Source of the DNA: Longimicrobiales bacterium
Lineage (GTDB): Bacteria; Gemmatimonadota; Gemmatimonadetes; Longimicrobiales; Gaopeijiaceae
Assembly (NCBI GenBank): GCA_951828585.1
Contig: OX639991.1
Location: 1,892,576-1,956,575, forward strand
DNA: 64,000 nt
Reading direction: 5' to 3'
Shown in pieces: positions 1-64,000 of the stretch. A program made the translations under genes and the position numbers. Below the pieces are notes generated by a model. That model was given only the letters and a program-made list of their open reading frames with translations. It did no database searches and was not told the origin of the DNA. Within the stretch, counting starts at the first letter, position 1. Every line of letters begins with the position of its first letter.

Positions 1-730
1 CATCGACCGACAGGCAAAGCTGAACGCACTCAACCCGCGGGTGATCGCCGGGATCGACGCCGCCTTCACCGCGCTGCGGGGCGATGCGGACCTTCGCGCG
101 GTCATCCTCACGGGCGCGGGTGACAAGGCGTTCGTGGCCGGGGCGGACATCGGCGTGCTCGCGGAGATGGGCACCCTCACCGGAGCGGAGGTAAGCCGCG
201 CCGGACAGGAAGTGCTGCGGCGGATCGAGCGCTTTCCGAGGCCGGTGATCGCGGCGGTGGGGGGGTACGCGCTGGGAGGCGGTTGCGAACTCGCGCTCGC
301 CTGCCACCTCCGCGTCGCCAGCGAGCGTGCCCGTTTCGGCCTCCCCGAAGTCGGGCTGGGAATCATTCCCGGGTACGGGGGGACGGTGCGGCTGGCGCGG
401 CTGGTGGGACTGGGACGCGCCGCCGAGATGATCCTGACCGGGGAGATGATCGACGGGAAGCGTGCGGCCGAGATCGGGCTCGCCAACGTGGTCGTCCCGC
501 ACGAGGAGTTCATGGACCGTGCGAGGAAGGTGGCCGGGCGGATCGCGAGGAACGCTCCGGTGGCGGTCGAGATGGCGCTGGCGTCGCTCTATGGAGCCGA
601 GGAGAACACCATGGAGCACGCGCTCGCCTTCGAGGCCACGCTCTTCGGGCTCCTGGCCTCCACGGACGACATGAAGGAGGGGATGGCGGCCTTCCTGGAG
701 AAGCGCAGGGCGGTCTTCGGCGGGTCCTGA
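1..730 (+). CDS. Enoyl-CoA hydratase/isomerase family protein (5' partial)
   Basis: Crotonase-fold protein, probably hydrating trans-2-enoyl-CoA in fatty-acid or amino-acid breakdown. The frame is open from base 2, upstream of the GTG at 41, and the residues before that GTG (…KLNALNPRV) match the usual crotonase N-terminus, so the gene runs off the left edge rather than starting at 41. Visible hallmarks are the oxyanion-hole segment AFVAGADI, the GGYALGGGCELALACHLR block, and the PEVGLGIIPGYGGT segment with the catalytic region. The C-terminal trimerisation helix ends normally at TGA 728-730. Substrate cannot be told from sequence; short-chain enoyl-CoA hydratase is likeliest. Confidence 0.9.
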   Translation, partial: IDRQAKLNALNPRVIAGIDAAFTALRGDADLRAVILTGAGDKAFVAGADIGVLAEMGTLTGAEVSRAGQEVLRRIERFPRPVIAAVGGYALGGGCELALACHLRVASERARFGLPEVGLGIIPGYGGTVRLARLVGLGRAAEMILTGEMIDGKRAAEIGLANVVVPHEEFMDRARKVAGRIARNAPVAVEMALASLYGAEENTMEHALAFEATLFGLLASTDDMKEGMAAFLEKRRAVFGGS

Positions 731-817
731 AACGGCGGTACGTGGGGTCCGCAAACGGCGATTCGCAAGGGTTTCCCGGGGGTCCTGAATCGTCGTCCGA
801 GACAGGCCGAATCCTGT

Positions 818-823
818 TATATT
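818..823 (+). promoter_or_regulatory. Possible -10 element upstream of recF
   Basis: TATATT is an AT-rich island in a GC-rich intergenic stretch, about 45 bases before the recF start. No convincing -35 box lies at the right distance, so this is only a candidate promoter for the recF-dciA-gyrB group. Confidence 0.25.
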
Positions 824-866
824 CATACATGTCCGGAAACTCCTGTTCGCGGTTTCGTCCCGCTTC

Positions 867-2008
867 GTGGTCTTGAGGGAACTGGAGCTGCGCCACTTCC
901 GAAACCTGGGGGTCCAGGAGCTGCATTTTCCTCCGGAAGGGGTGGCGGTGATCGGCGACAACGCCCAGGGGAAGACGAACCTCCTGGAGGCGATCTACTA
1001 CCTGGAGAGCTTCCGTTCCTTCCGGGGCGCGGCCGACGGCGAGCTGACCGCGTTTTCGGAAGACGTGTTCTACCTCAAGGGGTCCGTGGAAGGGGACAGG
1101 CCGGCAACGGTCTCCGCGGGCTTCGACCGGAAGCGGAGGAAGAAGAAGGTATCGGTGGACGGTACCGATGCGCAGCGTATGTCGAGTGCGCTGGGAAGGC
1201 TGGGCGCGGTCGTCTTCTCTCCGTCGGACGTGGAACTGGTCAGCGGCGGGCCGAGTGCGCGGCGCAGGTTTCTGGACATCCTGCTGTCCCTTAACCGGGA
1301 AGGATACGTGGAGGCTCTGGTGGGCTACAGAAAGGCACTCGCCCAGAGGAACGCGGCGCTCAAGGCCAATGCCGGGGCGGCGGCGGTCGGTGCCTGGGAC
1401 CAGGGGCTGGTGGGACACGGCGCGCGTGTCACGCATATGCGCCATGAGTGGGCCACCACCTGGTCGGGGGCGTTTTCGGCGTACTGCACCGCCATTTCAG
1501 GGTGCGACTCGGTTGCCATGAAGTATCGGCCGGATCTGGGGGCGGGCGGGGGTGAGCCGCGCGCCGGCGAAGAGGCGTTCGGGGACGACGAAGGCCTGGT
1601 GCAGGAGCGGTTCCGGGCCCGGCTCGCGGAGAACTGGGAGACGGATGTGCGGCGGGGCGTCACCACCGTCGGGCCGCACCGCGACGAGCTCCTGTTGACG
1701 ATCACGTCGCGGGCCAGGTCGCTTCAGGTCCGGACATTCGGATCCGGGGGACAGCGCCGCACTGCCGCGCTGGCTCTGCGCCTTGCGGAGGCCGCGACGA
1801 TACGGCGGGAGCGAGGTACCGAGCCGATCCTCCTCCTCGACGACGCCTTCGCCGAACTGGACGAGGGCCGGTCCCGGCAGGTCATGGAGTTGCTCCGCGA
1901 CGAGGGCACGGGCCAGGTCGTGCTCACCGCGCCCAAGGAGTCCGACGCGCGGCTCAGGGGACCCTCCCTGGAGCGTTGGCGTATCCACCAGGGAGTGATC
2001 GAGGCGTG

Positions 2009-2009
<1 letters not shown>
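867..2009 (+). CDS. recF: DNA replication and repair protein RecF
   Basis: SMC-like ATPase that binds gapped DNA and helps RecOR load RecA. The 380-residue product has the family's normal length. It opens with the RecF signature LRHFRNLG, followed by Walker A GDNAQGKTN, the ABC signature region GSGGQRRTAALALRLAE and Walker B ILLLDDAFAELD near the C-terminus. The start taken is GTG 867; TTG 873 in the same frame is an alternative. The stop overlaps the following DUF721 start (TGATG), so the genes are coupled. The order recF-DUF721-gyrB is the conserved replication-gene neighbourhood, but dnaA and dnaN are not upstream here. Confidence 0.96.
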
Positions 2010-4301
<2,292 letters not shown>

Positions 4302-4357
4302 CGAGGGGGTGTCAGGTGTCCAGGTCGGTGGGGGGTCCGATCGCAACGAAACAACCG

Positions 4358-7354
4358 ATGCAGTTCAATCGAATCGTGCGCGGTGTCGCCTCGCTGGCCG
4401 CGATTGCGGCACTGGCGTGCTTCACCGTCCTCCCCGCCGCGGCCCAGACCGGGTCGGTGCGGGGATTGGTGCTGGACGGGGCGTCACGGCGCCCCCTGGC
4501 CGACGCCCAGGTGCACATCTTGGGCACCGGGATCGGACTGCCGACCAACTCGGCGGGCCGGTTCGTGCTGCTGGGCATACCGACGGGTGCGCAGGTCGTC
4601 CGGGTCAGCCTGATCGGGTACGGAGAGTTGGACACAGACGTGACCGTGGCGGCGGACGAGGCGGTCTCGCTCGAGATCGAGATGACCGCCACGGCCATCT
4701 CACTGGACGAGATCGTGGTGACGGGGGTTGGCGCCGAAACGGCGCGGCGAGCCCTCGGCACGACCGTCGAAGTGCTCACGGCCGAGGACTTCGAGCTCGC
4801 TCCCGTGCAGTCGATCGACCAGGTGCTGCAGGGCCGCGTGGCCGGTGCCACCGTGAGCGCCACATCGGCACAGCCCGGGACGGGTTCGCTGATTAACTTC
4901 CGGGGCGTATCGTCGGTATTCGGCGCGCAGACGCCGGTCATCTACATCGATGGTGTCAGGGTCGACAACGACCAGGCCACCTCCGCCGGCACGGGGGGCG
5001 AGCAGTCGTCTGCACTGTCGGACCTGCTTACCACCGACATCGAGCGGATCGAGATCACCAAGGGGGGTGCCGCCTCGACGCTCTTCGGATCGGACGCGGC
5101 GACCGGGGTCATCCAGATCTTCACCCGGAAGGGGTCGCCAGGTGCTCCGCGGATCACTGCCCGCATGGAGCAGGGGCTGGAACTCCCCGAGCTCAAGTAC
5201 ATCTTCGACACGAGGGTGATCTTCACGCCTCTCGTCGACTCCGGCTACGTGTCGCCCACCTTCATGGAGGACCTGTACTTCAAGCGGGGCACCAGCCAGA
5301 ACTACTACCTGGGAGTGACGGGGGGGACCAGCGACGTGACGTACAGCGTCAGTGGCCGCATGGAAGACAGGACGGGGACCCAGCCCAGGGACGGCAGCAC
5401 CAACTACAATCTGCGCGGCGGACTCCAGGCGTCGGTCACCGACGACTTCACGATCGAGTTTTCGGGCAGCTACGTCCGCCACAACTTCCAGCGCTTATAC
5501 AACGGCGCGGCCATTGCGGACCCGCTCACGACCTTCGAAGTCGGCGATGCGCTCGCATTCTCTGGTGCTTCCACTCTTGTCGAGGCGCTCGAAATCTTCC
5601 TTCTTCCCGAGATCGGCGAATCGGTCAACCGCTTCATTCTCGCCGGCGGCGCCCGCTGGAACATCCGTGACGACCTGACTGCCCGGCTCACCGTGGGCGC
5701 GGACAACCGCTCGAACCAGCAGCGCGTCTTCCAGCCGATCGGATTCACGCCCGGCGAGCCGACCGGTCAGCTCAACCGCCGCGACCGGTCCTTCACCTCT
5801 GTCTCGTTCGATGCCGGGGCCACCTACAGCTGGCAGAACGCCGCGGGTTCGATCGGCTCCTCCCTCACCGTGGGAGTCCAGGGTTTCCGTGAGGAGGAGA
5901 GCATCATCAACGGCAACGGGCGCGGCTTCTCGCTTCCCGGAACGACGGACTTCGACGCCGCCTCGGTCATCACCGCCTTCGAAGGGAACGTGGAGGTCTT
6001 CAACGGCGGCCTCTACGTGGACGAGCAACTGAGTCTCCGGGACAAGCTGTACCTGGGCGCCGGATTCCGGCTCGATGCCGGCTCCAGCTTCGGCGACGAA
6101 ATCGATACGGAGCTCTATCCCAAGGCCACCGCGGCATACGTCCTGACCGACGACATGTCCATCCCGTTGGTCGACGAACTCAAGGTGCGGACGGCCTTCG
6201 GCCAGACCGGCAAGTTCCCCGGCGCCTTCCTCAAGGACCGGACCTTCTCTGCGACGCCGTTCAGGGGCGAGTCGGCCCCCCGCTTCTCGAACCCGGGCAA
6301 CGCGCGGCTTCGACCCGAGAAGACTTCGACGATCGAGGCGGGTCTGGACGCGGCGCTGTGGCACAATCGCGCCGGGCTCAACGTCACCGTGTACGATGCA
6401 CGCACGACCGACGCGCTCTTCCAGGTGCCCCGTCAGCCCGTGACGGGCCAGGGCACGCAGCAGGAGAATGTGGGCGAGATCTGGAATTTCGGAGTCGAGG
6501 TTGCTCTCAACGTGCAGGTGCTGAACGCCCGGCGTCTGGCGTGGTCCGTGGGCGGCCACTTCCAGTTAAACCACAACCGGGTGACCGATCTGGGCGGCGT
6601 GCCGGCCTTTCCGGTGGGCGGGCTCCGGCCGCAGCAGTGGGTGACGGGGTGCTGGAGGGTGAAGGTGGAGGGCGACCTGGACACGTGCGTCGGCGGCCCC
6701 GTGGGAGCCTGGCTTGTATCCATGCCGGTGGATACCAACGGCGACAGCCTGCCCGACGCCAGCGTAAACCAGTTCAGCGGCAAGGGTGCGGTGCCCACCA
6801 GGAGCGGGGGGCTGAACTCCACCATATCGGTAGGGAACAACCTGACGATCACCGCGTTGGCGGACTGGGCGGGCGGGCATCAGGTGTTCGACTGGGGGTC
6901 GGTGTGGGCGACCTTCAACGGAATCTTGCGGAGGCAGAAGATCCGCTGCGGGATCTACTGGATCAACCCGGTGACCGACGACAGACCCCCAGAGGAGCGT
7001 GACGAACCGTGCGCCTACGCTTTCCCGCTTCAGTACAATCCTGACGGAACCGTACGAGGCGAGTACAGTGAGTCGGCTGCTCGCAACGCCTTCCTTTACG
7101 ACGGCGACTACTTCAAGCTGCGCGAGGTCTCGGTGCGATACGTCCTTCCCGAAGGCTTCGCGTTCCGCATGGGCGCCGACCGCGCCACCGTCTACCTGAG
7201 CGGCCGCAACCTGTGGATCTGGTCGCGCAACCAGCTCATGGACGGCGAACTCAACGGGGTCAGTTTCGGCGGCGGTTTGCAACTCGGGAGCGAGAGCAGC
7301 GTCACCCTGCCCCCGAACCGGATGTATCGGCTCGGGGTCGAGGTCGTGTTCTGA
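4358..7354 (+). CDS. SusC/RagA-like TonB-dependent outer-membrane receptor
   Basis: Outer-membrane TonB-dependent transporter, 998 residues from ATG 4358, which begins a clean signal peptide ending PAAAQ. The mature protein starts with a carboxypeptidase-regulatory-like beta-sandwich (GSVRGLVLDGASRRPL…), then the SusC-type signature LDEIVVTGVG, a plug domain with the QVLQGRVAGATV and FRGVSSVFGAQTPVIYIDG segments, and a long beta-barrel ending in an aromatic residue (VEVVF). A GTG at 4316 would add 14 residues before the signal peptide and is unlikely. The SusD-like lipoprotein follows 30 bases later, so the two probably form one uptake complex. The substrate (glycan, peptide or other oligomer) cannot be read from the sequence. 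Confidence 0.93.
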   Translation: MQFNRIVRGVASLAAIAALACFTVLPAAAQTGSVRGLVLDGASRRPLADAQVHILGTGIGLPTNSAGRFVLLGIPTGAQVVRVSLIGYGELDTDVTVAADEAVSLEIEMTATAISLDEIVVTGVGAETARRALGTTVEVLTAEDFELAPVQSIDQVLQGRVAGATVSATSAQPGTGSLINFRGVSSVFGAQTPVIYIDGVRVDNDQATSAGTGGEQSSALSDLLTTDIERIEITKGGAASTLFGSDAATGVIQIFTRKGSPGAPRITARMEQGLELPELKYIFDTRVIFTPLVDSGYVSPTFMEDLYFKRGTSQNYYLGVTGGTSDVTYSVSGRMEDRTGTQPRDGSTNYNLRGGLQASVTDDFTIEFSGSYVRHNFQRLYNGAAIADPLTTFEVGDALAFSGASTLVEALEIFLLPEIGESVNRFILAGGARWNIRDDLTARLTVGADNRSNQQRVFQPIGFTPGEPTGQLNRRDRSFTSVSFDAGATYSWQNAAGSIGSSLTVGVQGFREEESIINGNGRGFSLPGTTDFDAASVITAFEGNVEVFNGGLYVDEQLSLRDKLYLGAGFRLDAGSSFGDEIDTELYPKATAAYVLTDDMSIPLVDELKVRTAFGQTGKFPGAFLKDRTFSATPFRGESAPRFSNPGNARLRPEKTSTIEAGLDAALWHNRAGLNVTVYDARTTDALFQVPRQPVTGQGTQQENVGEIWNFGVEVALNVQVLNARRLAWSVGGHFQLNHNRVTDLGGVPAFPVGGLRPQQWVTGCWRVKVEGDLDTCVGGPVGAWLVSMPVDTNGDSLPDASVNQFSGKGAVPTRSGGLNSTISVGNNLTITALADWAGGHQVFDWGSVWATFNGILRRQKIRCGIYWINPVTDDRPPEERDEPCAYAFPLQYNPDGTVRGEYSESAARNAFLYDGDYFKLREVSVRYVLPEGFAFRMGADRATVYLSGRNLWIWSRNQLMDGELNGVSFGGGLQLGSESSVTLPPNRMYRLGVEVVF

Positions 7355-7384
7355 CCGGCTGTGGGAGAGGACAAGGAGACGACC

Positions 7385-8854
7385 ATGAAGAACGCACCGA
7401 TTCGTCGATGGGGCGCGAGAAAGGCAGGTCTGGTACTGTTCGCCGTTCTCGCGGCCAGCGCCTGCGACGCCATCGACCCCACACGCATCAACAACCCCAC
7501 AACGACCGACGAGGATCTGTCCAAAGCGAAGAACCCCACCGCGGCCCTCATGCCGGGCCTGCGCGCGCAGTTCGCCCGCATGATCAACGCTTACGTGGTG
7601 GCAACTGCGGTCATCAGCGACGACTACTCCATCCACGGCACGGGCATCGTGGTGGACATGGATGAACCCCACCTGGTGACCCCGACGCTCGTCAACTCAA
7701 CGGGAACGAGCGCCAGCGGGGTGTACTGGAATGTGCAGGAACTCCGTGCCCTGGGCGACTTCGTGATCGACGTGATCATTCCGGACGACGATGAGCCGGA
7801 TCCGAAGCACATCGCCGAGGCCCACTATTACCGTGGGATGGCCTACCTGACGCTGGGAGAGATCTTCTCCCATGCGCCGCACGAGGAAGACGGCGAACCC
7901 CAGCCGTCTTCGGCCGCCCTTGGCAAGGCTGTCACCGACCTGCGGAAGGCGACGGGATTCGGGCCGCGGACCCTGGCGGCGCTGGCTCGTACGCACCGTC
8001 TGCTGGGCGACGCCTCAGCGGCCGAAACAGCGGCCACCAGCGTACTTGACAGCATCCCGGACTTCCTCTTCGCCCCGCCGTACGATGAGGCCTTCCTCCC
8101 CAACACGGCCGTGGCGTTCCTGGTGCTCCGCGCGCTTCAGGAGATGCAGCCGCTTCCCCGGCTCGACTTCCTGGATCCCAAGTACACCGAACGGGGATCA
8201 CCGATTGCGATTGCGAAGGCGGAGGAGATGCATCTGATCCTGGCGGAGGCGGCGCTGGCCGGCGGCGATCTGGCCGCAGCGCGGACCGGACTGGTCAACG
8301 CAATCAACATGGCGGGGACTCGCGGCATGGTCAGCTTCGACGACATCGACGAGCGGCGCAACGCCGACCTGAGTCTGCGGCCGCGGAGCGCGGAGATCAT
8401 GATTCGCGCCGACGCCAACAGTCCGTATCGCGCGGGGCTGGTGAAGGACCGTCCGGCCGACGAACTGGAGGTTCCCAGCGTTTCGGCGACCTCGCTGGAC
8501 GCAGACAGCGTTTCCGGGCTGGAAAGCGCCGAAGAACTCTGGCACGCGCTCTGGCTCGCCCGCCAGGAGATCATGCTGCTCGAGGGGCGGCGCCTTGCCG
8601 ACCTGGGGATCAAGCTGCCGATGATGCGCCGCGAGATCGACCAGAATACAAGCATTAGCGAGGGAGATCCGGGGACAGTGGCGGTCGTGCCCGGCTACAT
8701 CCCGCAGACGCCGCGGTACGCGATGGACATCTACTCGCCGGTTGAGATCTACGACGGGACGGGTCCTGATGCCCAGCTTCTCGTGACCGAGGTAACGATG
8801 CAGGTGGACATGAACAGGGTGCTGGTGCAGAACAACGCGTCGCCGTTTCAGTAG
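7385..8854 (+). CDS. SusD/RagB-like outer-membrane lipoprotein
   Basis: Predicted surface-exposed lid lipoprotein that partners the SusC-like receptor just upstream. ATG 7385 starts a lipoprotein signal with lipobox LAASAC (Cys27); a TTG/GTG-type start at 7361 would only lengthen the n-region. The 489-residue product is alpha-helical with TPR-like segments (HIAEAHYYRGMAYLTLGE; ALARTHRLLGDASAAE) and a C-terminal LWLARQEIMLLEGRRLADLG stretch, as in SusD/RagB proteins, where a late block reads 'ERRRELAFEGHRWFDL'. It is a distant member; the call rests on lipobox, helix pattern and gene order. A strong terminator follows. Confidence 0.8.
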   Translation: MKNAPIRRWGARKAGLVLFAVLAASACDAIDPTRINNPTTTDEDLSKAKNPTAALMPGLRAQFARMINAYVVATAVISDDYSIHGTGIVVDMDEPHLVTPTLVNSTGTSASGVYWNVQELRALGDFVIDVIIPDDDEPDPKHIAEAHYYRGMAYLTLGEIFSHAPHEEDGEPQPSSAALGKAVTDLRKATGFGPRTLAALARTHRLLGDASAAETAATSVLDSIPDFLFAPPYDEAFLPNTAVAFLVLRALQEMQPLPRLDFLDPKYTERGSPIAIAKAEEMHLILAEAALAGGDLAAARTGLVNAINMAGTRGMVSFDDIDERRNADLSLRPRSAEIMIRADANSPYRAGLVKDRPADELEVPSVSATSLDADSVSGLESAEELWHALWLARQEIMLLEGRRLADLGIKLPMMRREIDQNTSISEGDPGTVAVVPGYIPQTPRYAMDIYSPVEIYDGTGPDAQLLVTEVTMQVDMNRVLVQNNASPFQ

Positions 8855-8882
8855 GCGGCGACGGACCTGAGCTTCCAGGATT

Positions 8883-8922
8883 CCGGCCGGCAGGTGCTTC
8901 GGGCCCTGCCGGCCGGTTTCTT
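8883..8922 (+). terminator. Rho-independent terminator after susCD-like pair
   Basis: Perfect 12-bp stem (CCGGCCGGCAGG at 8883-8894 with CCTGCCGGCCGG at 8905-8916), 10-base loop, then TTTCTT. It sits 28 bases after the SusD-like stop and separates this pair from the next gene. Confidence 0.85.
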
Positions 8923-8955
8923 GTCGGGAGGGCCGCGGCGTGGCACCGTAAGACA

Positions 8956-10125
8956 ATGGAGGCCCATCGGTTGGAAGCGGAGAGGAAGCGGCTGCTGCTC
9001 GCGCGGCCGGTCGAGCACATCGACGTGACCGCCTTCGACGGGCGGGCCGTGGTGGACTCATACCGCAACGCGGCCTTCCAGGCTCGCAACCTGGCCGAAG
9101 CGGCTGACATCTTCGCCGAGATGGTCGAGGAGCCGGGCGGTGCGGTGATTCTGACTTTGGCGGGGTCGCTGGTGTCGGCGGGGCTCAAGGAGGCGCTGCT
9201 GACGCTGGTGGAGTGCGACATGGTCGACGTGATCGTGGCGACGGGGGCGATCGTGGTCGACCAGGACTTCTTCGAGGCGCTGGGGTTCCGGCACTACATG
9301 GCGCCGGGATCGCCCGAGGCGCCGGTGGTGGGGGACGAGGAGCTGAATCGGCTCGAGATCGACCGCATCTACGACACGTATGTGGACGAGGCCGAGATGC
9401 GGGTGTGCGACGAGACGGTGGCGGGGGTGCTGGATGGGCTGGTTGGGAGTGGCGGCAGCGGGGGGTTGGCCGAGGGTGGTGGGGGGACGGGGTGGCAGGA
9501 CGCGACGGAGGAGGCGCGGCCGTATTCGAGCCGGGGAATCGTACGGGAGATGGGGGCGTACCTGGACCGACACCACGGGGACGCGCGGTCGATTGTGCTG
9601 GAGGCGTACCGGCGCGAGGTGCCGGTGTTCGTGCCGGCGCTGAGCGATTCATCGGCGGGGTTCGGGGTGGTGTCGCACCGGGTCAGGGCGGCGGGGAGGG
9701 GGCTGCCGCATGTGGCGTTTGACTCGGGGAAGGATTTCCATGAGCTGGCGAGGATCAAGCTGGCGGCGGCCGAGACGGGGCTGCTGATGGTTGGAGGGGG
9801 GGTGCCGAAGAACTTTGCGCAGGACGCGGTGGTGGCTGCGCGGATGCTGGCGGAGGGGGACGAAGCCTCTTCGCGGGATGTCCCCATGCACAAATTCGCC
9901 GTGCAGCTCACGGTTGCCGACGTGCGCGACGGCGGCCTTTCGGGCTCCACCCTGCGCGAGGCGGCCAGCTGGGGCAAGGTGGCGACGGCGCGGGAACGCA
10001 TGGTGTACGGGGAGGCCACCGTCACCCTCCCGCTGCTGGTCAGCGACGCGCACCACCGGGGCAGCTGGCGCGGACGGAAAGCGCGGCGGCTCGGGTCGCT
10101 TTTCGCGCGAGAGCCGACCCCATGA
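8956..10125 (+). CDS. Deoxyhypusine synthase family protein
   Basis: NAD-dependent aminobutyl transferase family. Eukaryotic and archaeal members modify eIF5A with spermidine; bacterial homologues lack that substrate and some are reported to make homospermidine. The 389-residue protein has the family's conserved blocks: AFQARNLAEAADIF, LTLAGSLVSAGL, ATGAIVVDQDFFEALG, YSSRGIVREMGAYL, VFVPALSDSSAGFG, and GKDFHELARIKLAAAETGLLMVGGGVPKNF. The active-site lysine is kept in EAASWGK (Lys341). A glycine-rich insert (about residues 159-180) precedes the YSSRGI block. It ends with an ATGA overlap onto addB. Exact substrate is open. Confidence 0.9.
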   Translation: MEAHRLEAERKRLLLARPVEHIDVTAFDGRAVVDSYRNAAFQARNLAEAADIFAEMVEEPGGAVILTLAGSLVSAGLKEALLTLVECDMVDVIVATGAIVVDQDFFEALGFRHYMAPGSPEAPVVGDEELNRLEIDRIYDTYVDEAEMRVCDETVAGVLDGLVGSGGSGGLAEGGGGTGWQDATEEARPYSSRGIVREMGAYLDRHHGDARSIVLEAYRREVPVFVPALSDSSAGFGVVSHRVRAAGRGLPHVAFDSGKDFHELARIKLAAAETGLLMVGGGVPKNFAQDAVVAARMLAEGDEASSRDVPMHKFAVQLTVADVRDGGLSGSTLREAASWGKVATARERMVYGEATVTLPLLVSDAHHRGSWRGRKARRLGSLFAREPTP

Positions 10126-13100
10126 GCCAACTCTACCTCGACTTCGACGCGAGCGGCCCCGACCCCACCCCACCCCCCCCCATCCCCCCCACCTCCCCCT
10201 CCATCCTCGTCCAGGAACTCGAACGAATCGCGCGTAGCGGCGGCCGCTCCCGCAAGGTCCTCCTGGCCCGTACACGCGGCGAGGGAAAGGAGCTCCTCAG
10301 ACAGGCAGTGGTGCGCGGCACCTCATGGGTCGGCTTTGAGGTCAACACCTTACGACCCCTCGCAACGGAATTCGTTGCGCGCACCGGCGCCTTCGCGGGC
10401 CGTGCGATCATCGACGCCTTCGACGAACACGCGCTGGTCGAACGCGCCATCGACGACGCGATCCGGTCCGGCCGCGGCTTCGGTTTCCCCGGTCTCGCCG
10501 AAAAGGTGGGGTTTCGCGACGCGGTGCGTCATTCGGTGGCCGCGCTTCGCCTGGGCGGCATCCGGGCCACCTCGCTGGCGCGCGGCTCCGGCACCCCGCG
10601 CTCGCGCAGACAGGCCCTCATCACCGCCGTGCTGCGCCGCTACGAAGACCTGCTCGGCGCCGACAACCTGGCCGACAACGCCCACGTCCTGGCCACGGCC
10701 ATCGAAATCCTCGAAGACGACACGGCCCCCCCACCGTTGCGCGCCCCCACCTTCCTCCTCCCCGGCCTCCCCGACCGCGGTCTCGCGGGCCGGTTCGCTC
10801 GCGCCCTGCAGCGCCGCGGCGCCACCCTCCTCAAGACCGACCCGGTCGAAGGCCTCCCCGTCCCGAAGGGGATCCTCTGGGACGTCGCCCCGCCCGTCGC
10901 GCCGGGAAGCTTCCTGCACGCCGTCGAGCGCCACGAGGGCCCCCGCCCGCAAATCGAGCTCTTCGCCGCGGGTTCCGTCCAGGACGAACTGCGCGGCGTC
11001 CTGCGCCGTGCCATGGACCTCGGCGCCCACTGGGACGAAGTCGAGATCATCGCCACCGATCCTGCCGTCTACGGTTCCGCCCTGCACGCCTTGGCGGACC
11101 CGCTCGAAATCCCCGTCACCTTCGCCGTTGGCCTCCCCGTCGAGCGCACCCGTCCCGGCCGCGTCGCGACCGCCTACTTCCAGTGGATCGAGAACGACTT
11201 CCAGGAGGCGCGCTTCCGGGCCCTCGTCGAGGCCGGCGACGTCACGCCCCCCCGTCCCCACCACCGGCTCCCCGGTCCCCGCCTGGCCCGCTCGCTCAGA
11301 AGGCTGCGGATCGGCTGGGGCAGGGAGCGCCACACCGCCAGGATCGAGCGCGCACTGAAGGACGTGGAGAAGATGAGGCAGGGCCGCTATCAGACCGAGG
11401 AGCAACTCGCGCGCCGCAAGGACCGCACCCGCGACGACCTGCGCGCGCTCCGAGCGCTGCTCCACCCCGTCCTGGCCGCCACCCCCGATGTCACCGGCAA
11501 CGCATCCCCCGCCCAGGTCGCCACCGGCGTCAAGAGCCTGCTCGCCCGCACCACCCCCGGCACCGACACCGACGACACCGCGCGCGAACGCCTAGTCCGC
11601 CAACTCGACCGCATCGAAGCCACCCTCAAACGGCCCACCGACTACCCCGCCGCCGCCGCCATCGTCAAGTCCTTCCTCCAGATCCGCATTCCCGCCCCGC
11701 GCGCCGAAGGCCTGGCCCCCTGGAGCTCCGCCTCCGGCCACCTCTACCTCACCGACCTCGCCCACGGCGGCGCCACCGGCCGCCCCTACACCTTCATCGT
11801 AGGCATGGATTCGGCCCGCTTCCCCGGCTCCACGCAGGAAGACCCACTCCTCCTCGATCGCGAGCGCTGGACCCTCGGCCGCGGCGAACTCCCCCTCGCG
11901 CCCGACCGCACCGCCGAGACCCGCTTCAACTTCGCCCAGCTCGTCGCGCGCCTCCGCAGCACCGTCTTCCTCAGCTACTGCCGCTGGGATCCCGGCGAAT
12001 CCCGCGAGCTCTCTCCCGCCCCCGAACTCCTCCAGGCCCTGCGCCTTCGCCAGGGCGACCCCTCCCTCAATTTCGAGCACCTCGAACACCACCTCGGCCC
12101 CAGCGAGTCCCGCCTCCCCCGACCGGAGCTTCAAACCAACCTCGACGAAGCCGACGTCTGGCTCCGTGCGCTCGCCACCTCCGACGGCAGGCTGCGCGAC
12201 GGCCTCGACGCCGTGGGCCGCGCCTACCCCCGACTCGGCCTCGGCATGGCCGCGGCAAAGGCGCTCGACAACGACGAAGCCACCGTCCACACCGGCTTCC
12301 TGGGTACGCCTTCGCCCCCTCTCTCCTACCAGGACCTCTCCGGCCACGCCTTCTCCGCGAGCCGTCTCTCCGACCTGGGCGCCTGCCCCAGACGCTTCCT
12401 TCTCAAGCATGTGCTCAAGGCCTATCCGCCCGACGACCCCGAATTCGATCCCCACTGCTGGCTCAACCCCCTCGAGCGGGGCAGCCTGCTGCACAAGGTC
12501 TACGAAGAGACCCTGAGACTGGCGCGCGACCGGGAAATCGACCCCGACAACGACGACTTCCTCGCGCTTGCCCTGTCCGTGGTCGACCGCGAGGGTGCCC
12601 GCAAGCTGTGGGAGCTTCCCACGCCCAGCCGCGCGGTGCAGGAGTGGGAGATGAACGCGTTGCGCGACGACGCCCGCTCCTTCGTCGAGATGATCCGCGC
12701 CGACCCGCCGCCCTGGATCGAGCTGGAGATGCCCTTCGGGATGGGCGACGACACGACCCTGATCGACGCGGCCGGCAGGCCGGTGGCGGTGCGCGGCTTC
12801 ATCGACCGGCTGGACGACCACGGCGCGGAGCTGCACGTCGTCGACTACAAGACCGGGGGAGACTACGGGTACGGCGGCAAGTCGGGCGTGTACAACGGCG
12901 GCCGGCGCCTGCAGCACCTCATCTACACCCTGGCCGCGAGCGCGATCAAGGGCCGGCCGGCCGCGCGCATGGAGTACCACTTCCCCACCCGTCGCGGCGA
13001 AAATCGGGTACGGGCCTTCGAAACCGGCGACCTGACCTCCGGCGGCGGCCTGATAGCCACCCTGCTCGACGGCGTCGCGGCCGGCCGGTTCTCCGCTACG

Positions 13101-13286
13101 GACAAAGCCGGGGACGACTGCCGCTTCTGCGATTTCGCGGAGGTCTGCGGCGTCCGCACCGACAAGTTCGGACGAAACGCGTCGTGCCGGCACGCCGAAT
13201 GGACGGCCCGCAACCTGGGCGTCCTTCCCGAACTCGAGTCTCTCAAGCGCGCGCGCAACTGGGAAGACGAGGAGCCGGTGTTTTGA
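10122..13286 (+). CDS. addB: AddB-like exonuclease subunit with PD-(D/E)XK and Fe-S cluster
   Basis: Subunit of an AddAB-type helicase-nuclease that processes double-strand ends for RecA. 1054 residues. The N-terminal two thirds resemble a degenerate UvrD-like helicase fold without a good Walker A. The C-terminal nuclease shows GFIDRLDD…HVVDYKTG. Four cysteines, Cys755, Cys1000, Cys1003 and Cys1009, have the C…C-x2-C-x5-C spacing of the AddB iron-sulfur staple. The start ATG 10122 overlaps the previous stop. A proline-rich N-terminus is encoded by long C runs, including nine C near 10172. The stop overlaps the addA start (TTGA), and the two genes form the expected complex. Confidence 0.9.
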   Translation: MSQLYLDFDASGPDPTPPPPIPPTSPSILVQELERIARSGGRSRKVLLARTRGEGKELLRQAVVRGTSWVGFEVNTLRPLATEFVARTGAFAGRAIIDAFDEHALVERAIDDAIRSGRGFGFPGLAEKVGFRDAVRHSVAALRLGGIRATSLARGSGTPRSRRQALITAVLRRYEDLLGADNLADNAHVLATAIEILEDDTAPPPLRAPTFLLPGLPDRGLAGRFARALQRRGATLLKTDPVEGLPVPKGILWDVAPPVAPGSFLHAVERHEGPRPQIELFAAGSVQDELRGVLRRAMDLGAHWDEVEIIATDPAVYGSALHALADPLEIPVTFAVGLPVERTRPGRVATAYFQWIENDFQEARFRALVEAGDVTPPRPHHRLPGPRLARSLRRLRIGWGRERHTARIERALKDVEKMRQGRYQTEEQLARRKDRTRDDLRALRALLHPVLAATPDVTGNASPAQVATGVKSLLARTTPGTDTDDTARERLVRQLDRIEATLKRPTDYPAAAAIVKSFLQIRIPAPRAEGLAPWSSASGHLYLTDLAHGGATGRPYTFIVGMDSARFPGSTQEDPLLLDRERWTLGRGELPLAPDRTAETRFNFAQLVARLRSTVFLSYCRWDPGESRELSPAPELLQALRLRQGDPSLNFEHLEHHLGPSESRLPRPELQTNLDEADVWLRALATSDGRLRDGLDAVGRAYPRLGLGMAAAKALDNDEATVHTGFLGTPSPPLSYQDLSGHAFSASRLSDLGACPRRFLLKHVLKAYPPDDPEFDPHCWLNPLERGSLLHKVYEETLRLARDREIDPDNDDFLALALSVVDREGARKLWELPTPSRAVQEWEMNALRDDARSFVEMIRADPPPWIELEMPFGMGDDTTLIDAAGRPVAVRGFIDRLDDHGAELHVVDYKTGGDYGYGGKSGVYNGGRRLQHLIYTLAASAIKGRPAARMEYHFPTRRGENRVRAFETGDLTSGGGLIATLLDGVAAGRFSATDKAGDDCRFCDFAEVCGVRTDKFGRNASCRHAEWTARNLGVLPELESLKRARNWEDEEPVF

Positions 13287-16200
13287 AGGAGGCACGGATA
13301 GATTCACCACCAGCCCCGCGCCCGCCGCCCCTGCGCGAACCCCCCGACCAGGCCTCGCGGCACCGCATCGTGGAGGACCTCGAGCGCAACCTGCTCGTCG
13401 AGGCGGGGGCCGGATCGGGCAAGACCACCTCCCTGGTCGACCGCATGGTGGCCCTGGTGCGGCGCGGCTCCTGCACCGTCGACCGGATCGCGGCGGTCAC
13501 CTTCACCCGCAAGGCGGCCGCGGAGCTGCGGCAGAGATTCCAGGTGACGCTCGAAGCGGCCGCGGCCAAACTCGGACCCGATAACCGCGACCACGCGGTC
13601 CTGCAAAAGGCCATCCGCGACATCGACCTCGCCTTCCTCGGGACCATCCACGCCTTCTGCGCCAAGCTGCTGCGCGAGCGGCCGCTGGAGGCCGGGCTCG
13701 ATCCGGGCTTCCGCGAGGTGCAGGAATCCGAGGCGGACCGCATGAAGCGCCGTTTCTGGGTGGAGTTCCTGGAACGTCTGGCCACGGACGGCGATCCGCG
13801 GCTGGGCGAGCTGGACAGGCTGGGCATCCAGCCCGACCGGCTCGAGGACGCCTTCCGCGAGCTGGTGGAGAACCCGGACGTCGACTTCGGCTTCGAAGCG
13901 CGGGACCCCCCGAACCCGGAGGAGGTCCGCGGCGTGCGCGCCAACTTCGAGGAGCTGCTGGACCGCGCTGAACGGCTCATGCGGGGCCGCGAGCCCCCGG
14001 ACGGATGGGACTCCTTCGGCCGCCGCGTGCGCACCCTCCTCTACTGGCGCCGGTCACTTGACTGGTCAGACCAGTCAGCGTTTTTCGACGCCCTGGCCCG
14101 GGTCCACCTCAAGAAGGGCGGGCTGGTGCAGAAGCGGTGGTCCGACACCGCCCTTGGCAAAGCCGAGGCCAAGCGCCTGTGCGCGGAGTTCGTCGCCTTC
14201 GCGGGGGCGGGTGGCGCGGCGGACAGGGTGCTGCGCGAGTGGTGGGCCTACCGCTATCCCGTCGCCATCGGCGTGGCCAGGGACGCCGCCGACGCCTTCG
14301 CCGCGCAACGGAAGGACCGGGGCGACATCAACTTCCAGGACCTGCTGGTCCACACGGCCGCGCTGCTCCGCGACGACCCCGGGGCGCGCCGCGACCTGGG
14401 CAGGCGCTACCAGCGCGTCCTCGTCGACGAGTTCCAGGACACCGATCCCCTGCAGGCCGAGATCCTGCTGCTGCTCGCCAGCGACCCTGAGACCGGCAAC
14501 GACTGGCGCACCGTGGCGCCCCGCCCCGGCGCTCTCTTCGTCGTCGGCGACCCCAAGCAGAGCATCTACCGCTTCCGGCGCGCCGACATCGCCCTGTACG
14601 AGGTGGTCAAGAAGCGCTTCGAGGTCTTCGGCGATGTCCTGCTCCTCGAGTCCAACTTCCGCTCCCTGCCCGCCATCGAAACGCTGGTCAAGGGCGTTTT
14701 CGACCACGAGGACCGCTTCGCGCGTGAGGACACGGACCGCCAGGCGGCGTTCGCCCCGCTCCTCACGCAACGCGACGATGGTCCCGGATTGCTGGCGGCC
14801 TACACGGTGGCGAGCGGAAGGCAGGATCAGGTCGCCCAGGACGAGGCCGCGCGCATCGCGGCGGAGATCGCCCGCCGGGTCGACGCCGGTGAACGCGAGC
14901 CCGCCGACTTCATGATCCTGACCCGCACCCGCAAGTACCTCCCCGTCTACGCCCATGCCCTTGAGGACCGCAACCTGCCCGTCGAAGTGTCGGGCGCGGG
15001 GGTCGGCTTCGAGGACGAGCTGGCCGCGCTGCTCCTGCTCTTCCGCTGCTTGGAGGACCCCGCGCACCAGCCGCGCGTGCTCGGGACGCTGACGGGTCCG
15101 CTCTTCGGGATCACGCTCGACCGGCTGGTGGCGTACCGGGACGTCGGCGGCCGTTTCGCGATCAACGCCCCGGCCGGGGGCGACGGCGAAGTGGCCGGCG
15201 CGATCAACGTGTTGCATGCGTGGTGGAAGCGAGCGCGCCGCGAGCCCGCGGATGTGACGGCCGAGCGTCTGGTGCGGGAGATCGGACTCTTTCCGCTGGC
15301 GGCGGCGGGCAAGCTGGGGGGACTCCGTGCCGGGGCGCTCGCCTACCTGCTGGACGCGGTGCGCGCCCGTGCCATGGAAGGGGACACCTCGATCGCGGGT
15401 GCCGTGGACGCCATCTCCACCGCGCTGGACTGGGAGGATGCGGAGGCGCCGCTCGTGCCGGGACGCGGCAATTCCGTCCAGGTGATGAACCTCCACCGCG
15501 CGAAGGGGCTCGAGGCGAAGGTGGTCTTCCTGGCGGCGCCCTTCGGGGAAAGCGACTGGCCGCCGCGTATGCGCGTGGCGCGCGACGAGGAGGGGGTGGG
15601 GCATGGCACGATCCCGATGGTGGAGAGGCGCGGGTTCCGGAACGAGATCATCGCGCAGCCGGGGAGCTGGGAGGAGGATCAGATGATCGAGCGCGCCTTC
15701 GAGGCGGCCGAGAAGGTGCGTCTGCTGTATGTGGCCGCGACGCGAGCGAGGGACGAGTTGTGGATTGGGCGGGGGGCGGGGTTGGGGAAGCGGAGCCGGT
15801 CGCCGTGGGAGGCGCTGGAAGAGTGGGTGACGTTGCAGGCCGTGGGGGTGGGGGAGGGTGGGGGGGTCGAGGAGGGTGAGGGGGGGATCGCCAGGCTGGT
15901 GGAATTGCCGCGCGAGGGTGCGCCCGAGCCGGATGTTCTGGATGCCGGGACGGATATGGAGGCGGCGGTTGCGGAGATGGTGGCAGCGGGGGAGCGTACG
16001 CGCCGGCCGACGTACCGTTTGGAGACGGTGACGGGGCGGGCGAAGGGGGTGGACGCGGGTCCGGCCGACTCGGACTCCGCCGTGCGCACCGACGACTTTG
16101 CCCCGGCCACCCTCGACCCCGCCAGCGGCGGCTTCGAATGGGGCAGCGTCGTCCACGCGGTGCTCGCGGCGGTGGGTGAGGGCATGAGCGGTGAGGCCCT

Positions 16201-16624
16201 CGCGGAGCTGGCCCGTGACCTGCTCATCGAATTCGAGCGTCCGGTGGACAGCGCTGGTTCGCCCACCGAGCTGCGGGCCATTCTCGCACTGGTGGAGGCG
16301 GTGCGCGCCTCGGCCGTGTGGCGGCGCGCCATGGAGAGCGACGAACGTTACACCGAGGTGCCGTTCGCGGTGAACCTGCGGGCGGCCGGTGGGGAACCCG
16401 AGGTGCTGGAGGGCGTGATCGACCTGGTCTTCCTTGAGAACGGCCACTGGGTCGTCGCGGACTACAAGACGGACAGCGGCGAGGATCCCGAGTTCGAGGA
16501 GCGGGTGGGGCGGTATCGCGCCCAGGTGGACCTGTATGGTGAGTGTTGGGAGAGGTTGACGGGTGAGGTGGTGGGGGAGCGGGTGTTGGTGTTTACGGCG
16601 CAGGGGAGGGTGGAGGGGTGGTGA
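13283..16624 (+). CDS. addA: AddA-like UvrD-family helicase-nuclease
   Basis: ATP-driven 3'-5' helicase with nuclease domain, partner of the AddB-like protein. From TTG 13283 it is 1113 residues; GTG 13370 is a shorter alternative. Superfamily 1 motifs in order: EAGAGSGKTT (Lys47), TFTRKAAAELRQRF, GTIHAFCAKLLRE, VDEFQDTDPLQAEI, VVGDPKQSIYRFRRAD, ESNFRSLPAIE, MNLHRAKGLEAKVV and LLYVAATRARDELW. A C-terminal PD-(D/E)XK nuclease reads EGVIDLVF…VVADYKTD. The reading frame stays open far upstream inside addB, but that part is not coding. A palindrome resembling a toxin-antitoxin operator lies inside the gene at 14059-14077. Confidence 0.93.
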   Translation: MKEARIDSPPAPRPPPLREPPDQASRHRIVEDLERNLLVEAGAGSGKTTSLVDRMVALVRRGSCTVDRIAAVTFTRKAAAELRQRFQVTLEAAAAKLGPDNRDHAVLQKAIRDIDLAFLGTIHAFCAKLLRERPLEAGLDPGFREVQESEADRMKRRFWVEFLERLATDGDPRLGELDRLGIQPDRLEDAFRELVENPDVDFGFEARDPPNPEEVRGVRANFEELLDRAERLMRGREPPDGWDSFGRRVRTLLYWRRSLDWSDQSAFFDALARVHLKKGGLVQKRWSDTALGKAEAKRLCAEFVAFAGAGGAADRVLREWWAYRYPVAIGVARDAADAFAAQRKDRGDINFQDLLVHTAALLRDDPGARRDLGRRYQRVLVDEFQDTDPLQAEILLLLASDPETGNDWRTVAPRPGALFVVGDPKQSIYRFRRADIALYEVVKKRFEVFGDVLLLESNFRSLPAIETLVKGVFDHEDRFAREDTDRQAAFAPLLTQRDDGPGLLAAYTVASGRQDQVAQDEAARIAAEIARRVDAGEREPADFMILTRTRKYLPVYAHALEDRNLPVEVSGAGVGFEDELAALLLLFRCLEDPAHQPRVLGTLTGPLFGITLDRLVAYRDVGGRFAINAPAGGDGEVAGAINVLHAWWKRARREPADVTAERLVREIGLFPLAAAGKLGGLRAGALAYLLDAVRARAMEGDTSIAGAVDAISTALDWEDAEAPLVPGRGNSVQVMNLHRAKGLEAKVVFLAAPFGESDWPPRMRVARDEEGVGHGTIPMVERRGFRNEIIAQPGSWEEDQMIERAFEAAEKVRLLYVAATRARDELWIGRGAGLGKRSRSPWEALEEWVTLQAVGVGEGGGVEEGEGGIARLVELPREGAPEPDVLDAGTDMEAAVAEMVAAGERTRRPTYRLETVTGRAKGVDAGPADSDSAVRTDDFAPATLDPASGGFEWGSVVHAVLAAVGEGMSGEALAELARDLLIEFERPVDSAGSPTELRAILALVEAVRASAVWRRAMESDERYTEVPFAVNLRAAGGEPEVLEGVIDLVFLENGHWVVADYKTDSGEDPEFEERVGRYRAQVDLYGECWERLTGEVVGERVLVFTAQGRVEGW

Positions 16625-16872
16625 GGGGGCGCCGGATCGGTTCCAGGCGCAGGATGACCCGAGAATCCGGAAGACGTGACAAATCGGGAGTCTTGTGTGC
16701 TCTTAAGGGTAGATCGTGATAGTCCGAAGCGCGCCGGACCGCCATGGTCGCTCGGCATGGGAGCGTTCTCGCCGGGTTGGAGCCCATGGCATTGGCCGGG
16801 CCGACAGGTAGTGAGCACACGCAGCCACTCTAACGACGGAGGAAGACGATGATGGAGACCAGAGGAATCACA

Positions 16873-17127
16873 ATGAAGACACGAGGCGCGGTACGGGTCT
16901 TGGCGTCGCTGGCGCTCTTGGGCGTACTGCTGACGTGGACGGGCCAGAGACCGGCCGAGGCGGAGGCCGCGCTGAACTGCACCAACTTCCAGGACTGGCA
17001 TGAGGTCGACGGGTTCTTCAAGTTGTTTTGGGCCGGTGACGATCCTGAACACCGGCACGACAGTGCCGGCAGCCTCCACCCTAACGACTATGAGCTCTTG
17101 CGAATTGTCAACCTGCCTTATTCATGA
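16873..17127 (+). pseudogene. Small secreted protein cut by an insertion sequence
   Basis: Starts at ATG 16873 (or ATG 16849) with a good signal peptide (VLASLALLGVLLTW…AEA) followed by a short mature part beginning LNCTNFQDWHE. The last four residues or so are encoded by the terminal inverted repeat of the IS1380-family element that begins at 17116, so the natural C-terminus is missing. No continuation is seen on the far side of the element. I do not recognise the family. The window's other small exported protein (51929) also lies before a beta-propeller gene, so this may be the remnant of such a pair. Confidence 0.6.
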
Positions 17128-18876
17128 ATTCGCGAGTCGAGGGCAAGGTAGGGGGCTGAGAGGCCTCTCACAACCCCGATGGCGGGTCGGGGGCGGTTCC
17201 GGGGGCCAAAAACAGGCGTTTCGAGTCCGAAAAGGTTAGTTTGTTCGACCGAACCGAGCCGGTTTCCGGCGCTTGGAGACACCTCGGCGTCCTTGCGGCC
17301 GCCGGGGCCGGGAAAGGGTTCGGCGCCTGGCGGCGCCCGCGCTATCCGGAGGGCCCGTGCAGGGTCGCGAGCCCGCGGGCGAGCATGCGCCAGTGCGCCG
17401 ACGCGCCTCCGATGGTCATCGTAATCCGGCGGCCCGATACGGTGAAGCGCGCCGGGGTGCGGAGCACGCGGTCCGCGAGACGCCGCAGGCTCCAGCCGGT
17501 TCCGGTCATGCGCTCCAGCACGGCGCGCTGGACGTGCATGATCTGGTAGCCGAAGCCTGCGAGCAGCAGGCGCACCTGGTTGCACGCGAAGGGGTCCACA
17601 CCCTTCTCGCGCTTCGCGATCTTCTTGCCCCGGTAGTGGCTCTTGCGGCGCGACGTGGACGACAGGGCCGGGGAGACGACGCTCATCAGCTCGCCCAGGT
17701 GGCCCTCCGCCTTGCCGCGCTTGCGGTACAGCGCCAGGAGGTCCTCGCCGGACATCTCCTCCGACGGCATCGAGGTCAGCAGCCAGAAGCAGCGCGGGAT
17801 GAGTTCGCCCGGCCGCTCGACGACGACCTGCACGACCCGGCGGGAACGGGACCACGACCCGGCCCGGTAGGACGACTCGCAAACCCAGGTGCGGGGCTCG
17901 CCGCCGGGCGCCCCGTTGTTCAGCGCATCCCAGACCACGGCGTCCATGGCCGGCAGCGCCAGGCGCTTCAGCACGGCGTTGTTGCGCACCCGGGCCACGT
18001 AGTGCGTGCCCCGCTCCTCCAGCGCCGCCATCAGCGGCTCGCCGGGATATCCCGCGTCGAAGCGCACCGCTGCCTTCCCGCACAGATGCCGCTCCGCCCG
18101 CTCCAGCACCTCGAGGACGAACTCCAGCCCGCCGTCCGCCGTGTGCACCTGCCCCTCGCGCAGCCGCAGATCCAGGATGTCGCCCGTCTCCCCCGCCGCC
18201 GCCACGATCGGATGATACACGCGCCGGTGATAGTAGCCGTTCCACGCGCTGCCCGGCTGTTCCCCATGGACCTCGACCGGCAGGCTGTCGATGTCGATCA
18301 CCAGCGTCTTCGGACGCCGCCGGCCGCCCATCGCCTTCAGCCGCCACCCCGCCAGCCGCTGCAACCCCTCGCGCAGCACCTCGACGCCCTCCTTCGCCGA
18401 CCACGCCGCCACCCGCCGCGACAGCGTCGGCTGCGAGGGCAGGCACCCGCCCTCGCCCAGCGGAGCCGTGCCCGCCCGGTCGCCGGTGGCCAGCCGCAGC
18501 GCCGGATCGTCGCGCAGCTCCGTCGCGTCGCCATGGTCCCGGCGGCCCTGCCCCGCCAGCAGCAGAAGCGTCCGCGCCAGCCGCCTCTGAGAATGCCGGA
18601 TCCGGCGCCCGTCCCGCTTGTCCGGCAGCCCCTCCGCCAGAAACCGCGCCACCCTGCTGCGCCGCAGCAGCTCGCGCCCCGTCAGAGCCCCCGAATCCCC
18701 CGTGATCCGGTCCCGGCCGGACCCAATCCTGATCGACCTGTTGAAGCTGAACGGCGCATCCATTATCTTCACCCCCGACGTGATGGCTGGCAGGTGCTCG
18801 CGATCCTTCTAACACTCTGAATCTAAAGCACTTGCCGCCTCACGTCGCCTCGCCTCCCGGCCATTCGTGAATAAGG
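17116..18876 (-). mobile_element. IS1380-family insertion sequence
   Basis: Element of about 1761 bp bounded by imperfect inverted repeats: CCTTATTCATGAAT at 17116-17129 and ATTCGTGAATAAGG at 18863-18876 (13 of 14 pair). One transposase gene fills most of it. The bases flanking the two ends (CCTG on the left, GGGG on the right) are not a target duplication. That suggests a deletion or recombination after insertion. It interrupts a small secreted-protein gene on the left. Confidence 0.88.
17342..18772 (-). CDS. IS1380-family transposase
   Basis: DDE transposase of 476 residues, apparently intact, from the ATG whose complement lies at 18770-18772; a second ATG three codons in is possible. Family signs are the first catalytic Asp in VIDIDSLPVEVHGEQ followed by WNGYYHRRVYHPIVA, the second Asp in VRFDAGYPGEPLM, and the glutamate region YRKRGKAEGHLGEL. 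The C-terminal section carries the Arg/Lys-rich SRRKSHYRGKK segment common in this family. It lies inside 13/14-matching terminal inverted repeats. With an undamaged frame and both ends present, the element may still be active. Confidence 0.92.
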   Translation of the reverse strand: MKIMDAPFSFNRSIRIGSGRDRITGDSGALTGRELLRRSRVARFLAEGLPDKRDGRRIRHSQRRLARTLLLLAGQGRRDHGDATELRDDPALRLATGDRAGTAPLGEGGCLPSQPTLSRRVAAWSAKEGVEVLREGLQRLAGWRLKAMGGRRRPKTLVIDIDSLPVEVHGEQPGSAWNGYYHRRVYHPIVAAAGETGDILDLRLREGQVHTADGGLEFVLEVLERAERHLCGKAAVRFDAGYPGEPLMAALEERGTHYVARVRNNAVLKRLALPAMDAVVWDALNNGAPGGEPRTWVCESSYRAGSWSRSRRVVQVVVERPGELIPRCFWLLTSMPSEEMSGEDLLALYRKRGKAEGHLGELMSVVSPALSSTSRRKSHYRGKKIAKREKGVDPFACNQVRLLLAGFGYQIMHVQRAVLERMTGTGWSLRRLADRVLRTPARFTVSGRRITMTIGGASAHWRMLARGLATLHGPSG

Positions 18877-18986
18877 GGGGGTCAAAGCAGTTGGATACCA
18901 ACACACAGAAATGCTGGAGCATCACACGATCCCGTCCGGCGAACACGGGGATGCGGACACTTGTACCGGGATGCCCTGAGATCCCG

Positions 18987-20150
18987 ATGCGAAAGGCGAC
19001 ACTCTTCTCGGCGTGCGCGTTGATTTTTCCTTTCAGCTTCGCCCTGTACGATGCCGTTGTCGGTCATTCCGCTCACGCACCTTGCCCCCGCAATTCTCCT
19101 CAGTCCTTCGATCCGGGAAGGGTCGCGGTGATCGCGGACGGAGATCCTCCTTGCCACCTCGTGTTCCGTCCGACGGGGATTCGGTTGCGGGCGGTCCCCG
19201 ATGGTTCCAGGCCGGATCCGGGAACGATGGTGGTTCGGGACTCGCAAGGCCGCTTGTACACGGCGAACGCACCGGGCTGGGAAGCCGTGATCAGTGTATG
19301 GGATCCAGGCGGGGAATATGTCAGCTCTTTCGGACGACCCGGCGAAGGGCCTGGGGAGCTGAGTGGGAGATTGAACATCTTCCTCGATGGGCAGGACCGT
19401 CTCCATGTCCGGGACAATTCGCTAAGCTGGTCGGTTTTTTCGTCAGGACATGAGTTTCTTTGGCGCGTATCGGCCAATGCGATGCAAGGATTGGTGCGCA
19501 CGACGGCCATTCTCGACAACGGGATGGCCCTGACCAGTAACGACGGGTATGCTGACAGGACCCGGTACTTTCACCTCGTGGACTCCACCGGTGCCCTGTA
19601 CCGAACATTCGCGCCGGTCGGGGATGAGGTGTCCGGTGCGGGAGTCTCTCTTTGGCGAACCCTCGCCTACGGGGGAGGCGACACCTTTTGGGCGGGCCCG
19701 GTACTGGGCGATCCGAGGGGATACCTTCTTGAGGAGTGGGGGCTCGACGGCACATTGCGGCGGGCCTTTCGCCGCGAAGCCTCCTGGTTCGATCCGCGCG
19801 ATGAGGAAAACAGGGTGGCAGTGGAATACCTCCACATCGATGAAAGTGGGCTCTTGTACGTCGTTGTCATCCGTGCGACTGAGGGGTTTGCCGAAGCGAT
19901 GAAGAAGGCCCGGCGCTTGGGCCAGCGCCTGACCAGGGAAGAGAGGTCGGCGTTGACGGAAGCCGTCGTCGAAATAATCGACACGCGAAGCGGAGAGCTT
20001 CTTGCCTCCGAGGTCTACCCGGTGTCCGAGGCCAGGGAACTGGTTCCGACGCAACTCTTCCGCGGCATAATGCAGGGGGCGGTTTACCGGGAGGGACGGG
20101 ACGGCATCCCCTCGGTGACTATCGTGTCGGTCGATCTGGAGGCGCGGTGA
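18987..20150 (+). CDS. 6-bladed beta-propeller exported protein
   Basis: Predicted secreted beta-propeller of 387 residues. ATG 18987 starts a signal peptide (LFSACALIFPFSFALYDAVV); ATG 18951 is an in-frame alternative, and the frame's first ATG at 18867 lies in the IS end. Propeller features include VRDSQGRLYTANAPG, ISVWDPGGEYVSSFGRPGEGPGEL and a repeated blade LNIFLDGQDRLHVRDNS, the 'G-x-GPG-E' signature seen in several proteins of this window. Function is unknown; such proteins may bind ligands at the cell surface. The following lipoprotein gene starts 52 bases downstream. The IS element lies just upstream and may have replaced its native promoter. Confidence 0.75.
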   Translation: MRKATLFSACALIFPFSFALYDAVVGHSAHAPCPRNSPQSFDPGRVAVIADGDPPCHLVFRPTGIRLRAVPDGSRPDPGTMVVRDSQGRLYTANAPGWEAVISVWDPGGEYVSSFGRPGEGPGELSGRLNIFLDGQDRLHVRDNSLSWSVFSSGHEFLWRVSANAMQGLVRTTAILDNGMALTSNDGYADRTRYFHLVDSTGALYRTFAPVGDEVSGAGVSLWRTLAYGGGDTFWAGPVLGDPRGYLLEEWGLDGTLRRAFRREASWFDPRDEENRVAVEYLHIDESGLLYVVVIRATEGFAEAMKKARRLGQRLTREERSALTEAVVEIIDTRSGELLASEVYPVSEARELVPTQLFRGIMQGAVYREGRDGIPSVTIVSVDLEAR

Positions 20151-20202
20151 AGAGGGGTTGCGAACGGCACGGCCCAAGCGGTCCGACGCTGGAGACCGAC
20201 TG

Positions 20203-21426
20203 ATGAGACTATTGCCGGTACGTGCAACTTGGCAGGTTCTTTGCGTGGCGTCCTGGGTTCTTACAGGATGTGCGGGTGGTGCGCGGGACACGCAGGCGGG
20301 ACCGTTCGGCTGGAGTGGCCCCATCGAGGCTAGGGAAGTCAAGCAGTGGTCGGCCCAAAGTCTGGAGGAGGCACCCCGGTGGGAGATGACCGAGCCACCC
20401 GCCTTCGTGGTGGTACCCGACTCGGTGTTGACTCCAGACGGGAAAGGCGCTCAGCGTTATGTTGCGGGAGCGGTAGCTACGGTCGACGAAAAGGTCGTTC
20501 TTCTCACGGCCCCCACCGGACCGGACTCCATCCTATTGCACATCGTTGATGTCGTGACCGGAGAGGAAACTAGAGTACCCGCCCCAGCGGGAGTCGATGG
20601 CGAGTCGCTCATGTGGGCTGACTTGACCATGTCCGCCCACGGTCACGGAGTCTTGTTGCTAGGGTCGACACGCTCCGAATACCGCGTCAGCAGACGTGAT
20701 CGGACCGAAGGCGTGTGGTTCGCCACGTCGGATGGAGAGTTTGGGCGGCCAGCAAGCCACGTCGATTTGGTAGGCCCGCTCCAGGGAGTGCTTTCGGACG
20801 GATCGCTGGTCGTTCGTTCCAGTGGCTGGACCCGCACCACCGACACTACGGTGATCGCCTCCACCCTGTTGGTCAAACCGATGCCCGCAGACCAGCCGCT
20901 CCCTCGCTCCCATTCGCCGGAGCTGGTATTCGAAACCGCAAGAGTTCGAGACCCTGACGCCGACTATCCGGTCTCCTTCCACTGGGCGCACGATCCGTAT
21001 CGGGCAACTGGCGTAGCCGATGACATTATCTGGACCGTCCCCACCGAGCGGCCCGAAATCGTCGGCCTGGACCGTTCCGGCCAAGTGCTGCTCAGGGTCG
21101 AGTGGGATGCCGGTGACCGCTCGATCCCGACAGACGCGTCCGATGAAGTGAGAAAAGGGCTACGTGGACTAACGCGCTTCCCGGCCGCGAGGCGCCTCGT
21201 GGTGGGCACCCATGGCCTGCTACATGTACAGCGGGTCGCGTGGCGCGACGGCCAACCACAAATCGGCCCCGAGTGGTTGGTGTTCACTCCAACGGGGGAT
21301 TTGGTAGCCAGCGTCGACATTCCCCGGAACCTGGAGGTGATGGCGTTCGGCCCAGGGTCCGTCATCGCTAAGACTCGGGACGAGGACGGCGTCTTGGAGA
21401 TCCGCGTTTACGCGCTAAGGAAGTAG
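20203..21426 (+). CDS. Lipoprotein of unknown function, probably propeller-like
   Basis: From ATG 20203 the 407-residue product has a lipoprotein signal with lipobox VLTGC; the TTG at 20158 would add a polar stretch before it. The rest is beta-rich, with repeated hydrophobic strands (VDEKVVLLTAPTG, ILLHIVDVVTGEE, GHGVLLLGSTRSEY, LLHVQRVAWRDGQ) that look like propeller blades. I do not recognise a named family. It follows the 18987 propeller protein on the same strand with a 52-base gap, so the two are probably co-transcribed and may work together outside the cell membrane. Confidence 0.65.
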   Translation: MRLLPVRATWQVLCVASWVLTGCAGGARDTQAGPFGWSGPIEAREVKQWSAQSLEEAPRWEMTEPPAFVVVPDSVLTPDGKGAQRYVAGAVATVDEKVVLLTAPTGPDSILLHIVDVVTGEETRVPAPAGVDGESLMWADLTMSAHGHGVLLLGSTRSEYRVSRRDRTEGVWFATSDGEFGRPASHVDLVGPLQGVLSDGSLVVRSSGWTRTTDTTVIASTLLVKPMPADQPLPRSHSPELVFETARVRDPDADYPVSFHWAHDPYRATGVADDIIWTVPTERPEIVGLDRSGQVLLRVEWDAGDRSIPTDASDEVRKGLRGLTRFPAARRLVVGTHGLLHVQRVAWRDGQPQIGPEWLVFTPTGDLVASVDIPRNLEVMAFGPGSVIAKTRDEDGVLEIRVYALRK

Positions 21427-21868
21427 GCTGGCGGGTCGGCGGTGGACTCTTGAAGCGGTGGCAGGAATCGTGAACGCAGGTGGTCCGACCTCGAGTTTCC
21501 ACGGCTTCAGGGTCCGAACCCGGCTATGCTTGCCGACGGTAGCTTTCTCGGTGCTCCAGTAGTCCACACCATCGCGGTACGGATTCAATCTTGGGTGCAG
21601 GTCGGTTCCGCCGCCTCGATAGGAAACGGCGGCTCTTGAAGGTGCCGCATCGGGGAGTTCGGCGGCATTTCTGGGGCGAACGCCGAAAACCGCAACGGAG
21701 GTGTTGACCCTCCGAAAACGGGGCCGAATCAGCCCGATTTCCCCCTCTTCGGACACCGGAATGCCGTTTTGTCGGAAAATGACCCCCCATGTCGGGCCCA
21801 ACCGGACCCTTAAAGGGATGAAGGCCTGCGGAAGAAGGTCGAACGGCTTGGCGACATGGGAGGCTCCG
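21427..21868. other. Intergenic region before the sigma-factor gene
   Basis: No convincing gene in 442 bases. Open frames on both strands show no recognisable protein. An 11-bp inverted repeat CCCTTAAAGGG at 21807-21817 lies about 50 bases before the ECF sigma-factor start and could be a regulatory site or part of its promoter. Confidence 0.4.
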
Positions 21869-22450
21869 ATGACGCCACAGGACGAGGGATGGGAGTTGAT
21901 GGCGAAGTGGTTGGTGGTCCACCGTCAAGCGATGCTCAAGTTGGCCAAGAGCCATGTGACTTGCCCAGTGGCTGCGGAAGACATCGTGCAGGATGCGACA
22001 ATTGTGGCGCTGAGGCGTGGCGGCAGTCTGAAAAACTGGGCGTCGGTGCGATCGTGGCTGTTGCGAATCACGGCAAGCGTGGCGAGGAGATCCATCGCGA
22101 AGCGCGCGCGGCGGCGCAACCTCCGAGCGAAGCACTTTGCCGCTGCGGTTCCCCCTGTCGATCCGCTCGCATCGTCCTCGGAGCGGGATGGGCGAATCGA
22201 CATGGTCATGGACGCCTTGGAATCACTGCCGGAACTCCAGCAACGAACCATGCGATGTCTCCTTGACGGCTTGTCCTACAAGGAGACGGCCGCCAAACTG
22301 GACAAGACCGTCGGGGCCGTGAGGATGCTCCGCCAACGGGCGGTGGGCAATCTGCAGAAGGCGCTGCGCCCCCCAAGGCAAGTGCACTCCGGCACTGACC
22401 CTCCAGAGTCCGACATCCAGCCTACCGACCGCAGGAGACGACATGATTGA
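21869..22450 (+). CDS. ECF-type RNA polymerase sigma factor
   Basis: Sigma-70 family, 193 residues. ATG 21869 is preceded by GGGAGG at a good distance; ATG 21818 and an earlier TTG in frame would add an unlike N-terminus. Region 2 is visible in MLKLAKSHVTCPVAAEDIVQD and the following RSWLLRITASVARR; region 4 is a clear helix-turn-helix, LPELQQRTMRCLLDGLSYKE followed by TAAKLDKTVGAVRMLRQRA. No anti-sigma gene (zinc-finger or transmembrane) is next to it. Instead the stop overlaps the start of an exported-protein gene by 8 bases, suggesting that gene is co-expressed with the sigma factor. Confidence 0.9.
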   Translation: MTPQDEGWELMAKWLVVHRQAMLKLAKSHVTCPVAAEDIVQDATIVALRRGGSLKNWASVRSWLLRITASVARRSIAKRARRRNLRAKHFAAAVPPVDPLASSSERDGRIDMVMDALESLPELQQRTMRCLLDGLSYKETAAKLDKTVGAVRMLRQRAVGNLQKALRPPRQVHSGTDPPESDIQPTDRRRRHD

Positions 22451-23117
22451 TGCGATGTTCAAGCGTACGGGAATCGCCGCCCTCGCCCTCACCCTCATCA
22501 CCATCCTCTTCCCCCCCACCCCCGCCACCGCCCAGGAAGACCCCCCCGAGCTCGAATTCCCCGAAGGCTGGGAAGTCCGCTTCGACCAGGAGGGGTCCAG
22601 CATGGACGACGTCTACCTGGTCACCATGCTCCCCGGCCTCCACATCACGACCGGCCCCAGGCTGATCGCCTACCACCCCGATTCGATCGCCTCCGGCGAC
22701 TTCCGGATCGAGTCCGAAACTTTCCTCTTCGACCCCGAGGGGCGGCGCGAGGCCTTCGGCTTCTTCATCGGCGGCAGCGATCTGCAGGGTCCCGACCAGC
22801 GCTACACCTACTTCCTCCTGCGCGAAGGCGGCGAGTTCCTCGTGAAGTCCCGCTCCGGCACGGCCACGCCGGTGGTCCAGGACTGGACGGCCCACCCGGC
22901 CATCGTGTCGTACGCCACGAAACCGGCGGACGACAACACGGCCAAGAACGTCCTCGCACTGGAAGCCGACGGCGACGAGCTGCGCTTCTACGTCAACGGC
23001 GAGCAGGTGTGGTCGGGACCACGCGGGGACCTGGCAACCGATGGCGTCTTCGGCCTCCGGGTCAACCACAGGCTCGACCTGCACGTCACCTCGATCATGT
23101 CGGGGGCACTGAACTGA
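22443..23117 (+). CDS. Exported protein, laminin-G/DUF1080-like fold (unknown function)
   Basis: 224-residue protein with a signal peptide ending ATAQ. The mature part resembles concanavalin-like jelly-roll domains of the DUF1080 type: FPEGWEVRF at the start, YHPDSIASGDFRIESETFLF, FGFFIGGSDLQGPDQRYTYF, LEADGDELRFYVNGEQVW and GVFGLRVNHRLDLHV. Those repeats of 'D-x-L-x-F-x-V-N-G' are typical of carbohydrate-binding sandwich folds, but no catalytic residues can be assigned. ATG 22443 overlaps the sigma-factor stop; ATG 22455 is possible. Role unknown; binding of a sugar or cell-wall ligand is an inference. Confidence 0.6.
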   Translation: MIDAMFKRTGIAALALTLITILFPPTPATAQEDPPELEFPEGWEVRFDQEGSSMDDVYLVTMLPGLHITTGPRLIAYHPDSIASGDFRIESETFLFDPEGRREAFGFFIGGSDLQGPDQRYTYFLLREGGEFLVKSRSGTATPVVQDWTAHPAIVSYATKPADDNTAKNVLALEADGDELRFYVNGEQVWSGPRGDLATDGVFGLRVNHRLDLHVTSIMSGALN

Positions 23118-23136
23118 CTGCAGCTCGGGATTCGGC

Positions 23137-23164
23137 TTGACAGACTAGTCAGACTAGTTAGATT
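23137..23164 (+). promoter_or_regulatory. Promoter and operator of the Phd/PIN toxin-antitoxin pair
   Basis: TTGACA at 23137-23142 and TAGATT at 23159-23164 (16-bp spacer) form a good promoter. The spacer contains two direct copies of AGACTAGT (23142-23149 and 23151-23158), each including the palindrome ACTAGT. Antitoxins of this family usually repress their own promoter by binding such repeats. The antitoxin ATG lies only 9 bases after the -10 box, so the transcript is probably leaderless. Confidence 0.65.
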
Positions 23165-23172
23165 TTCCGGTC

Positions 23173-23448
23173 ATGAATCCCGTCTACTCCACCTACGAGG
23201 CCAAGGCCAGGTTCTCCGAGGTCCTGCGGCTGGTCCGCGAGGGCACGGCCGTCACCATCAGCTACCGGGGCGACCCCGTGGCGGAGATCCGTCCCCTGGC
23301 CCCTGAAGCCAGCAGCGTAGAGGAGCATTTCGCACGGCTCGAGAAACGTGGGATCGTGGTCCCGGCGGAGGACCCGCGTGGCCCGCTCAACCCGGGGCCG
23401 CCGAACCCCGGCGGACTCGCCCGCTTTCTCGCCGAGCGCAACGAGTGA
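23173..23448 (+). CDS. Phd/YefM-type antitoxin
   Basis: 91-residue antitoxin. The N-terminus shows the Phd/YefM DNA-binding fold: VYSTYEAKARFSEVLRLVREGTAVTISYRGDPVAEIRP, with the usual 'A-x-x-x-F-S-x-x-L' helix. The C-terminal half (EEHFARLEKRGIV onward) would wrap and inhibit the toxin. Its stop overlaps the PIN toxin start by 4 bases (GTGA), the classic coupled arrangement. It should bind the AGACTAGT repeats immediately upstream and repress the pair. Confidence 0.9.
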   Translation: MNPVYSTYEAKARFSEVLRLVREGTAVTISYRGDPVAEIRPLAPEASSVEEHFARLEKRGIVVPAEDPRGPLNPGPPNPGGLARFLAERNE

Positions 23449-23903
23449 GCGTCGCGTACGTCGATACGTCGGTCGCCGTTGCTCTCGCGTTTGGCGCAGA
23501 GGGCGCGGAATCTCTCGCAACCAGGCTGGCGGGCTATTCCCGCCTGGTCTCTTCCAACCTTCTCGAAGCCGAACTCAGGGCGGCCTGCCGACGCGAAGGC
23601 CAGCCGGTGCCGACCCACCTTCTGGCCCGAGTCAGCTGGATCCTCGCCCACCGGCCCCTCTCGCCGGAGATGGAGACCGCGCTCGAAGCAGGCAGCCTGC
23701 ACGGCGCCGACCTCTGGCACGTCGCCAGCGCCCTCTACGCGGCACCCGAGCCAGGGGCGATCGCGTTCCTCACTCTCGACCGTCGACAGGCCAGGGTCGT
23801 TGCGGCGCTGGGTTTCCGGGGCGGCGAAGCCGAGTGTGGGCCAAGCTCCGAAACCCGCCGGGCGGAGTCCGGGTCTTCCAACCCTCAGAAGTCCAGCCAG
23901 TAA
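23445..23903 (+). CDS. PIN-domain toxin (VapC-like ribonuclease)
   Basis: 152-residue PIN ribonuclease toxin starting at GTG 23445. Acidic metal-binding residues are in place: YVDTSVAVAL (Asp7), NLLEAELRA, HGADLWHVASAL and TLDRRQARVV. VapC toxins cut tRNA or rRNA; the target here is unknown. A serine-rich tail follows the folded domain. The end of the gene overlaps, tail to tail, the last 19 bases of the DUF5916 gene on the other strand. Confidence 0.9.
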   Translation: MSVAYVDTSVAVALAFGAEGAESLATRLAGYSRLVSSNLLEAELRAACRREGQPVPTHLLARVSWILAHRPLSPEMETALEAGSLHGADLWHVASALYAAPEPGAIAFLTLDRRQARVVAALGFRGGEAECGPSSETRRAESGSSNPQKSSQ

Positions 23904-26551
23904 CTCGCCTTCACCAGCAGCACATTCCGCATCGGGTCGTTCCACAGGTCGCGCACGTCGTCGATCCCGTCCAGGCCGGGCTCGCTCGCGCGGCCGAACC
24001 GGTCCTGCGCCCAGACGACGAAGAGCGTCGATCCCGGCAGGTACTCCCAGCGCAGCACCACGTTGCTCCGGAACGAGCGCACGCGGAAATCGGGGTCGGG
24101 GAATGCAAGGGCCCGGCTCGGCCCCGGCCCGTCGGCGTCCACGCTGTAGAAGTCGCCGGTCTGCTGGATGGTCGATCCGTTTTCTCCGTAGCGCAGGAAG
24201 TCGTAGGTGCCGGGCGTAACGAGCGCGCCGAACCCCTCGTAGTCGCCGCTTGACAGGAACGGCTGCGCGTAGACCTGTAGCGTGATCACGGGGGTGACCG
24301 CCACGTCCACGCGGATGGTCGCGCTGAGCGATGTCCTCTCGAGTTCGGAGAAGAGATAGCGCCGGCTCCAGGTCCTGCCCGCGAGGGGATCGGCGACCTG
24401 GCCGACGTAGAAGGCCGGTGTCCAGCTCCGGCTCACCCGTGGCCCGACGCTCCAGCTGAGCGACCCGTCGCCACGCCCGCGGATACTCGGCGACAGGGCA
24501 ATCCCGTACGCCCCCTCCTCGTTGCCCGAGTAGTTGATGTTGAGGCTCCCGGATATGCTGTTCCGTCCGTCCCCGTTCAGGTTGAGGTTCGCATTCCAGT
24601 TCATGGGACTGAGCATCGAGGGGCCGCCGCGGGTCGAGCGCGTGTCCAGGCTGCGGAAGCGGAAGTTGCTGCGCAGCCGGAACGAGCGGAAGCCGTTGGT
24701 CTGCCCGTTCGCGTCCAGATAGAGGCCCCGGTCGATGATCCGGTTGCCGAAGTTGCGGCTCTCGCTCCCGTACAGGTTGACGCTGGCGCCGCGGAAGATC
24801 CGGCCCGGCACCGTCCAGCGCTTGCCTCCTCCGCCCGAGATGGCGAAAAAGTCGCCGATGGTCTGGAAGCCCGCGTCGTTCATCTCGAAACCGGGCGAGA
24901 CCGCGCTGCCCTCGAAGCCGTACGTCCACTCTCCCGCGTTCTTGCGGAAGGCGAGCTGCCCCGCGAACCCCGTCATCGAGGTGCTTTCGGGGTCGAGCGA
25001 CACGTAGTTCTGGTCGGGGCGCTGGTAGTAGCGCACGGGCGAGAGCTGGGCGCGGAGCATCGAGAGCGCGTCTCCGTGCACGTAGGATCCTGCCGCCCAC
25101 CCCGAAAGCGAGTAGGTGCGGTTGTAGAAGCGGTGCAGGAAGTCCACCCCTCCCGCGAAGGCGCGGTCGCGGAGTCCGTTGAACGCATCGTCATTCAGGT
25201 CGCGCACCACCCCGGTGGCGATCGCCCCGACCAGGGTGTTGCCCTCGCGCATGTCCTTGCGGATCCTCAGCGCGGTGATGTTGGAGAGCGGATCGACGGG
25301 CGCCTCGCCGACGGGCATGTCCGTTCCATCGGTGTACCGGGCCATCTCGCGCTGGGTGGTGGCGTTCATGAAGGCGACGATCAGGTCGGACTCGGTGCGC
25401 CCCGTGATTTTGGCCGCCCCCAGGATGGTGGAGGACTGCGGCTGGTCCACGTACGTCCCCTTGCCGTAGGCCGAGAGTACCGGCCGCTGCCCCACGCGCC
25501 GCGAATAGAAGAAGTCGAGCCCCCGCATGCCGCCGAACCCGAAGAGGCCCGACCCTTCGACAAAGAACGGGCGCCGTTCCTCGAAGCGGGTCTCGAAGGC
25601 AGAGAGGTTGACCACCGCGGGGTCCGCCTCCACCTGGCCGAAGTCGGGGTTGAAGGTCGCGTCCAGCGTGAGGCCGTTGGTCAGTCCGTACTTGAGGTCG
25701 ACCCCTGCGTTGCCCGTGGTCAGCGACCCGTCGTTGAAGGGGCTGGCCGGATCGGCCCGCTGGTCATGGGAGGAGTTCCCGACGGCATACGGCAGAATCT
25801 CCAGACGCCCCGGCCGCCGGATCCCTTCGAGGCCGAGCAGATGTCCGAACTGCGAGGTCCAGCCGGGCTCGGTCGGGGGACGCCAGCTCCAGGTGACGCC
25901 CTCGCCCAGGTGGAAGATGTCGCGCCGGAAATTGATCCCCCACACCTGGCTTTCGGCCTCGCCGAAGCGGAGTTGGGAGAGGGGGATCTGCATCTCGGCG
26001 ACCCACCCCAGCGAATCGACCCGGGTCGCGGCGGTCCACACCGGGTCCCAGCCGGCGTCGATCCCCTGATAGCCGTCGTTGGGGGCGACCAGGTCGTTGC
26101 GCCCGCCCGCGGGCGTGACCCCGAAGACGAAGGTGGTGCGGTGGTCGTGGTAGGAGTCGATCTGGACCTGGAACTGGTCGTTGGCCTGCATGAAGGAATC
26201 GCGCCGTCCACGCAGCTGGGAGATCGTGCCCGGGTCGTCGGCGTACATGCGCGCGCCGATGTAGAGGGCGTCGTCGGTGTAGGCGACGCGGACCTCGGTG
26301 CGTTCACTTGCGGGGTTGCCGTCGCCGGGGCGGTCGCGGCGGAATCCGGTGACGAGCGTGGCGATCTGCCAGACGGCGTCGTCGAGGCGGCCGTCGAGAG
26401 CGGGAGCGATGTCGGCCCGCACCGCGGTCACGGTCGGGGGCGTGTAGCCGCCCCGGTGCGTCAGGGTGGAGTCGGGGGGGGAGTGGGTCTGGGCCCCGGC
26501 CGGTGCGGCGGCCGCCGCAAGAAGGATGAGGATGGCGGCGGTACGGGTCAT
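23885..26551 (-). CDS. DUF5916 outer-membrane protein with CBM9-like N-terminal domain
   Basis: 888-residue exported protein from the ATG complementary to 26549-26551, with signal peptide ending PAGAQ. An N-terminal carbohydrate-binding family-9-like domain (IAPALDGRLDDAVWQIA, VRVAYTDDALYIGARMYADD, MQANDQFQVQIDSYHD) precedes a long DUF5916 region with many beta strands and WSWRPPTEPGW, DLKYGLTNGLTLDATFNPDFGQ, VEADPAVVNLSAFETRF and FVEGSGLFGFGG. The end, YWLDF, resembles a beta-barrel C-terminus. Such proteins are common in Gemmatimonadota and Bacteroidota; their role is unknown, perhaps capture or transport at the outer membrane. Its 3' end overlaps the PIN toxin gene on the other strand. Confidence 0.88.
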   Translation of the reverse strand: MTRTAAILILLAAAAAPAGAQTHSPPDSTLTHRGGYTPPTVTAVRADIAPALDGRLDDAVWQIATLVTGFRRDRPGDGNPASERTEVRVAYTDDALYIGARMYADDPGTISQLRGRRDSFMQANDQFQVQIDSYHDHRTTFVFGVTPAGGRNDLVAPNDGYQGIDAGWDPVWTAATRVDSLGWVAEMQIPLSQLRFGEAESQVWGINFRRDIFHLGEGVTWSWRPPTEPGWTSQFGHLLGLEGIRRPGRLEILPYAVGNSSHDQRADPASPFNDGSLTTGNAGVDLKYGLTNGLTLDATFNPDFGQVEADPAVVNLSAFETRFEERRPFFVEGSGLFGFGGMRGLDFFYSRRVGQRPVLSAYGKGTYVDQPQSSTILGAAKITGRTESDLIVAFMNATTQREMARYTDGTDMPVGEAPVDPLSNITALRIRKDMREGNTLVGAIATGVVRDLNDDAFNGLRDRAFAGGVDFLHRFYNRTYSLSGWAAGSYVHGDALSMLRAQLSPVRYYQRPDQNYVSLDPESTSMTGFAGQLAFRKNAGEWTYGFEGSAVSPGFEMNDAGFQTIGDFFAISGGGGKRWTVPGRIFRGASVNLYGSESRNFGNRIIDRGLYLDANGQTNGFRSFRLRSNFRFRSLDTRSTRGGPSMLSPMNWNANLNLNGDGRNSISGSLNINYSGNEEGAYGIALSPSIRGRGDGSLSWSVGPRVSRSWTPAFYVGQVADPLAGRTWSRRYLFSELERTSLSATIRVDVAVTPVITLQVYAQPFLSSGDYEGFGALVTPGTYDFLRYGENGSTIQQTGDFYSVDADGPGPSRALAFPDPDFRVRSFRSNVVLRWEYLPGSTLFVVWAQDRFGRASEPGLDGIDDVRDLWNDPMRNVLLVKASYWLDF

Positions 26552-26628
26552 GGGATCCTGGTGTCTAGAATGGGATGAAGGGCCACACTCAAGGTCCCCC
26601 GGGGTGGCGCTTTTGTTGACATTGGCCC

Positions 26629-27747
26629 CTACACTTCGTACTCCCGAAACACCTCCTCGTTGTGCTCCCCCAGCTTCGGAGCCCGCCGCCGCCCCTCCGG
26701 CATCCCCAGCGGTGTGCGCACCTGCAGCGTCCCCGGCGCGTCTTCGTCCGGAATCTCGAAGAAGACCCCGCGTTCGCGGTGCAGCCCATGGTCCGGCACC
26801 TCGTCCAGCTCCAGGACCGGTTCGCAGCAGCAGTCGTGCTCGGCCAGGACGCGCGCCCACTCGTCCCGCGTTCTGCTCGCGATGACACGGGTCAGCTGTC
26901 GCCGGAGGCCCGTGTCACCCTCCGCCCCCGGCCTCAATTTCAGACCGGCCGCCTCAGCCAGCCGACCCAGAAACTGCGGCTCGAGCGCCCCCACGCTTAG
27001 GTACTTGCCGTCGCTCGTCTCGTAGACGTCGTAGCGTGCCACCCCGCCGTTCAGCAGCCCCGTCCCCCGTGTCGGAGGCGACGCTTCGGCGTGTACGATC
27101 CCGAACTCGCTGGCCAGCATGGCAAGCGCGCCCTCGGTCATCGAGATGTCCAGGTGGGCGCCCCGGCCGGTGCGGTTCCGGTCGACGATCGCGGCGAGGA
27201 TGGCAATCGCGCCCCACATGGCGCCGCCGCCCAAGTCGGCGATCTGCACGCCTGCCAGCGCCGGGGGACCATCCGGATCCTGGCCGCTCATCCCCAGCAC
27301 TCCGGCCAGCGCCAGGTAGTTGATGTCGTGGCCGGCACGGTCGCGGTACGGACCGGTCTGCCCGTACCCCGAAATCGAGCAGTGAACGATTCGCTCGTTG
27401 CGCTCGCTCAGCGCCGCCCACCCCACCCCCAGCCGGTCCACCACCCCGGGCCGAAAGCTCTCGACGACCACATCGGCGCGCTCCGCCATGCGCAGAAAGC
27501 GCTCCCGCTCCCGCTCGTCCTTCAGGTCCATCGTGACCGAGCGCTTGTTGCGGTTGACCGAGAGGTAGCGCCCGGACGCCCCGTCGCCGCGCGGTGGGAA
27601 GTCGCGCATATAGTCGCCCCGGCCCGGTTCCTCCACCTTCACCACGTCGGCGCCGAGATCGCCGAGGATCATGGTGAGGAAGGGGCCGGGGAGAAGCCGG
27701 GACAGGTCGAGCACTTTGACGCCCTGGAGGGCACGGGCAAGTGACAT
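26629..27747 (-). CDS. Class III CoA-transferase (CaiB/BaiF family)
   Basis: 372-residue enzyme of the CoA-transferase III family, which includes alpha-methylacyl-CoA racemase, formyl-CoA transferase and CaiB. Family blocks are clear: GVKVLDLSRLLPGPF…LGDLGADVVKVE, RNKRSVTMDLK, the catalytic aspartate in AGHDINYLALAG, and GAHLDISMTEGALAML. The ending PLGMPEGRRRAPKLGEHNEE is characteristic of the racemase-like branch. The exact acyl-CoA substrate is not readable. It stands alone between the DUF5916 gene and a divergent TonB receptor gene. Confidence 0.93.
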   Translation of the reverse strand: MSLARALQGVKVLDLSRLLPGPFLTMILGDLGADVVKVEEPGRGDYMRDFPPRGDGASGRYLSVNRNKRSVTMDLKDERERERFLRMAERADVVVESFRPGVVDRLGVGWAALSERNERIVHCSISGYGQTGPYRDRAGHDINYLALAGVLGMSGQDPDGPPALAGVQIADLGGGAMWGAIAILAAIVDRNRTGRGAHLDISMTEGALAMLASEFGIVHAEASPPTRGTGLLNGGVARYDVYETSDGKYLSVGALEPQFLGRLAEAAGLKLRPGAEGDTGLRRQLTRVIASRTRDEWARVLAEHDCCCEPVLELDEVPDHGLHRERGVFFEIPDEDAPGTLQVRTPLGMPEGRRRAPKLGEHNEEVFREYEV

Positions 27748-27854
27748 GTTGGTGACTCTCGGTCAGGTGTGGGAAAGGTCAATCCGACGCGTAGGCGAGC
27801 CGAGTGCGCGTCGCGGACGCGGTCGCCATGCGTGACCGGGTTCGCCCGTCAATG

Positions 27855-27893
27855 GTTACGACATTGTTACCCGCTCCGGGAAGGCGTCGTTAC
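27855..27893 (+). promoter_or_regulatory. Direct repeats resembling a PhoB-type operator
   Basis: GTTAC occurs at 27855-27859 and 27866-27870, an 11-base period (7-base repeat, 4-base gap as in Pho boxes), and again at 27889-27893. The site lies about 100-130 bases before the TonB-receptor start. A PhoB-like regulator is encoded in the same cluster, so it is a plausible, unproven binding site. Confidence 0.4.
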
Positions 27894-27985
27894 GTGGGAC
27901 CCGGAAGTTGTATCCACGGCCGACGACCCGCCACCGGAACCCGGCCATGACCGCGACCGCGTTCCACGGCAAGGAGCCAACGTCC

Positions 27986-30814
27986 ATGCACCAGTACACC
28001 AACCGCGTTCCCCTGCTTGCGTCTCTCCTGATCCTGTCCGTCCTCCCCGGCGCGGCCGCCGCGCAGGCCGGCAAGATCGTCGGGCGCGTGGTCGACCGAA
28101 GCACGGCGCGGCCCATTCCCAACGTCCGCGTGCTGCTCCAGGACGAGTCGGCCGGCGATTTCTCGTCCATGGACGGGCGCTTCGTGCTGCGCACGGTCCC
28201 GGCGGGAACGCACTCGGTCGTGGTCGAGATGCTCGGCTACGCGAACAAGACGGTGACCGGCGTCGTGGTCGGCACGGACAGCGTCACCACCCTCGACATC
28301 ACGATGGAACCGGCGGCGCTGCGGATGGGCGAGCTCGTGGTCGAGGCCACCGTCGAATCCGGATCCACCGCGGCCTTGCTTACCGAACGCCAGTCCGAGG
28401 CTTACGTGGTGGACGCCATCGGCGCGGATCAGATCTCAAGGTCGCCGGACGGGGATGCCGCCGCGGCCCTCAGGCGGGTTCCGGGACTGTCGGTGGTGGA
28501 CGGGAGGTTCCCGTACGTGCGCGGTCTCGGCGAACGCTACACCGGAACCACCTTGAACGGCGCCCCCCTGGCGTCGCCGATGCCCGACCGCAAGGCCGTA
28601 CCGCTGGACATCGTGCCGTCGGACCTGCTCGAGTCGATCGTGACCGCGAAAACCTACTCCCCCGATCAGCCCGGGGACCACGCGGGCGGCCTCATCGAAC
28701 TGCGCACCAAGGACTTCCCGGCGTGGCGGATCCTCTCGGTGTCGGCGTCGAGCAGCTACAACAGCGCCTCGACCTTCCAGGAGGGCCTGCGTTACGCGGG
28801 GGGCGGGCTCGACTTTCTCGGCTTCGACGATGGAACGCGCGATCTTCCCGCGGCGCTCCCAACCGACAGGCGGGTGATCTACCCGAACTTCTCGCGTGCC
28901 GACCTCGAGCGCTTCGGCGAGGCATTCCGGGGTGACTGGGGACCGGTCGCCGGCACGCTGTCTCCGAACACTTCCTTCGGACTCTCCTTCGGAGACGATC
29001 TCGAGGTGTTCGGCCGCTCCTTCGGGATCCTCGGCTCGGCTACCCACTCGAACTCCTTCAACCGCACGGACGGGATCATCGAGCGGGTGTTTTCGGCTTC
29101 CGGCGTCGACGACCCGGAAATCGACTACGCCGGCAGCGCCTCCACGCGCTCCGTCTCGCTGGGCGGGCTCGCCAATCTATCCTACGAGCTGAGCCCGACC
29201 ACCCGGATCACCGCGAATCTCCTGTACAACCGTCTCATGGACGACGAAGCGCGGACCTACCAGGGCTTCAACCTCGACACCAACACCGATCAGCGGAATC
29301 ACCGCCTCCGTTTCCTCGCCCAATCTCTGACCAACGCCCAGCTCAAGGGAGAACACGTGCTCGGCTTTCTCGGGGGCGCCAAGCTAGACTGGAGGGGCGC
29401 CCGGTCGCGGGCCCAGCGCCACGAACCCAATACCCGCGAGGTCCTGTATCGCGAGGAGGACGGCCAGTTCCGGTTCTACAACTTCGTCTCCTCGGGATCG
29501 GTCTTTCACCAGAAGCTGGTGGACGACACCTACAGCGGTGCCGCCGACCTGGAGCTGCCGTTCACCCTGGGCGGCGGAGATCGCAACGCGAAGATCAAGG
29601 TCGGGGGCGGAATGAGCACGAAGGACCGCAACGCCTTCACCCGCCGCTTCCGCTTTCTCGCCATTCCGGGGGGCGTCGTCAACAACGCCGTCCGGGGGCG
29701 TGACCCCAACGATCTCTTCGACAGCGAGACGATCGGCACCAACGGGTTCGAGCTGCAGGAAGCCACCTTCCGGCCCGACAACTACGACGCCGAAGAGAGA
29801 ATCACGGCGGGCTACGCGATGTTCGACGGCGAGATCACCGGGTCTCTGAGAGTGATGACGGGACTCAGGGTCGAATCGGCGACGCAGGAAGTGGCGCCCC
29901 GGGACCTCTTCGACATCGGTCTCGATCCGCTCGACGCCGCCCGTCTCGACGACGCCGACCTGCTCCCGGCCCTGAACATCGCCGTGCGGCTCTCGGAGCG
30001 CATGAACCTGCGCCTGGGCGCCTCGCGGACCCTGGCTCGCCCGCAACTGCGCGAGCTGGCGCCCTTTTCCTTCGCCGACTACGCCGGAGGATACCTGACC
30101 GTCGGGAACCCCGAGCTCCGGCGATCCACGATCCGGAACTTCGACGTGCGCTGGGAGAGCTTCCTCGGGAGAAGGTCCGTCGTCGCGGCCAGCGCCTTCT
30201 ACAAGACCTTCGACAACCCCATAGAGGTCGCGGTCCTGCCATCCACCGAGCTGCTCAAGACCTGGGTGAACGGCGGCAGCGCCGACAACTGGGGGGTCGA
30301 GTTCGAACTCCGGTCCGGCCTCGAAGGCATCTCGCCGGCGCTGCGGGGAATCTCGCTCAACACCAACTTCACACTGGTCCGGTCCTCGGTGAGCGTGCCG
30401 GACGTCATCCGCGTGTACATCCCCGGCGAAGGCGGATCGGACCTCCCCGTGGTGCCGAAGGACCGGGCACTGCAGGGGCAGTCGCCGTACATCGTCAACA
30501 TCGGGCTCACGTACGCGGCGGAGTCCGGTTCGGCCGGCGGCGGGCATTGGCGCGACGTGACCGTGAGCGTGCTCTTCAACCGCTTCGGCCGCCGCATCGA
30601 CGCCGTCGGCGGACAGGCGACGCCGGATATCCACGAGGAACCGCGGAACCAGCTCGACATCGTCGCGGAACGGACGCTGTTCGGCGGCGCCAAGCTCAAG
30701 CTCTCGGCGAGCCGCCTCGTCGGCGGCGAGGTGAGGTTCACCCAGGACGGTGGGCTGCTGCGCCGCTGGAACACCGGCAGAACCGTGTCGCTGTCGCTCG
30801 GGTGGGAGACCTGA
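27986..30814 (+). CDS. TonB-dependent outer-membrane receptor
   Basis: 942-residue TonB-dependent receptor. ATG 27986 follows AAGGAG and starts a signal peptide ending AAAQ; earlier in-frame starts lack an RBS and a signal. After a carboxypeptidase-regulatory-like domain (GKIVGRVVDRSTARPIPNV) come a plug (LRRVPGLSVVDGRFPYVRGL; SLGERYTGTTLNG-like) and a 22-strand-type barrel ending VSLSLGWET. The plug's YVRGLGERY motif resembles the group seen next to beta-helix lipoproteins in Bacteroidota and Proteobacteria. It has GTTAC direct repeats upstream and is followed by that lipoprotein and a PhoB-like regulator gene. Phosphate or organophosphate uptake is an inference from that setting. Confidence 0.9.
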   Translation: MHQYTNRVPLLASLLILSVLPGAAAAQAGKIVGRVVDRSTARPIPNVRVLLQDESAGDFSSMDGRFVLRTVPAGTHSVVVEMLGYANKTVTGVVVGTDSVTTLDITMEPAALRMGELVVEATVESGSTAALLTERQSEAYVVDAIGADQISRSPDGDAAAALRRVPGLSVVDGRFPYVRGLGERYTGTTLNGAPLASPMPDRKAVPLDIVPSDLLESIVTAKTYSPDQPGDHAGGLIELRTKDFPAWRILSVSASSSYNSASTFQEGLRYAGGGLDFLGFDDGTRDLPAALPTDRRVIYPNFSRADLERFGEAFRGDWGPVAGTLSPNTSFGLSFGDDLEVFGRSFGILGSATHSNSFNRTDGIIERVFSASGVDDPEIDYAGSASTRSVSLGGLANLSYELSPTTRITANLLYNRLMDDEARTYQGFNLDTNTDQRNHRLRFLAQSLTNAQLKGEHVLGFLGGAKLDWRGARSRAQRHEPNTREVLYREEDGQFRFYNFVSSGSVFHQKLVDDTYSGAADLELPFTLGGGDRNAKIKVGGGMSTKDRNAFTRRFRFLAIPGGVVNNAVRGRDPNDLFDSETIGTNGFELQEATFRPDNYDAEERITAGYAMFDGEITGSLRVMTGLRVESATQEVAPRDLFDIGLDPLDAARLDDADLLPALNIAVRLSERMNLRLGASRTLARPQLRELAPFSFADYAGGYLTVGNPELRRSTIRNFDVRWESFLGRRSVVAASAFYKTFDNPIEVAVLPSTELLKTWVNGGSADNWGVEFELRSGLEGISPALRGISLNTNFTLVRSSVSVPDVIRVYIPGEGGSDLPVVPKDRALQGQSPYIVNIGLTYAAESGSAGGGHWRDVTVSVLFNRFGRRIDAVGGQATPDIHEEPRNQLDIVAERTLFGGAKLKLSASRLVGGEVRFTQDGGLLRRWNTGRTVSLSLGWET

Positions 30815-30937
30815 AACTGAACCATGAGTAGGAAACGCCCGATCATCGCCGAATCCGGCACTCAGGTCCGGACGCGCGACGGGCGGCAAACGGGCGAGAG
30901 AACGCCCACGCCAACCAACCAGAGGAGGAATCGGAGA

Positions 30938-32494
30938 ATGAGTCGCAAGGGACGCAGGTCTTTCGGAGTATTCGCAGCGGCGGTGACCGCGCTGGCAACC
31001 GCCTGCGGCGGAGATGAGGCTCCGCCCACCGCCCCGACGCCCCCGCCGGCCCCGACCGGGGTCAGCGCGATCGCCACCGACAACGACGTCACGGTGACCT
31101 GGAGCGGCCAGGGCGACACGTACATCGTGGAGCGCCAGGCCGCCGGTTCGAGCTTCAGCCAGATCGCCGGCGACATCACCGCGACCACCTACACGGACTC
31201 CGGAGTGGACGAGGGCGCGTACGCCTACCGCGTGATCGCCGTCGCGGACGGCTTGCAGTCGGACCCGTCCGACCCGGCGCTGGTGACGGTCGTGGGCGTG
31301 GACCTGCGCACGGATCTGACCGGGACCATATCGGGCACGCGAACGCTCAACGCGGACTCGATCTACGTACTGCGCGGGATCGTGACGGTGGACGACGGAG
31401 CCGAACTGCACATCCCGGCGGGTACCCTGCTCCAGGGTGACGCCGCCACCCAGCCCACCGCCCTCATCGTGAGGACCGGCGGCAAGATCTTCTCGGCGGG
31501 CACCGCGGACGCTCCGGTCGTCTTCACCAGCACCTCGCCTCCGGGCGAGCGGCGCGCCGGTGACTGGGGCGGTGTCGTGATCAACGGCAAGTCGCTCTGC
31601 AACTTCCCGGCCGACGAGTGCGTGGGCGAGGGCTCTTCGGGGACCTACGGCGGTACCGAGGTGGACGACGACAGCGGCGTGATGGTGTACACGCGCATCG
31701 AGTTCGCGGGCTTCGAGGTGTCGTTCGGCAACGAGTTGAACGCCCTGACGCTCAACGGCGTGGGCGCCGGCACCGAGATTCACCATGTTCAGACAAACGT
31801 CGGTCTGGACGACGGAATCGAGTTCTTCGGCGGAACGGTGGACCTGAAGTACGCCCTGGTCACCAACGCTTCCGACGACAGCTTCGACTACTCGACTGGG
31901 TGGCAGGGCCGCGGCCAGTTCTGGATCGCGCAGCAGAACCCGGACGACGCGGACAACGGCTTCGAGGTGGACGGCAACGAGGACGACTACAACGCCACGC
32001 CCTTCACCGCCCCGACGATTTACAACGTCACGCTCGTGGGGAACGGGCCGGGAGGGGACGGGGGGGAGAAGTCCGACATAGGTCTCCTGCTGCGGCGTGG
32101 CACCGCCGGCGTCATTCATAACGCGGTGGTCATCGGTTTCGGCGACCAGGCCCTCGACGTGGACAACGCCGAGACACTCGAGAACGGGCTGGAGGTCCGG
32201 AACACCGTCTTCGCCGACAACAACGCACCGTTCGCAACCGATGACGACGGGATCGAAGAGAGGGACTGGTTCATGAACGACAATTGGTCCAACCGCCTCG
32301 AGAACGACGCCCTCCTGATCGATCCCTACAACCGGGAGGCACCGGACTTCAGGCCGGCCAGCGGCTCTCCGCTCCTGACCGGAGCCGCGACCCCGCCCAA
32401 CGACGGCTTCTTCACCATCACGGACTTCATCGGCGGGGCCGACCCCGATGGGGAGAAGTGGTGGGAGGGCTGGACCTCGTTCGCGATCAACTGA
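30938..32494 (+). CDS. Fibronectin-III/beta-helix lipoprotein, partner of the TonB receptor
   Basis: From ATG 30938, preceded by GAGGAGG, the product is 518 residues. The lipobox is ALATAC. After a proline-rich linker a fibronectin-III-like domain (TGVSAIATDNDVTVTWSG…YAYRVIAVADG) precedes a right-handed beta-helix: IPAGTLLQGD, LIVRTGGKIFSAGT, DWGGVVINGKSL, GVMVYTRIEFAGFEV, GIEFFGGTVDLKYALVTNAS and VIHNAVVIGFGDQALDVDN. This type is often encoded next to a TonB receptor, as here. It is presumably an extracellular lipid-anchored substrate-binding or surface protein. The fold is confident; the ligand is not known. Confidence 0.8.
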   Translation: MSRKGRRSFGVFAAAVTALATACGGDEAPPTAPTPPPAPTGVSAIATDNDVTVTWSGQGDTYIVERQAAGSSFSQIAGDITATTYTDSGVDEGAYAYRVIAVADGLQSDPSDPALVTVVGVDLRTDLTGTISGTRTLNADSIYVLRGIVTVDDGAELHIPAGTLLQGDAATQPTALIVRTGGKIFSAGTADAPVVFTSTSPPGERRAGDWGGVVINGKSLCNFPADECVGEGSSGTYGGTEVDDDSGVMVYTRIEFAGFEVSFGNELNALTLNGVGAGTEIHHVQTNVGLDDGIEFFGGTVDLKYALVTNASDDSFDYSTGWQGRGQFWIAQQNPDDADNGFEVDGNEDDYNATPFTAPTIYNVTLVGNGPGGDGGEKSDIGLLLRRGTAGVIHNAVVIGFGDQALDVDNAETLENGLEVRNTVFADNNAPFATDDDGIEERDWFMNDNWSNRLENDALLIDPYNREAPDFRPASGSPLLTGAATPPNDGFFTITDFIGGADPDGEKWWEGWTSFAIN

Positions 32495-32512
32495 ACTGAA
32501 GTCGTCCACCCA

Positions 32513-33219
32513 GTGCAAGCGATCGGAACACAAACCCGTGGAAACGGTTTCCGCGGGCCGCCGGGGGAGGGGGCGCGCGCCCGGCGACGCCTCCTCTTCC
32601 CCCGGCCGGTCCAGGGATTCCACGCCCTTCTCCCGGCGCTGGCCGTCGCACTCGGTTGCGGCGGCCAGCCCTTCCCCGGTTCGTCCACGAGCCTGGACGA
32701 GCTCGGTCGCGCCGCGGTGGAGGCTTTTTTCAACGATGATCGCGAGGCCCTGGAGGCTCTGCGCCTCTCCGAGACCGAGCACAACACCCGCGTGTGGCCC
32801 GAGCTACCGGCGGCCCGGGGTGAATCGCCCTTTCCGATCGACCTCGCGTGGCGAAACATCCAGCTTCGCAACCGGCGGGCCGTTTCACGGGTTTCCGCCG
32901 TTCTGGCGGCGGCGCAACCGATCGAATTCGAGTCGGTGGAGTGCGTTGGCGAGACACAGGTCTTCGACACCTTCGTGGTCCACACGGACTGCCACACCCG
33001 GTTTCGGACCCGGGGAAAGCTTTACAGGATCCAGCTATTCAAGGATGTTCTGGAGAGAAACGGCGGATTCAAGATCTTTCGCTACTACGACGAGGACCCT
33101 GAACTTGTGACCGGCGCGGGGTGGCCGGACGACGGGGAACGATCTCGTGGGGGAGGGAGCATGAGACCGCTACCCCGTGGACAGGGATCCGCGACCGGTG
33201 CGGCCAACCCCCCGGGCCC

Positions 33220-33223
<4 letters not shown>
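32513..33223 (+). CDS. Small lipoprotein of unknown function
   Basis: 236 residues from GTG 32513, 18 bases after the previous stop. It has an arginine-rich n-region, a hydrophobic stretch and lipobox ALGC. The mature part begins QPFPGSS and includes a helical segment (DELGRAAVEAFFNDDREAL) and a compact domain (LYRIQLFKDVLERNGGFKIF) that I cannot place in a family. The stop overlaps the response-regulator start (ATGA), so translation is coupled. It belongs to the TonB receptor - lipoprotein - regulator unit. Confidence 0.65.
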
Positions 33224-33948
<725 letters not shown>

Positions 33949-34702
33949 CGCGGGCGCGGACTGCCTGTCGGCGACCAGATCGCAGAAGACGAAACCGTCC
34001 CGCTCCACCACCTCGCCGAGAGTCACGGGGACGGGACGGGGGAAGATGGGACCGTCGCTGACGAAGGTGTGAAACTCGCCGTTCTCGCCACAAGGGTCGG
34101 CCCGGGCGGGCAGGTCCGCGAGAAAGGCCTCGTCGAACGCACGTCCCACGAAGGACGCGTCCAGCATGGACAGGCTGACACAAACCGTCACCGCCTCGAA
34201 ACCGTCGCGAATGAACGCGCGCGCCAGCCGGTCCGTCGCCTGTCCCCAGATGGGGAACACCGCTTCCAGCCCGGACTCCGCCAGCTGCCGCTCACGGTAC
34301 TCGCGTAGATCCGCCAGGAAGATGTCCCCGAAGGCGACCCGGCGAACCCCCGCGTCGTACTGCCGCCGGAACTCCCGCCCCATCGCGCGCTCGTACACCT
34401 CGTTCGAGGACTGCGGCGGCACCACCACCTCGGCCAGCCCGATCCCGAGCGCCGCCGCCTGCTCGCGCACCAGCGAACGCCGCACCCCGTGCATGCTCAC
34501 GCGGTCGTAGGCGTCGGTCACGGTTACGATCAGCGTCTCGACCCGGTACTTCCCGTCCCCCTGCAACGCACGCAGCCCAAGGCAGCTGTCCTTCCCCCCG
34601 CTGAAGCACATCGCGATCGGTTCCGGCAATGTTCACTGCCTCCGTGGCCGTCCGGTGAATGAACCATGGCGCAGCGCGCCCGTGACGACCAAGATTACCA
34701 CC

Positions 34703-35509
34703 ATGATGCCCAACAGGACTACGCCCCGGCCCTTCCTCGCCGCGCCCGCCGCCGCGCTCATCGTGGCCGCCTGCTCCAGCGCCCCGATCCCCACCCCCTT
34801 CACCATCCGCGAAGCCCCCGTCGACTTCACGCAGGTCGGCGACACCATCCCACCCGCGCCCGACATCGAGGCCATGATCGCGCCGTACCGGGATCAGCTC
34901 GATGAACAGCTCGACGTGGTGCTCGGCCACGCGGCTGGCGAGTTCACCAAAGCCGACCCGGAGGGCACGCTCGACAACCTGGTTGCCGAGGCGCTGCTAT
35001 ACGCGGCGCGCTCGCGATCGAGCGACACCGTGCACGCTTCGCTCGTCAACGAGGGCGGCCTCCGCGTGCCCCTCGCGGCGGGCCCGATCCTGATGCGGAA
35101 TGCGTACGAACTCCTGCCCTTCGAGAACTTCGTCGTCGTGCTGTCGTTGTCCGGCGCGCAGATGGAAGAGCTAGCCGACCAGATCGCGGCCACGACCGGG
35201 GAACCGATCGCGGGGTGGACCATGGAGCTGGATGGCCGCGACGCGGTCGGGGTGCGGGTGGGCGGAGAGCCGGTCGACCGGGACCGCACCTACCGCCTGG
35301 CCACGGTGGACTACCTGGTCAACGGCGGGGGGGCCTGGAGCGTGCTGTGGGAGGTGGAGGCCGGGGCGCGCGAGGATCTGGACATCCTGATCCGGGCGGC
35401 GTTCGTGGAATACCTGGACGAGATGGGCACGGTGACCCCGGTCCTGGATGGCCGCATTCGAAGCGCCGGCCGCGCGGAAAGAGAGAACGAGGGATTCGCG
35501 GCCCGCTGA
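34703..35509 (+). CDS. 5'-nucleotidase C-terminal-domain lipoprotein
   Basis: 268 residues from ATG 34703, with lipobox LIVAAC; ATG 34706 and GTG 34655/34682 are other possible starts. The sequence matches the C-terminal, nucleotide-binding domain of 5'-nucleotidases (UshA type): DNLVAEALLYAARS, ASLVNEGGLRVPLAAGPI, AYELLPFENFVVVLSLSG, RTYRLATVDYLVNGGGAWSV. The N-terminal metallophosphoesterase half is missing here; a separate gene of exactly that type lies at 42832. The two halves may act together outside the membrane, releasing phosphate from nucleotides. It lies just after the PhoB-like regulator and Dph6-like genes. Confidence 0.85.
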   Translation: MMPNRTTPRPFLAAPAAALIVAACSSAPIPTPFTIREAPVDFTQVGDTIPPAPDIEAMIAPYRDQLDEQLDVVLGHAAGEFTKADPEGTLDNLVAEALLYAARSRSSDTVHASLVNEGGLRVPLAAGPILMRNAYELLPFENFVVVLSLSGAQMEELADQIAATTGEPIAGWTMELDGRDAVGVRVGGEPVDRDRTYRLATVDYLVNGGGAWSVLWEVEAGAREDLDILIRAAFVEYLDEMGTVTPVLDGRIRSAGRAERENEGFAAR

Positions 35510-35534
35510 AGACCGCGATCGGACCCTTCATGTC

Positions 35535-36524
35535 CTACATCGGTGTCCGCGCCGTGGCGAGCAGGTGGTCGACGTGGTGCGCTTCGAGACAGCGGCCCGC
35601 GGTGGTCTCCAGTTGTATCGTAATGTGCTGAATGTCGAACTCGCCATACGCGATTTCACGGATCCGGTCCAGCAGAATCTCGTAGTCCTTGGCCGCGTAC
35701 GCGGGGTCCACAAGCATGTGGGCGGTCAGGGCGACGTATCCTGGCGCCAGGGTCCAGCAGTGGACATCGTGGATCACGGTCACCCCGTCGAGTTCCTCGA
35801 GCTTGTGGCAGAGCGCGTAGAGGTCGACGTGCTCCGGCGTGCCCTCGAGCAGGGCATCCACCACCCGGGACAGCAGGCGCCAGGTGCTCGTCAGGATCAG
35901 AACGCCGATCAGCATGCTCGCAACCGGGTCGGCCACCTGCCAGCCGAATGCCCACACCAGAACGGCCGCGACGACGACGGCCACGGAGCCCAGCAGGTCG
36001 GTGATCATGTGCTGGAAGGTGCCTTCGAGCGTGGTGTTCTTCTGGGCCGCGCCGTGCACCGTCCACACGGCCGCGATGTTCACGACCAGTCCGATCGAGC
36101 CCACGATCAGGAAGATCTGGGCATCGACTTCCGGCGTTGCCGAAAAGCGGCGGTATGCCTCGATGAGCACCCACACGGAAATGCCCCAGAGCACCAACGC
36201 GTTGACCAGCGCGGCGATGACCCCGGTACGGTGGTAGCCGTAGGTGTGCTCTGCCGTGGAGCGGCCCGACAGACGCATCGTGACCAGCGCGAGCACAAGG
36301 AACACGGCGTCGGTGAGCATGTGGCCGGCGTGGGCGAGCAGGGCGAGGCTGCCGGCCAGAAAGCCGGCGACGACCTCCGCGATCGTGTATCCGCCGATAA
36401 GCACCAGGGCGGCTACGACGCCTTGCCGTCCCGCCGCGGAGGGATCGGGGGCGCCGGCGGGGTGATGGGAGTGGTCGTGGCCCGGGTTGCCCGCGGGTGT
36501 GAGGCCGTTGGTGGTGGGCGTCAT
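35535..36524 (-). CDS. Cation diffusion facilitator (Zn/Cd/Co efflux, CzcD-like)
   Basis: 329-residue inner-membrane metal/proton antiporter. Six predicted membrane helices. The metal-site motifs HxxxD occur in TM2 (AGHMLTDAVF) and TM5 (FQHMITDLLG), the pattern of zinc-transporting members. The N-terminus is His-rich (HDHSHH), and the C-terminal cytoplasmic domain shows VTVIHDVHCWTLAPGYVALTAHMLV. The start is the ATG complementary to 36522-36524; upstream in-frame ATGs lie in the regulatory region. It is divergent from the TolC-type gene and the rest of the metal-efflux block. Confidence 0.92.
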   Translation of the reverse strand: MTPTTNGLTPAGNPGHDHSHHPAGAPDPSAAGRQGVVAALVLIGGYTIAEVVAGFLAGSLALLAHAGHMLTDAVFLVLALVTMRLSGRSTAEHTYGYHRTGVIAALVNALVLWGISVWVLIEAYRRFSATPEVDAQIFLIVGSIGLVVNIAAVWTVHGAAQKNTTLEGTFQHMITDLLGSVAVVVAAVLVWAFGWQVADPVASMLIGVLILTSTWRLLSRVVDALLEGTPEHVDLYALCHKLEELDGVTVIHDVHCWTLAPGYVALTAHMLVDPAYAAKDYEILLDRIREIAYGEFDIQHITIQLETTAGRCLEAHHVDHLLATARTPM

Positions 36525-36527
36525 GGC

Positions 36528-36579
36528 TACACTTGTGTACTTTGGATTCATTGAGATGCCGATACACTGCGAATACACT
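36528..36579. promoter_or_regulatory. Candidate operator between CDF and TolC-type genes
   Basis: Inverted repeat TACAC-TT-GTGTA at 36528-36539 and two direct copies of ATACACT at 36562-36568 and 36573-36579 (11-base period). The divergent metal-efflux genes share this region. No regulator gene is next to it, so the binding protein is unknown. Confidence 0.35.
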
Positions 36580-36727
36580 ATGACAGGGCGCGGCTTCATT
36601 GGCAATGACATATGGATCCGGTTGGGAAGGGTGCCCCACAATGCCCGGGTGTGGACGCGACCCTCCCTGTCCATTTCCGGCGTGAGGCCGTAGGGTAAGC
36701 GTAGAGAACACTTTGCCACGGAAATTC

Positions 36728-37984
36728 ATGCAACAATCGAGAGCACCATCGTCGTCTGCGTTGGTCCTTTGCGGCGTCCTGCTCGCGCCGTCGGCCGCGG
36801 TCGGGCAGGAAGCGGTGCGCCGCGTCTCACTTGCCGAGGCGCTGGAGGCGTTCGCCGGGAATAGCCTCGAGCTGAAGATCGCAAGGTCCGAGGCCGCTGG
36901 GCTGATGGGTATGGCCCGACAATCCCGCGCCTACTTCAATCCGGAATTCTCGTTTGAACGGGACGACCTGAGTCACAATGACGAAAAGGCCTGGGAAGAA
37001 TCCTTCGTGCTCCAGCAGCAAGTGGAGTGGCCCGGCCGGACCACTGCCCGGGCACGCGCCGCCAGGCACACGATCCGTGCCGGGGCCGCCCGCTTCCGCG
37101 CCGACTCGGTTGCGTTGGCCTTCGAGGTGCGGGAGGCGTATGTGCGGGCCTGGTTCGCGGAAGAGGCGGAGTCGATTGTGCGGCGGACCGCCTCCGTGAT
37201 TCAGTCGGTGGTGGAGGATGCGGAGGTCCGTCTGGAAGCGGGTGACATTTCGGCGTTCGAAGCCCGCCGGCTGCGGCTTGCGCGCGCTGAGGCCGAACAG
37301 GAGCTGGCGGAAGCCGTGCTGCGCACGCGTGCGGCGAGGCGGAACCTCGGCGTGCTCATTGCACCGGGAACCGAAACTCAGGAGGTCGGTCCGTCGGAGG
37401 GGCCGGACGGTGTGCCGCCCGTGATGGGCCGCGAGGCCGCGATGGCCGCCCTCGACGGTCGTCCGGATGTGGCGGCGGCGGCAAGCGAACTGGACGCGGC
37501 GCGGGCCGGTGTGGACGTGGCCGGGACCTACTGGGTGCCCGCCCCGAACCTCGGGATTGGATACCGGCACCACGATGATGGTTTCGGAGGCGCCAGCATT
37601 GGGCTCGACCTCGCACTGCCGCTCTTCGACCGGGGATCCGGGACCAGGGAGCAAGCTGCCGCCCACAGCTCCGCCGCCGCGTACCGTCTCGAACTTCGGA
37701 GGCAGCTGGCGCGAAACGACGTGCTGGCCGCTTCGGACCGCTATGCGTCCAGCCGGGCACGGCTCGAGGCCGCGGCGCAAGGTCTCCGGGCCGATGGCGA
37801 GGCGCTGCTGGCCTCCGCGACCGCCGCCTACGCCGAACACGAGATGACCCTGCTGGAGCTCCTGGACGCGGCGGGTGCGTTTCAGGGAGCCCAGTTAAGC
37901 GCGCTCTCCCTTGAGACCGAGGCTTGGGTCTCGTACTACGACCTGCTTCGCGCCACGGGAAGTGCTCCGGAGGATGAACGATGA
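36728..37984 (+). CDS. TolC-family outer-membrane efflux protein (CusC/CzcC-like)
   Basis: Outer-membrane channel of a tripartite metal efflux pump, 418 residues. ATG 36728 opens a signal peptide ending VGQE; the TTG at 36713 only lengthens it. It has the two repeated helical outer-membrane efflux domains: SLAEALEAFAGNSLELKIA, RQSRAYFNPEFSFERDDL, VREAYVRAWFAEE…IRRTASVIQ-type helices, GDISAFEARRLRLARAEAEQ, and the second repeat GYRHHDDGFGGASIGLDLALPLFDRG. The stop overlaps the adaptor-protein start (ATGA), so translation is coupled. Confidence 0.9.
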   Translation: MQQSRAPSSSALVLCGVLLAPSAAVGQEAVRRVSLAEALEAFAGNSLELKIARSEAAGLMGMARQSRAYFNPEFSFERDDLSHNDEKAWEESFVLQQQVEWPGRTTARARAARHTIRAGAARFRADSVALAFEVREAYVRAWFAEEAESIVRRTASVIQSVVEDAEVRLEAGDISAFEARRLRLARAEAEQELAEAVLRTRAARRNLGVLIAPGTETQEVGPSEGPDGVPPVMGREAAMAALDGRPDVAAAASELDAARAGVDVAGTYWVPAPNLGIGYRHHDDGFGGASIGLDLALPLFDRGSGTREQAAAHSSAAAYRLELRRQLARNDVLAASDRYASSRARLEAAAQGLRADGEALLASATAAYAEHEMTLLELLDAAGAFQGAQLSALSLETEAWVSYYDLLRATGSAPEDER

Positions 37985-39681
37985 ACATGAGAGCAGTCGG
38001 ACCGTGGCTGATGTGCGCGGCGGGCATCGCGTTGTGGGCGTGCGGGGAAACACCGGACAGCGGAGAGGCCGGCGCGGCCCACGATCCCCACGGCGGCGGC
38101 GGGTCTTTCACCAGGATGTCCGGCGACATCGAACTCTTCGTCGAGTACCCGCACCAGATCATGGGTGTCGAGAGCGAGGTGCCCTGGGAGATCTATCTCA
38201 CCCGGGTGGAGGGTTGGCAACCGGTGGCGGACGCGGGCGTGACGCTCGTCGTGTACGGGCCTCCCGGAGGCCGCCAGGAGATCGAAGCGGTGCCGGAGAC
38301 TCCGGGCTTGTACATGGTGTCGCCCACGATACCGTCGGAGGGACACTGGCACGCCGAGGTCGCGCTGTCGGCAGGTGGACGCGACTACGTGATCGGGGCG
38401 GGCGAGTTCGAAGTCTTCGCGAGTGAAGAGGACGTCCATGTGCACGCGGGGCACGGCCATGCGGGGGACGAGGCCGATGCGCACGCGGGGCACAACCACG
38501 CGGATGACGTGGCCGGTGCCCACGCGGGACACGACCATGCGGGGGACGAGGCCGACACGCATGCGGGGCACGACCACGCGGACGACCCCGCCGTTGACGA
38601 ACCCGACCCCCACGCGGGCCACGGCCACGCGGAAGGGGAGGCGGCCGCCGGGTTGATCACGCTGCCCAAGCAGGAGCAGTGGTCTTTCCCGTTTGCGGTT
38701 GCCGCGGCGGAAGTGCGCGAGATTCCGGCATCGATCCCGGCTCCGGGCGAATTGGTGACCCCTCCCGGCGGCCTCGTACACGTTTCGTCACCCGTTGCGG
38801 GGCGCATTTCAGTGGACGGCCCTTCGGTCGGGCCGGGCGACCGGGTGCGCGCCGAACAGACCCTGGCGCTGATTGCGCCCACCAGTCTGGACAACTCGTA
38901 CGCGCGTACACGGGCGGATGTCATGGAGGCCCGACTCGAAGCCGACCGGGCGGAACGCCTCTTCGCCGCGGGCGCCATCCCGGAACGGAGGGCGCTGGAA
39001 GCGCGGCGCAACCTCGAGGTGGCATTGGCCGCATTCGAAGCCATCGGCGGCCGCGCGGACAGCGTCGGTGAGGGGGAAGCCGACCCGGGCCTGTACTACC
39101 TCCGCAGCCCGATCGGCGGCGTGGTTGCGGTGCGTGACGCGGCGCTAGGCGCCCAGGTCGAGATCGGCGAGCACGCCTTCACGATCGTGAACGCGTCCAC
39201 CCTCTGGTTTGTCGCGCGGGTTCCCGCCCGCTACGCGGCGGAGACGCACCGGATCCGGGGCGCGTGGTTCACCGTTGAGGGCGGCGCGACCACCTACACA
39301 TCGAGGAGGGTCCTCTCCATCGGCAACATGATCGACCCGTCGAGCCGCACGCTCGCGGTCCGTTTCGGGATTCCGAACTCCAGTGGCGCGCTCAAGGTCG
39401 GGATGCTGGCGGAAGGTCACATTCTCCTCGGCGATCCCGAGCCCGGAGTCGCCGTTCCGGCCTCGGCGATCCAGGACGAGAACAACCTCCACGTGATCTA
39501 CGTCATGATGACGGGGGACTCCTTTGAGCGCCGGGTCGTCACGACGGGTCCTTCGGACGGATCCTGGACCATCGTTGCGTCCGGGATCGCCTCCGGTGAG
39601 CGTGTTGTCACCGTGGGTGCGTACCAGGTCAACCTCGCCGCGCTCGGGGTCGTCGCGCCGGCCCACGACCACGCCCACTGA
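37981..39681 (+). CDS. RND efflux adaptor (CusB/CzcB-like) with His-rich repeats
   Basis: 566-residue membrane fusion protein. It has a lipobox-like IALWAC and an N-terminal domain (LFVEYPHQIMGVESEVPWEIYL) like the metal-binding region found in CusB-type proteins, then about 65 residues (roughly 150-218) of near-repeats of HAGH(D/G/N)HA(D/G)(D/E), then the barrel-sandwich (LVHVSSPVAGRISVDGPSVG, LYYLRSPIGGVVAVRDAA) and beta-barrel domains. The His/Asp repeats should bind Zn, Cu, Co or Ni in the periplasm and may deliver metal to the pump. It is coupled to TolC upstream; the pump gene follows 7 bases after the stop. Confidence 0.88.
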   Translation: MNMRAVGPWLMCAAGIALWACGETPDSGEAGAAHDPHGGGGSFTRMSGDIELFVEYPHQIMGVESEVPWEIYLTRVEGWQPVADAGVTLVVYGPPGGRQEIEAVPETPGLYMVSPTIPSEGHWHAEVALSAGGRDYVIGAGEFEVFASEEDVHVHAGHGHAGDEADAHAGHNHADDVAGAHAGHDHAGDEADTHAGHDHADDPAVDEPDPHAGHGHAEGEAAAGLITLPKQEQWSFPFAVAAAEVREIPASIPAPGELVTPPGGLVHVSSPVAGRISVDGPSVGPGDRVRAEQTLALIAPTSLDNSYARTRADVMEARLEADRAERLFAAGAIPERRALEARRNLEVALAAFEAIGGRADSVGEGEADPGLYYLRSPIGGVVAVRDAALGAQVEIGEHAFTIVNASTLWFVARVPARYAAETHRIRGAWFTVEGGATTYTSRRVLSIGNMIDPSSRTLAVRFGIPNSSGALKVGMLAEGHILLGDPEPGVAVPASAIQDENNLHVIYVMMTGDSFERRVVTTGPSDGSWTIVASGIASGERVVTVGAYQVNLAALGVVAPAHDHAH

Positions 39682-39688
39682 TCAGCCA

Positions 39689-42600
39689 GTGGAACAAATC
39701 CCCCAGGCATTCGAGCGGCGCGGTTTTCTCGACGTCATCGTGGGCGCCTCGCTGGCGAATCCCTTCCTTGCGCTCATCTTCGCCATGGGTCTCTTCGTGG
39801 GTGGAAGCTGGGTGGCGGCCACATTTCCGGTCGATGTCTTTCCCGACCTGACCGCTCCAACGGTTACGGTGGTGACCGACGCCCACGGACTGGCGCCCGA
39901 AGACGTGGAGACGTCGATCACCTTCCCGATCGAGACGGCCCTGAACGGCGCCCTCGGGGTCCGCCGGGTCCGCTCCAAGTCCGCGCAGGGAATCAGCGTC
40001 GTCTGGGCGGATTTCGAATGGGGAACCGACATCTACCTCGCGAGGCAGATCGTGGGTGCGCGGCTCCAGGCGCAGGCGCTCGATCTTCCGGAGGGGGTGA
40101 CTCCGCCGGTTCTCGCTCCCATCAGCTCCATCATGGGCGAGATCATGCTGGTGGGCGTTGTCGCTCCCGAGTCGCGGCTCATGGAGGCGCGCACCACGGC
40201 GGACTGGATCGTGAGGCGCAGGCTGCTGGCGGTGACGGGGGTGTCGCAGGTGGTTCCGCAGGGCGGGGACGTGCGCGAATACCAGGTGCTGATCGACCCG
40301 CAGCGGCTCCTGGCCTACCGGGTGGGACTCGACGACGTGCTCGCCGCGATTGAGGGGTCGAGCGAGAACGTGGCCGGAGGTCTCTACTGGTCGAGTGGAC
40401 GCGAAATCCTGGTTCGGGGGATCGTGCGCCCATCGAGCGTGGAGGACATCGGGGTGACCGTGGTGGCGACCCGGGAAGGGGTTCCGGTCCTGATCGACGA
40501 CCTGGCCGAAGTCCGCATCGGTCCCAAGATCACCTACGGGACCGGATCCGTGAACGGCGAGCCCGCGGTCATCCTGTCGGTCCAGAAACAGGCGGGCGCC
40601 AACACGCTCGAGCTCACGGAAAGGGTCGACGCCGAGCTGGATCTGATCGAAGCCGAACTCCCCGAGGGAATCACCTTCGAGCGCGACATCTTCCGGCAGG
40701 CCGACTTCATCTCGCTCGCCGTGGAGAACGTGATCCTCGCGCTCCGCGACGGCGCGTTCTTCGTGATCGCCATACTGCTGCTATTCCTGTGGAATGTCCG
40801 CACCACGCTGATATCCGTGGTGGCCATCCCCCTGTCGCTGGCTCTGGCGGTCGTTACGATGCGTGCCCTGGGCGGCACGGTGAACACCATGACGCTGGGC
40901 GGGATGGCCATCGCGATCGGGGCCCTCGTCGACGACGCGATCATCTTTGTCGAAAATGTCCACCGGCGACTCCGCGACAACCTCCGCCGGCCACCCCCCG
41001 AGCGCCTCGCGACCCTTCCCCTGATTCGCGGCGCGGCGAGCGAAATCAGGGATCCCATCCTGAACGCGACGCTGATCATCACCATTGTCTTCGTCCCCCT
41101 GTTCTTCCTGACCGGGGTCGAGGGCCGCATGCTCAAGCCGCTTGGATACGCCTACATCATCAGTATTCTCTCGTCGCTCGTCGTGGCCGTAACGGTCACC
41201 CCGGCGCTATCCTACCTGTTGCTGCCGGGCGACCGCTCGATCAAGCGGCGACGCGAGCCGTGGCTGGTGCGGGGACTCGAGTTCGTCTACGAACGGGTGC
41301 TGACCCGGGCGCTGCGCCGTTCGGGAAGGGTCCTGGCCGGGGCGGGATTGCTGCTCGTGGGTACGCTGGCGGTGGTGCCCACATTGGGACGGGAGTTCCT
41401 GCCCGAGTTCCAGGAGGGGTCGCTGACGATCGCGATCATCAGCGTGCCGGGCACGTCGCTGGGGGAATCCAACGCGATCGGCAATCGCGTCGAACGGCGG
41501 CTGTTGGGGGTGCCGGGGGTGGTCTCGACCGCACGGCGCACGGGCCGCGCAGCACTCGACGAAGAGGCGCAGGGCGTCAACGTGTCGCATGTCGAAGCGC
41601 GGCTTGATCTGGACAGCCGCGAGCTTGCGGAAGTGATGGCGGAGGTGCGCTCGGAGCTCGCGGGGATCGCGGGGACCAGCATTACGGTGGGGCAGCCCAT
41701 CGGCCACCGCATCGACCACATGCTGTCGGGAACGCGCGCCGCGATCGCGATTAGCGTGTTCGGACCCGATCTCGGCGAATTGCGCAATATCGCCAGGCAG
41801 ATCGAGGCCATCGCACTCGAGGTCAACGGGCTGGTGGATGTATCGATGGAGCAGCAGGCGGAGGTGCCCCAGCTGCAGGTGCGCGCCAACCGCCGGGCCA
41901 TGGCGCGCCACGGGGTGAGCCCCGGGGCGCTGGCCGAAGCGGTCCACATCGCGATGCAGGGCGAAGTCGTGTCCCTGGTGCGCGAGGGCGAGCGGACATT
42001 CGACCTGGTCGTGCGCTACGCGGACCGTCACCGGAGCGATCCCGAGGCCATCGGGGGAGCGCTGGTGGCAACCCCCGGCGGCGCGACCGTGCCGCTTTCG
42101 CAGCTCGGTTGGATCGTGCAGGCCCGCGGGCCGAACATGATTACGCGCGAAAACGTGTCGCGGAAGATCGTGGTGAGCGCCAACGTGGCCGGACGGGACG
42201 TGATCGGCGCCGTGACCGAACTTCAGGGACACATCGCCGACGAGCTGGATCTGCCGCCGGGGTACCATTTGCAGTACGGGGGGCAGTTCGAGAGCGGGCA
42301 GAGTGCGACGCGCCGCATCACTCTCCTGTCGCTATTCTCGATCGGCGCGATCTTCATGATCATGTTCCGGGCGTTCGGCAGCTTCAGCACGGCCATGTTC
42401 CTCATGGTGAACCTGCCGCTGGCCCTGACCGGCGGAGTGATCGCCGTGCTCCTCATCGGCGGCACGGTGAATGTGGCCACGCTGGTCGGCTTCATCACGC
42501 TCTTCGGGATCGCGGTTCGAAACGGCATGCTCCTTGTGAGCCGGTATCAGGACCTGTGCGCGGGCGGAATGTCGCTGCCGGACGCCATCCGGCTCGGCTC

Positions 42601-42835
42601 GGTGGAGCGACTGAGTCCGATATTGATGACCGCCCTGACCGCGGGACTGGCCCTGATTCCCCTGGCAATGGGGATCGGCGAGCCCGGGAAGGAAATCCAG
42701 GCGCCGCTCGCCGTAGTGGTTCTGGGCGGGTTGCTGACCTCGACCCTGCTCAACATGGTGGTCGTGCCGGCCCTGTTCATGCGCTGGGGCAACATCCCGG
42801 TAGGGGAAGGCGCGGAGAGGTCGAACGAAGGATGA
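39689..42835 (+). CDS. RND heavy-metal efflux transporter (CusA/CzcA-type)
   Basis: 1048-residue resistance-nodulation-division pump from GTG 39689, 7 bases after the adaptor stop. It has 12 predicted membrane helices, two large periplasmic loops and the family start RRGFLDVIVGASLANPFLAL. PDLTAPTVTVVTDAHGLAPEDVET is a common RND N-terminal block, and TM4 carries the proton-relay acidic pair in MAIAIGALVDDAIIFVENVHRR. Metal type (Cu/Ag versus Zn/Co/Cd) is not decided by what I see; the His-rich adaptor and CDF neighbour favour divalent metals. Its stop overlaps the start of a metallophosphatase gene (ATGA). Confidence 0.9.
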   Translation: MEQIPQAFERRGFLDVIVGASLANPFLALIFAMGLFVGGSWVAATFPVDVFPDLTAPTVTVVTDAHGLAPEDVETSITFPIETALNGALGVRRVRSKSAQGISVVWADFEWGTDIYLARQIVGARLQAQALDLPEGVTPPVLAPISSIMGEIMLVGVVAPESRLMEARTTADWIVRRRLLAVTGVSQVVPQGGDVREYQVLIDPQRLLAYRVGLDDVLAAIEGSSENVAGGLYWSSGREILVRGIVRPSSVEDIGVTVVATREGVPVLIDDLAEVRIGPKITYGTGSVNGEPAVILSVQKQAGANTLELTERVDAELDLIEAELPEGITFERDIFRQADFISLAVENVILALRDGAFFVIAILLLFLWNVRTTLISVVAIPLSLALAVVTMRALGGTVNTMTLGGMAIAIGALVDDAIIFVENVHRRLRDNLRRPPPERLATLPLIRGAASEIRDPILNATLIITIVFVPLFFLTGVEGRMLKPLGYAYIISILSSLVVAVTVTPALSYLLLPGDRSIKRRREPWLVRGLEFVYERVLTRALRRSGRVLAGAGLLLVGTLAVVPTLGREFLPEFQEGSLTIAIISVPGTSLGESNAIGNRVERRLLGVPGVVSTARRTGRAALDEEAQGVNVSHVEARLDLDSRELAEVMAEVRSELAGIAGTSITVGQPIGHRIDHMLSGTRAAIAISVFGPDLGELRNIARQIEAIALEVNGLVDVSMEQQAEVPQLQVRANRRAMARHGVSPGALAEAVHIAMQGEVVSLVREGERTFDLVVRYADRHRSDPEAIGGALVATPGGATVPLSQLGWIVQARGPNMITRENVSRKIVVSANVAGRDVIGAVTELQGHIADELDLPPGYHLQYGGQFESGQSATRRITLLSLFSIGAIFMIMFRAFGSFSTAMFLMVNLPLALTGGVIAVLLIGGTVNVATLVGFITLFGIAVRNGMLLVSRYQDLCAGGMSLPDAIRLGSVERLSPILMTALTAGLALIPLAMGIGEPGKEIQAPLAVVVLGGLLTSTLLNMVVVPALFMRWGNIPVGEGAERSNEG

Positions 42836-43833
42836 AACGGCGCGACTTCATGCGCGTGCTGGGCCTGGGGGGAGTGGCGGGGCTGGCCGGGGTCGAACCG
42901 CTGTGGGCGCGGACCGCACCCCGTGGCCGAGGGGTCGGAAGAGACCTCTCCTACGGACCCCTCCTACATGAAGACGGCGTCAGTCTGGTCGTGCTGCACA
43001 CCAACGACACGCACTCGCGCATGGACCCCTTCCCAATGGATGGCGGGCGCTTCGAGGGACTGGGGGGGGCGGCCCGGCGGGCCACGCTGATCCGACGCGT
43101 GCGCGGAGCCAACGAGCACGTCCTGCTCCTCGATTCGGGGGACATCTTCCAGGGGACGCCGTACTTCAACTTCTTCGGCGGCGAGCTCGAGTTCCGGGCC
43201 ATGACCGCCATGGGCTACGACGTGGCCACGCTTGGCAACCACGACTTCGACAACGGTGTGGACGGACTGGTGGCCATGCTGCCCGAGGCGGGCTTCGAGT
43301 TCGTGTCGGCCAACTACGACGTGAGCGGGTCGCCGCTGGCGGGGCACGTCGAGCCGTACACGATTCGCGAGTTCGGCGGCGTGAAGGTGGGGATCTTCGG
43401 CCTGGGCATCGCCTTCGACAAGCTGGTGCTGGCCAGTTTGCACGAGGGCGTCGTGTACACCGATCCGATAGCGGCTGCGCGCACAACGTGCCGGGAGCTG
43501 CGCGACCAGGAGTGCTCCCTCGTCATCTGCCTGTCGCATCTGGGATACCGCTACGGCGATCCGGCCCGGCCCAGCGACCAGACCCTGGCCGAGGCCGTCC
43601 CCGACATCGACCTCATACTCGGCGGACACACACACACCTTCCTTGACGAACCCCATCTTCTCGAACAGGGACGGTACGGCTTCACCCTGGTCAACCAGGT
43701 GGGCTGGGGCGGCATGCGACTGGGCCGGATCGACGTCAACTTCGATTCAGCCGGGCAAACATCCTCTTCCGCGGCCGCCAGTTACGATATCGACAACCGC
43801 CTGGACGGAGAACAATCCGACCTATACGCATGA
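42832..43833 (+). CDS. Tat-exported metallophosphatase (5'-nucleotidase N-terminal half)
   Basis: 333 residues. A twin-arginine signal (KRRDFMRVLGLGG) directs folded export. Calcineurin-like metal-binding motifs are all present: VVLHTNDTHSRMDPF, LLDSGDIFQGTPYF, TLGNHDFDNG, VICLSHLGY and GGHTHTFLDEP. It ends before the C-terminal nucleotide-binding domain that full-length 5'-nucleotidases carry; that domain is encoded separately at 34703. It starts with an ATGA overlap onto the RND pump gene, so it is translated with the metal-efflux operon. Hydrolysis of nucleotides or UDP-sugars outside the membrane is likely. Confidence 0.9.
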   Translation: MKRRDFMRVLGLGGVAGLAGVEPLWARTAPRGRGVGRDLSYGPLLHEDGVSLVVLHTNDTHSRMDPFPMDGGRFEGLGGAARRATLIRRVRGANEHVLLLDSGDIFQGTPYFNFFGGELEFRAMTAMGYDVATLGNHDFDNGVDGLVAMLPEAGFEFVSANYDVSGSPLAGHVEPYTIREFGGVKVGIFGLGIAFDKLVLASLHEGVVYTDPIAAARTTCRELRDQECSLVICLSHLGYRYGDPARPSDQTLAEAVPDIDLILGGHTHTFLDEPHLLEQGRYGFTLVNQVGWGGMRLGRIDVNFDSAGQTSSSAAASYDIDNRLDGEQSDLYA

Positions 43834-43978
43834 CCGCCCCCGGAACCTGATTGCGGACTGTCTTCCGCTGCCGCCCCGGGGGCTTGCGCACCCGCGGGCG
43901 ATCCCGGGCTCCGAGAGCGGTCGGTCTCAGTCTCGGTAGCTCACCAAAATGTGAGCACCCGAGTTGGGCTTGAATGGC

Positions 43979-44365
43979 CTAGTCGTCCGATCCACCGCCG
44001 GCCATGGCAACGGCCGCACCGGCGATACCCACGACGACGGCACTGCCAACGGCCGCGCCGACGAGTTCGCCGGCATCGCCGCCCCACATTTCCAAGCTGT
44101 GGGCCAGGCTGAGCAACACCCCGTAGGTTGCCCCTGCTTTCGCTCCATCCATTGCGTCGCCCACGCCTCTCCATCCCAGAACCACGGCGAGCACGAGTCC
44201 GTGGCCGAGGGCACCGAGGACGCCGTAGAGGGAGAAATCGTTGTGGTCGTGGTGCCCGTGTGGGTGGTGCCCGCCGATGAAGGGCACCATGTCGACAACG
44301 TAGTCGACCACCAGTAGGGCGATCCCTGCAACGACGGTGGCTGTCACGAGTTTCTTGATGTCCAC
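43979..44365 (-). CDS. His-rich small membrane protein
   Basis: 128 residues from a GTG (complement 44363-44365) with AAAGGAG upstream. Three or four hydrophobic helices are seen (VTATVVAGIALLVVDYVVDM, LGALGHGLVLAVVLGW, YGVLLSLAHSLEM, AAVGSAVVVGIAGAAVAM). A loop contains HHPHGHHDHND, a probable metal-binding cluster. I do not recognise a family. It lies next to the metal-efflux block on the opposite strand, so a metal-related role is a reasonable guess. Confidence 0.65.
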   Translation of the reverse strand: MDIKKLVTATVVAGIALLVVDYVVDMVPFIGGHHPHGHHDHNDFSLYGVLGALGHGLVLAVVLGWRGVGDAMDGAKAGATYGVLLSLAHSLEMWGGDAGELVGAAVGSAVVVGIAGAAVAMAGGGSDD

Positions 44366-44573
44366 GTTGGTTCTCCTTTTTGGAGTGGACGGGGTACTGG
44401 TGAACGGGGGCAAACGTGGAGCGCGGGTCGCGGCCGCGCAAGGGGTTTGCGTGCAGTTTTGTATACCGCGTGACCCTGGATAGTGCTCCACACCCCGGTT
44501 TTCGACGGTGAAACACCTCCGTAACCGCTTGATACGGACCACGATAGCGGAGTCGCTGGTCGGTCTCGACCGC

Positions 44574-46058
44574 TCAGTCCCCGTAGACGAACCGCTCCAC
44601 CTCGCCGTGGATCCGCTCCACGGTGGCCTCCGAGGGCGGCCGCGTGCGCCGCGACACCGCGATCGTGACGGCGAAGTTCACCGCGAGCGACCACAGCGCC
44701 TCGTGAACGCCGAACGGCTGCGGGAACTGGACCCGCGTCAGGTACAGGGTGACCAGCCCGGCGGAGATCCCCGCCACCACGCCCGCCGCCGTGTTGAGCC
44801 GCCGTCCCGGGTAGCAGACGCCCAGGATGGCCGGCATCAGCTGGAGCGCGCCCGCGCCCGAAAGCGTCACCAGCGTGACCAGGAAGTCGAGCTGCGAGAC
44901 GGTGAGATAGAAGCCCACCCCCAGCAGCACGACCACCACGCACCGCCCGAAGGCCAGGTAGTGGCCCTGGGTGCGGTCAGGCGCGATGTAGCGCTGGTAC
45001 ACGTCCCGGGTGAGCACGGTCATGTTCGAGTGCAGGATCGAGTCCAGGGTGGACATGGCCGCGGCGGTGGCACCGGCCAGGATCAAGCCGGTCAGCCAGG
45101 GCGGCGCGTACTGGAAGAGAAGCTCCGGAAAGACCCGGTCCGGGGACGCGAGGTCGGGCAGGATGAGGGCACCGCCGAGCCCCACGAACGCCGCCGGGAT
45201 GAAGAGCGTCATGAGGTAGATCGGGGTGGTGGCGCCGAGGACTTTCAACGTGCGGCTGGAGGCGGCCGTGAAGTAGCGGATCATCATGTGCGGCTGGAAG
45301 ATGATCCCGAAGGAGAGCGCGATCGTCATGCCGACCCACATCCCGGGCGTAAAGAATCCTTCCGGGCCGGGCAGGCTCAGCAGGTCGGGCCGCTCCGCCA
45401 TGAGCCGCTTCCACAGCTCGACCGGTCCGCCGAAGAGCTTGTAGGTCAGCACCAGGCTGCCAGCCCACACGGCGACGTACATCCAGATCCCCTGGATCAC
45501 GTCGGTCCAGTAGACGGCCCGCAGTCCCCCGACCATGAGATACGCCGCCGCGACCACGAGCAGGATCAGCGAAGCCAGCTCGAAGGAAATCCGGTCGCCG
45601 GTCGCCACCGAGAGGATGTACCCCAGCCCCTGTGCCTGCACCTGGATGTAGATGAGGGTGAACAGCACCGACACGAACGCCACGATGATCCGCACCGCCT
45701 CGCTCTCGTAAAAGTCCGCGACCAGGTCCGCGGGCGTGATGTATCCGAACTTCTTGCCCAGCGCCCAGATCCGCGTGCCCAGCGTATAGGTGATGGCTCC
45801 CACCAGCACCGTCCAGGTCCCGGCCATCCAGAACCCGATCCCGTGCGTGAAGAAGAACCCCCCGGATCCCAGGAAGGCGAAGGCCGAGTGGAAGGTGGCC
45901 ACCACCGTCAGGTAGAGGACGATGAACCCGGCCTGGCGCCCATAGAGGAAGAAGTCCTCCATGCTGGACGTGCCCTTCCGGTTGGCCACGATCCCGATCA
46001 CGATGGTCGCGACCAGGTAGATGAAGATCAGCGAGGTGGAGACGACCCAGGGTTCCAT
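44574..46058 (-). CDS. Sodium:solute symporter family protein
   Basis: 494-residue SSS-family symporter with about 13 membrane helices. Typical blocks are IGIVANRKGTSSMEDFFLYGRQ, VATFHSAFAFLGSGGFFF, VGGLRAVYWTDVIQGIWMY, FGIIFQPHMMIRYFTAAS, GALILPDLASPDRVFPELL and the sodium-site helix GATAAAMSTLDSILHSNMTVL. Substrate (amino acid, carboxylate, sugar or other) cannot be read from motifs. A small two-helix protein is encoded 6 bases upstream of its start in the same operon, a common arrangement for this family. Confidence 0.92.
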   Translation of the reverse strand: MEPWVVSTSLIFIYLVATIVIGIVANRKGTSSMEDFFLYGRQAGFIVLYLTVVATFHSAFAFLGSGGFFFTHGIGFWMAGTWTVLVGAITYTLGTRIWALGKKFGYITPADLVADFYESEAVRIIVAFVSVLFTLIYIQVQAQGLGYILSVATGDRISFELASLILLVVAAAYLMVGGLRAVYWTDVIQGIWMYVAVWAGSLVLTYKLFGGPVELWKRLMAERPDLLSLPGPEGFFTPGMWVGMTIALSFGIIFQPHMMIRYFTAASSRTLKVLGATTPIYLMTLFIPAAFVGLGGALILPDLASPDRVFPELLFQYAPPWLTGLILAGATAAAMSTLDSILHSNMTVLTRDVYQRYIAPDRTQGHYLAFGRCVVVVLLGVGFYLTVSQLDFLVTLVTLSGAGALQLMPAILGVCYPGRRLNTAAGVVAGISAGLVTLYLTRVQFPQPFGVHEALWSLAVNFAVTIAVSRRTRPPSEATVERIHGEVERFVYGD

Positions 46059-46064
46059 TGGCGC

Positions 46065-46289
46065 CTACACCCCTTTCCGAAGCGTCCAGACGAGGACGCC
46101 GATCATGAGGCAGTAGACGCCGAGGAGGTAGGCGAAGAGGAAGGGCGTGCCGAGAATGAGCGGCTCGGTGCGGTTCATGAGGCCGTGCACGACGGGGGGC
46201 TGGGCGAGGGCCATGGCCGCGATGAAGGCGATGGTGGCGATGCGGCCGCGGCGCGTGCGGGGGAGGTAGTGGGAGCGGGGGGTTTGCAT
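46065..46289 (-). CDS. Small membrane protein, probable partner of the symporter
   Basis: 74 residues from the ATG complementary to 46287-46289. Two hydrophobic helices (IATIAFIAAMALAQPPVVH and FLFAYLLGVYCLMIGVLVW) separated by a loop with LILGTPFLF, ending in a basic tail. It resembles DUF3311/DUF4212-type small proteins that accompany sodium/solute symporters. The symporter start follows 6 bases later, so they are translated together. An upstream ATG would add a proline/histidine-rich segment and is less likely. Confidence 0.65.
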   Translation of the reverse strand: MQTPRSHYLPRTRRGRIATIAFIAAMALAQPPVVHGLMNRTEPLILGTPFLFAYLLGVYCLMIGVLVWTLRKGV

Positions 46290-46477
46290 GGCGTGGGGCC
46301 TGGGGAGGAGAAGGTGGGTCAAGGGGCCGCGTACGGTGTCCGGTAGGTTAGGGGTGTGGGGGTGGGGGGACAATGGTGGGGGAAGTCCGCGGAGTTGGGC
46401 GCTGTCATCGCCCGCGCACGGTGCGATGAGTACTTTCCTGGATTCTCCGGACCCAAACCCCCAGCATGGAGGATACG

Positions 46478-47617
46478 ATGCGGTATTCAGTCGGCGTGTG
46501 CCTCGTGCTCGGGGCGGGCGGGTGCGAGCCGGAGAGTCCGGAAGTTGGGGCGCGCACCGGTGCGCCTGCGGACCTCTTCGTCGACACAGCGACCGTCGTC
46601 CACAGCGACCTGCTTTTTCGCGTCAAGAGCGTGGGGCGAATAGCTGACGGGGGTCTTGCGGTCATGAACCAGGGCTCGCGGAACGTGCTGCTGCTGGACT
46701 CACAGGGAGACTCGGCGGGGACCATCGGCCGGCTGGGACAGGGCCCTGGCGATTTCCTTTCGGTGACGGATCTGGACACGAAGGGTGATTCGATCCTCGT
46801 CCTCGACGCGCTCGCGCGCCGACTCCAACTCTTCCATCGGACTTCACTGGTCGACATGTGGTCACTCCGCGAGATCACCGGGACGCTCGCTCAGGTCACG
46901 TTCAGCCCGGATGGAGCCCCGGTGGTGTCCGCCACGCGAGAGCCGCCGTACCCGGCCTCGGGGGATGCCATGAAGGTGCTCAGAGAACCGGTCGAGCTCC
47001 ATCGGGTTGACGAGCCGGCAACGGCACTCGAGACACCGGTCGAGATCCCGGGCGACGAGTACTTCGTAGTCTTTGTCGCCGCCCGTGGAGGGTGGCGGTA
47101 CGGTGCTCCGGCGTTCAGCGCGGCCGCAACCTACGATTTGACAGGGGCAGGGGTGGTTGTCGCGGATGCGCGAAACGGCGGTGTCGTGTCATTCCGCTGG
47201 GGTGGGCAGACAGCCAGGACCCTGCGACCGGCTTCTCCACCAACTGCCGTTTCGGAGGCGGAGATGGACCGGCTGTGGGCTAATGCCGACACCGGTGCCC
47301 GCCGCGTGCAAGACAGGGACAATTACATGACGTACGTGCGGGAAGCGGTGGAGATTTGGGGCGAATCGGTGCCGCGTCCCTTTTGTTCCGTCATCATCAG
47401 CGACGGATCCGAGACGCTCATCCGGCACTACGCACCCGGAGCAAGCGACGTGGCGCAGTGGTCTCTTCTCGGCGAGGACGGCGAGAGTCTCGGCACGTTC
47501 AGCCTCGACAGCGACACGCAGCTCTTCTCGCTTGAGGACCGGGAGATTCTCGGCGTGGGCAAGGACTCGCTGGACGTGGAGCATGTGATTGTCGGTCGGA
47601 TCCGGGGCGCGTCCTGA
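46478..47617 (+). CDS. 6-bladed beta-propeller lipoprotein
   Basis: 379 residues from ATG 46478, preceded by GGAGG; ATG 46466 adds four residues. A short signal with lipobox GAGGC suggests lipid anchoring. The body has propeller repeats: KSVGRIADGGLAVMNQGSRNV, LLLDSQGDSAGTIGRLGQGPGDF, TDLDTKGDSILVLDALAR and a final WSLLGEDGESLGTFSLDS. The 'GR-x-G-x-GPGDF' signature is shared with the proteins at 18987 and 52258. Function unknown; probably a surface binding protein. It stands alone, next to the divergent symporter operon and upstream of the histidine promoter. Confidence 0.7.
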   Translation: MRYSVGVCLVLGAGGCEPESPEVGARTGAPADLFVDTATVVHSDLLFRVKSVGRIADGGLAVMNQGSRNVLLLDSQGDSAGTIGRLGQGPGDFLSVTDLDTKGDSILVLDALARRLQLFHRTSLVDMWSLREITGTLAQVTFSPDGAPVVSATREPPYPASGDAMKVLREPVELHRVDEPATALETPVEIPGDEYFVVFVAARGGWRYGAPAFSAAATYDLTGAGVVVADARNGGVVSFRWGGQTARTLRPASPPTAVSEAEMDRLWANADTGARRVQDRDNYMTYVREAVEIWGESVPRPFCSVIISDGSETLIRHYAPGASDVAQWSLLGEDGESLGTFSLDSDTQLFSLEDREILGVGKDSLDVEHVIVGRIRGAS

Positions 47618-47667
47618 CCCGGCCTCCGACCGACCGCGCGGGAACGGGCGCTGGCCGCAGCCCGTGA

Positions 47668-47721
47668 CCGAATCCACTGACAACCGAATCCATTGACACG
47701 GTATCCGCGAACTGCGAGAAT
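47668..47721 (+). promoter_or_regulatory. Promoter of the histidine operon
   Basis: TTGACA at 47693-47698, a 17-bp spacer and GAGAAT at 47716-47721 (4 of 6 bases of TATAAT). Two direct copies of ACCGAATCCA(C/T)TGACA lie at about 47668 and 47683, a 15-base period, the second carrying the -35 box. Transcription should begin within a few bases of the leader ATG at 47730. Confidence 0.6.
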
Positions 47722-47729
47722 CAGACCCC

Positions 47730-47792
47730 ATGAACACCCGCACCCACACCCCGACCCATCATCACCACGGCCACCGAGAGGCGGTCGTGTGA
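47730..47792 (+). CDS. Histidine operon leader peptide (HisL-like)
   Basis: A 20-codon frame, too short for ordinary gene calls, starting ATG AAC ACC CGC and ending TGA at 47790-47792. Six of its codons are histidine, four of them consecutive (codons 10-13), with others at 6 and 15. Such a peptide, followed by an intrinsic terminator and hisG, is the classic attenuation design: ribosome stalling at the histidine codons when charged His-tRNA is scarce prevents the terminator from forming. It begins only about 8 bases after the -10 box, so the leader may lack a normal ribosome binding site. Confidence 0.85.
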   Translation: MNTRTHTPTHHHHGHREAVV

Positions 47793-47828
47793 CGGCATAG
47801 CCACGCCAGACGGACGGGCTTGACCGGC

Positions 47829-47860
47829 ACCGGCTTCCTCGACGGGAGGCCGGTTTTTTT
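47829..47860 (+). terminator. Attenuator terminator before hisG
   Basis: An 11-pair stem with two G-T pairs (ACCGGCTTCCT at 47829-47839 pairing with 47844-47854), loop CGAC, and seven T at 47854-47860. It lies 37 bases after the leader-peptide stop and 80 bases before the hisG start. I could not identify a clear antiterminator pairing by eye. Confidence 0.85.
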
Positions 47861-47939
47861 ACACGTGGGAGTCAGGTTGCGGAACTGCTGGAACCCTGCG
47901 GAGGCCGAACACGGCGGCTCGCGGAACGGAGGAAACAAA

Positions 47940-48851
47940 GTGAAAACGCTGTTGGAGACAAAAGGCATCAGAGGCGACGACGCGGCCCGCGCGGGACAGG
48001 TCCGCATCGGTCTGCCCAAGGGAAGCATGCAGGCAGGTGTGCTCGCGCTCCTGGCCGACGCGGGCGTGGATGTCCGCGTGGGCGAGCGCAACTACCGGCC
48101 CGCGCTCTCGTGGCGCGGCTTCGCGGCCAAGCTGCTCAAGCCCCAGAACGTGGTGGAGATGCTGCACGCGGGGTCGCGCGACGTGGGCTTCGCGGGCGCG
48201 GACTGGGTGGCCGAGCTGGGCGCCGACCTGGCGGAGCTCCTGGACACCGGACTGGACCCCGTCCAGGTCGTCGCGGCCGCCCCTGCCGACCTCCTGGTGG
48301 ACGGCGCCCTCCCCCCCAACCGCCCCCTGGTCGTCGCATCCGAATACACACGCCTTACACACCAATGGATCGCGACCCAGCCCATCGACGCCGTTTTCGT
48401 CCGGTCCTACGGAGCCACCGAGGTCTTCCCCCCCGAGGACGCCGACCTGATCGTGGACAACACGGCCACCGGATCCACGCTGCGCGCCAACGGACTCGCG
48501 ATCGTGGACACCCTCATGCGCTCCTCCACCCGGCTCTACGCCAGCCGCCCCGCCCTCGACGACCCCGCCCGGCGCGCCCCGGTCGAGGACCTCGTCCTCC
48601 TCCTTCAGTCCGTCCTCGAAGCACGCCGCCGCGTCATGCTGGAACTCAACGTCGCGGAGGCCGACTTCGAGCGGGTCGTGTCCATCCTGCCCTGCATGCG
48701 CGAGCCCACCGTGTCGCGCCTTCACGGCGAGAGCGCCTACGCGATCCGCGCCGCCGTCCCCCGCACCGCGCTGCCGGCGCTCCTCCTCGACATCAAGGCG
48801 CAGGGCGGCACCGATCTCGTCGTCTCCGAGCCTCAGCAGATCGTCCCATGA
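47940..48851 (+). CDS. hisG: ATP phosphoribosyltransferase (long form)
   Basis: First enzyme of histidine synthesis, joining ATP and PRPP. GTG 47940 follows GGAGGAAAC. Conserved features include RIGLPKGSMQAGVLALLADAG, GFAGADWVAELGAD, and the PRPP-binding ADLIVDNTATGSTLRANGLAIVD. The C-terminal region (RRVMLELNVAEADFERVVSILPCMREPTVS… TDLVVSEPQQIVP) is the regulatory HisG_C domain of the long, histidine-feedback form that does not need HisZ. 303 residues. The stop overlaps the hisC start (ATGA). Confidence 0.95.
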   Translation: MKTLLETKGIRGDDAARAGQVRIGLPKGSMQAGVLALLADAGVDVRVGERNYRPALSWRGFAAKLLKPQNVVEMLHAGSRDVGFAGADWVAELGADLAELLDTGLDPVQVVAAAPADLLVDGALPPNRPLVVASEYTRLTHQWIATQPIDAVFVRSYGATEVFPPEDADLIVDNTATGSTLRANGLAIVDTLMRSSTRLYASRPALDDPARRAPVEDLVLLLQSVLEARRRVMLELNVAEADFERVVSILPCMREPTVSRLHGESAYAIRAAVPRTALPALLLDIKAQGGTDLVVSEPQQIVP

Positions 48852-50503
48852 GTCCGCCCCGCCGCCAAATCATCGACCTCAGCATGAACGAGGGCGAGCC
48901 GCCCAGCCGCGCCTGCCTCGAAGTCCTCGAACGCCATGGCCCCGCCCTGCTCCGCAAATACGCCGACCCCGCCCCCCTCGAAGCCGCCTACGCCGCCTAC
49001 CTCGGCACCGACCCCGCCAACGTCCTCGCCACGACCGGCGGCGACGACGCCATCGACCGTGTCTTCCGCGCATTCCTCGCGCCGGGACAGGAGATGGTCT
49101 TTCCGACCCCCACCTTCGAGATGGTCCCGGCGTGCGCCCGCATGGCCCGGGGAGACCTCGTCCCCATCGAGTACGAGTGGGGAACGCTGCCCCACGACGA
49201 GATCCTCGCCGAGGTGAACGAGCGGACCGGCGTGGTGGCGGTCCTCACCCCCGACAACCCCACCGGGCGCGCCTTTTCCACCGATTCCCTCCTCCGTCTC
49301 ACCGCCGCGCTTCCCCCCGAAGTTACCCTCATGGTCGACCTGGCCTACGCCGAGTTCGCCGACGAGGACCCCACCCCCGCCCTCCTCGAGGTCCCCCGCG
49401 CGATCATGATCCGCACGATGTCGAAGTCGTGGGGTCTGGCGGGCCTCCGCGTGGGCTTCGCGGTGGGCGCCAGGGACCGGATCGACATGCTGCGCGGGTA
49501 CGGCGGCCCCTACGCGCTGACCGGGCCCTCGATCGCGATCGCGGTGGACCGGCTGCAGAATGGCGTCGACGAGATGCGCGGGTTCGTGGAGTACATCCGC
49601 TCCCGCCGCGAACGCCTGGCCGAGGTTCTCCGCGATGTCGGCGGTGTCCCCGAGCCGTCGCAGACCAATTTCGTGCTCGCCTCCTTTCCCGACGCGCGCT
49701 GGATCCAGCGGGGGATGGCCGCGCAGGGGGTGCTGGTGCGGTACTTCGAGCATCTGCCCGAGTACGTGCGCATCACCGTGCCGCGCGACGACTCCGAGTT
49801 CCGCCGCGTGGAGCGCGCGTTGAGGTGCCTCGACCGTCCCGAGGCGCTGCTTTTCGACATGGACGGCGTGCTGGCCGACGTCCGGCGGTCGTACCGCGAG
49901 GCGATCGTGCGGACCTGCGCCTCGTTCGGGGTGGAGGCCGGCCTCGACCTGATCGAGGCCGTGAAGGCGGCCGGGCAGGCCAACGACGACTGGGCGGTGA
50001 CGCACGGCGTGCTGGCGGACGCGGGCGTGCAGACGTCGCTGGCCGAGGTGACGGCCCGCTTCGAGGAGTTGTACCAGGGCACCGACGACGAACCGGGACT
50101 CCGCCGCCACGAGATGCTGATCCCGTCGCGCGAACTGCTCGCGGGGCTGGCCGGTCGGTTCAAGCTGGGGATCGTGACGGGGCGGCCGCGTGCCGACGCC
50201 GAGCGTTTTCTGCGCGAGGAGGGCGTGCGCGGGCTGTTCGGCGCCGTCGTGTGCCGCGAGGACGCGCCGCTCAAGCCGGATCCGGCGCCGGTGCGGGTCG
50301 CGCTGGAGCAGTTGGAGGCGCGGACCGCGTGGATGCTGGGCGACACCCCCGACGACGTGCGGGCGGCGGTGGGGGCGGGGGCGGTGCCCGTGGGGGTGGC
50401 GGGGCAGGGGGGCGGGGAGACCGTCTGGACGGCGCTCGAAGAGACGGGCGCCGCGCGAATCGTCAAAGCGGACACCGACTTTGGAGGATTGTTCCATGGC
50501 TGA
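48848..50503 (+). CDS. hisC: HisC-HAD fusion: histidinol-phosphate aminotransferase + phosphatase domain
   Basis: 551 residues in two domains. Residues 1-328 form a PLP aminotransferase: DNPTG at 136-140, the aspartate in MVDLAYAEF, and the PLP lysine Lys193 in MSKSWGLAGLRVGF; HisC is the best fit. Residues 332-551 form a HAD-type phosphatase: nucleophile Asp337 in LLFDMDGVLADV, LGIVTGRPRADAERFL, and WMLGDTPDDVRAAVGAG. The fused HAD domain may supply histidinol-phosphatase, which is otherwise missing from this operon. The start overlaps the hisG stop; the end overlaps hisB by 8 bases. Confidence 0.9.
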   Translation: MSPPRRQIIDLSMNEGEPPSRACLEVLERHGPALLRKYADPAPLEAAYAAYLGTDPANVLATTGGDDAIDRVFRAFLAPGQEMVFPTPTFEMVPACARMARGDLVPIEYEWGTLPHDEILAEVNERTGVVAVLTPDNPTGRAFSTDSLLRLTAALPPEVTLMVDLAYAEFADEDPTPALLEVPRAIMIRTMSKSWGLAGLRVGFAVGARDRIDMLRGYGGPYALTGPSIAIAVDRLQNGVDEMRGFVEYIRSRRERLAEVLRDVGGVPEPSQTNFVLASFPDARWIQRGMAAQGVLVRYFEHLPEYVRITVPRDDSEFRRVERALRCLDRPEALLFDMDGVLADVRRSYREAIVRTCASFGVEAGLDLIEAVKAAGQANDDWAVTHGVLADAGVQTSLAEVTARFEELYQGTDDEPGLRRHEMLIPSRELLAGLAGRFKLGIVTGRPRADAERFLREEGVRGLFGAVVCREDAPLKPDPAPVRVALEQLEARTAWMLGDTPDDVRAAVGAGAVPVGVAGQGGGETVWTALEETGAARIVKADTDFGGLFHG

Positions 50504-51134
50504 AGGAAACGGGACCCGGGGCGAACGCGGCAGAACGGCCCGCGTGTCGCGCGAGACCGGCGAGACGAAGGTCGAAGTGCGCCTCGATGTGGACGGGCGC
50601 GACAAGGCTCCGCCGGACGATGCGGCCGCGATCGAGGTCAAGACCGGAATCGGCTTCTTCGATCACATGCTGCACGCGCTGGCCTTCCATGGGGGATGGG
50701 AGTTGGAGCTACGCTGCGACGGCGACCTCGATGTCGACGACCACCACACCGTCGAGGACACGGGGCTGGCGCTGGGCCAGGCGGTGGCCCACGCGCTCGG
50801 CGACCGGAAAGGGATCGCGCGATTCGGCCACGCCTACGCCCCCCTCGACGAAGCCCTGGCGCGCGCCGTCGTGGACGTCTCCGGCCGCCCCTTCTTCGCG
50901 GGCGAGCTGAACCTGCGGCGCGAACGCGTGGGCGCGCTCTCCACCGAGATGGTCCCGCACTTCTTCCATTCCTTCGCCCAGGCCGCCGCCATCACCCTGC
51001 ACGTCGACGTGATCCGCGGCGCCAACGACCACCACCGGATCGAAGCGTGCTCTAAGGCGGTCGCGCTGGCGCTCAGGGCCGCGCTGAGCCTGGCTGGCGG
51101 GGATCGGGTGCCGTCGACGAAGGGGGTGCTGTGA
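50496..51134 (+). CDS. hisB: Imidazoleglycerol-phosphate dehydratase
   Basis: 212-residue monofunctional dehydratase converting imidazoleglycerol phosphate to imidazoleacetol phosphate. Signature blocks are GIGFFDHMLHALAFHGG, the two metal-binding histidine sets in DDHHTVEDTGLALGQA and NDHHRIEACSKAVALAL, HFFHSFAQAAAITLHVDV and the ending GGDRVPSTKGVL. It lacks the N-terminal phosphatase domain of the E. coli protein, matching the idea that the HAD domain of the preceding fusion takes that role. ATG 50496 overlaps the hisC stop by 8 bases; the stop overlaps the hisH start (GTGA). Confidence 0.97.
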   Translation: MAEGNGTRGERGRTARVSRETGETKVEVRLDVDGRDKAPPDDAAAIEVKTGIGFFDHMLHALAFHGGWELELRCDGDLDVDDHHTVEDTGLALGQAVAHALGDRKGIARFGHAYAPLDEALARAVVDVSGRPFFAGELNLRRERVGALSTEMVPHFFHSFAQAAAITLHVDVIRGANDHHRIEACSKAVALALRAALSLAGGDRVPSTKGVL

Positions 51135-51733
51135 GGTCGGTCACCGTCGTGCGCACCAGCACGGCCAACCTGGCGTCGGTGCTGACCGGTCTGGAGCGCC
51201 TCGGGTGTCGCGTGCGAACCACCGCCGATCCGCGTGAGGTGGCGGACGCGGACCGGGTGGTGCTGCCCGGTGTGGGCGCCTTTGCGGCGGCCCAGCGCGC
51301 CATTGCCGCGCACGGCCTGGCCGATTCGCTGCGCGAGCGTATCGATCGCGGTCGTCCCACGCTGGGCATCTGTCTCGGCATGCAGCTGATGGCGCGTGGC
51401 AGCGAGGAGGCGCCCGGAGTGCCCGGGCTCGGCGTTCTCGACGGGGTGGTCGAGAGCTACGAACCCGGCGAAGAGGGCTGGCGGGTCCCGCAGATGGGCT
51501 GGAACCTGGTCGAGCCACAGGACGGGTGCCGCATTGTGCCGCGCGGTCACGCCTACTTCGCCAACTCGTACCGGTTGGCCACGGCCCCGGAGGGGTGGCT
51601 GCCGGTCTGGTGCGAGTACGCCGGCAGGTTCGTGGCTGCCGTGGAGCGTGGTCCGGTGGTGGGCTGCCAGTTTCATCCGGAGCTGTCGGGTGAGTACGGC
51701 AGGGCGTTGCTTGTCCGCTGGCTGGAGGCCTGA
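51131..51733 (+). CDS. hisH: Imidazole glycerol phosphate synthase glutaminase subunit
   Basis: 200-residue class I glutamine amidotransferase. The nucleophile cysteine is in LGICLGMQLMARGSEE, and the His-Glu pair is in VVGCQFHPELSGEYG. The RIDRGRPTLGICLG context and PGVGAFAAAQRAI near the N-terminus fit HisH. It supplies ammonia to HisF. In most operons hisF follows closely; here they are separated by about 1.7 kb holding a Cys-rich secreted-protein gene and a broken propeller gene. Start GTG 51131 overlaps the hisB stop. Confidence 0.95.
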   Translation: MRSVTVVRTSTANLASVLTGLERLGCRVRTTADPREVADADRVVLPGVGAFAAAQRAIAAHGLADSLRERIDRGRPTLGICLGMQLMARGSEEAPGVPGLGVLDGVVESYEPGEEGWRVPQMGWNLVEPQDGCRIVPRGHAYFANSYRLATAPEGWLPVWCEYAGRFVAAVERGPVVGCQFHPELSGEYGRALLVRWLEA

Positions 51734-51847
51734 GCGCGGACGCGAGGCGCCACGGGCGGTGCCGGGCGGACAAGCGGACACACTCCAACTCTGTGCTCCG
51801 GGAGGCCGGACACTCCATTTGCTCCCGACGCCCGCTTGCGAGAATTC

Positions 51848-51860
51848 GGGGGGGGGGGGG
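51848..51860 (+). repeat. Homopolymeric G13 tract
   Basis: Thirteen consecutive G, about 70 bases before the start of a Cys-rich secreted-protein gene. Tracts this long slip easily during replication, so it could switch expression of the downstream gene. Confidence 0.85.
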
Positions 51861-51878
51861 TACCTTGGCAGTCGTTGG

Positions 51879-51897
51879 GCGGGCAGGGTCTGCCCGC
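51879..51897 (+). other. Hairpin upstream of the Cys-rich secreted protein
   Basis: Perfect 8-bp inverted repeat GCGGGCAG / CTGCCCGC with a three-base loop, between the G13 tract and the ATG at 51929. No T-run follows, so it is more likely an RNA hairpin or protein site than a terminator. Confidence 0.5.
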
Positions 51898-51928
51898 AAC
51901 CGATACCTTCCAAACGGAGAAGAATGAC

Positions 51929-52336
51929 ATGACGATTCGAAAGCTGTTCCCGTTGCTGTTCGTGGCCGTGGCCGCGGTGGTTCTGATGCCGGAGACGGCG
52001 TCGGCGCAGTGCTGGTGGTGCGGGGTCTGCGCCTGGGATTCAGACGAACGAAACCCAAAGAGCTGTACGGGCAGGACACAAGGGTTTCCGGTCGGCTTCA
52101 CGAACTGCCACGAAGACGCGCCATGCGCGTGTCGGCTGGATCCCCGAGACTTCGGCATCTGCCTCCCTTGGGAAGCCGAGGCCGCTGCCGCGGAAACCGA
52201 GCAGTTGAAGAAGACGCTCGCAGCCATCAGGGCGGGCAGGTCCGTCTCGGCCGATGGACCTTGTCGGTCTGGACGCCTTCGGGTGAGCGTCTGTTCAGCG
52301 TGGGGCGCTCGGGCGAGGGTCCGGGGGACTTCATGA
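51929..52336 (+). CDS. Small Cys-rich secreted protein, C-terminus out of frame with the next gene
   Basis: 135 residues from ATG 51929 (GGAGAAG upstream), with a signal peptide ending ASAQ followed by a Cys-rich segment CWWCGVCAWDSDERNPKSC and …NCHEDAPCACRLDPRDFGIC. After residue 110 or so (a helical AAAAETEQLKKTLAA) the frame runs into sequence whose other frame continues a beta-propeller, so the tail is probably not native. The insert region lies between hisH and hisF. Six or more cysteines suggest disulfide bonds in the mature part. I do not recognise the family. Confidence 0.6.
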   Translation: MTIRKLFPLLFVAVAAVVLMPETASAQCWWCGVCAWDSDERNPKSCTGRTQGFPVGFTNCHEDAPCACRLDPRDFGICLPWEAEAAAAETEQLKKTLAAIRAGRSVSADGPCRSGRLRVSVCSAWGARARVRGTS

Positions 52337-53271
52337 TGCCGTATCGCGTACACTTCGAGGACTCCCGGTTCTACGTGCGCGACCAGCCGAAGTTCACCTA
52401 CTTCTCGTACTCCGGGGCCCTGCTGGGAACGGTGTCCAGCCCGCCCACTTCGCTCGGCTACCAGGGATTCCCTCTCAAGATCGACGCCCTGACTGCGGAC
52501 GGAAGCTTCCTGGGCAATCCGAACATAGGGAGGAGCGTGGAGCTGGGTCTGTTCGGCAATGATCCCATCGACAGTCTGCCGGTGTTCAGCATTCGCGAGA
52601 CTTCCGGGGGCTGGGTACGCGATGTGGTCTATTGGCGCGACATCCGTAACACCAATTTCGCGCTCTACTACGGGCACCGGCTCACCTTTCCGGGGCAACC
52701 GTTCACGGTCGCCGACGACTATCGGTTGGATCCGGGCGCCGGAACCGTCCTGGTCGCCCAGGTTGTCGGCGAGCACTTGGGAGCGGGCGAAGCGGAGCTG
52801 TTCGAACTGTCTGCAATGGCCGATGGCGATCGGTCCGTGGGCGATACCGTCTGGCACCGCCGGTTGGCGTTCGAGCCGATCCCGTTGACCCCGGCGATGG
52901 TGGAGGGCGCGATCGATCGGGTGGTGGAGCGGAATGTCCGTGTGCCCGAGGGCGAGGACAGCGTCCGCGTGCGAGAGTCGGCGCGCGGCAACATCGAGGA
53001 ATCGGTTCATGTGCCGGAGTACCTGCCGGCCGTCAAGAGGCTCTTCTTGGCGTCGTCCGGACAGGTGTGGATCCTGAGCCACGAAACCGTGGACACCCTC
53101 AATGTCTGGTACTCGATCGAGCGGGGAGACGACGAATCGCCGCCCCGGCGCGTACTCCTCCCCGATTGGTTCCTGGTGATGGATGCGACGGACACCCACG
53201 TCTGGGGCGTTTGGAGGGATGAACTGGACATCAACTATGTCGTGGGGCGGAGGCTGGTGCCCCGGTCCTGA
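52240..53271 (+). pseudogene. 5'-truncated 6-bladed beta-propeller gene
   Basis: From about 52250 the frame encodes a propeller without its N-terminal part: TLSVWTPSGERLFSVGRSGEGPGDFMMPYRV, then DSRFYVRDQPKFTYFSYSG, AGTVLVAQVVGEHLG, LFLASSGQVWILSHETVD and the ending DINYVVGRRLVPRS. No signal peptide or plausible start lies in this frame; upstream, in the other frame, is the Cys-rich gene. The likely explanation is a deletion that removed the end of that gene and the 5' part of the propeller and joined them out of frame. Related propellers at 18987 and 46478 are full length. Confidence 0.65.
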
Positions 53272-53455
53272 GGGGGTAGCCGCGCGCACGCGGCGGCCTC
53301 CGGCGGGTTCATTGACACCGTCCACGCGAAAGGCGACCGTCAACGCTCTCGGTGCTCGGGCGGCTTTGTCCACGGACTGACAAGCGGCGACATCGACCGG
53401 ATTCCGCTTCCGGTTGCCGGCACCTTCCGCGGCCGCCCAACTGGAGATTCGCATC

Positions 53456-54376
53456 TTGCTCCCCGTCCGCATCATCCCGTGTCTGGATGTCCGTGATGGC
53501 CGGGTCGTGAAGGGCGTCAGATTCCGCGGCCTCGCCGACCAGGGCGACCCGGGCGAGCTGGCCCATGCGTATGAGGAGCAGGGGGCGGACGAGGTGGTCG
53601 TCCTGGACGTGACGGCCACCCCCGAAGGGCGCGGGACGCGGCGCGACACCGTGGCCGCCGTGAGGGCGGGGCTGTCGGTGCCGCTGACGGTTGGGGGCGG
53701 GATCGGTGGGGTGGGGGACGCGGCCGCCCTTCTCGAGGCGGGCGCGGACAAGGTGGCGGTGAACACGGCCGCGCTCCGGCGCCCCGAACTCCTCACCGAC
53801 CTGGCCGCGCGGTTCGGGTCACAGTGCGTGGTGGTCTCGATCGACGCGTTGCGAACGGGTGATGGCCGCACCGACAGCGATGACGGCGCCCGGGCGATGC
53901 AATGGCTCGATGGGCCGCCGACCAACCATCGCGGCGCAGCCGAATCCCCCTACGAAGTCGTCGTACTCTCCGGCACCGAACAGCTCGCCCGGGACGCGGT
54001 CGCCTGGGCGCGCGAAGCGGTGGACCGGGGCGCCGGCGAGATCCTGCTCACCAGCATCGACCGCGACGGCACTCGCAGCGGCTACGAACTCTCGCTGCTT
54101 TGCGCGGTGCGCTCCGCCGTGCGGGTCCCCATCGTGGCGTCGGGAGGCGCGGATTCCCCCGGGCACATGGCCGACGCGGTGCGCGCGGGGGCGGACGCGG
54201 TGCTGGCCGCCTCGATCTTCCACCAGGGCAACTGGACGGTCGGGGCTGTCAAGGAGGCGCTGGTCGGACTCGGTGTGGAGGTGCGACCGAACTACATGGC
54301 GGAACCCGCGCGCGCGGCCACGCCGTCGCCGGTGGCTGCGGCGGGCACAGTGCCGGTTCCGGAGGGAACCCCATGA
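53456..54376 (+). CDS. hisF: Imidazole glycerol phosphate synthase cyclase subunit
   Basis: TIM-barrel cyclase that joins PRFAR with ammonia from HisH. 306 residues from TTG 53456, with GGAG upstream; the TTG at 53414 is possible. The N-terminal PVRIIPCLDVRDGRVVKGVRF and the C-terminal ILLTSIDRDGTRSGYE, VPIVASGGADSPGHM and VLAASIFHQGNWTVG are characteristic. The residues between SIDA and the next conserved helix (about 20 residues, with DSDDGARAMQWLDG) are longer than usual. The stop overlaps the hisA start (ATGA), so this half of the operon is coupled again. Confidence 0.93.
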   Translation: MLPVRIIPCLDVRDGRVVKGVRFRGLADQGDPGELAHAYEEQGADEVVVLDVTATPEGRGTRRDTVAAVRAGLSVPLTVGGGIGGVGDAAALLEAGADKVAVNTAALRRPELLTDLAARFGSQCVVVSIDALRTGDGRTDSDDGARAMQWLDGPPTNHRGAAESPYEVVVLSGTEQLARDAVAWAREAVDRGAGEILLTSIDRDGTRSGYELSLLCAVRSAVRVPIVASGGADSPGHMADAVRAGADAVLAASIFHQGNWTVGAVKEALVGLGVEVRPNYMAEPARAATPSPVAAAGTVPVPEGTP

Positions 54377-55644
54377 TCATCCCTTCCATCGACCTCATGG
54401 ACGGCCTGGCGGTACAGCTGGTCCAGGGCCGCCGCAAGGTCCTCGAGGCCGGCGATCCCCGCCCCATCGCCGAGCGCTTCGGCCGGGTGGGCGAGGTGGC
54501 CGTCGTGGACCTCGACGCGGCGCTGGGCCGCGGCTCCAACACCGCCGTCATCGAGGAGTTGTGCCGATTGGCCCCCTGTCGCGTGGGCGGCGGAATACGC
54601 GACCGGGACGCGGCCCTCGCGTGGTTGGATCGCGGCGCGGCGAAGGTCGTGCTCGGCACCGCCGCCGTCCCCGAGGTGCTGGAAGCCCTGCCCCGCGACC
54701 GGGTCGTCGCCGCCCTGGATGCCTGGGAGGGCGAGGTCGTGGTCAAGGGATGGACCGAACGCACGGGCCGCACCGTCCTCGACGGCATGCGCGAGCTGTG
54801 CGGCCTCGCGGGCGGCTTCCTGGTCACCTTCGTCGAGGGCGAGGGCAGGGAAGGCGGCTTTCCGCGCGAACGGATCGCGCCACTGGTGGAGGCGGCCAGC
54901 ACCTCGCGCCTGACCATCGCCGGCGGCATCACCACCGCGGAGGAGATCGCCTGGCTGGACCGAGTCGGCGCCGACGCGCAGGTCGGGATGGCGCTCTATC
55001 GCGGCAACCTCGACCTGGCCGAGGCCTTCACCGCACCGCTCGGCAGCGAGCGCCCCGACGGGCTCTGGCCCACGATCGTGACCGACGACCGCGGCGGCGC
55101 GCTCGGCCTGGTCTGGTCGAGCCTGGCGAGCGTGCGCACGGCGATCGACGAAGGCCGCGGCGTCTACCACTCGCGTTCGCGGGGACTGTGGCGCAAGGGC
55201 GCGACTTCGGGCTCCACCCAAGCCCTGCTCCACATCGCACCGGACTGCGACCGGGACGCACTGCGCTTCACGGTCGCGCAGGCGGGCGATGGATTCTGTC
55301 ACACCGGGGACTGGACCTGCTTCGGCCCCGCGCGCGGACTCCGTGGGCTGGAACTCACGGTTAAGGGGCGGCGGGCCGAGCCGGTGGCCGGATCGCTGAC
55401 CGGCCGGGCGCTGGCGGACGATTCGTTTCTGCGCGGCAAGCTGGTCGAGGAGGCGGGAGAGCTGGGGCATGCGGAGGGCGCGGACCGCGTCGTCGAGGAG
55501 GCGGCCGACCTGGTGTACTTCCTGACCGTGGCGCTGGAGCGTGCCGGTGCCGGCATGGCCGAGGTGGAGCGCGAGCTGGACCGGCGCGGCATGAAGGTCA
55601 GCCGGAGAAGGGCGTCGGAGCCGAAGGGGGCGGGGCGTGGGTGA
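54373..55644 (+). CDS. HisA-HisI-HisE fusion protein
   Basis: 423 residues in three domains. Residues about 1-222 are HisA-like (TIM-barrel isomerase): MIIPSIDLMDGLAVQLVQG, VAVVDLDAALGRGSNTAVI, VGGGIRDRDAALAWL, and VVKGWTERTGRTVLD. About 228-330 form phosphoribosyl-AMP cyclohydrolase (HisI): YHSRSRGLWRKGATSG, the DCDRD metal site, and FCHTGDWTCFGPA. About 350-423 form a short phosphoribosyl-ATP pyrophosphatase (HisE): GKLVEEAGELGHAEG, RVVEEAADLVYFLTVAL. HisIE fusions are common, but joining them to HisA is not usual. The stop overlaps the hisD start by 8 bases. Confidence 0.9.
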   Translation: MIIPSIDLMDGLAVQLVQGRRKVLEAGDPRPIAERFGRVGEVAVVDLDAALGRGSNTAVIEELCRLAPCRVGGGIRDRDAALAWLDRGAAKVVLGTAAVPEVLEALPRDRVVAALDAWEGEVVVKGWTERTGRTVLDGMRELCGLAGGFLVTFVEGEGREGGFPRERIAPLVEAASTSRLTIAGGITTAEEIAWLDRVGADAQVGMALYRGNLDLAEAFTAPLGSERPDGLWPTIVTDDRGGALGLVWSSLASVRTAIDEGRGVYHSRSRGLWRKGATSGSTQALLHIAPDCDRDALRFTVAQAGDGFCHTGDWTCFGPARGLRGLELTVKGRRAEPVAGSLTGRALADDSFLRGKLVEEAGELGHAEGADRVVEEAADLVYFLTVALERAGAGMAEVERELDRRGMKVSRRRASEPKGAGRG

Positions 55645-56920
55645 GGTCCGCCTCAGACGGCTGGACGCAACCGAAGCCGCCCGCGCCCGACAGCCCGCCG
55701 TCCGTCCCGAGCTCATCGCGGCGGTGCTGGAGATCATCGAATCCGTGCGCCGGGGGGGAGAGGCGAAGCTGCGCGAGTACGCCGAACTGCGGGACGGTCT
55801 TGAAGCCGGCGGGGCGCTGGTCCGGACCCCCGCCGAGATGAAGGCGGCGCTGGAGTCGCTGCCGCGGTCCGATCGCGAGGTGCTGGAGCGCACCGCGGGC
55901 CGGATCGAGCACTTCGCCCGCGCGCAGATGGCGTCGGTGGCGCCGGTGGACGTGGCGGTGGAGGGGGGGAGGGCGGGCGACCGCGTGGTGCCGGTCCGGG
56001 TGGCCGGGTGCTATGCGCCGGGGGGGCGGTTTCCGCTGCCGTCGTCGGTGCTCATGACGGCTGTGACGGCCAGGGTGGCCGGGGTGCGCGAGGTGTGGCT
56101 GGCCTCGCCGAAACCGTCCCGCGAGGTGATGGCGGCGGGGGCGGTGGCGGGGGTGGCGGGGTTGTTGGGGGCGGGGGGGGCGCAGGCGGTGGCCGCCATG
56201 GCGTACGGCGTGGGTCCCGTCCCGCGATGCGATGTGGTGGTGGGGCCGGGGGGGGAGTGGGTGACTGCGGCCAAGCTGCTCGTGTCGGGTGTGGTGGGGA
56301 TCGACCTTCTGGCGGGCCCTTCGGAGTTGGCGGTGCTGTCGGACGAGGCCGGGGACCCGGTCCTCATCGCCGCGGACCTGCTTGCGCAGGCGGAGCACGA
56401 TCCTGCCGCGCTGCCGGTCCTCATCACCACCTGCCCGGACCTGGTGGAAAGGGTCGAGGCAGAGCTGGCGCGTCAGCTGTCGGACCTGCCCACCGCCGAG
56501 ATCGCGCGGGCGGCCCTCCGCAACGGATTCGCGGTCGTCGCCCCGGAAGATGAGGCGCTCCGCTGCTGCGAGGAACTCGCCCCCGAGCACCTGCAGCTGC
56601 ACGGCAGCCGTACAGAGGACTGGGAGGGCACTCTAGACAGATTCGGGGCAGTATTTGTCACCGAATCTGTCACGGAGGTGTTGGGGGACTACGGGGCGGG
56701 TCCGAATCACACCCTTCCCACCGGGGGCACGGCCCGGTTTACAGGTGGTCTGTCGGTGCTCTCATTCCTGCGCCGGCCGACCTGGCTAAGGCTTGAAAGA
56801 GGGCCGGAACTCGAAGTCCTTACGAGAGATGCGGCCCGACTGGCCCGCATGGAGGGACTCGAAGCCCACGCCCGCGCGGCGGAACTCAGGAGTGGGAAGA
56901 GGGGCAGCGGGGACAGATAA
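55637..56920 (+). CDS. hisD: Histidinol dehydrogenase
   Basis: 427-residue zinc enzyme catalysing the last two steps, histidinol to histidine. GTG 55637 overlaps the preceding stop. Signature blocks are PVRVAGCYAPGGRFPLPSSVLM, VAAMAYGVGPVPRCDVVVGPG, GIDLLAGPSELAVLSDE (the NAD/substrate region), AEHDPAALPVLITT, and PNHTLPTGGTARFTGGLSV near the C-terminus. The repeat motif GAATCTGTC and its complement occur twice inside the 3' part of the gene (56636 and 56663) and once at its stop. It is the last gene of the histidine operon. Confidence 0.96.
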   Translation: MGEVRLRRLDATEAARARQPAVRPELIAAVLEIIESVRRGGEAKLREYAELRDGLEAGGALVRTPAEMKAALESLPRSDREVLERTAGRIEHFARAQMASVAPVDVAVEGGRAGDRVVPVRVAGCYAPGGRFPLPSSVLMTAVTARVAGVREVWLASPKPSREVMAAGAVAGVAGLLGAGGAQAVAAMAYGVGPVPRCDVVVGPGGEWVTAAKLLVSGVVGIDLLAGPSELAVLSDEAGDPVLIAADLLAQAEHDPAALPVLITTCPDLVERVEAELARQLSDLPTAEIARAALRNGFAVVAPEDEALRCCEELAPEHLQLHGSRTEDWEGTLDRFGAVFVTESVTEVLGDYGAGPNHTLPTGGTARFTGGLSVLSFLRRPTWLRLERGPELEVLTRDAARLARMEGLEAHARAAELRSGKRGSGDR

Positions 56921-57048
56921 CCCCCAGAATCTGTCAAAAAAAATCAGGAGACAGGAGAAGCGGTCAGATTCATGCCGGAATCTGTCCAAGGGCCGGACAC
57001 ACGCGACGCCCGGACAGATTTCCACCAGAATCTGTCCTCGAATCTGTC
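56912..57048. repeat. Array of GACAGATTC-N6-GAATCTGTC dyads
   Basis: Three 24-base inverted repeats of the form GACAGATNN-N6-GAATCTGTC at 56912-56935, 56963-56986 and 57013-57036, starting 51 and 50 bases apart, plus a fourth GAATCTGTC at 57040-57048. A wider pair lies in hisD at 56636-56644 and 56663-56671. The sequence between dyads is unrelated, so this is not a tandem duplication of a longer unit. The first dyad contains the hisD stop. No T-runs follow the arms, so they are not intrinsic terminators. Confidence 0.85.
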
Positions 57049-59821
57049 ACGATCCCGCCGGTGGCCGTTCACACCCGACCGACCACGTTCCGGGCGATCC
57101 GATCCCGGCCCGGGCGGACGACCCCCTCTCCCGCAACCCCGGATCACCCCGCGTCTCCCCGGTTCCCTCCCACCACCCCCGCCCCCTGGCCGATCTCGCC
57201 GCCGCCACCGTCACCGAACAGCTGGTCAGGGTGGCACTTCCGGCATAGGCACCCTGCATCGATCCCGAGTCGTCACCGCAGTAGATGTCGGATGAATTCG
57301 GAATGCCGGCCAACCACTGCATGAACGCTTCGGCATTCGGGGCGCACAGTCCATTGTTTCCTCGCCAGAGCAACGACTCGAGGCGCCTCATGCGCAGCAT
57401 GGACATCGGGAATTCACCCGTGAGCCGATTGGCGGCGAGATTCAGGTGCACGAGGTCGGTCAGGTTGCCCAATTCCGATGGCAAGTCTCCCGTCAGGTCA
57501 TTCGCACAGAGGTAGAGGCGGCGGAGAGCTCGCAGACTGCCGATTTCCCCGGGAATCGGGCCGGACAGGTTGTTGGGGCATACGTTCAGCCAGGCCAGCC
57601 GGGTAGCCCCACCCAGTTCCGGAGGAATCGCTCCCGTCAGATCATTGGTACCGAGTTCCAGAAATTCCAGGCTTGTCAGACGACCGAATTCGCCCGGGAT
57701 GGTCCCGGTCAGGTTGTTGCCACCCAGGTCGAGTTTGAGCAGGCTCGCGAGGTTTCCGACCTCCGGCGGGATGATGCCGGTCAGGATGTTGTCGCCGCTG
57801 CTGAACCCCCGTCCCAGCAACAGAATATGGAGTTCCCCGAGGTTTCCGATTTCACTCGGAATCGACCCGGTCAGCCGGTTTCCGTAAATCGACATATACT
57901 GAAGATTCGTGAGATTGCCGAGCTCCGGGGGGAGGGCCGTGAGCACGTTGCTGTAGAGCGCGAGCGAATCGAGGTTCTCCAGCCTGCCGAGTTCCGGGGG
58001 GATCGGTCCTACGAGCCGGTTGGCGCCCAGGTCGAGCAACTTGAGATTGGTGAGGTTGCCGATCTCGGGAGGGATCGTACCGGTCAGGCGATTGCCGGCT
58101 TCGGGGTTCGTGTCAATCCCGCAAAGCGCCAGTGTCTCCAGTGTCTCGATACGGCCGATCTCCGGCGGAATCGGGCCGGTGAGCGTGTTGTAGCACAGGT
58201 CCAGATAACGCAGACTCTGGAAGTTGCCGATCTCCGGTGGAATCGACCCGCTCAACTCGTTGCCGAAGAGACCGAGATACCAGAGGTAGGGGAGATCGAT
58301 GACTTCGCGCGGGATGGATCCGGTGAAGCTGTTGTACGTCAGGTCCAGGACTTCCAGGTACTCCAGGCGTCCGATTTCAGGCGGGATCGGGCCCTCCAGG
58401 TAGTTCCCGAACAGTCCCAGCCACTGCAGACTCTCCATCCCTCCGATCTCGGGCGGGAGCGGCCCCTCGATGAGGTTTTCTTCGAGGTGCAGGGTCTCCA
58501 GCTCGGTGAGCTTGCCGATCTCGGGAGGCAGCCGCCCGGCCATGTTGTTCTCGGAGAGATCGAGGGACCGGACCCGCCCGCGTTCACTAAGCTCCACGCC
58601 GTACCATTCGGAGAGCGGTGCCTCCGTGCCCCAGTTGGTGTTCGTGGCCCACAACTGCCCGTTGACCGACTCGAAGAAGGCCAGGAGAGCGAACTCGTCC
58701 GGGCCTATCGCGGTCACGGGGGCGGACGCGCTCAGGTCGTGCGACGTCGCGGTGATCTCGACGGTTCCCTCGCCGACCGCGTGCACCCATCCCACCGGAG
58801 TCGTGGTCGCAATGGCCGTATCGCTGGAAAGCCACGTGAACCGGCTCGCGGGGATCGGGCTGCCGCCCGCGTCGTAGGCTTCCGCCTCCATCAGGAGCGA
58901 GTCGCCGACCGCCATGAGATCCATCGGTGACCTGACCTCGAGACTCGTCGGCACCTGCTCCACCTCGACCGTGATCGAGCCGGAGGCGCTCAGGGCAGTT
59001 GCCGAGATGGTCGCGCTGCCGTTGCCCGTCGAGGTGACCAGCCCCTCGTGGTCGACCGAGGCGATGCGCACGTTGCTTGTGGACCACGACACGGACAGCC
59101 CCGGGACCGGATGGCCGTTCGCGTCCACCACCTGCGCGGAGATCCGGGCCGTGTCGCTCAGCGTCACGAATGTCGGGAGCTCGGTGGGGCGAATCCGCAC
59201 GTCTGCCGGGACCTGCCTTACCTCGGCGGTGACCGAATCCGCCAGGTCGCCCAGCGTCGCCCGGATCATAGCGGTCCCGGTGGCGACCGCGGTCACCAGT
59301 CCGTCTTCGCGCACGGTCGCGATCGTCGGGTCGCCGCTGGACCACGACACCACGGCATCAGCGATCGGACGCCCGTTCGGATCAAGCACCGAGGCCATGA
59401 CGCGCACGGTATCTTCGAGCGCTTCGAGCAACGGCCGCCGCGGGGGAGCGATCCTCACCGAAGCGTGGCGCTGTTGCACCTGGACACGGGCCGAGTCCTT
59501 CGCGTCGCCGGCGGCCGCCACGATGTACGCCGATCCATTGTCGACCGCAGTGACCAGCCCGGTCTGATCGACTCGTGCGATTTCGAAGCTGGTGGACTGC
59601 CAAGCGAGGGCTGCCCCCGTCATGACATTGCCGTTCTGGTCGAAGACCGTGGCTTCGAGCCGTACCGCGGCGAAGAGCGCGTCGAAGTCGACCGCGTCCG
59701 GGGAGACTTCGAGCGTGGTCGGGACGAGTTCGGGAGGCTCGATGCCCGGGTCCGCACAGGCGGCGGCGAGACCGAGGGCCGCGAGCGACAGGATCGATGT
59801 GGCGCGTATCATGCGTGTCAT
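57047..59821 (-). CDS. Ig-like and leucine-rich-repeat surface lipoprotein
   Basis: 924 residues from the ATG complementary to 59819-59821, with lipobox GLAAAC. The N-terminal third holds four Ig-like BIG2-type domains with recurrent 'VTAVDNGSA', 'V-x-S-x-D-x-x-I-A-x-V' patterns (TAVATGTAMIRAT; TSTGNGSATISAT; HAVGEGTVEITAT). From about residue 395 there are about 16 leucine-rich repeats of the plant-like kind (GPIPPEIGNL-x-x-L-x-x-L-x-L-x-x-N-x-L-x-G), then a Cys-containing cap (NGLCAPNAEAF… DIYCGDDSG). The final 60 residues are Gly/Arg-rich and possibly not native. Role unknown; adhesion or binding is likely for such surface proteins. Confidence 0.88.
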   Translation of the reverse strand: MTRMIRATSILSLAALGLAAACADPGIEPPELVPTTLEVSPDAVDFDALFAAVRLEATVFDQNGNVMTGAALAWQSTSFEIARVDQTGLVTAVDNGSAYIVAAAGDAKDSARVQVQQRHASVRIAPPRRPLLEALEDTVRVMASVLDPNGRPIADAVVSWSSGDPTIATVREDGLVTAVATGTAMIRATLGDLADSVTAEVRQVPADVRIRPTELPTFVTLSDTARISAQVVDANGHPVPGLSVSWSTSNVRIASVDHEGLVTSTGNGSATISATALSASGSITVEVEQVPTSLEVRSPMDLMAVGDSLLMEAEAYDAGGSPIPASRFTWLSSDTAIATTTPVGWVHAVGEGTVEITATSHDLSASAPVTAIGPDEFALLAFFESVNGQLWATNTNWGTEAPLSEWYGVELSERGRVRSLDLSENNMAGRLPPEIGKLTELETLHLEENLIEGPLPPEIGGMESLQWLGLFGNYLEGPIPPEIGRLEYLEVLDLTYNSFTGSIPREVIDLPYLWYLGLFGNELSGSIPPEIGNFQSLRYLDLCYNTLTGPIPPEIGRIETLETLALCGIDTNPEAGNRLTGTIPPEIGNLTNLKLLDLGANRLVGPIPPELGRLENLDSLALYSNVLTALPPELGNLTNLQYMSIYGNRLTGSIPSEIGNLGELHILLLGRGFSSGDNILTGIIPPEVGNLASLLKLDLGGNNLTGTIPGEFGRLTSLEFLELGTNDLTGAIPPELGGATRLAWLNVCPNNLSGPIPGEIGSLRALRRLYLCANDLTGDLPSELGNLTDLVHLNLAANRLTGEFPMSMLRMRRLESLLWRGNNGLCAPNAEAFMQWLAGIPNSSDIYCGDDSGSMQGAYAGSATLTSCSVTVAAARSARGRGWWEGTGETRGDPGLRERGSSARAGIGSPGTWSVGCERPPAGS

Positions 59822-59960
59822 CCGTGTCAGTTCTTCCGAGCCGGGCGTCCCGCCGCGCTGCATTGCGGGCAGGAACGGCCACGGCTGCCAAGCAACCTAG
59901 CAGGTCGGTGCGGTGAGGAGACAGGGAGGGAGGCGGTTGTAAGCAGCCCGAGGAAAAACC

Positions 59961-60030
59961 CAACCCGGCATTTCCCGGAGTCGAGCAGGCGCCAGAAGGC
60001 TTCGATGTCGTCCGCACCCGTGGCCAGTGG
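59961..60030 (-). pseudogene. Relic of a ketosynthase (polyketide synthase) N-terminus
   Basis: On the minus strand a short in-frame stretch reads TGADDIEAFWRLLDSGK. This matches the ketosynthase start of type I polyketide synthases, where FPG-A-x-D-x-EAFWRLL is nearly invariant. Nothing before or after it continues the domain. It looks like a fragment left by deletion of a large gene; chance similarity cannot be ruled out. Confidence 0.5.
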
Positions 60031-60111
60031 TCCGATTGAGGTTGGTACCCCAGATTGCATGTGGGACGAACTAAGACTTCCGAGCCGCAATGTCCCCTTG
60101 CACGCTGCCCA

Positions 60112-61836
60112 ATGACCTACCTTGTCGCCTCACTCCTGGCACTCGCCGCCGGACCGCTCCTCGACGCGGGCGCCGGCCACCGGCGCGGCTTCGTTCCCGT
60201 GCTCGACGGCCTGTCCCGGACGGCGATCCCGGGACTGGTCCTCCTGGCGTTCGTCCCCGGGGCGGTTGCGGAGGGGGACTGGTTCATCCTGCTGGCGCTC
60301 CTGGGCGGTTTCCTGATCCCCGTTGCAATCGAGAGAACCTCGCGCCGTGCCACCCGGCCGACCCATCGCCTGGCCCTGCTGGCCGGCCTGTCCGGTCTCG
60401 TGATCCATACCGGGCTCGACGGGGCGGCGCTGGCCACGCTCCCGGTCGATGCGACCCCGTCGTTCCCCATGGCCATCGTGCTGCACCGGCTCCCGGTGGG
60501 CGTCGCGGTCTGGTGGCTGGTTGCCCGCGAGATCGACCGCCGGGCAGGCGTCGCCGCGCTGGCTGCTCTGATCCTCGCGACCGTGGGCGGATACGTGTTC
60601 GGGGGGGCGGCAGCCGGGATGTTCTCCGATTCCGGGGCGTTGACGCTCTACCAGGCCGCCGTCGCGGGCTCGCTCGTGCACGTGGTGGTCCACCAACACG
60701 GAACCGCCACCAGTCCGGCCGACCGGCGCCGCGAAGGATGGGGCGCGATTCTGGCGCTGACGCTGCTCCTGGCCGTGTTCGTGATCGGTGCGGACGCCGG
60801 TGACAGCGGCCCGGCGGCCTTCGTGTCGCGCCTCTACGTGCTCACCGCCGAGAGCGCGCCCGCCCTCCTGCTGGCCTACGTTTTCGCGGGCCTGCTAAGC
60901 GCGTTCCTGCCGCAGCGATCGGTTCGGTGGATGGAAAAGGGCGGCGGGGTCTCCCAGTCCGTCCGGGGAATGGCGATCGGTCTTCCCTTTCCAATCTGCT
61001 CGTGCGGGGTCGTGCCGCTGTATCGCAGCCTGATCCAGCGGGGTGCCCCGCCCGCCGCGGCCATGGCGTTCCTGGTGGCCACCCCGGAACTGGGACTCGA
61101 CGCGGTGCTGCTCTCCATTCCGTTGCTGGGGCCCCAGGTGACGGTTCTGCGCCTGGTGACGGCGGCGCTGGTGGCGATGCTGGTGGGGTGGTGGGTGGGG
61201 GGAAGGCTGAAGAAGGCCGAGCGCGCCGAGGAGTGGGTCGGGACGCCGGGGGACGGGCCGAGCACCCGACAGCGCCTGGCCGCCGCGCTGAAAACCGGGA
61301 CCGGGGACGTGGTGGACCACACGGCTCCCTGGATCGTCCTGGGGCTGGGGGTCGCCGCCCTCGTGACGCCCTTCCTGGAGAGCGGCTGGCTGGGCAGCCT
61401 GCCTCCGGTGGCCGATGTCTTCCTCTTCGCGCTGCTGGGCTTCCCGACCTACGTCTGCGCCGCCTCGGCCACGCCGCTGGTGGCCGCGTTCCTGGCGACA
61501 GGGCTCTCGCCGGGGGCCGGGATCGCGTTCCTCATCACGGGACCGGCCACCAACATCTCGACCCTGGGTCTGGTCAGCAGCCTGCACGGTCGGCGCGCGG
61601 CCATCGCCTTCGCCGTGGTGATGGTGACCCTTGCGGTGACGGCCGGCGTCGCGATCAACGCCGCCTTCGGGGCGCTGCCGGTGCCGTCTCTCGCGACGCT
61701 GACGGAGGAGGCACCGAACCTGTTGCAGCAGGTCAGTCTGGTGTTGCTCGTGGGTCTCTTCCTGCGTTCGGTCGTGCGGCGCGGGCCGCGTGCCTTCGCG
61801 GGCGAGCTGCGGGAGGGGCTGGGCTGGGCGCACTAG
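60112..61836 (+). CDS. ArsP/DUF318-type permease with ZIP-like N-terminal region
   Basis: 574 residues. The C-terminal half is a permease of the ArsP/SO_0444 type, with FPICSCGVVPLYRSLIQRG (Cys296-x-Cys298), AFLVATPELGLDAVLLSIPLLG, GFPTYVCAASATPLVAAFL and LITGPATNISTLGLV. Such proteins export metals or organoarsenicals. The N-terminal half resembles a ZIP metal transporter: HTGLDGAAL (99-107), LHRLPVGVAVW (124-134; compare HNxPEG) and H190-x3-H194 (compare HExPHE). The metal-site glutamates of ZIP are lost. ATG 60112 has no strong ribosome site. A joint metal-transport role is inferred. Confidence 0.75.
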   Translation: MTYLVASLLALAAGPLLDAGAGHRRGFVPVLDGLSRTAIPGLVLLAFVPGAVAEGDWFILLALLGGFLIPVAIERTSRRATRPTHRLALLAGLSGLVIHTGLDGAALATLPVDATPSFPMAIVLHRLPVGVAVWWLVAREIDRRAGVAALAALILATVGGYVFGGAAAGMFSDSGALTLYQAAVAGSLVHVVVHQHGTATSPADRRREGWGAILALTLLLAVFVIGADAGDSGPAAFVSRLYVLTAESAPALLLAYVFAGLLSAFLPQRSVRWMEKGGGVSQSVRGMAIGLPFPICSCGVVPLYRSLIQRGAPPAAAMAFLVATPELGLDAVLLSIPLLGPQVTVLRLVTAALVAMLVGWWVGGRLKKAERAEEWVGTPGDGPSTRQRLAAALKTGTGDVVDHTAPWIVLGLGVAALVTPFLESGWLGSLPPVADVFLFALLGFPTYVCAASATPLVAAFLATGLSPGAGIAFLITGPATNISTLGLVSSLHGRRAAIAFAVVMVTLAVTAGVAINAAFGALPVPSLATLTEEAPNLLQQVSLVLLVGLFLRSVVRRGPRAFAGELREGLGWAH

Positions 61837-61927
61837 CTGCGGCTGGCGCCAACGTCCGCGGCGACCCAAGCTTCACCCTCCCTGCCTCAAGAACCCGGCC
61901 CACGCCCCATTGGGAGCCACAAGACTC

Positions 61928-62398
61928 ATGACGCGCAGACTCTCGATCCTCACCCCAGCCCCGTTCTCAAGGTCGACGCCCCCTCGCCTGGCCCGCGTTC
62001 TCTTCCTGCTCACCACCGCCGCCCTCCTCCTCCCCCCCACCCCCGCCTCCCCCCAGTTCGTCGAACCCGGACCCGGCCGCGCGGAGGGCGACGGCCCCTT
62101 CGACCGCCTCGTCATCCGCGGCGCGATCGTCATCGACGGCACCGGCGCACCGCCCCGCGGCCCCGTCGACATCGTCATCGAGGGCAACCGCATTGCGCGC
62201 ATCGCCGGCGTCGGCTACCCCGGCCTCCCCATCGACCCATCGCGGCGTCCCTCCCCCGGCACCCACGAGATCGACGCGCACGGCATGTACGTCCTGCCCG
62301 GCTTCGTCGACCTGCACCTCCACACCGGCGGCCTCCCCAAGACGCCCCGGGCCGAGTACGTCTGTTCCTGGGTGCGGTCGCGTTGCCTGTCGTCCTGA
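61928..62398 (+). pseudogene. 5' fragment of a secreted amidohydrolase
   Basis: 156 residues from ATG 61928: a signal-type N-terminus, then DRLVIRGAIVIDGTGAPPRGPVDIVIEGNRIARIAG and MYVLPGFVDLHLHTGG, the start of an imidazolonepropionase/dihydroorotase-like amidohydrolase with its HxH metal-binding pair. Homology seems to stop after PKTPRAEYV (about 62357), where the frame meets unrelated sequence and ends. The remaining roughly 300 residues, including the later metal ligands, are missing. The following sequence, in another frame, is the interior of a membrane protein, pointing to a deletion that joined two genes. Confidence 0.75.
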
Positions 62399-62916
62399 TT
62401 GGCCTGCTAGCGCTGGGAGTGGTGGATGAAGGTGCGACGATATGGGACATGGCCGTGCTCGTACCCCTCGCACTGCTGGTGTTCCCGGCGGCGGCGTTTC
62501 TCCTTGGTCGCGCCGCGATCGTCTGGCTTCGCCCGCGCCTTCAGGTGTACGGCCAGCTCGCCGACTACCTGCGCGTCATGTGGGTTCCGATCGGCGGATT
62601 CGCGGTCGGCTACCTGACGATCATCGTCCTTTTCGCCGGATTCTACGGAATGCTGGGGCGTTTCAGCCCCGCCGCGTTTGGTGGGGCCGTCGAGGGCGCC
62701 GGAATCACCGAATGGCTGTCCTTCTCGTTCTTCACCGCGCTCGGCCAGGACTTCATCACCGTCGTTCCCGCTTCGCTCGGTGCAAGGGTGCTCGTCGGCG
62801 CCCACCTGATCCTCTCGGCGGGCTGGGCGGTCGTGCTGTTCGCCGCGGTGATGTCGTCCATCGGGCCTAAGCTCAACCGGATCGCGCGGCAGCTCGGGGA
62901 GGAAGGGGACGACTGA
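62356..62916 (+). pseudogene. 5'-truncated potassium-channel-like membrane protein
   Basis: The frame (open from about 62356; first possible start TTG 62383) encodes about 180 residues with four hydrophobic segments: VALPVVLIGLLALGVV, MAVLVPLALLVFPAAAFLLG, VPIGGFAVGYLTIIVLFAGFY, and a final VLVGAHLILSAGWAVVLFAAV. Before the last helix, FSFFTALGQDFITVVPAS resembles the pore loop of two-helix potassium channels, but the filter reads LGQDF where TxGYGD is expected. The N-terminal end coincides with the truncated amidohydrolase, so the original start is likely lost. Confidence 0.55.
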
Positions 62917-62951
62917 ATCGCCGGCGAGTCGGCACGGCGGCTATCCGAAGA

Positions 62952-62980
62952 TTGACAGCACAAAGTGCTAGCAGTAGCCT
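62952..62980 (+). promoter_or_regulatory. Promoter and operator of the second toxin-antitoxin pair
   Basis: TTGACA at 62952-62957 and TAGCCT at 62975-62980 (17-bp spacer; weak -10). The spacer holds the inverted repeat AGCAC-AAA-GTGCT (62957-62969). It lies about 60 bases before the antitoxin start and fits autoregulation. Confidence 0.5.
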
Positions 62981-63038
62981 GAATCCTCCCCAACCCTTCC
63001 CAAACCGCCACTTTCCACGTTGAAGGGATGCCGCCCAG

Positions 63039-63290
63039 ATGAGTGCCACGATCACCGTCCGCCGTATGGACCCGGGCGACAAGGCCTGGCTCAGGAGCGA
63101 GGCACGTCACGCCGGCGTCTCGATGGAGGAATTCGTACGCCGGATGATCCGCGACCAGAGAGAGGCGTCGCGCCGCCGCATGCGCCCTTCGGAAGCTTTC
63201 AGCCGATACTTCGGCCCTGAACACGGAGTCGAACTGCCGATGCGCGGGTGCCACGGGTATCGGCCGGTCGAATTCCGGGACGTGGAGTAG
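63039..63290 (+). CDS. Ribbon-helix-helix antitoxin (FitA/VapB-like)
   Basis: 83 residues. The N-terminus is a ribbon-helix-helix DNA-binding domain: ATITVRRMDPGDKAWLRSEARHAGVSMEEFVRRMI, as in the FitA/VapB family. The tail (FSRYFGPEHGVELPMRG) would bind and block the PIN toxin. The toxin start follows 6 bases after the stop. ATG 63039 is the only good start; the AGCAC-AAA-GTGCT site upstream is its likely operator. Confidence 0.88.
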   Translation: MSATITVRRMDPGDKAWLRSEARHAGVSMEEFVRRMIRDQREASRRRMRPSEAFSRYFGPEHGVELPMRGCHGYRPVEFRDVE

Positions 63291-63296
63291 TCGCCG

Positions 63297-63722
63297 GTGG
63301 CCTGGCTGCTGGACACGAACGTGGTCTCGGAGATGATGCGCCCGCACCCGGAGCCGCGGGTCGCACGATTCCTCGACGGTGTCGCGAACGAGGGACTGCA
63401 TGTGAGCGCCGTCACGGTCTGGGAGATCCTCGACGGCATCGGCCGTCTCGACCACGAAGAACGGCGCAGGGACCTGGCCACTCGTTTCACGGACATCGTC
63501 AACGCCCTCTTCGAGGACCAGGTTCTCGATTGGGGCGCCGGCGACGCCGTCGAATGCGCACGCATCATGGAAGAAAAGCGACGGCGGGGCGAGTCGCTCG
63601 ACCACCACCTGCCGGATGCGATGCTCGCCGGTACGGCCGCGAGCCGCGGACTGGCGATCGTGACGCGCAACGATCGGGACTTTCGGAACACCGGCGTAAC
63701 GGCGGTCAATCCGTGGGGATAG
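63297..63722 (+). CDS. PIN-domain toxin (VapC/FitB-like)
   Basis: 141 residues from GTG 63297. PIN metal-binding residues are present: WLLDTNVVSEMM (Asp6), VTVWEILDGIGRLD, LPDAMLAGTAASRGL, and IVTRNDRDF. The sequence is closest to FitB/VapC members of the type II systems. The antitoxin sits just upstream. The gene ends 50 bases before the open frame of the next gene, acetoacetyl-CoA synthetase, whose start codon is not visible. Confidence 0.92.
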   Translation: MAWLLDTNVVSEMMRPHPEPRVARFLDGVANEGLHVSAVTVWEILDGIGRLDHEERRRDLATRFTDIVNALFEDQVLDWGAGDAVECARIMEEKRRRGESLDHHLPDAMLAGTAASRGLAIVTRNDRDFRNTGVTAVNPWG

Positions 63723-64000
63723 GCCGGGAGCTGGTTTCTCGCGACGCGGAAACCCGGCGCCCACACCCCCCCTCTGGACCCCTTCCCGGGAACGCGCCCA
63801 CGCCACCGGCCTCGCCCGCTTCACGGCCTCGCTGTCGGCGCAGGGCCATGATGTGGGCAACGACTACGAGGCACTCTGGCGCTGGTCGATCGAGAACCAG
63901 TCCGCCCTGTGGGACGCGGTGTGGGACTGGTGCGGGGTCGTGGGCGACAAGGGCGAACGCGTAGTCGATACCGGCGACCACCTCCCCGAGACCCGCTACT
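63700..64000 (+). CDS. Acetoacetyl-CoA synthetase, 5' end (3' partial; start unclear)
   Basis: The frame beginning after TAA 63697-63699 reads …PLWTPSRERAHATGLARFTASL… NDYEALWRWSIENQSALWDAVWDW…, the N-terminal region of acetoacetyl-CoA synthetase (AacS), which activates acetoacetate. It continues to the right edge. No ATG, GTG or TTG lies in frame between the stop at 63697 and the conserved PLWTPS, so the start is either an unusual codon (for instance ATC 63709) or lost. A toxin-antitoxin pair is immediately upstream, which could have displaced the original 5' end. Confidence 0.8.

Follow-up and report, generated by a model that had tools for sequence, protein, structure and literature searches.

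A predicted his attenuator with a putatively leaderless leader peptide upstream of hisG in a Gemmatimonadota genome

In E. coli and Salmonella, hisL joins a short His-rich leader ORF, alternative RNA pairings and an intrinsic terminator, with hisG directly downstream. We describe a locus of like design in a 64-kb stretch of Gemmatimonadota DNA, hereafter the window. Two features set it apart from E. coli hisL. First, its leader has four plus one His codons where E. coli has seven in a row. Second, its ATG begins 8 nt past the -10 box, unlike that of E. coli, which lies ~38 nt past TAGGTT, the known -10 box of hisL.

Leader-peptide systems were called unknown outside Proteobacteria and Actinobacteria in 2010, when a His leader was proposed in bacilli (PMC2965389), and further Firmicutes his attenuators were proposed in 2022 (PMC9413887). 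In the consulted sections of these two papers, the Firmicutes leaders (B. cereus group, Peptostreptococcaceae, Erysipelotrichales) also combine an antiterminator with a terminator, carry 3–5 His codons in a row and rest on the same kind of comparative evidence as ours; they belong to another phylum, and those sections report no leaderless starts. Leaderless leader peptides with measured transcription start sites are described, in the parts of the sources used here, for trpL of Sinorhizobium meliloti (PMC7298713), for leuL, ilvL and trpL1 of Streptomyces lividans (PMC8079986) and for the ilvB leader of C. diphtheriae (PMC5784534). As in those systems, a leader ORF at the 5' end of the transcript would feed the attenuator in the window; their starts are mapped, and ours is predicted from the promoter. 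They differ in amino acid and in phylum, and the same parts of these three papers describe no leaderless his leader.

Firmicutes His leaders and leaderless trp, leu and ilv leaders are thus already known; the phylum and the candidate leaderless his leaders are new. A first, sequence-only reading of this DNA had suggested that his attenuation, known best from Proteobacteria, would gain range here. The gain of Gemmatimonadota stands, as the part of the literature that we searched yielded no earlier paper on leader peptides in this phylum, although the known range had already passed beyond Proteobacteria into Firmicutes (PMC2965389 and PMC9413887, in the sections consulted).

The region before hisG

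The window contains every element that the sequence-only reading had listed: a TTGACA-N17-GAGAAT promoter, a 20-codon leader frame with six His codons, four of them in a row, a terminator with seven T, and hisG. These features and the genes beyond them are given below.

47693..47698, + strand: -35 box TTGACA, read in the sequence; TTGACA with a spacer of N17-18 is conserved in the genus
47716..47721, + strand: -10 box GAGAAT, with TG just before it; it ends 8 nt 5' of the leader ATG
47730..47792, + strand: leader ORF MNTRTHTPTHHHHGHREAVV and stop codon, 20 codons, ATG start, conserved in relatives
47757..47774, + strand: control codons His10-13 (CAT CAT CAC CAC) and His15 (CAC), within the predicted antiterminator stall window
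47829..47860, + strand: intrinsic terminator (3:4) ACCGGCTTCCT-CGAC-GGGAGGCCGGT with T-run, -19.7 kcal/mol
47940..48851, + strand: hisG, first operon gene, GTG start after GGAGGAAAC with GGAGGA upstream (TIGR00070, TIGR03455)
48848..50503, + strand: hisC fused to a HAD-family hydrolase domain (TIGR01141, TIGR01548; PF00155, PF00702)
50490..51134, + strand: hisB, start approximate (NF002111 above cut-off)
51131..51733, + strand: hisH (TIGR01855)
53459..54376, + strand: hisF, start approximate (TIGR00735)
54328..55644, + strand: hisA fused to hisIE in one frame, start approximate (TIGR00007-like, NF002747/TIGR03188)
55637..56920, + strand: hisD (TIGR00069)

The promoter scores 10 of 12 matches with a spacer of 17 and is the only sigma-70-like site within 2.5 kb, where 0.1 would be expected. 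It lies upstream of the His-rich frame, which speaks against a transcription start downstream of that frame. The leader has His at codons 6, 10-13 and 15, and no Shine-Dalgarno sequence was found ahead of its ATG. Between the leader and hisG, the terminator forms an 11-bp stem (47829-47854) followed by T up to 47860, seven T altogether. Since hisG, hisC-HAD, hisB, hisH, hisF, hisA-hisIE and hisD follow, the proposed switch stands at the head of an almost complete pathway encoded on a single strand; the HAD domain of the HisC fusion, which is TIGR01548-like, could supply the histidinol-phosphatase activity.

A same-strand gene (46466-47617) stops 76 nt short of the -35 box, so one might suppose that the terminator simply ends that gene and that the His-rich ORF is a chance frame. 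We give this almost no credence. The terminator lies 212 nt beyond the gene, past a new promoter. Counting both strands, the window has 404 ORFs of 8-45 codons that start with ATG; of these, only the leader contains HHHH or at least five His in nine residues, and 20 dinucleotide shuffles of the window (5466 such ORFs) gave none. Moreover, the upstream gene differs among relatives, yet the leader recurs before hisG.

The locus is also singular in its own genome: a covariance model made from genus sequences matches once in 4.47 Mb, at the window locus. A promoter-anchored scan of the genome's own trpE, leuA and ilvB-like locus revealed no Trp or branched-chain leader; within the scope of that scan, this genome therefore does not use attenuation generally.

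The Rfam search that the sequence-only reading had recommended came back negative. His_leader (RF00514, gathering cut-off 49 bits) had no match in the window or in three related loci (L006, L047, L113), whereas the same model scored 131.6 bits on E. coli hisL as a positive control. The Gemmatimonadota leader therefore falls outside that Rfam family as modelled, though it would work alike.

Alternative folds and ribosome position

Folding of the leader transcript predicts four further elements.

47762..47792, + strand: hairpin 1:2 of the minimum free energy fold without translation; it overlaps the His codons and the 3' end of the leader ORF
47778..47791, + strand: 5' arm of the antiterminator (segment 2), GAGG-C-GGTCG-T-GTG
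47793..47826, + strand: middle hairpin, inside the antiterminator; its sequence varies in relatives, with a hairpin still predicted
47828..47840, + strand: 3' arm of the antiterminator (segment 3), CAC-CGGCT-T-CCTC, which doubles as the 5' arm of the terminator

Free of ribosomes, the leader is predicted to fold into hairpin 1:2, the middle hairpin and the terminator (z = -3.1). We then folded the RNA for successive ribosome positions, with segment 4 not yet transcribed. With the A site at His10, 11 or 12, segments 2 and 3 form an interrupted 12-bp helix with all 12 pairs at about -34 kcal/mol, an energy that holds for naked RNA and for an assumed footprint of 15 nt from the A-site codon. As the ribosome moves on, the value falls to -26 kcal/mol at His13 and -19 at His15, against -19.7 for the terminator. 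At the stop codon the antiterminator helix is absent and -9 kcal/mol remains. The folding check for an antiterminator suggested earlier thus returned a strong predicted one with the ribosome on the His run and none at the stop codon.

In every genus member tested, this energy drop coincides with the end of the His run; in the genus Palauibacter it follows the YYYH run. A His-tRNA sensor requires just such a loss of the antiterminator where the His run ends. Across 72 loci, upstream RNA sequesters segment 3 with a median energy of -12.5 kcal/mol when the ribosome stands on the first His of the run, vs -4.1 at the stop; 38 of the 72 lie at or under the 5% level of shuffles, and the other 34 are individually non-significant. 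A covariation test of the antiterminator within the genus scored at the shuffle mean and is uninformative because the helix hardly varies, 8 of its 12 pairs being invariant. The arms pair at 98% in the genus vs 35-65% with slid partners, a figure that is biased because the structure was derived from these same sequences. By prediction, then, ribosome stalling at the control codons favors an antiterminator that is mutually exclusive with the terminator.

Could another His sensor, whether a T-box, a riboswitch or a protein, work on the same terminator? Such control has precedent, as his genes of Gram-positives are under T-boxes and repressors according to the consulted part of PMC9413887, and two relatives (L018, L019) retain the terminator with the leader absent. 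We judge it very improbable here. All Rfam families, T-box included, stayed below cut-off in the window, and a search of the leader alone at a relaxed threshold found none at E<=0.2, chance matches only. The His run is placed precisely so that a ribosome stalled on it would free the antiterminator.

Conservation in the genus and the phylum

We searched 22 other genomes of the genus and found hisG in 17. Leader, promoter, antiterminator and terminator are all present in 16 of these 17, the exception being G009; the His-rich frame that the sequence-only reading proposed to look for in relatives is thus conserved. Five genus genomes (G003, G011, G013, G015, G016; 93-96% complete) gave no hisG match, and they are possibly His auxotrophs or lack the relevant contigs.

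From the phylum we sampled 80 regions upstream of hisG, in most cases a single one for each genus. A His-rich ORF occurs on the forward strand of 47 of them, on the reverse strand of none and in no shuffle, and a terminator follows most of these ORFs. By family, the counts before hisG are 14/18 in f1 (the family of the window genome), 5/5 in f2, 22/24 in f5, 3/14 in f4 and 3/7 in f7; no His-rich ORF precedes hisG in family f3 (0/5) or in f10 of the sister class (0/4). His attenuation is therefore no oddity of one genome; several families of the class commonly have it.

The exceptions differ among themselves. In f3 and part of f4, a gene that reads like the hisZ type precedes hisG, so the leader may stand before another gene there. 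In the close relatives L018, L019 and L098 (the last being genus genome G009), promoter-like and/or terminator sequence remains 5' of hisG and the His leader is absent; there the His sensor seems lost or replaced. One record labelled Chloroflexi (L016) also carries the his leader. Within f1, HisG comes in two types, with ~60-100% and ~30% identity to the HisG of the window.

A distinct variant occurs in Palauibacter (genus g71; L047, L071, L076, L080 and L181-L184). Its his leader, which varies slightly among loci, has the form MTNTH[PAL]FFGHYYYHR.. and mixes His, Phe and Tyr codons, three Tyr standing at His positions of the relatives. Promoter spacing, antiterminator and terminator are kept, and the genes that follow run hisG-hisC-hisB-hisH-hisF. 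The operon possibly responds to aromatic amino acids as well, by way of a HisC with dual use.

Peptides rich in His can bind Ni or Zn, a general affinity that would suit a small functional metal-binding peptide that senses nothing; we regard this explanation as most improbable. Conservation is confined to the His codons and the RNA segments, with flanking residues and His count variable among relatives; Palauibacter versions have Tyr in place of His; and the ORF is invariably flanked by promoter and terminator, 5' of hisG.

Leader start, mechanism and reach

The sequence-only reading had remarked that the leader ATG is so close to the -10 box that the transcript may be leaderless, and class-wide spacing strengthens this idea. 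All 22 leaders aligned from the genus and Palauibacter have a gap of 8-9 nt from -10 box to ATG. Across the class, with gaps of 3-40 nt allowed, the start codon lies 5-10 nt past the inferred -10 box in 51 of 51 leaders, compared with 19% of random anchors falling at 5-11 nt, and an SD-like 4-mer precedes the ATG in only 3 of the 51. Bacterial transcription usually begins ~7 nt past the -10 box, so the window transcript should begin at the ATG or at most ~3 nt before it, which places the predicted start at ~47727-47730. On this spacing, the leader very probably begins at the first bases of its transcript and is leaderless.

The same attenuator might instead be transcribed from farther upstream, by another promoter or by read-through, with the leader translated from a longer 5' UTR. 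The same-strand gene 76 nt 5' of the -35 box leaves room for this. We consider it unlikely, as no other site within 2.5 kb matches a promoter well. The fixed gap of 8-9 nt (22/22, two lineages) and 5-10 nt (51/51), with SD-like 4-mers in three, also counts against a longer 5' UTR, because a conserved start that is not leaderless needs no such spacing. The leaderless reading thus yields a testable claim: his leaders here are translated without a 5' UTR.

Taken together, the anatomy, the folding by ribosome position and the conservation bear out the textbook his attenuation first proposed for this locus, and the region before hisG is very probably an attenuator through which a translating ribosome, sensing charged His-tRNA, controls transcription of the his operon. 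From the sequence elements, the alternative pairings predicted by folding and their conservation, we infer transcription start, stalling and termination in the cell as follows. RNA polymerase would start at the leader ATG or within ~3 nt of it, and a ribosome would load at the 5' end of the transcript without a Shine-Dalgarno site, as the promoter spacing suggests. When His is low, the ribosome would stall at His10-13, and segment 2 (47778-47791) would pair with segment 3 (47828-47840) around the middle hairpin before segment 4 emerges. The resulting antiterminator would block the terminator, so that hisG and the genes beyond are transcribed. When His is ample, the ribosome would reach the stop codon and mask segment 2, leaving segments 3 and 4 to pair, and transcription would stop at the T-run.

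Leaderless spacing may reach beyond the phylum. With the hisG query we found 28 His-leader loci outside the phylum survey, mostly from Planctomycetota, Spirochaetes and proteobacterial lineages, with one from Acidobacteria and three labelled Gemmatimonadetes. With gaps up to 70 nt allowed, the best promoter ends 6-10 nt before the start codon in 25 of the 28, a result that we treat as a lead because the promoter match is weak at some loci. No SD was seen at these leaders, and many of the loci have a terminator core like ACGCCGGCC. Loci from Planctomycetota, Spirochaetes and proteobacterial lineages with both leaderless spacing and this type of core encode HisG proteins 62-70% identical to that of the window. 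The shared leader and terminator traits hint at a common origin or at transfer of the operon together with its attenuator.

We regard as evenly poised a broader proposal: his attenuators of the leaderless kind would be widespread in several phyla (Gemmatimonadota, Planctomycetota, Spirochaetes, some Acidobacteria and proteobacterial lineages), possibly because the device is ancient or has been shared horizontally. The ribosome would engage the first nucleotide, coupling the sensing translation to the polymerase from the start, and Palauibacter would have retuned the sensor to Tyr/Phe besides His. If true, textbook attenuation in many phyla runs on leaderless initiation, a point that matters for transcription-translation coupling at the start of the transcript. 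For annotation, the pattern TTGAC, N17, -10 box, 5-10 nt, ATG, His run and terminator marks switches that the present Rfam model misses.

Between hisH and hisF of the window lies an interval of ~1.7 kb (51736-53458) that is missing in L005, where hisF directly follows hisH. Two overlapping frames in this interval (51836-52336 and 52009-53271) look like one frameshifted secreted protein. The C-terminus of that protein, ELDINYVVGRRLVP, also ends the gene just 5' of hisG in L003.
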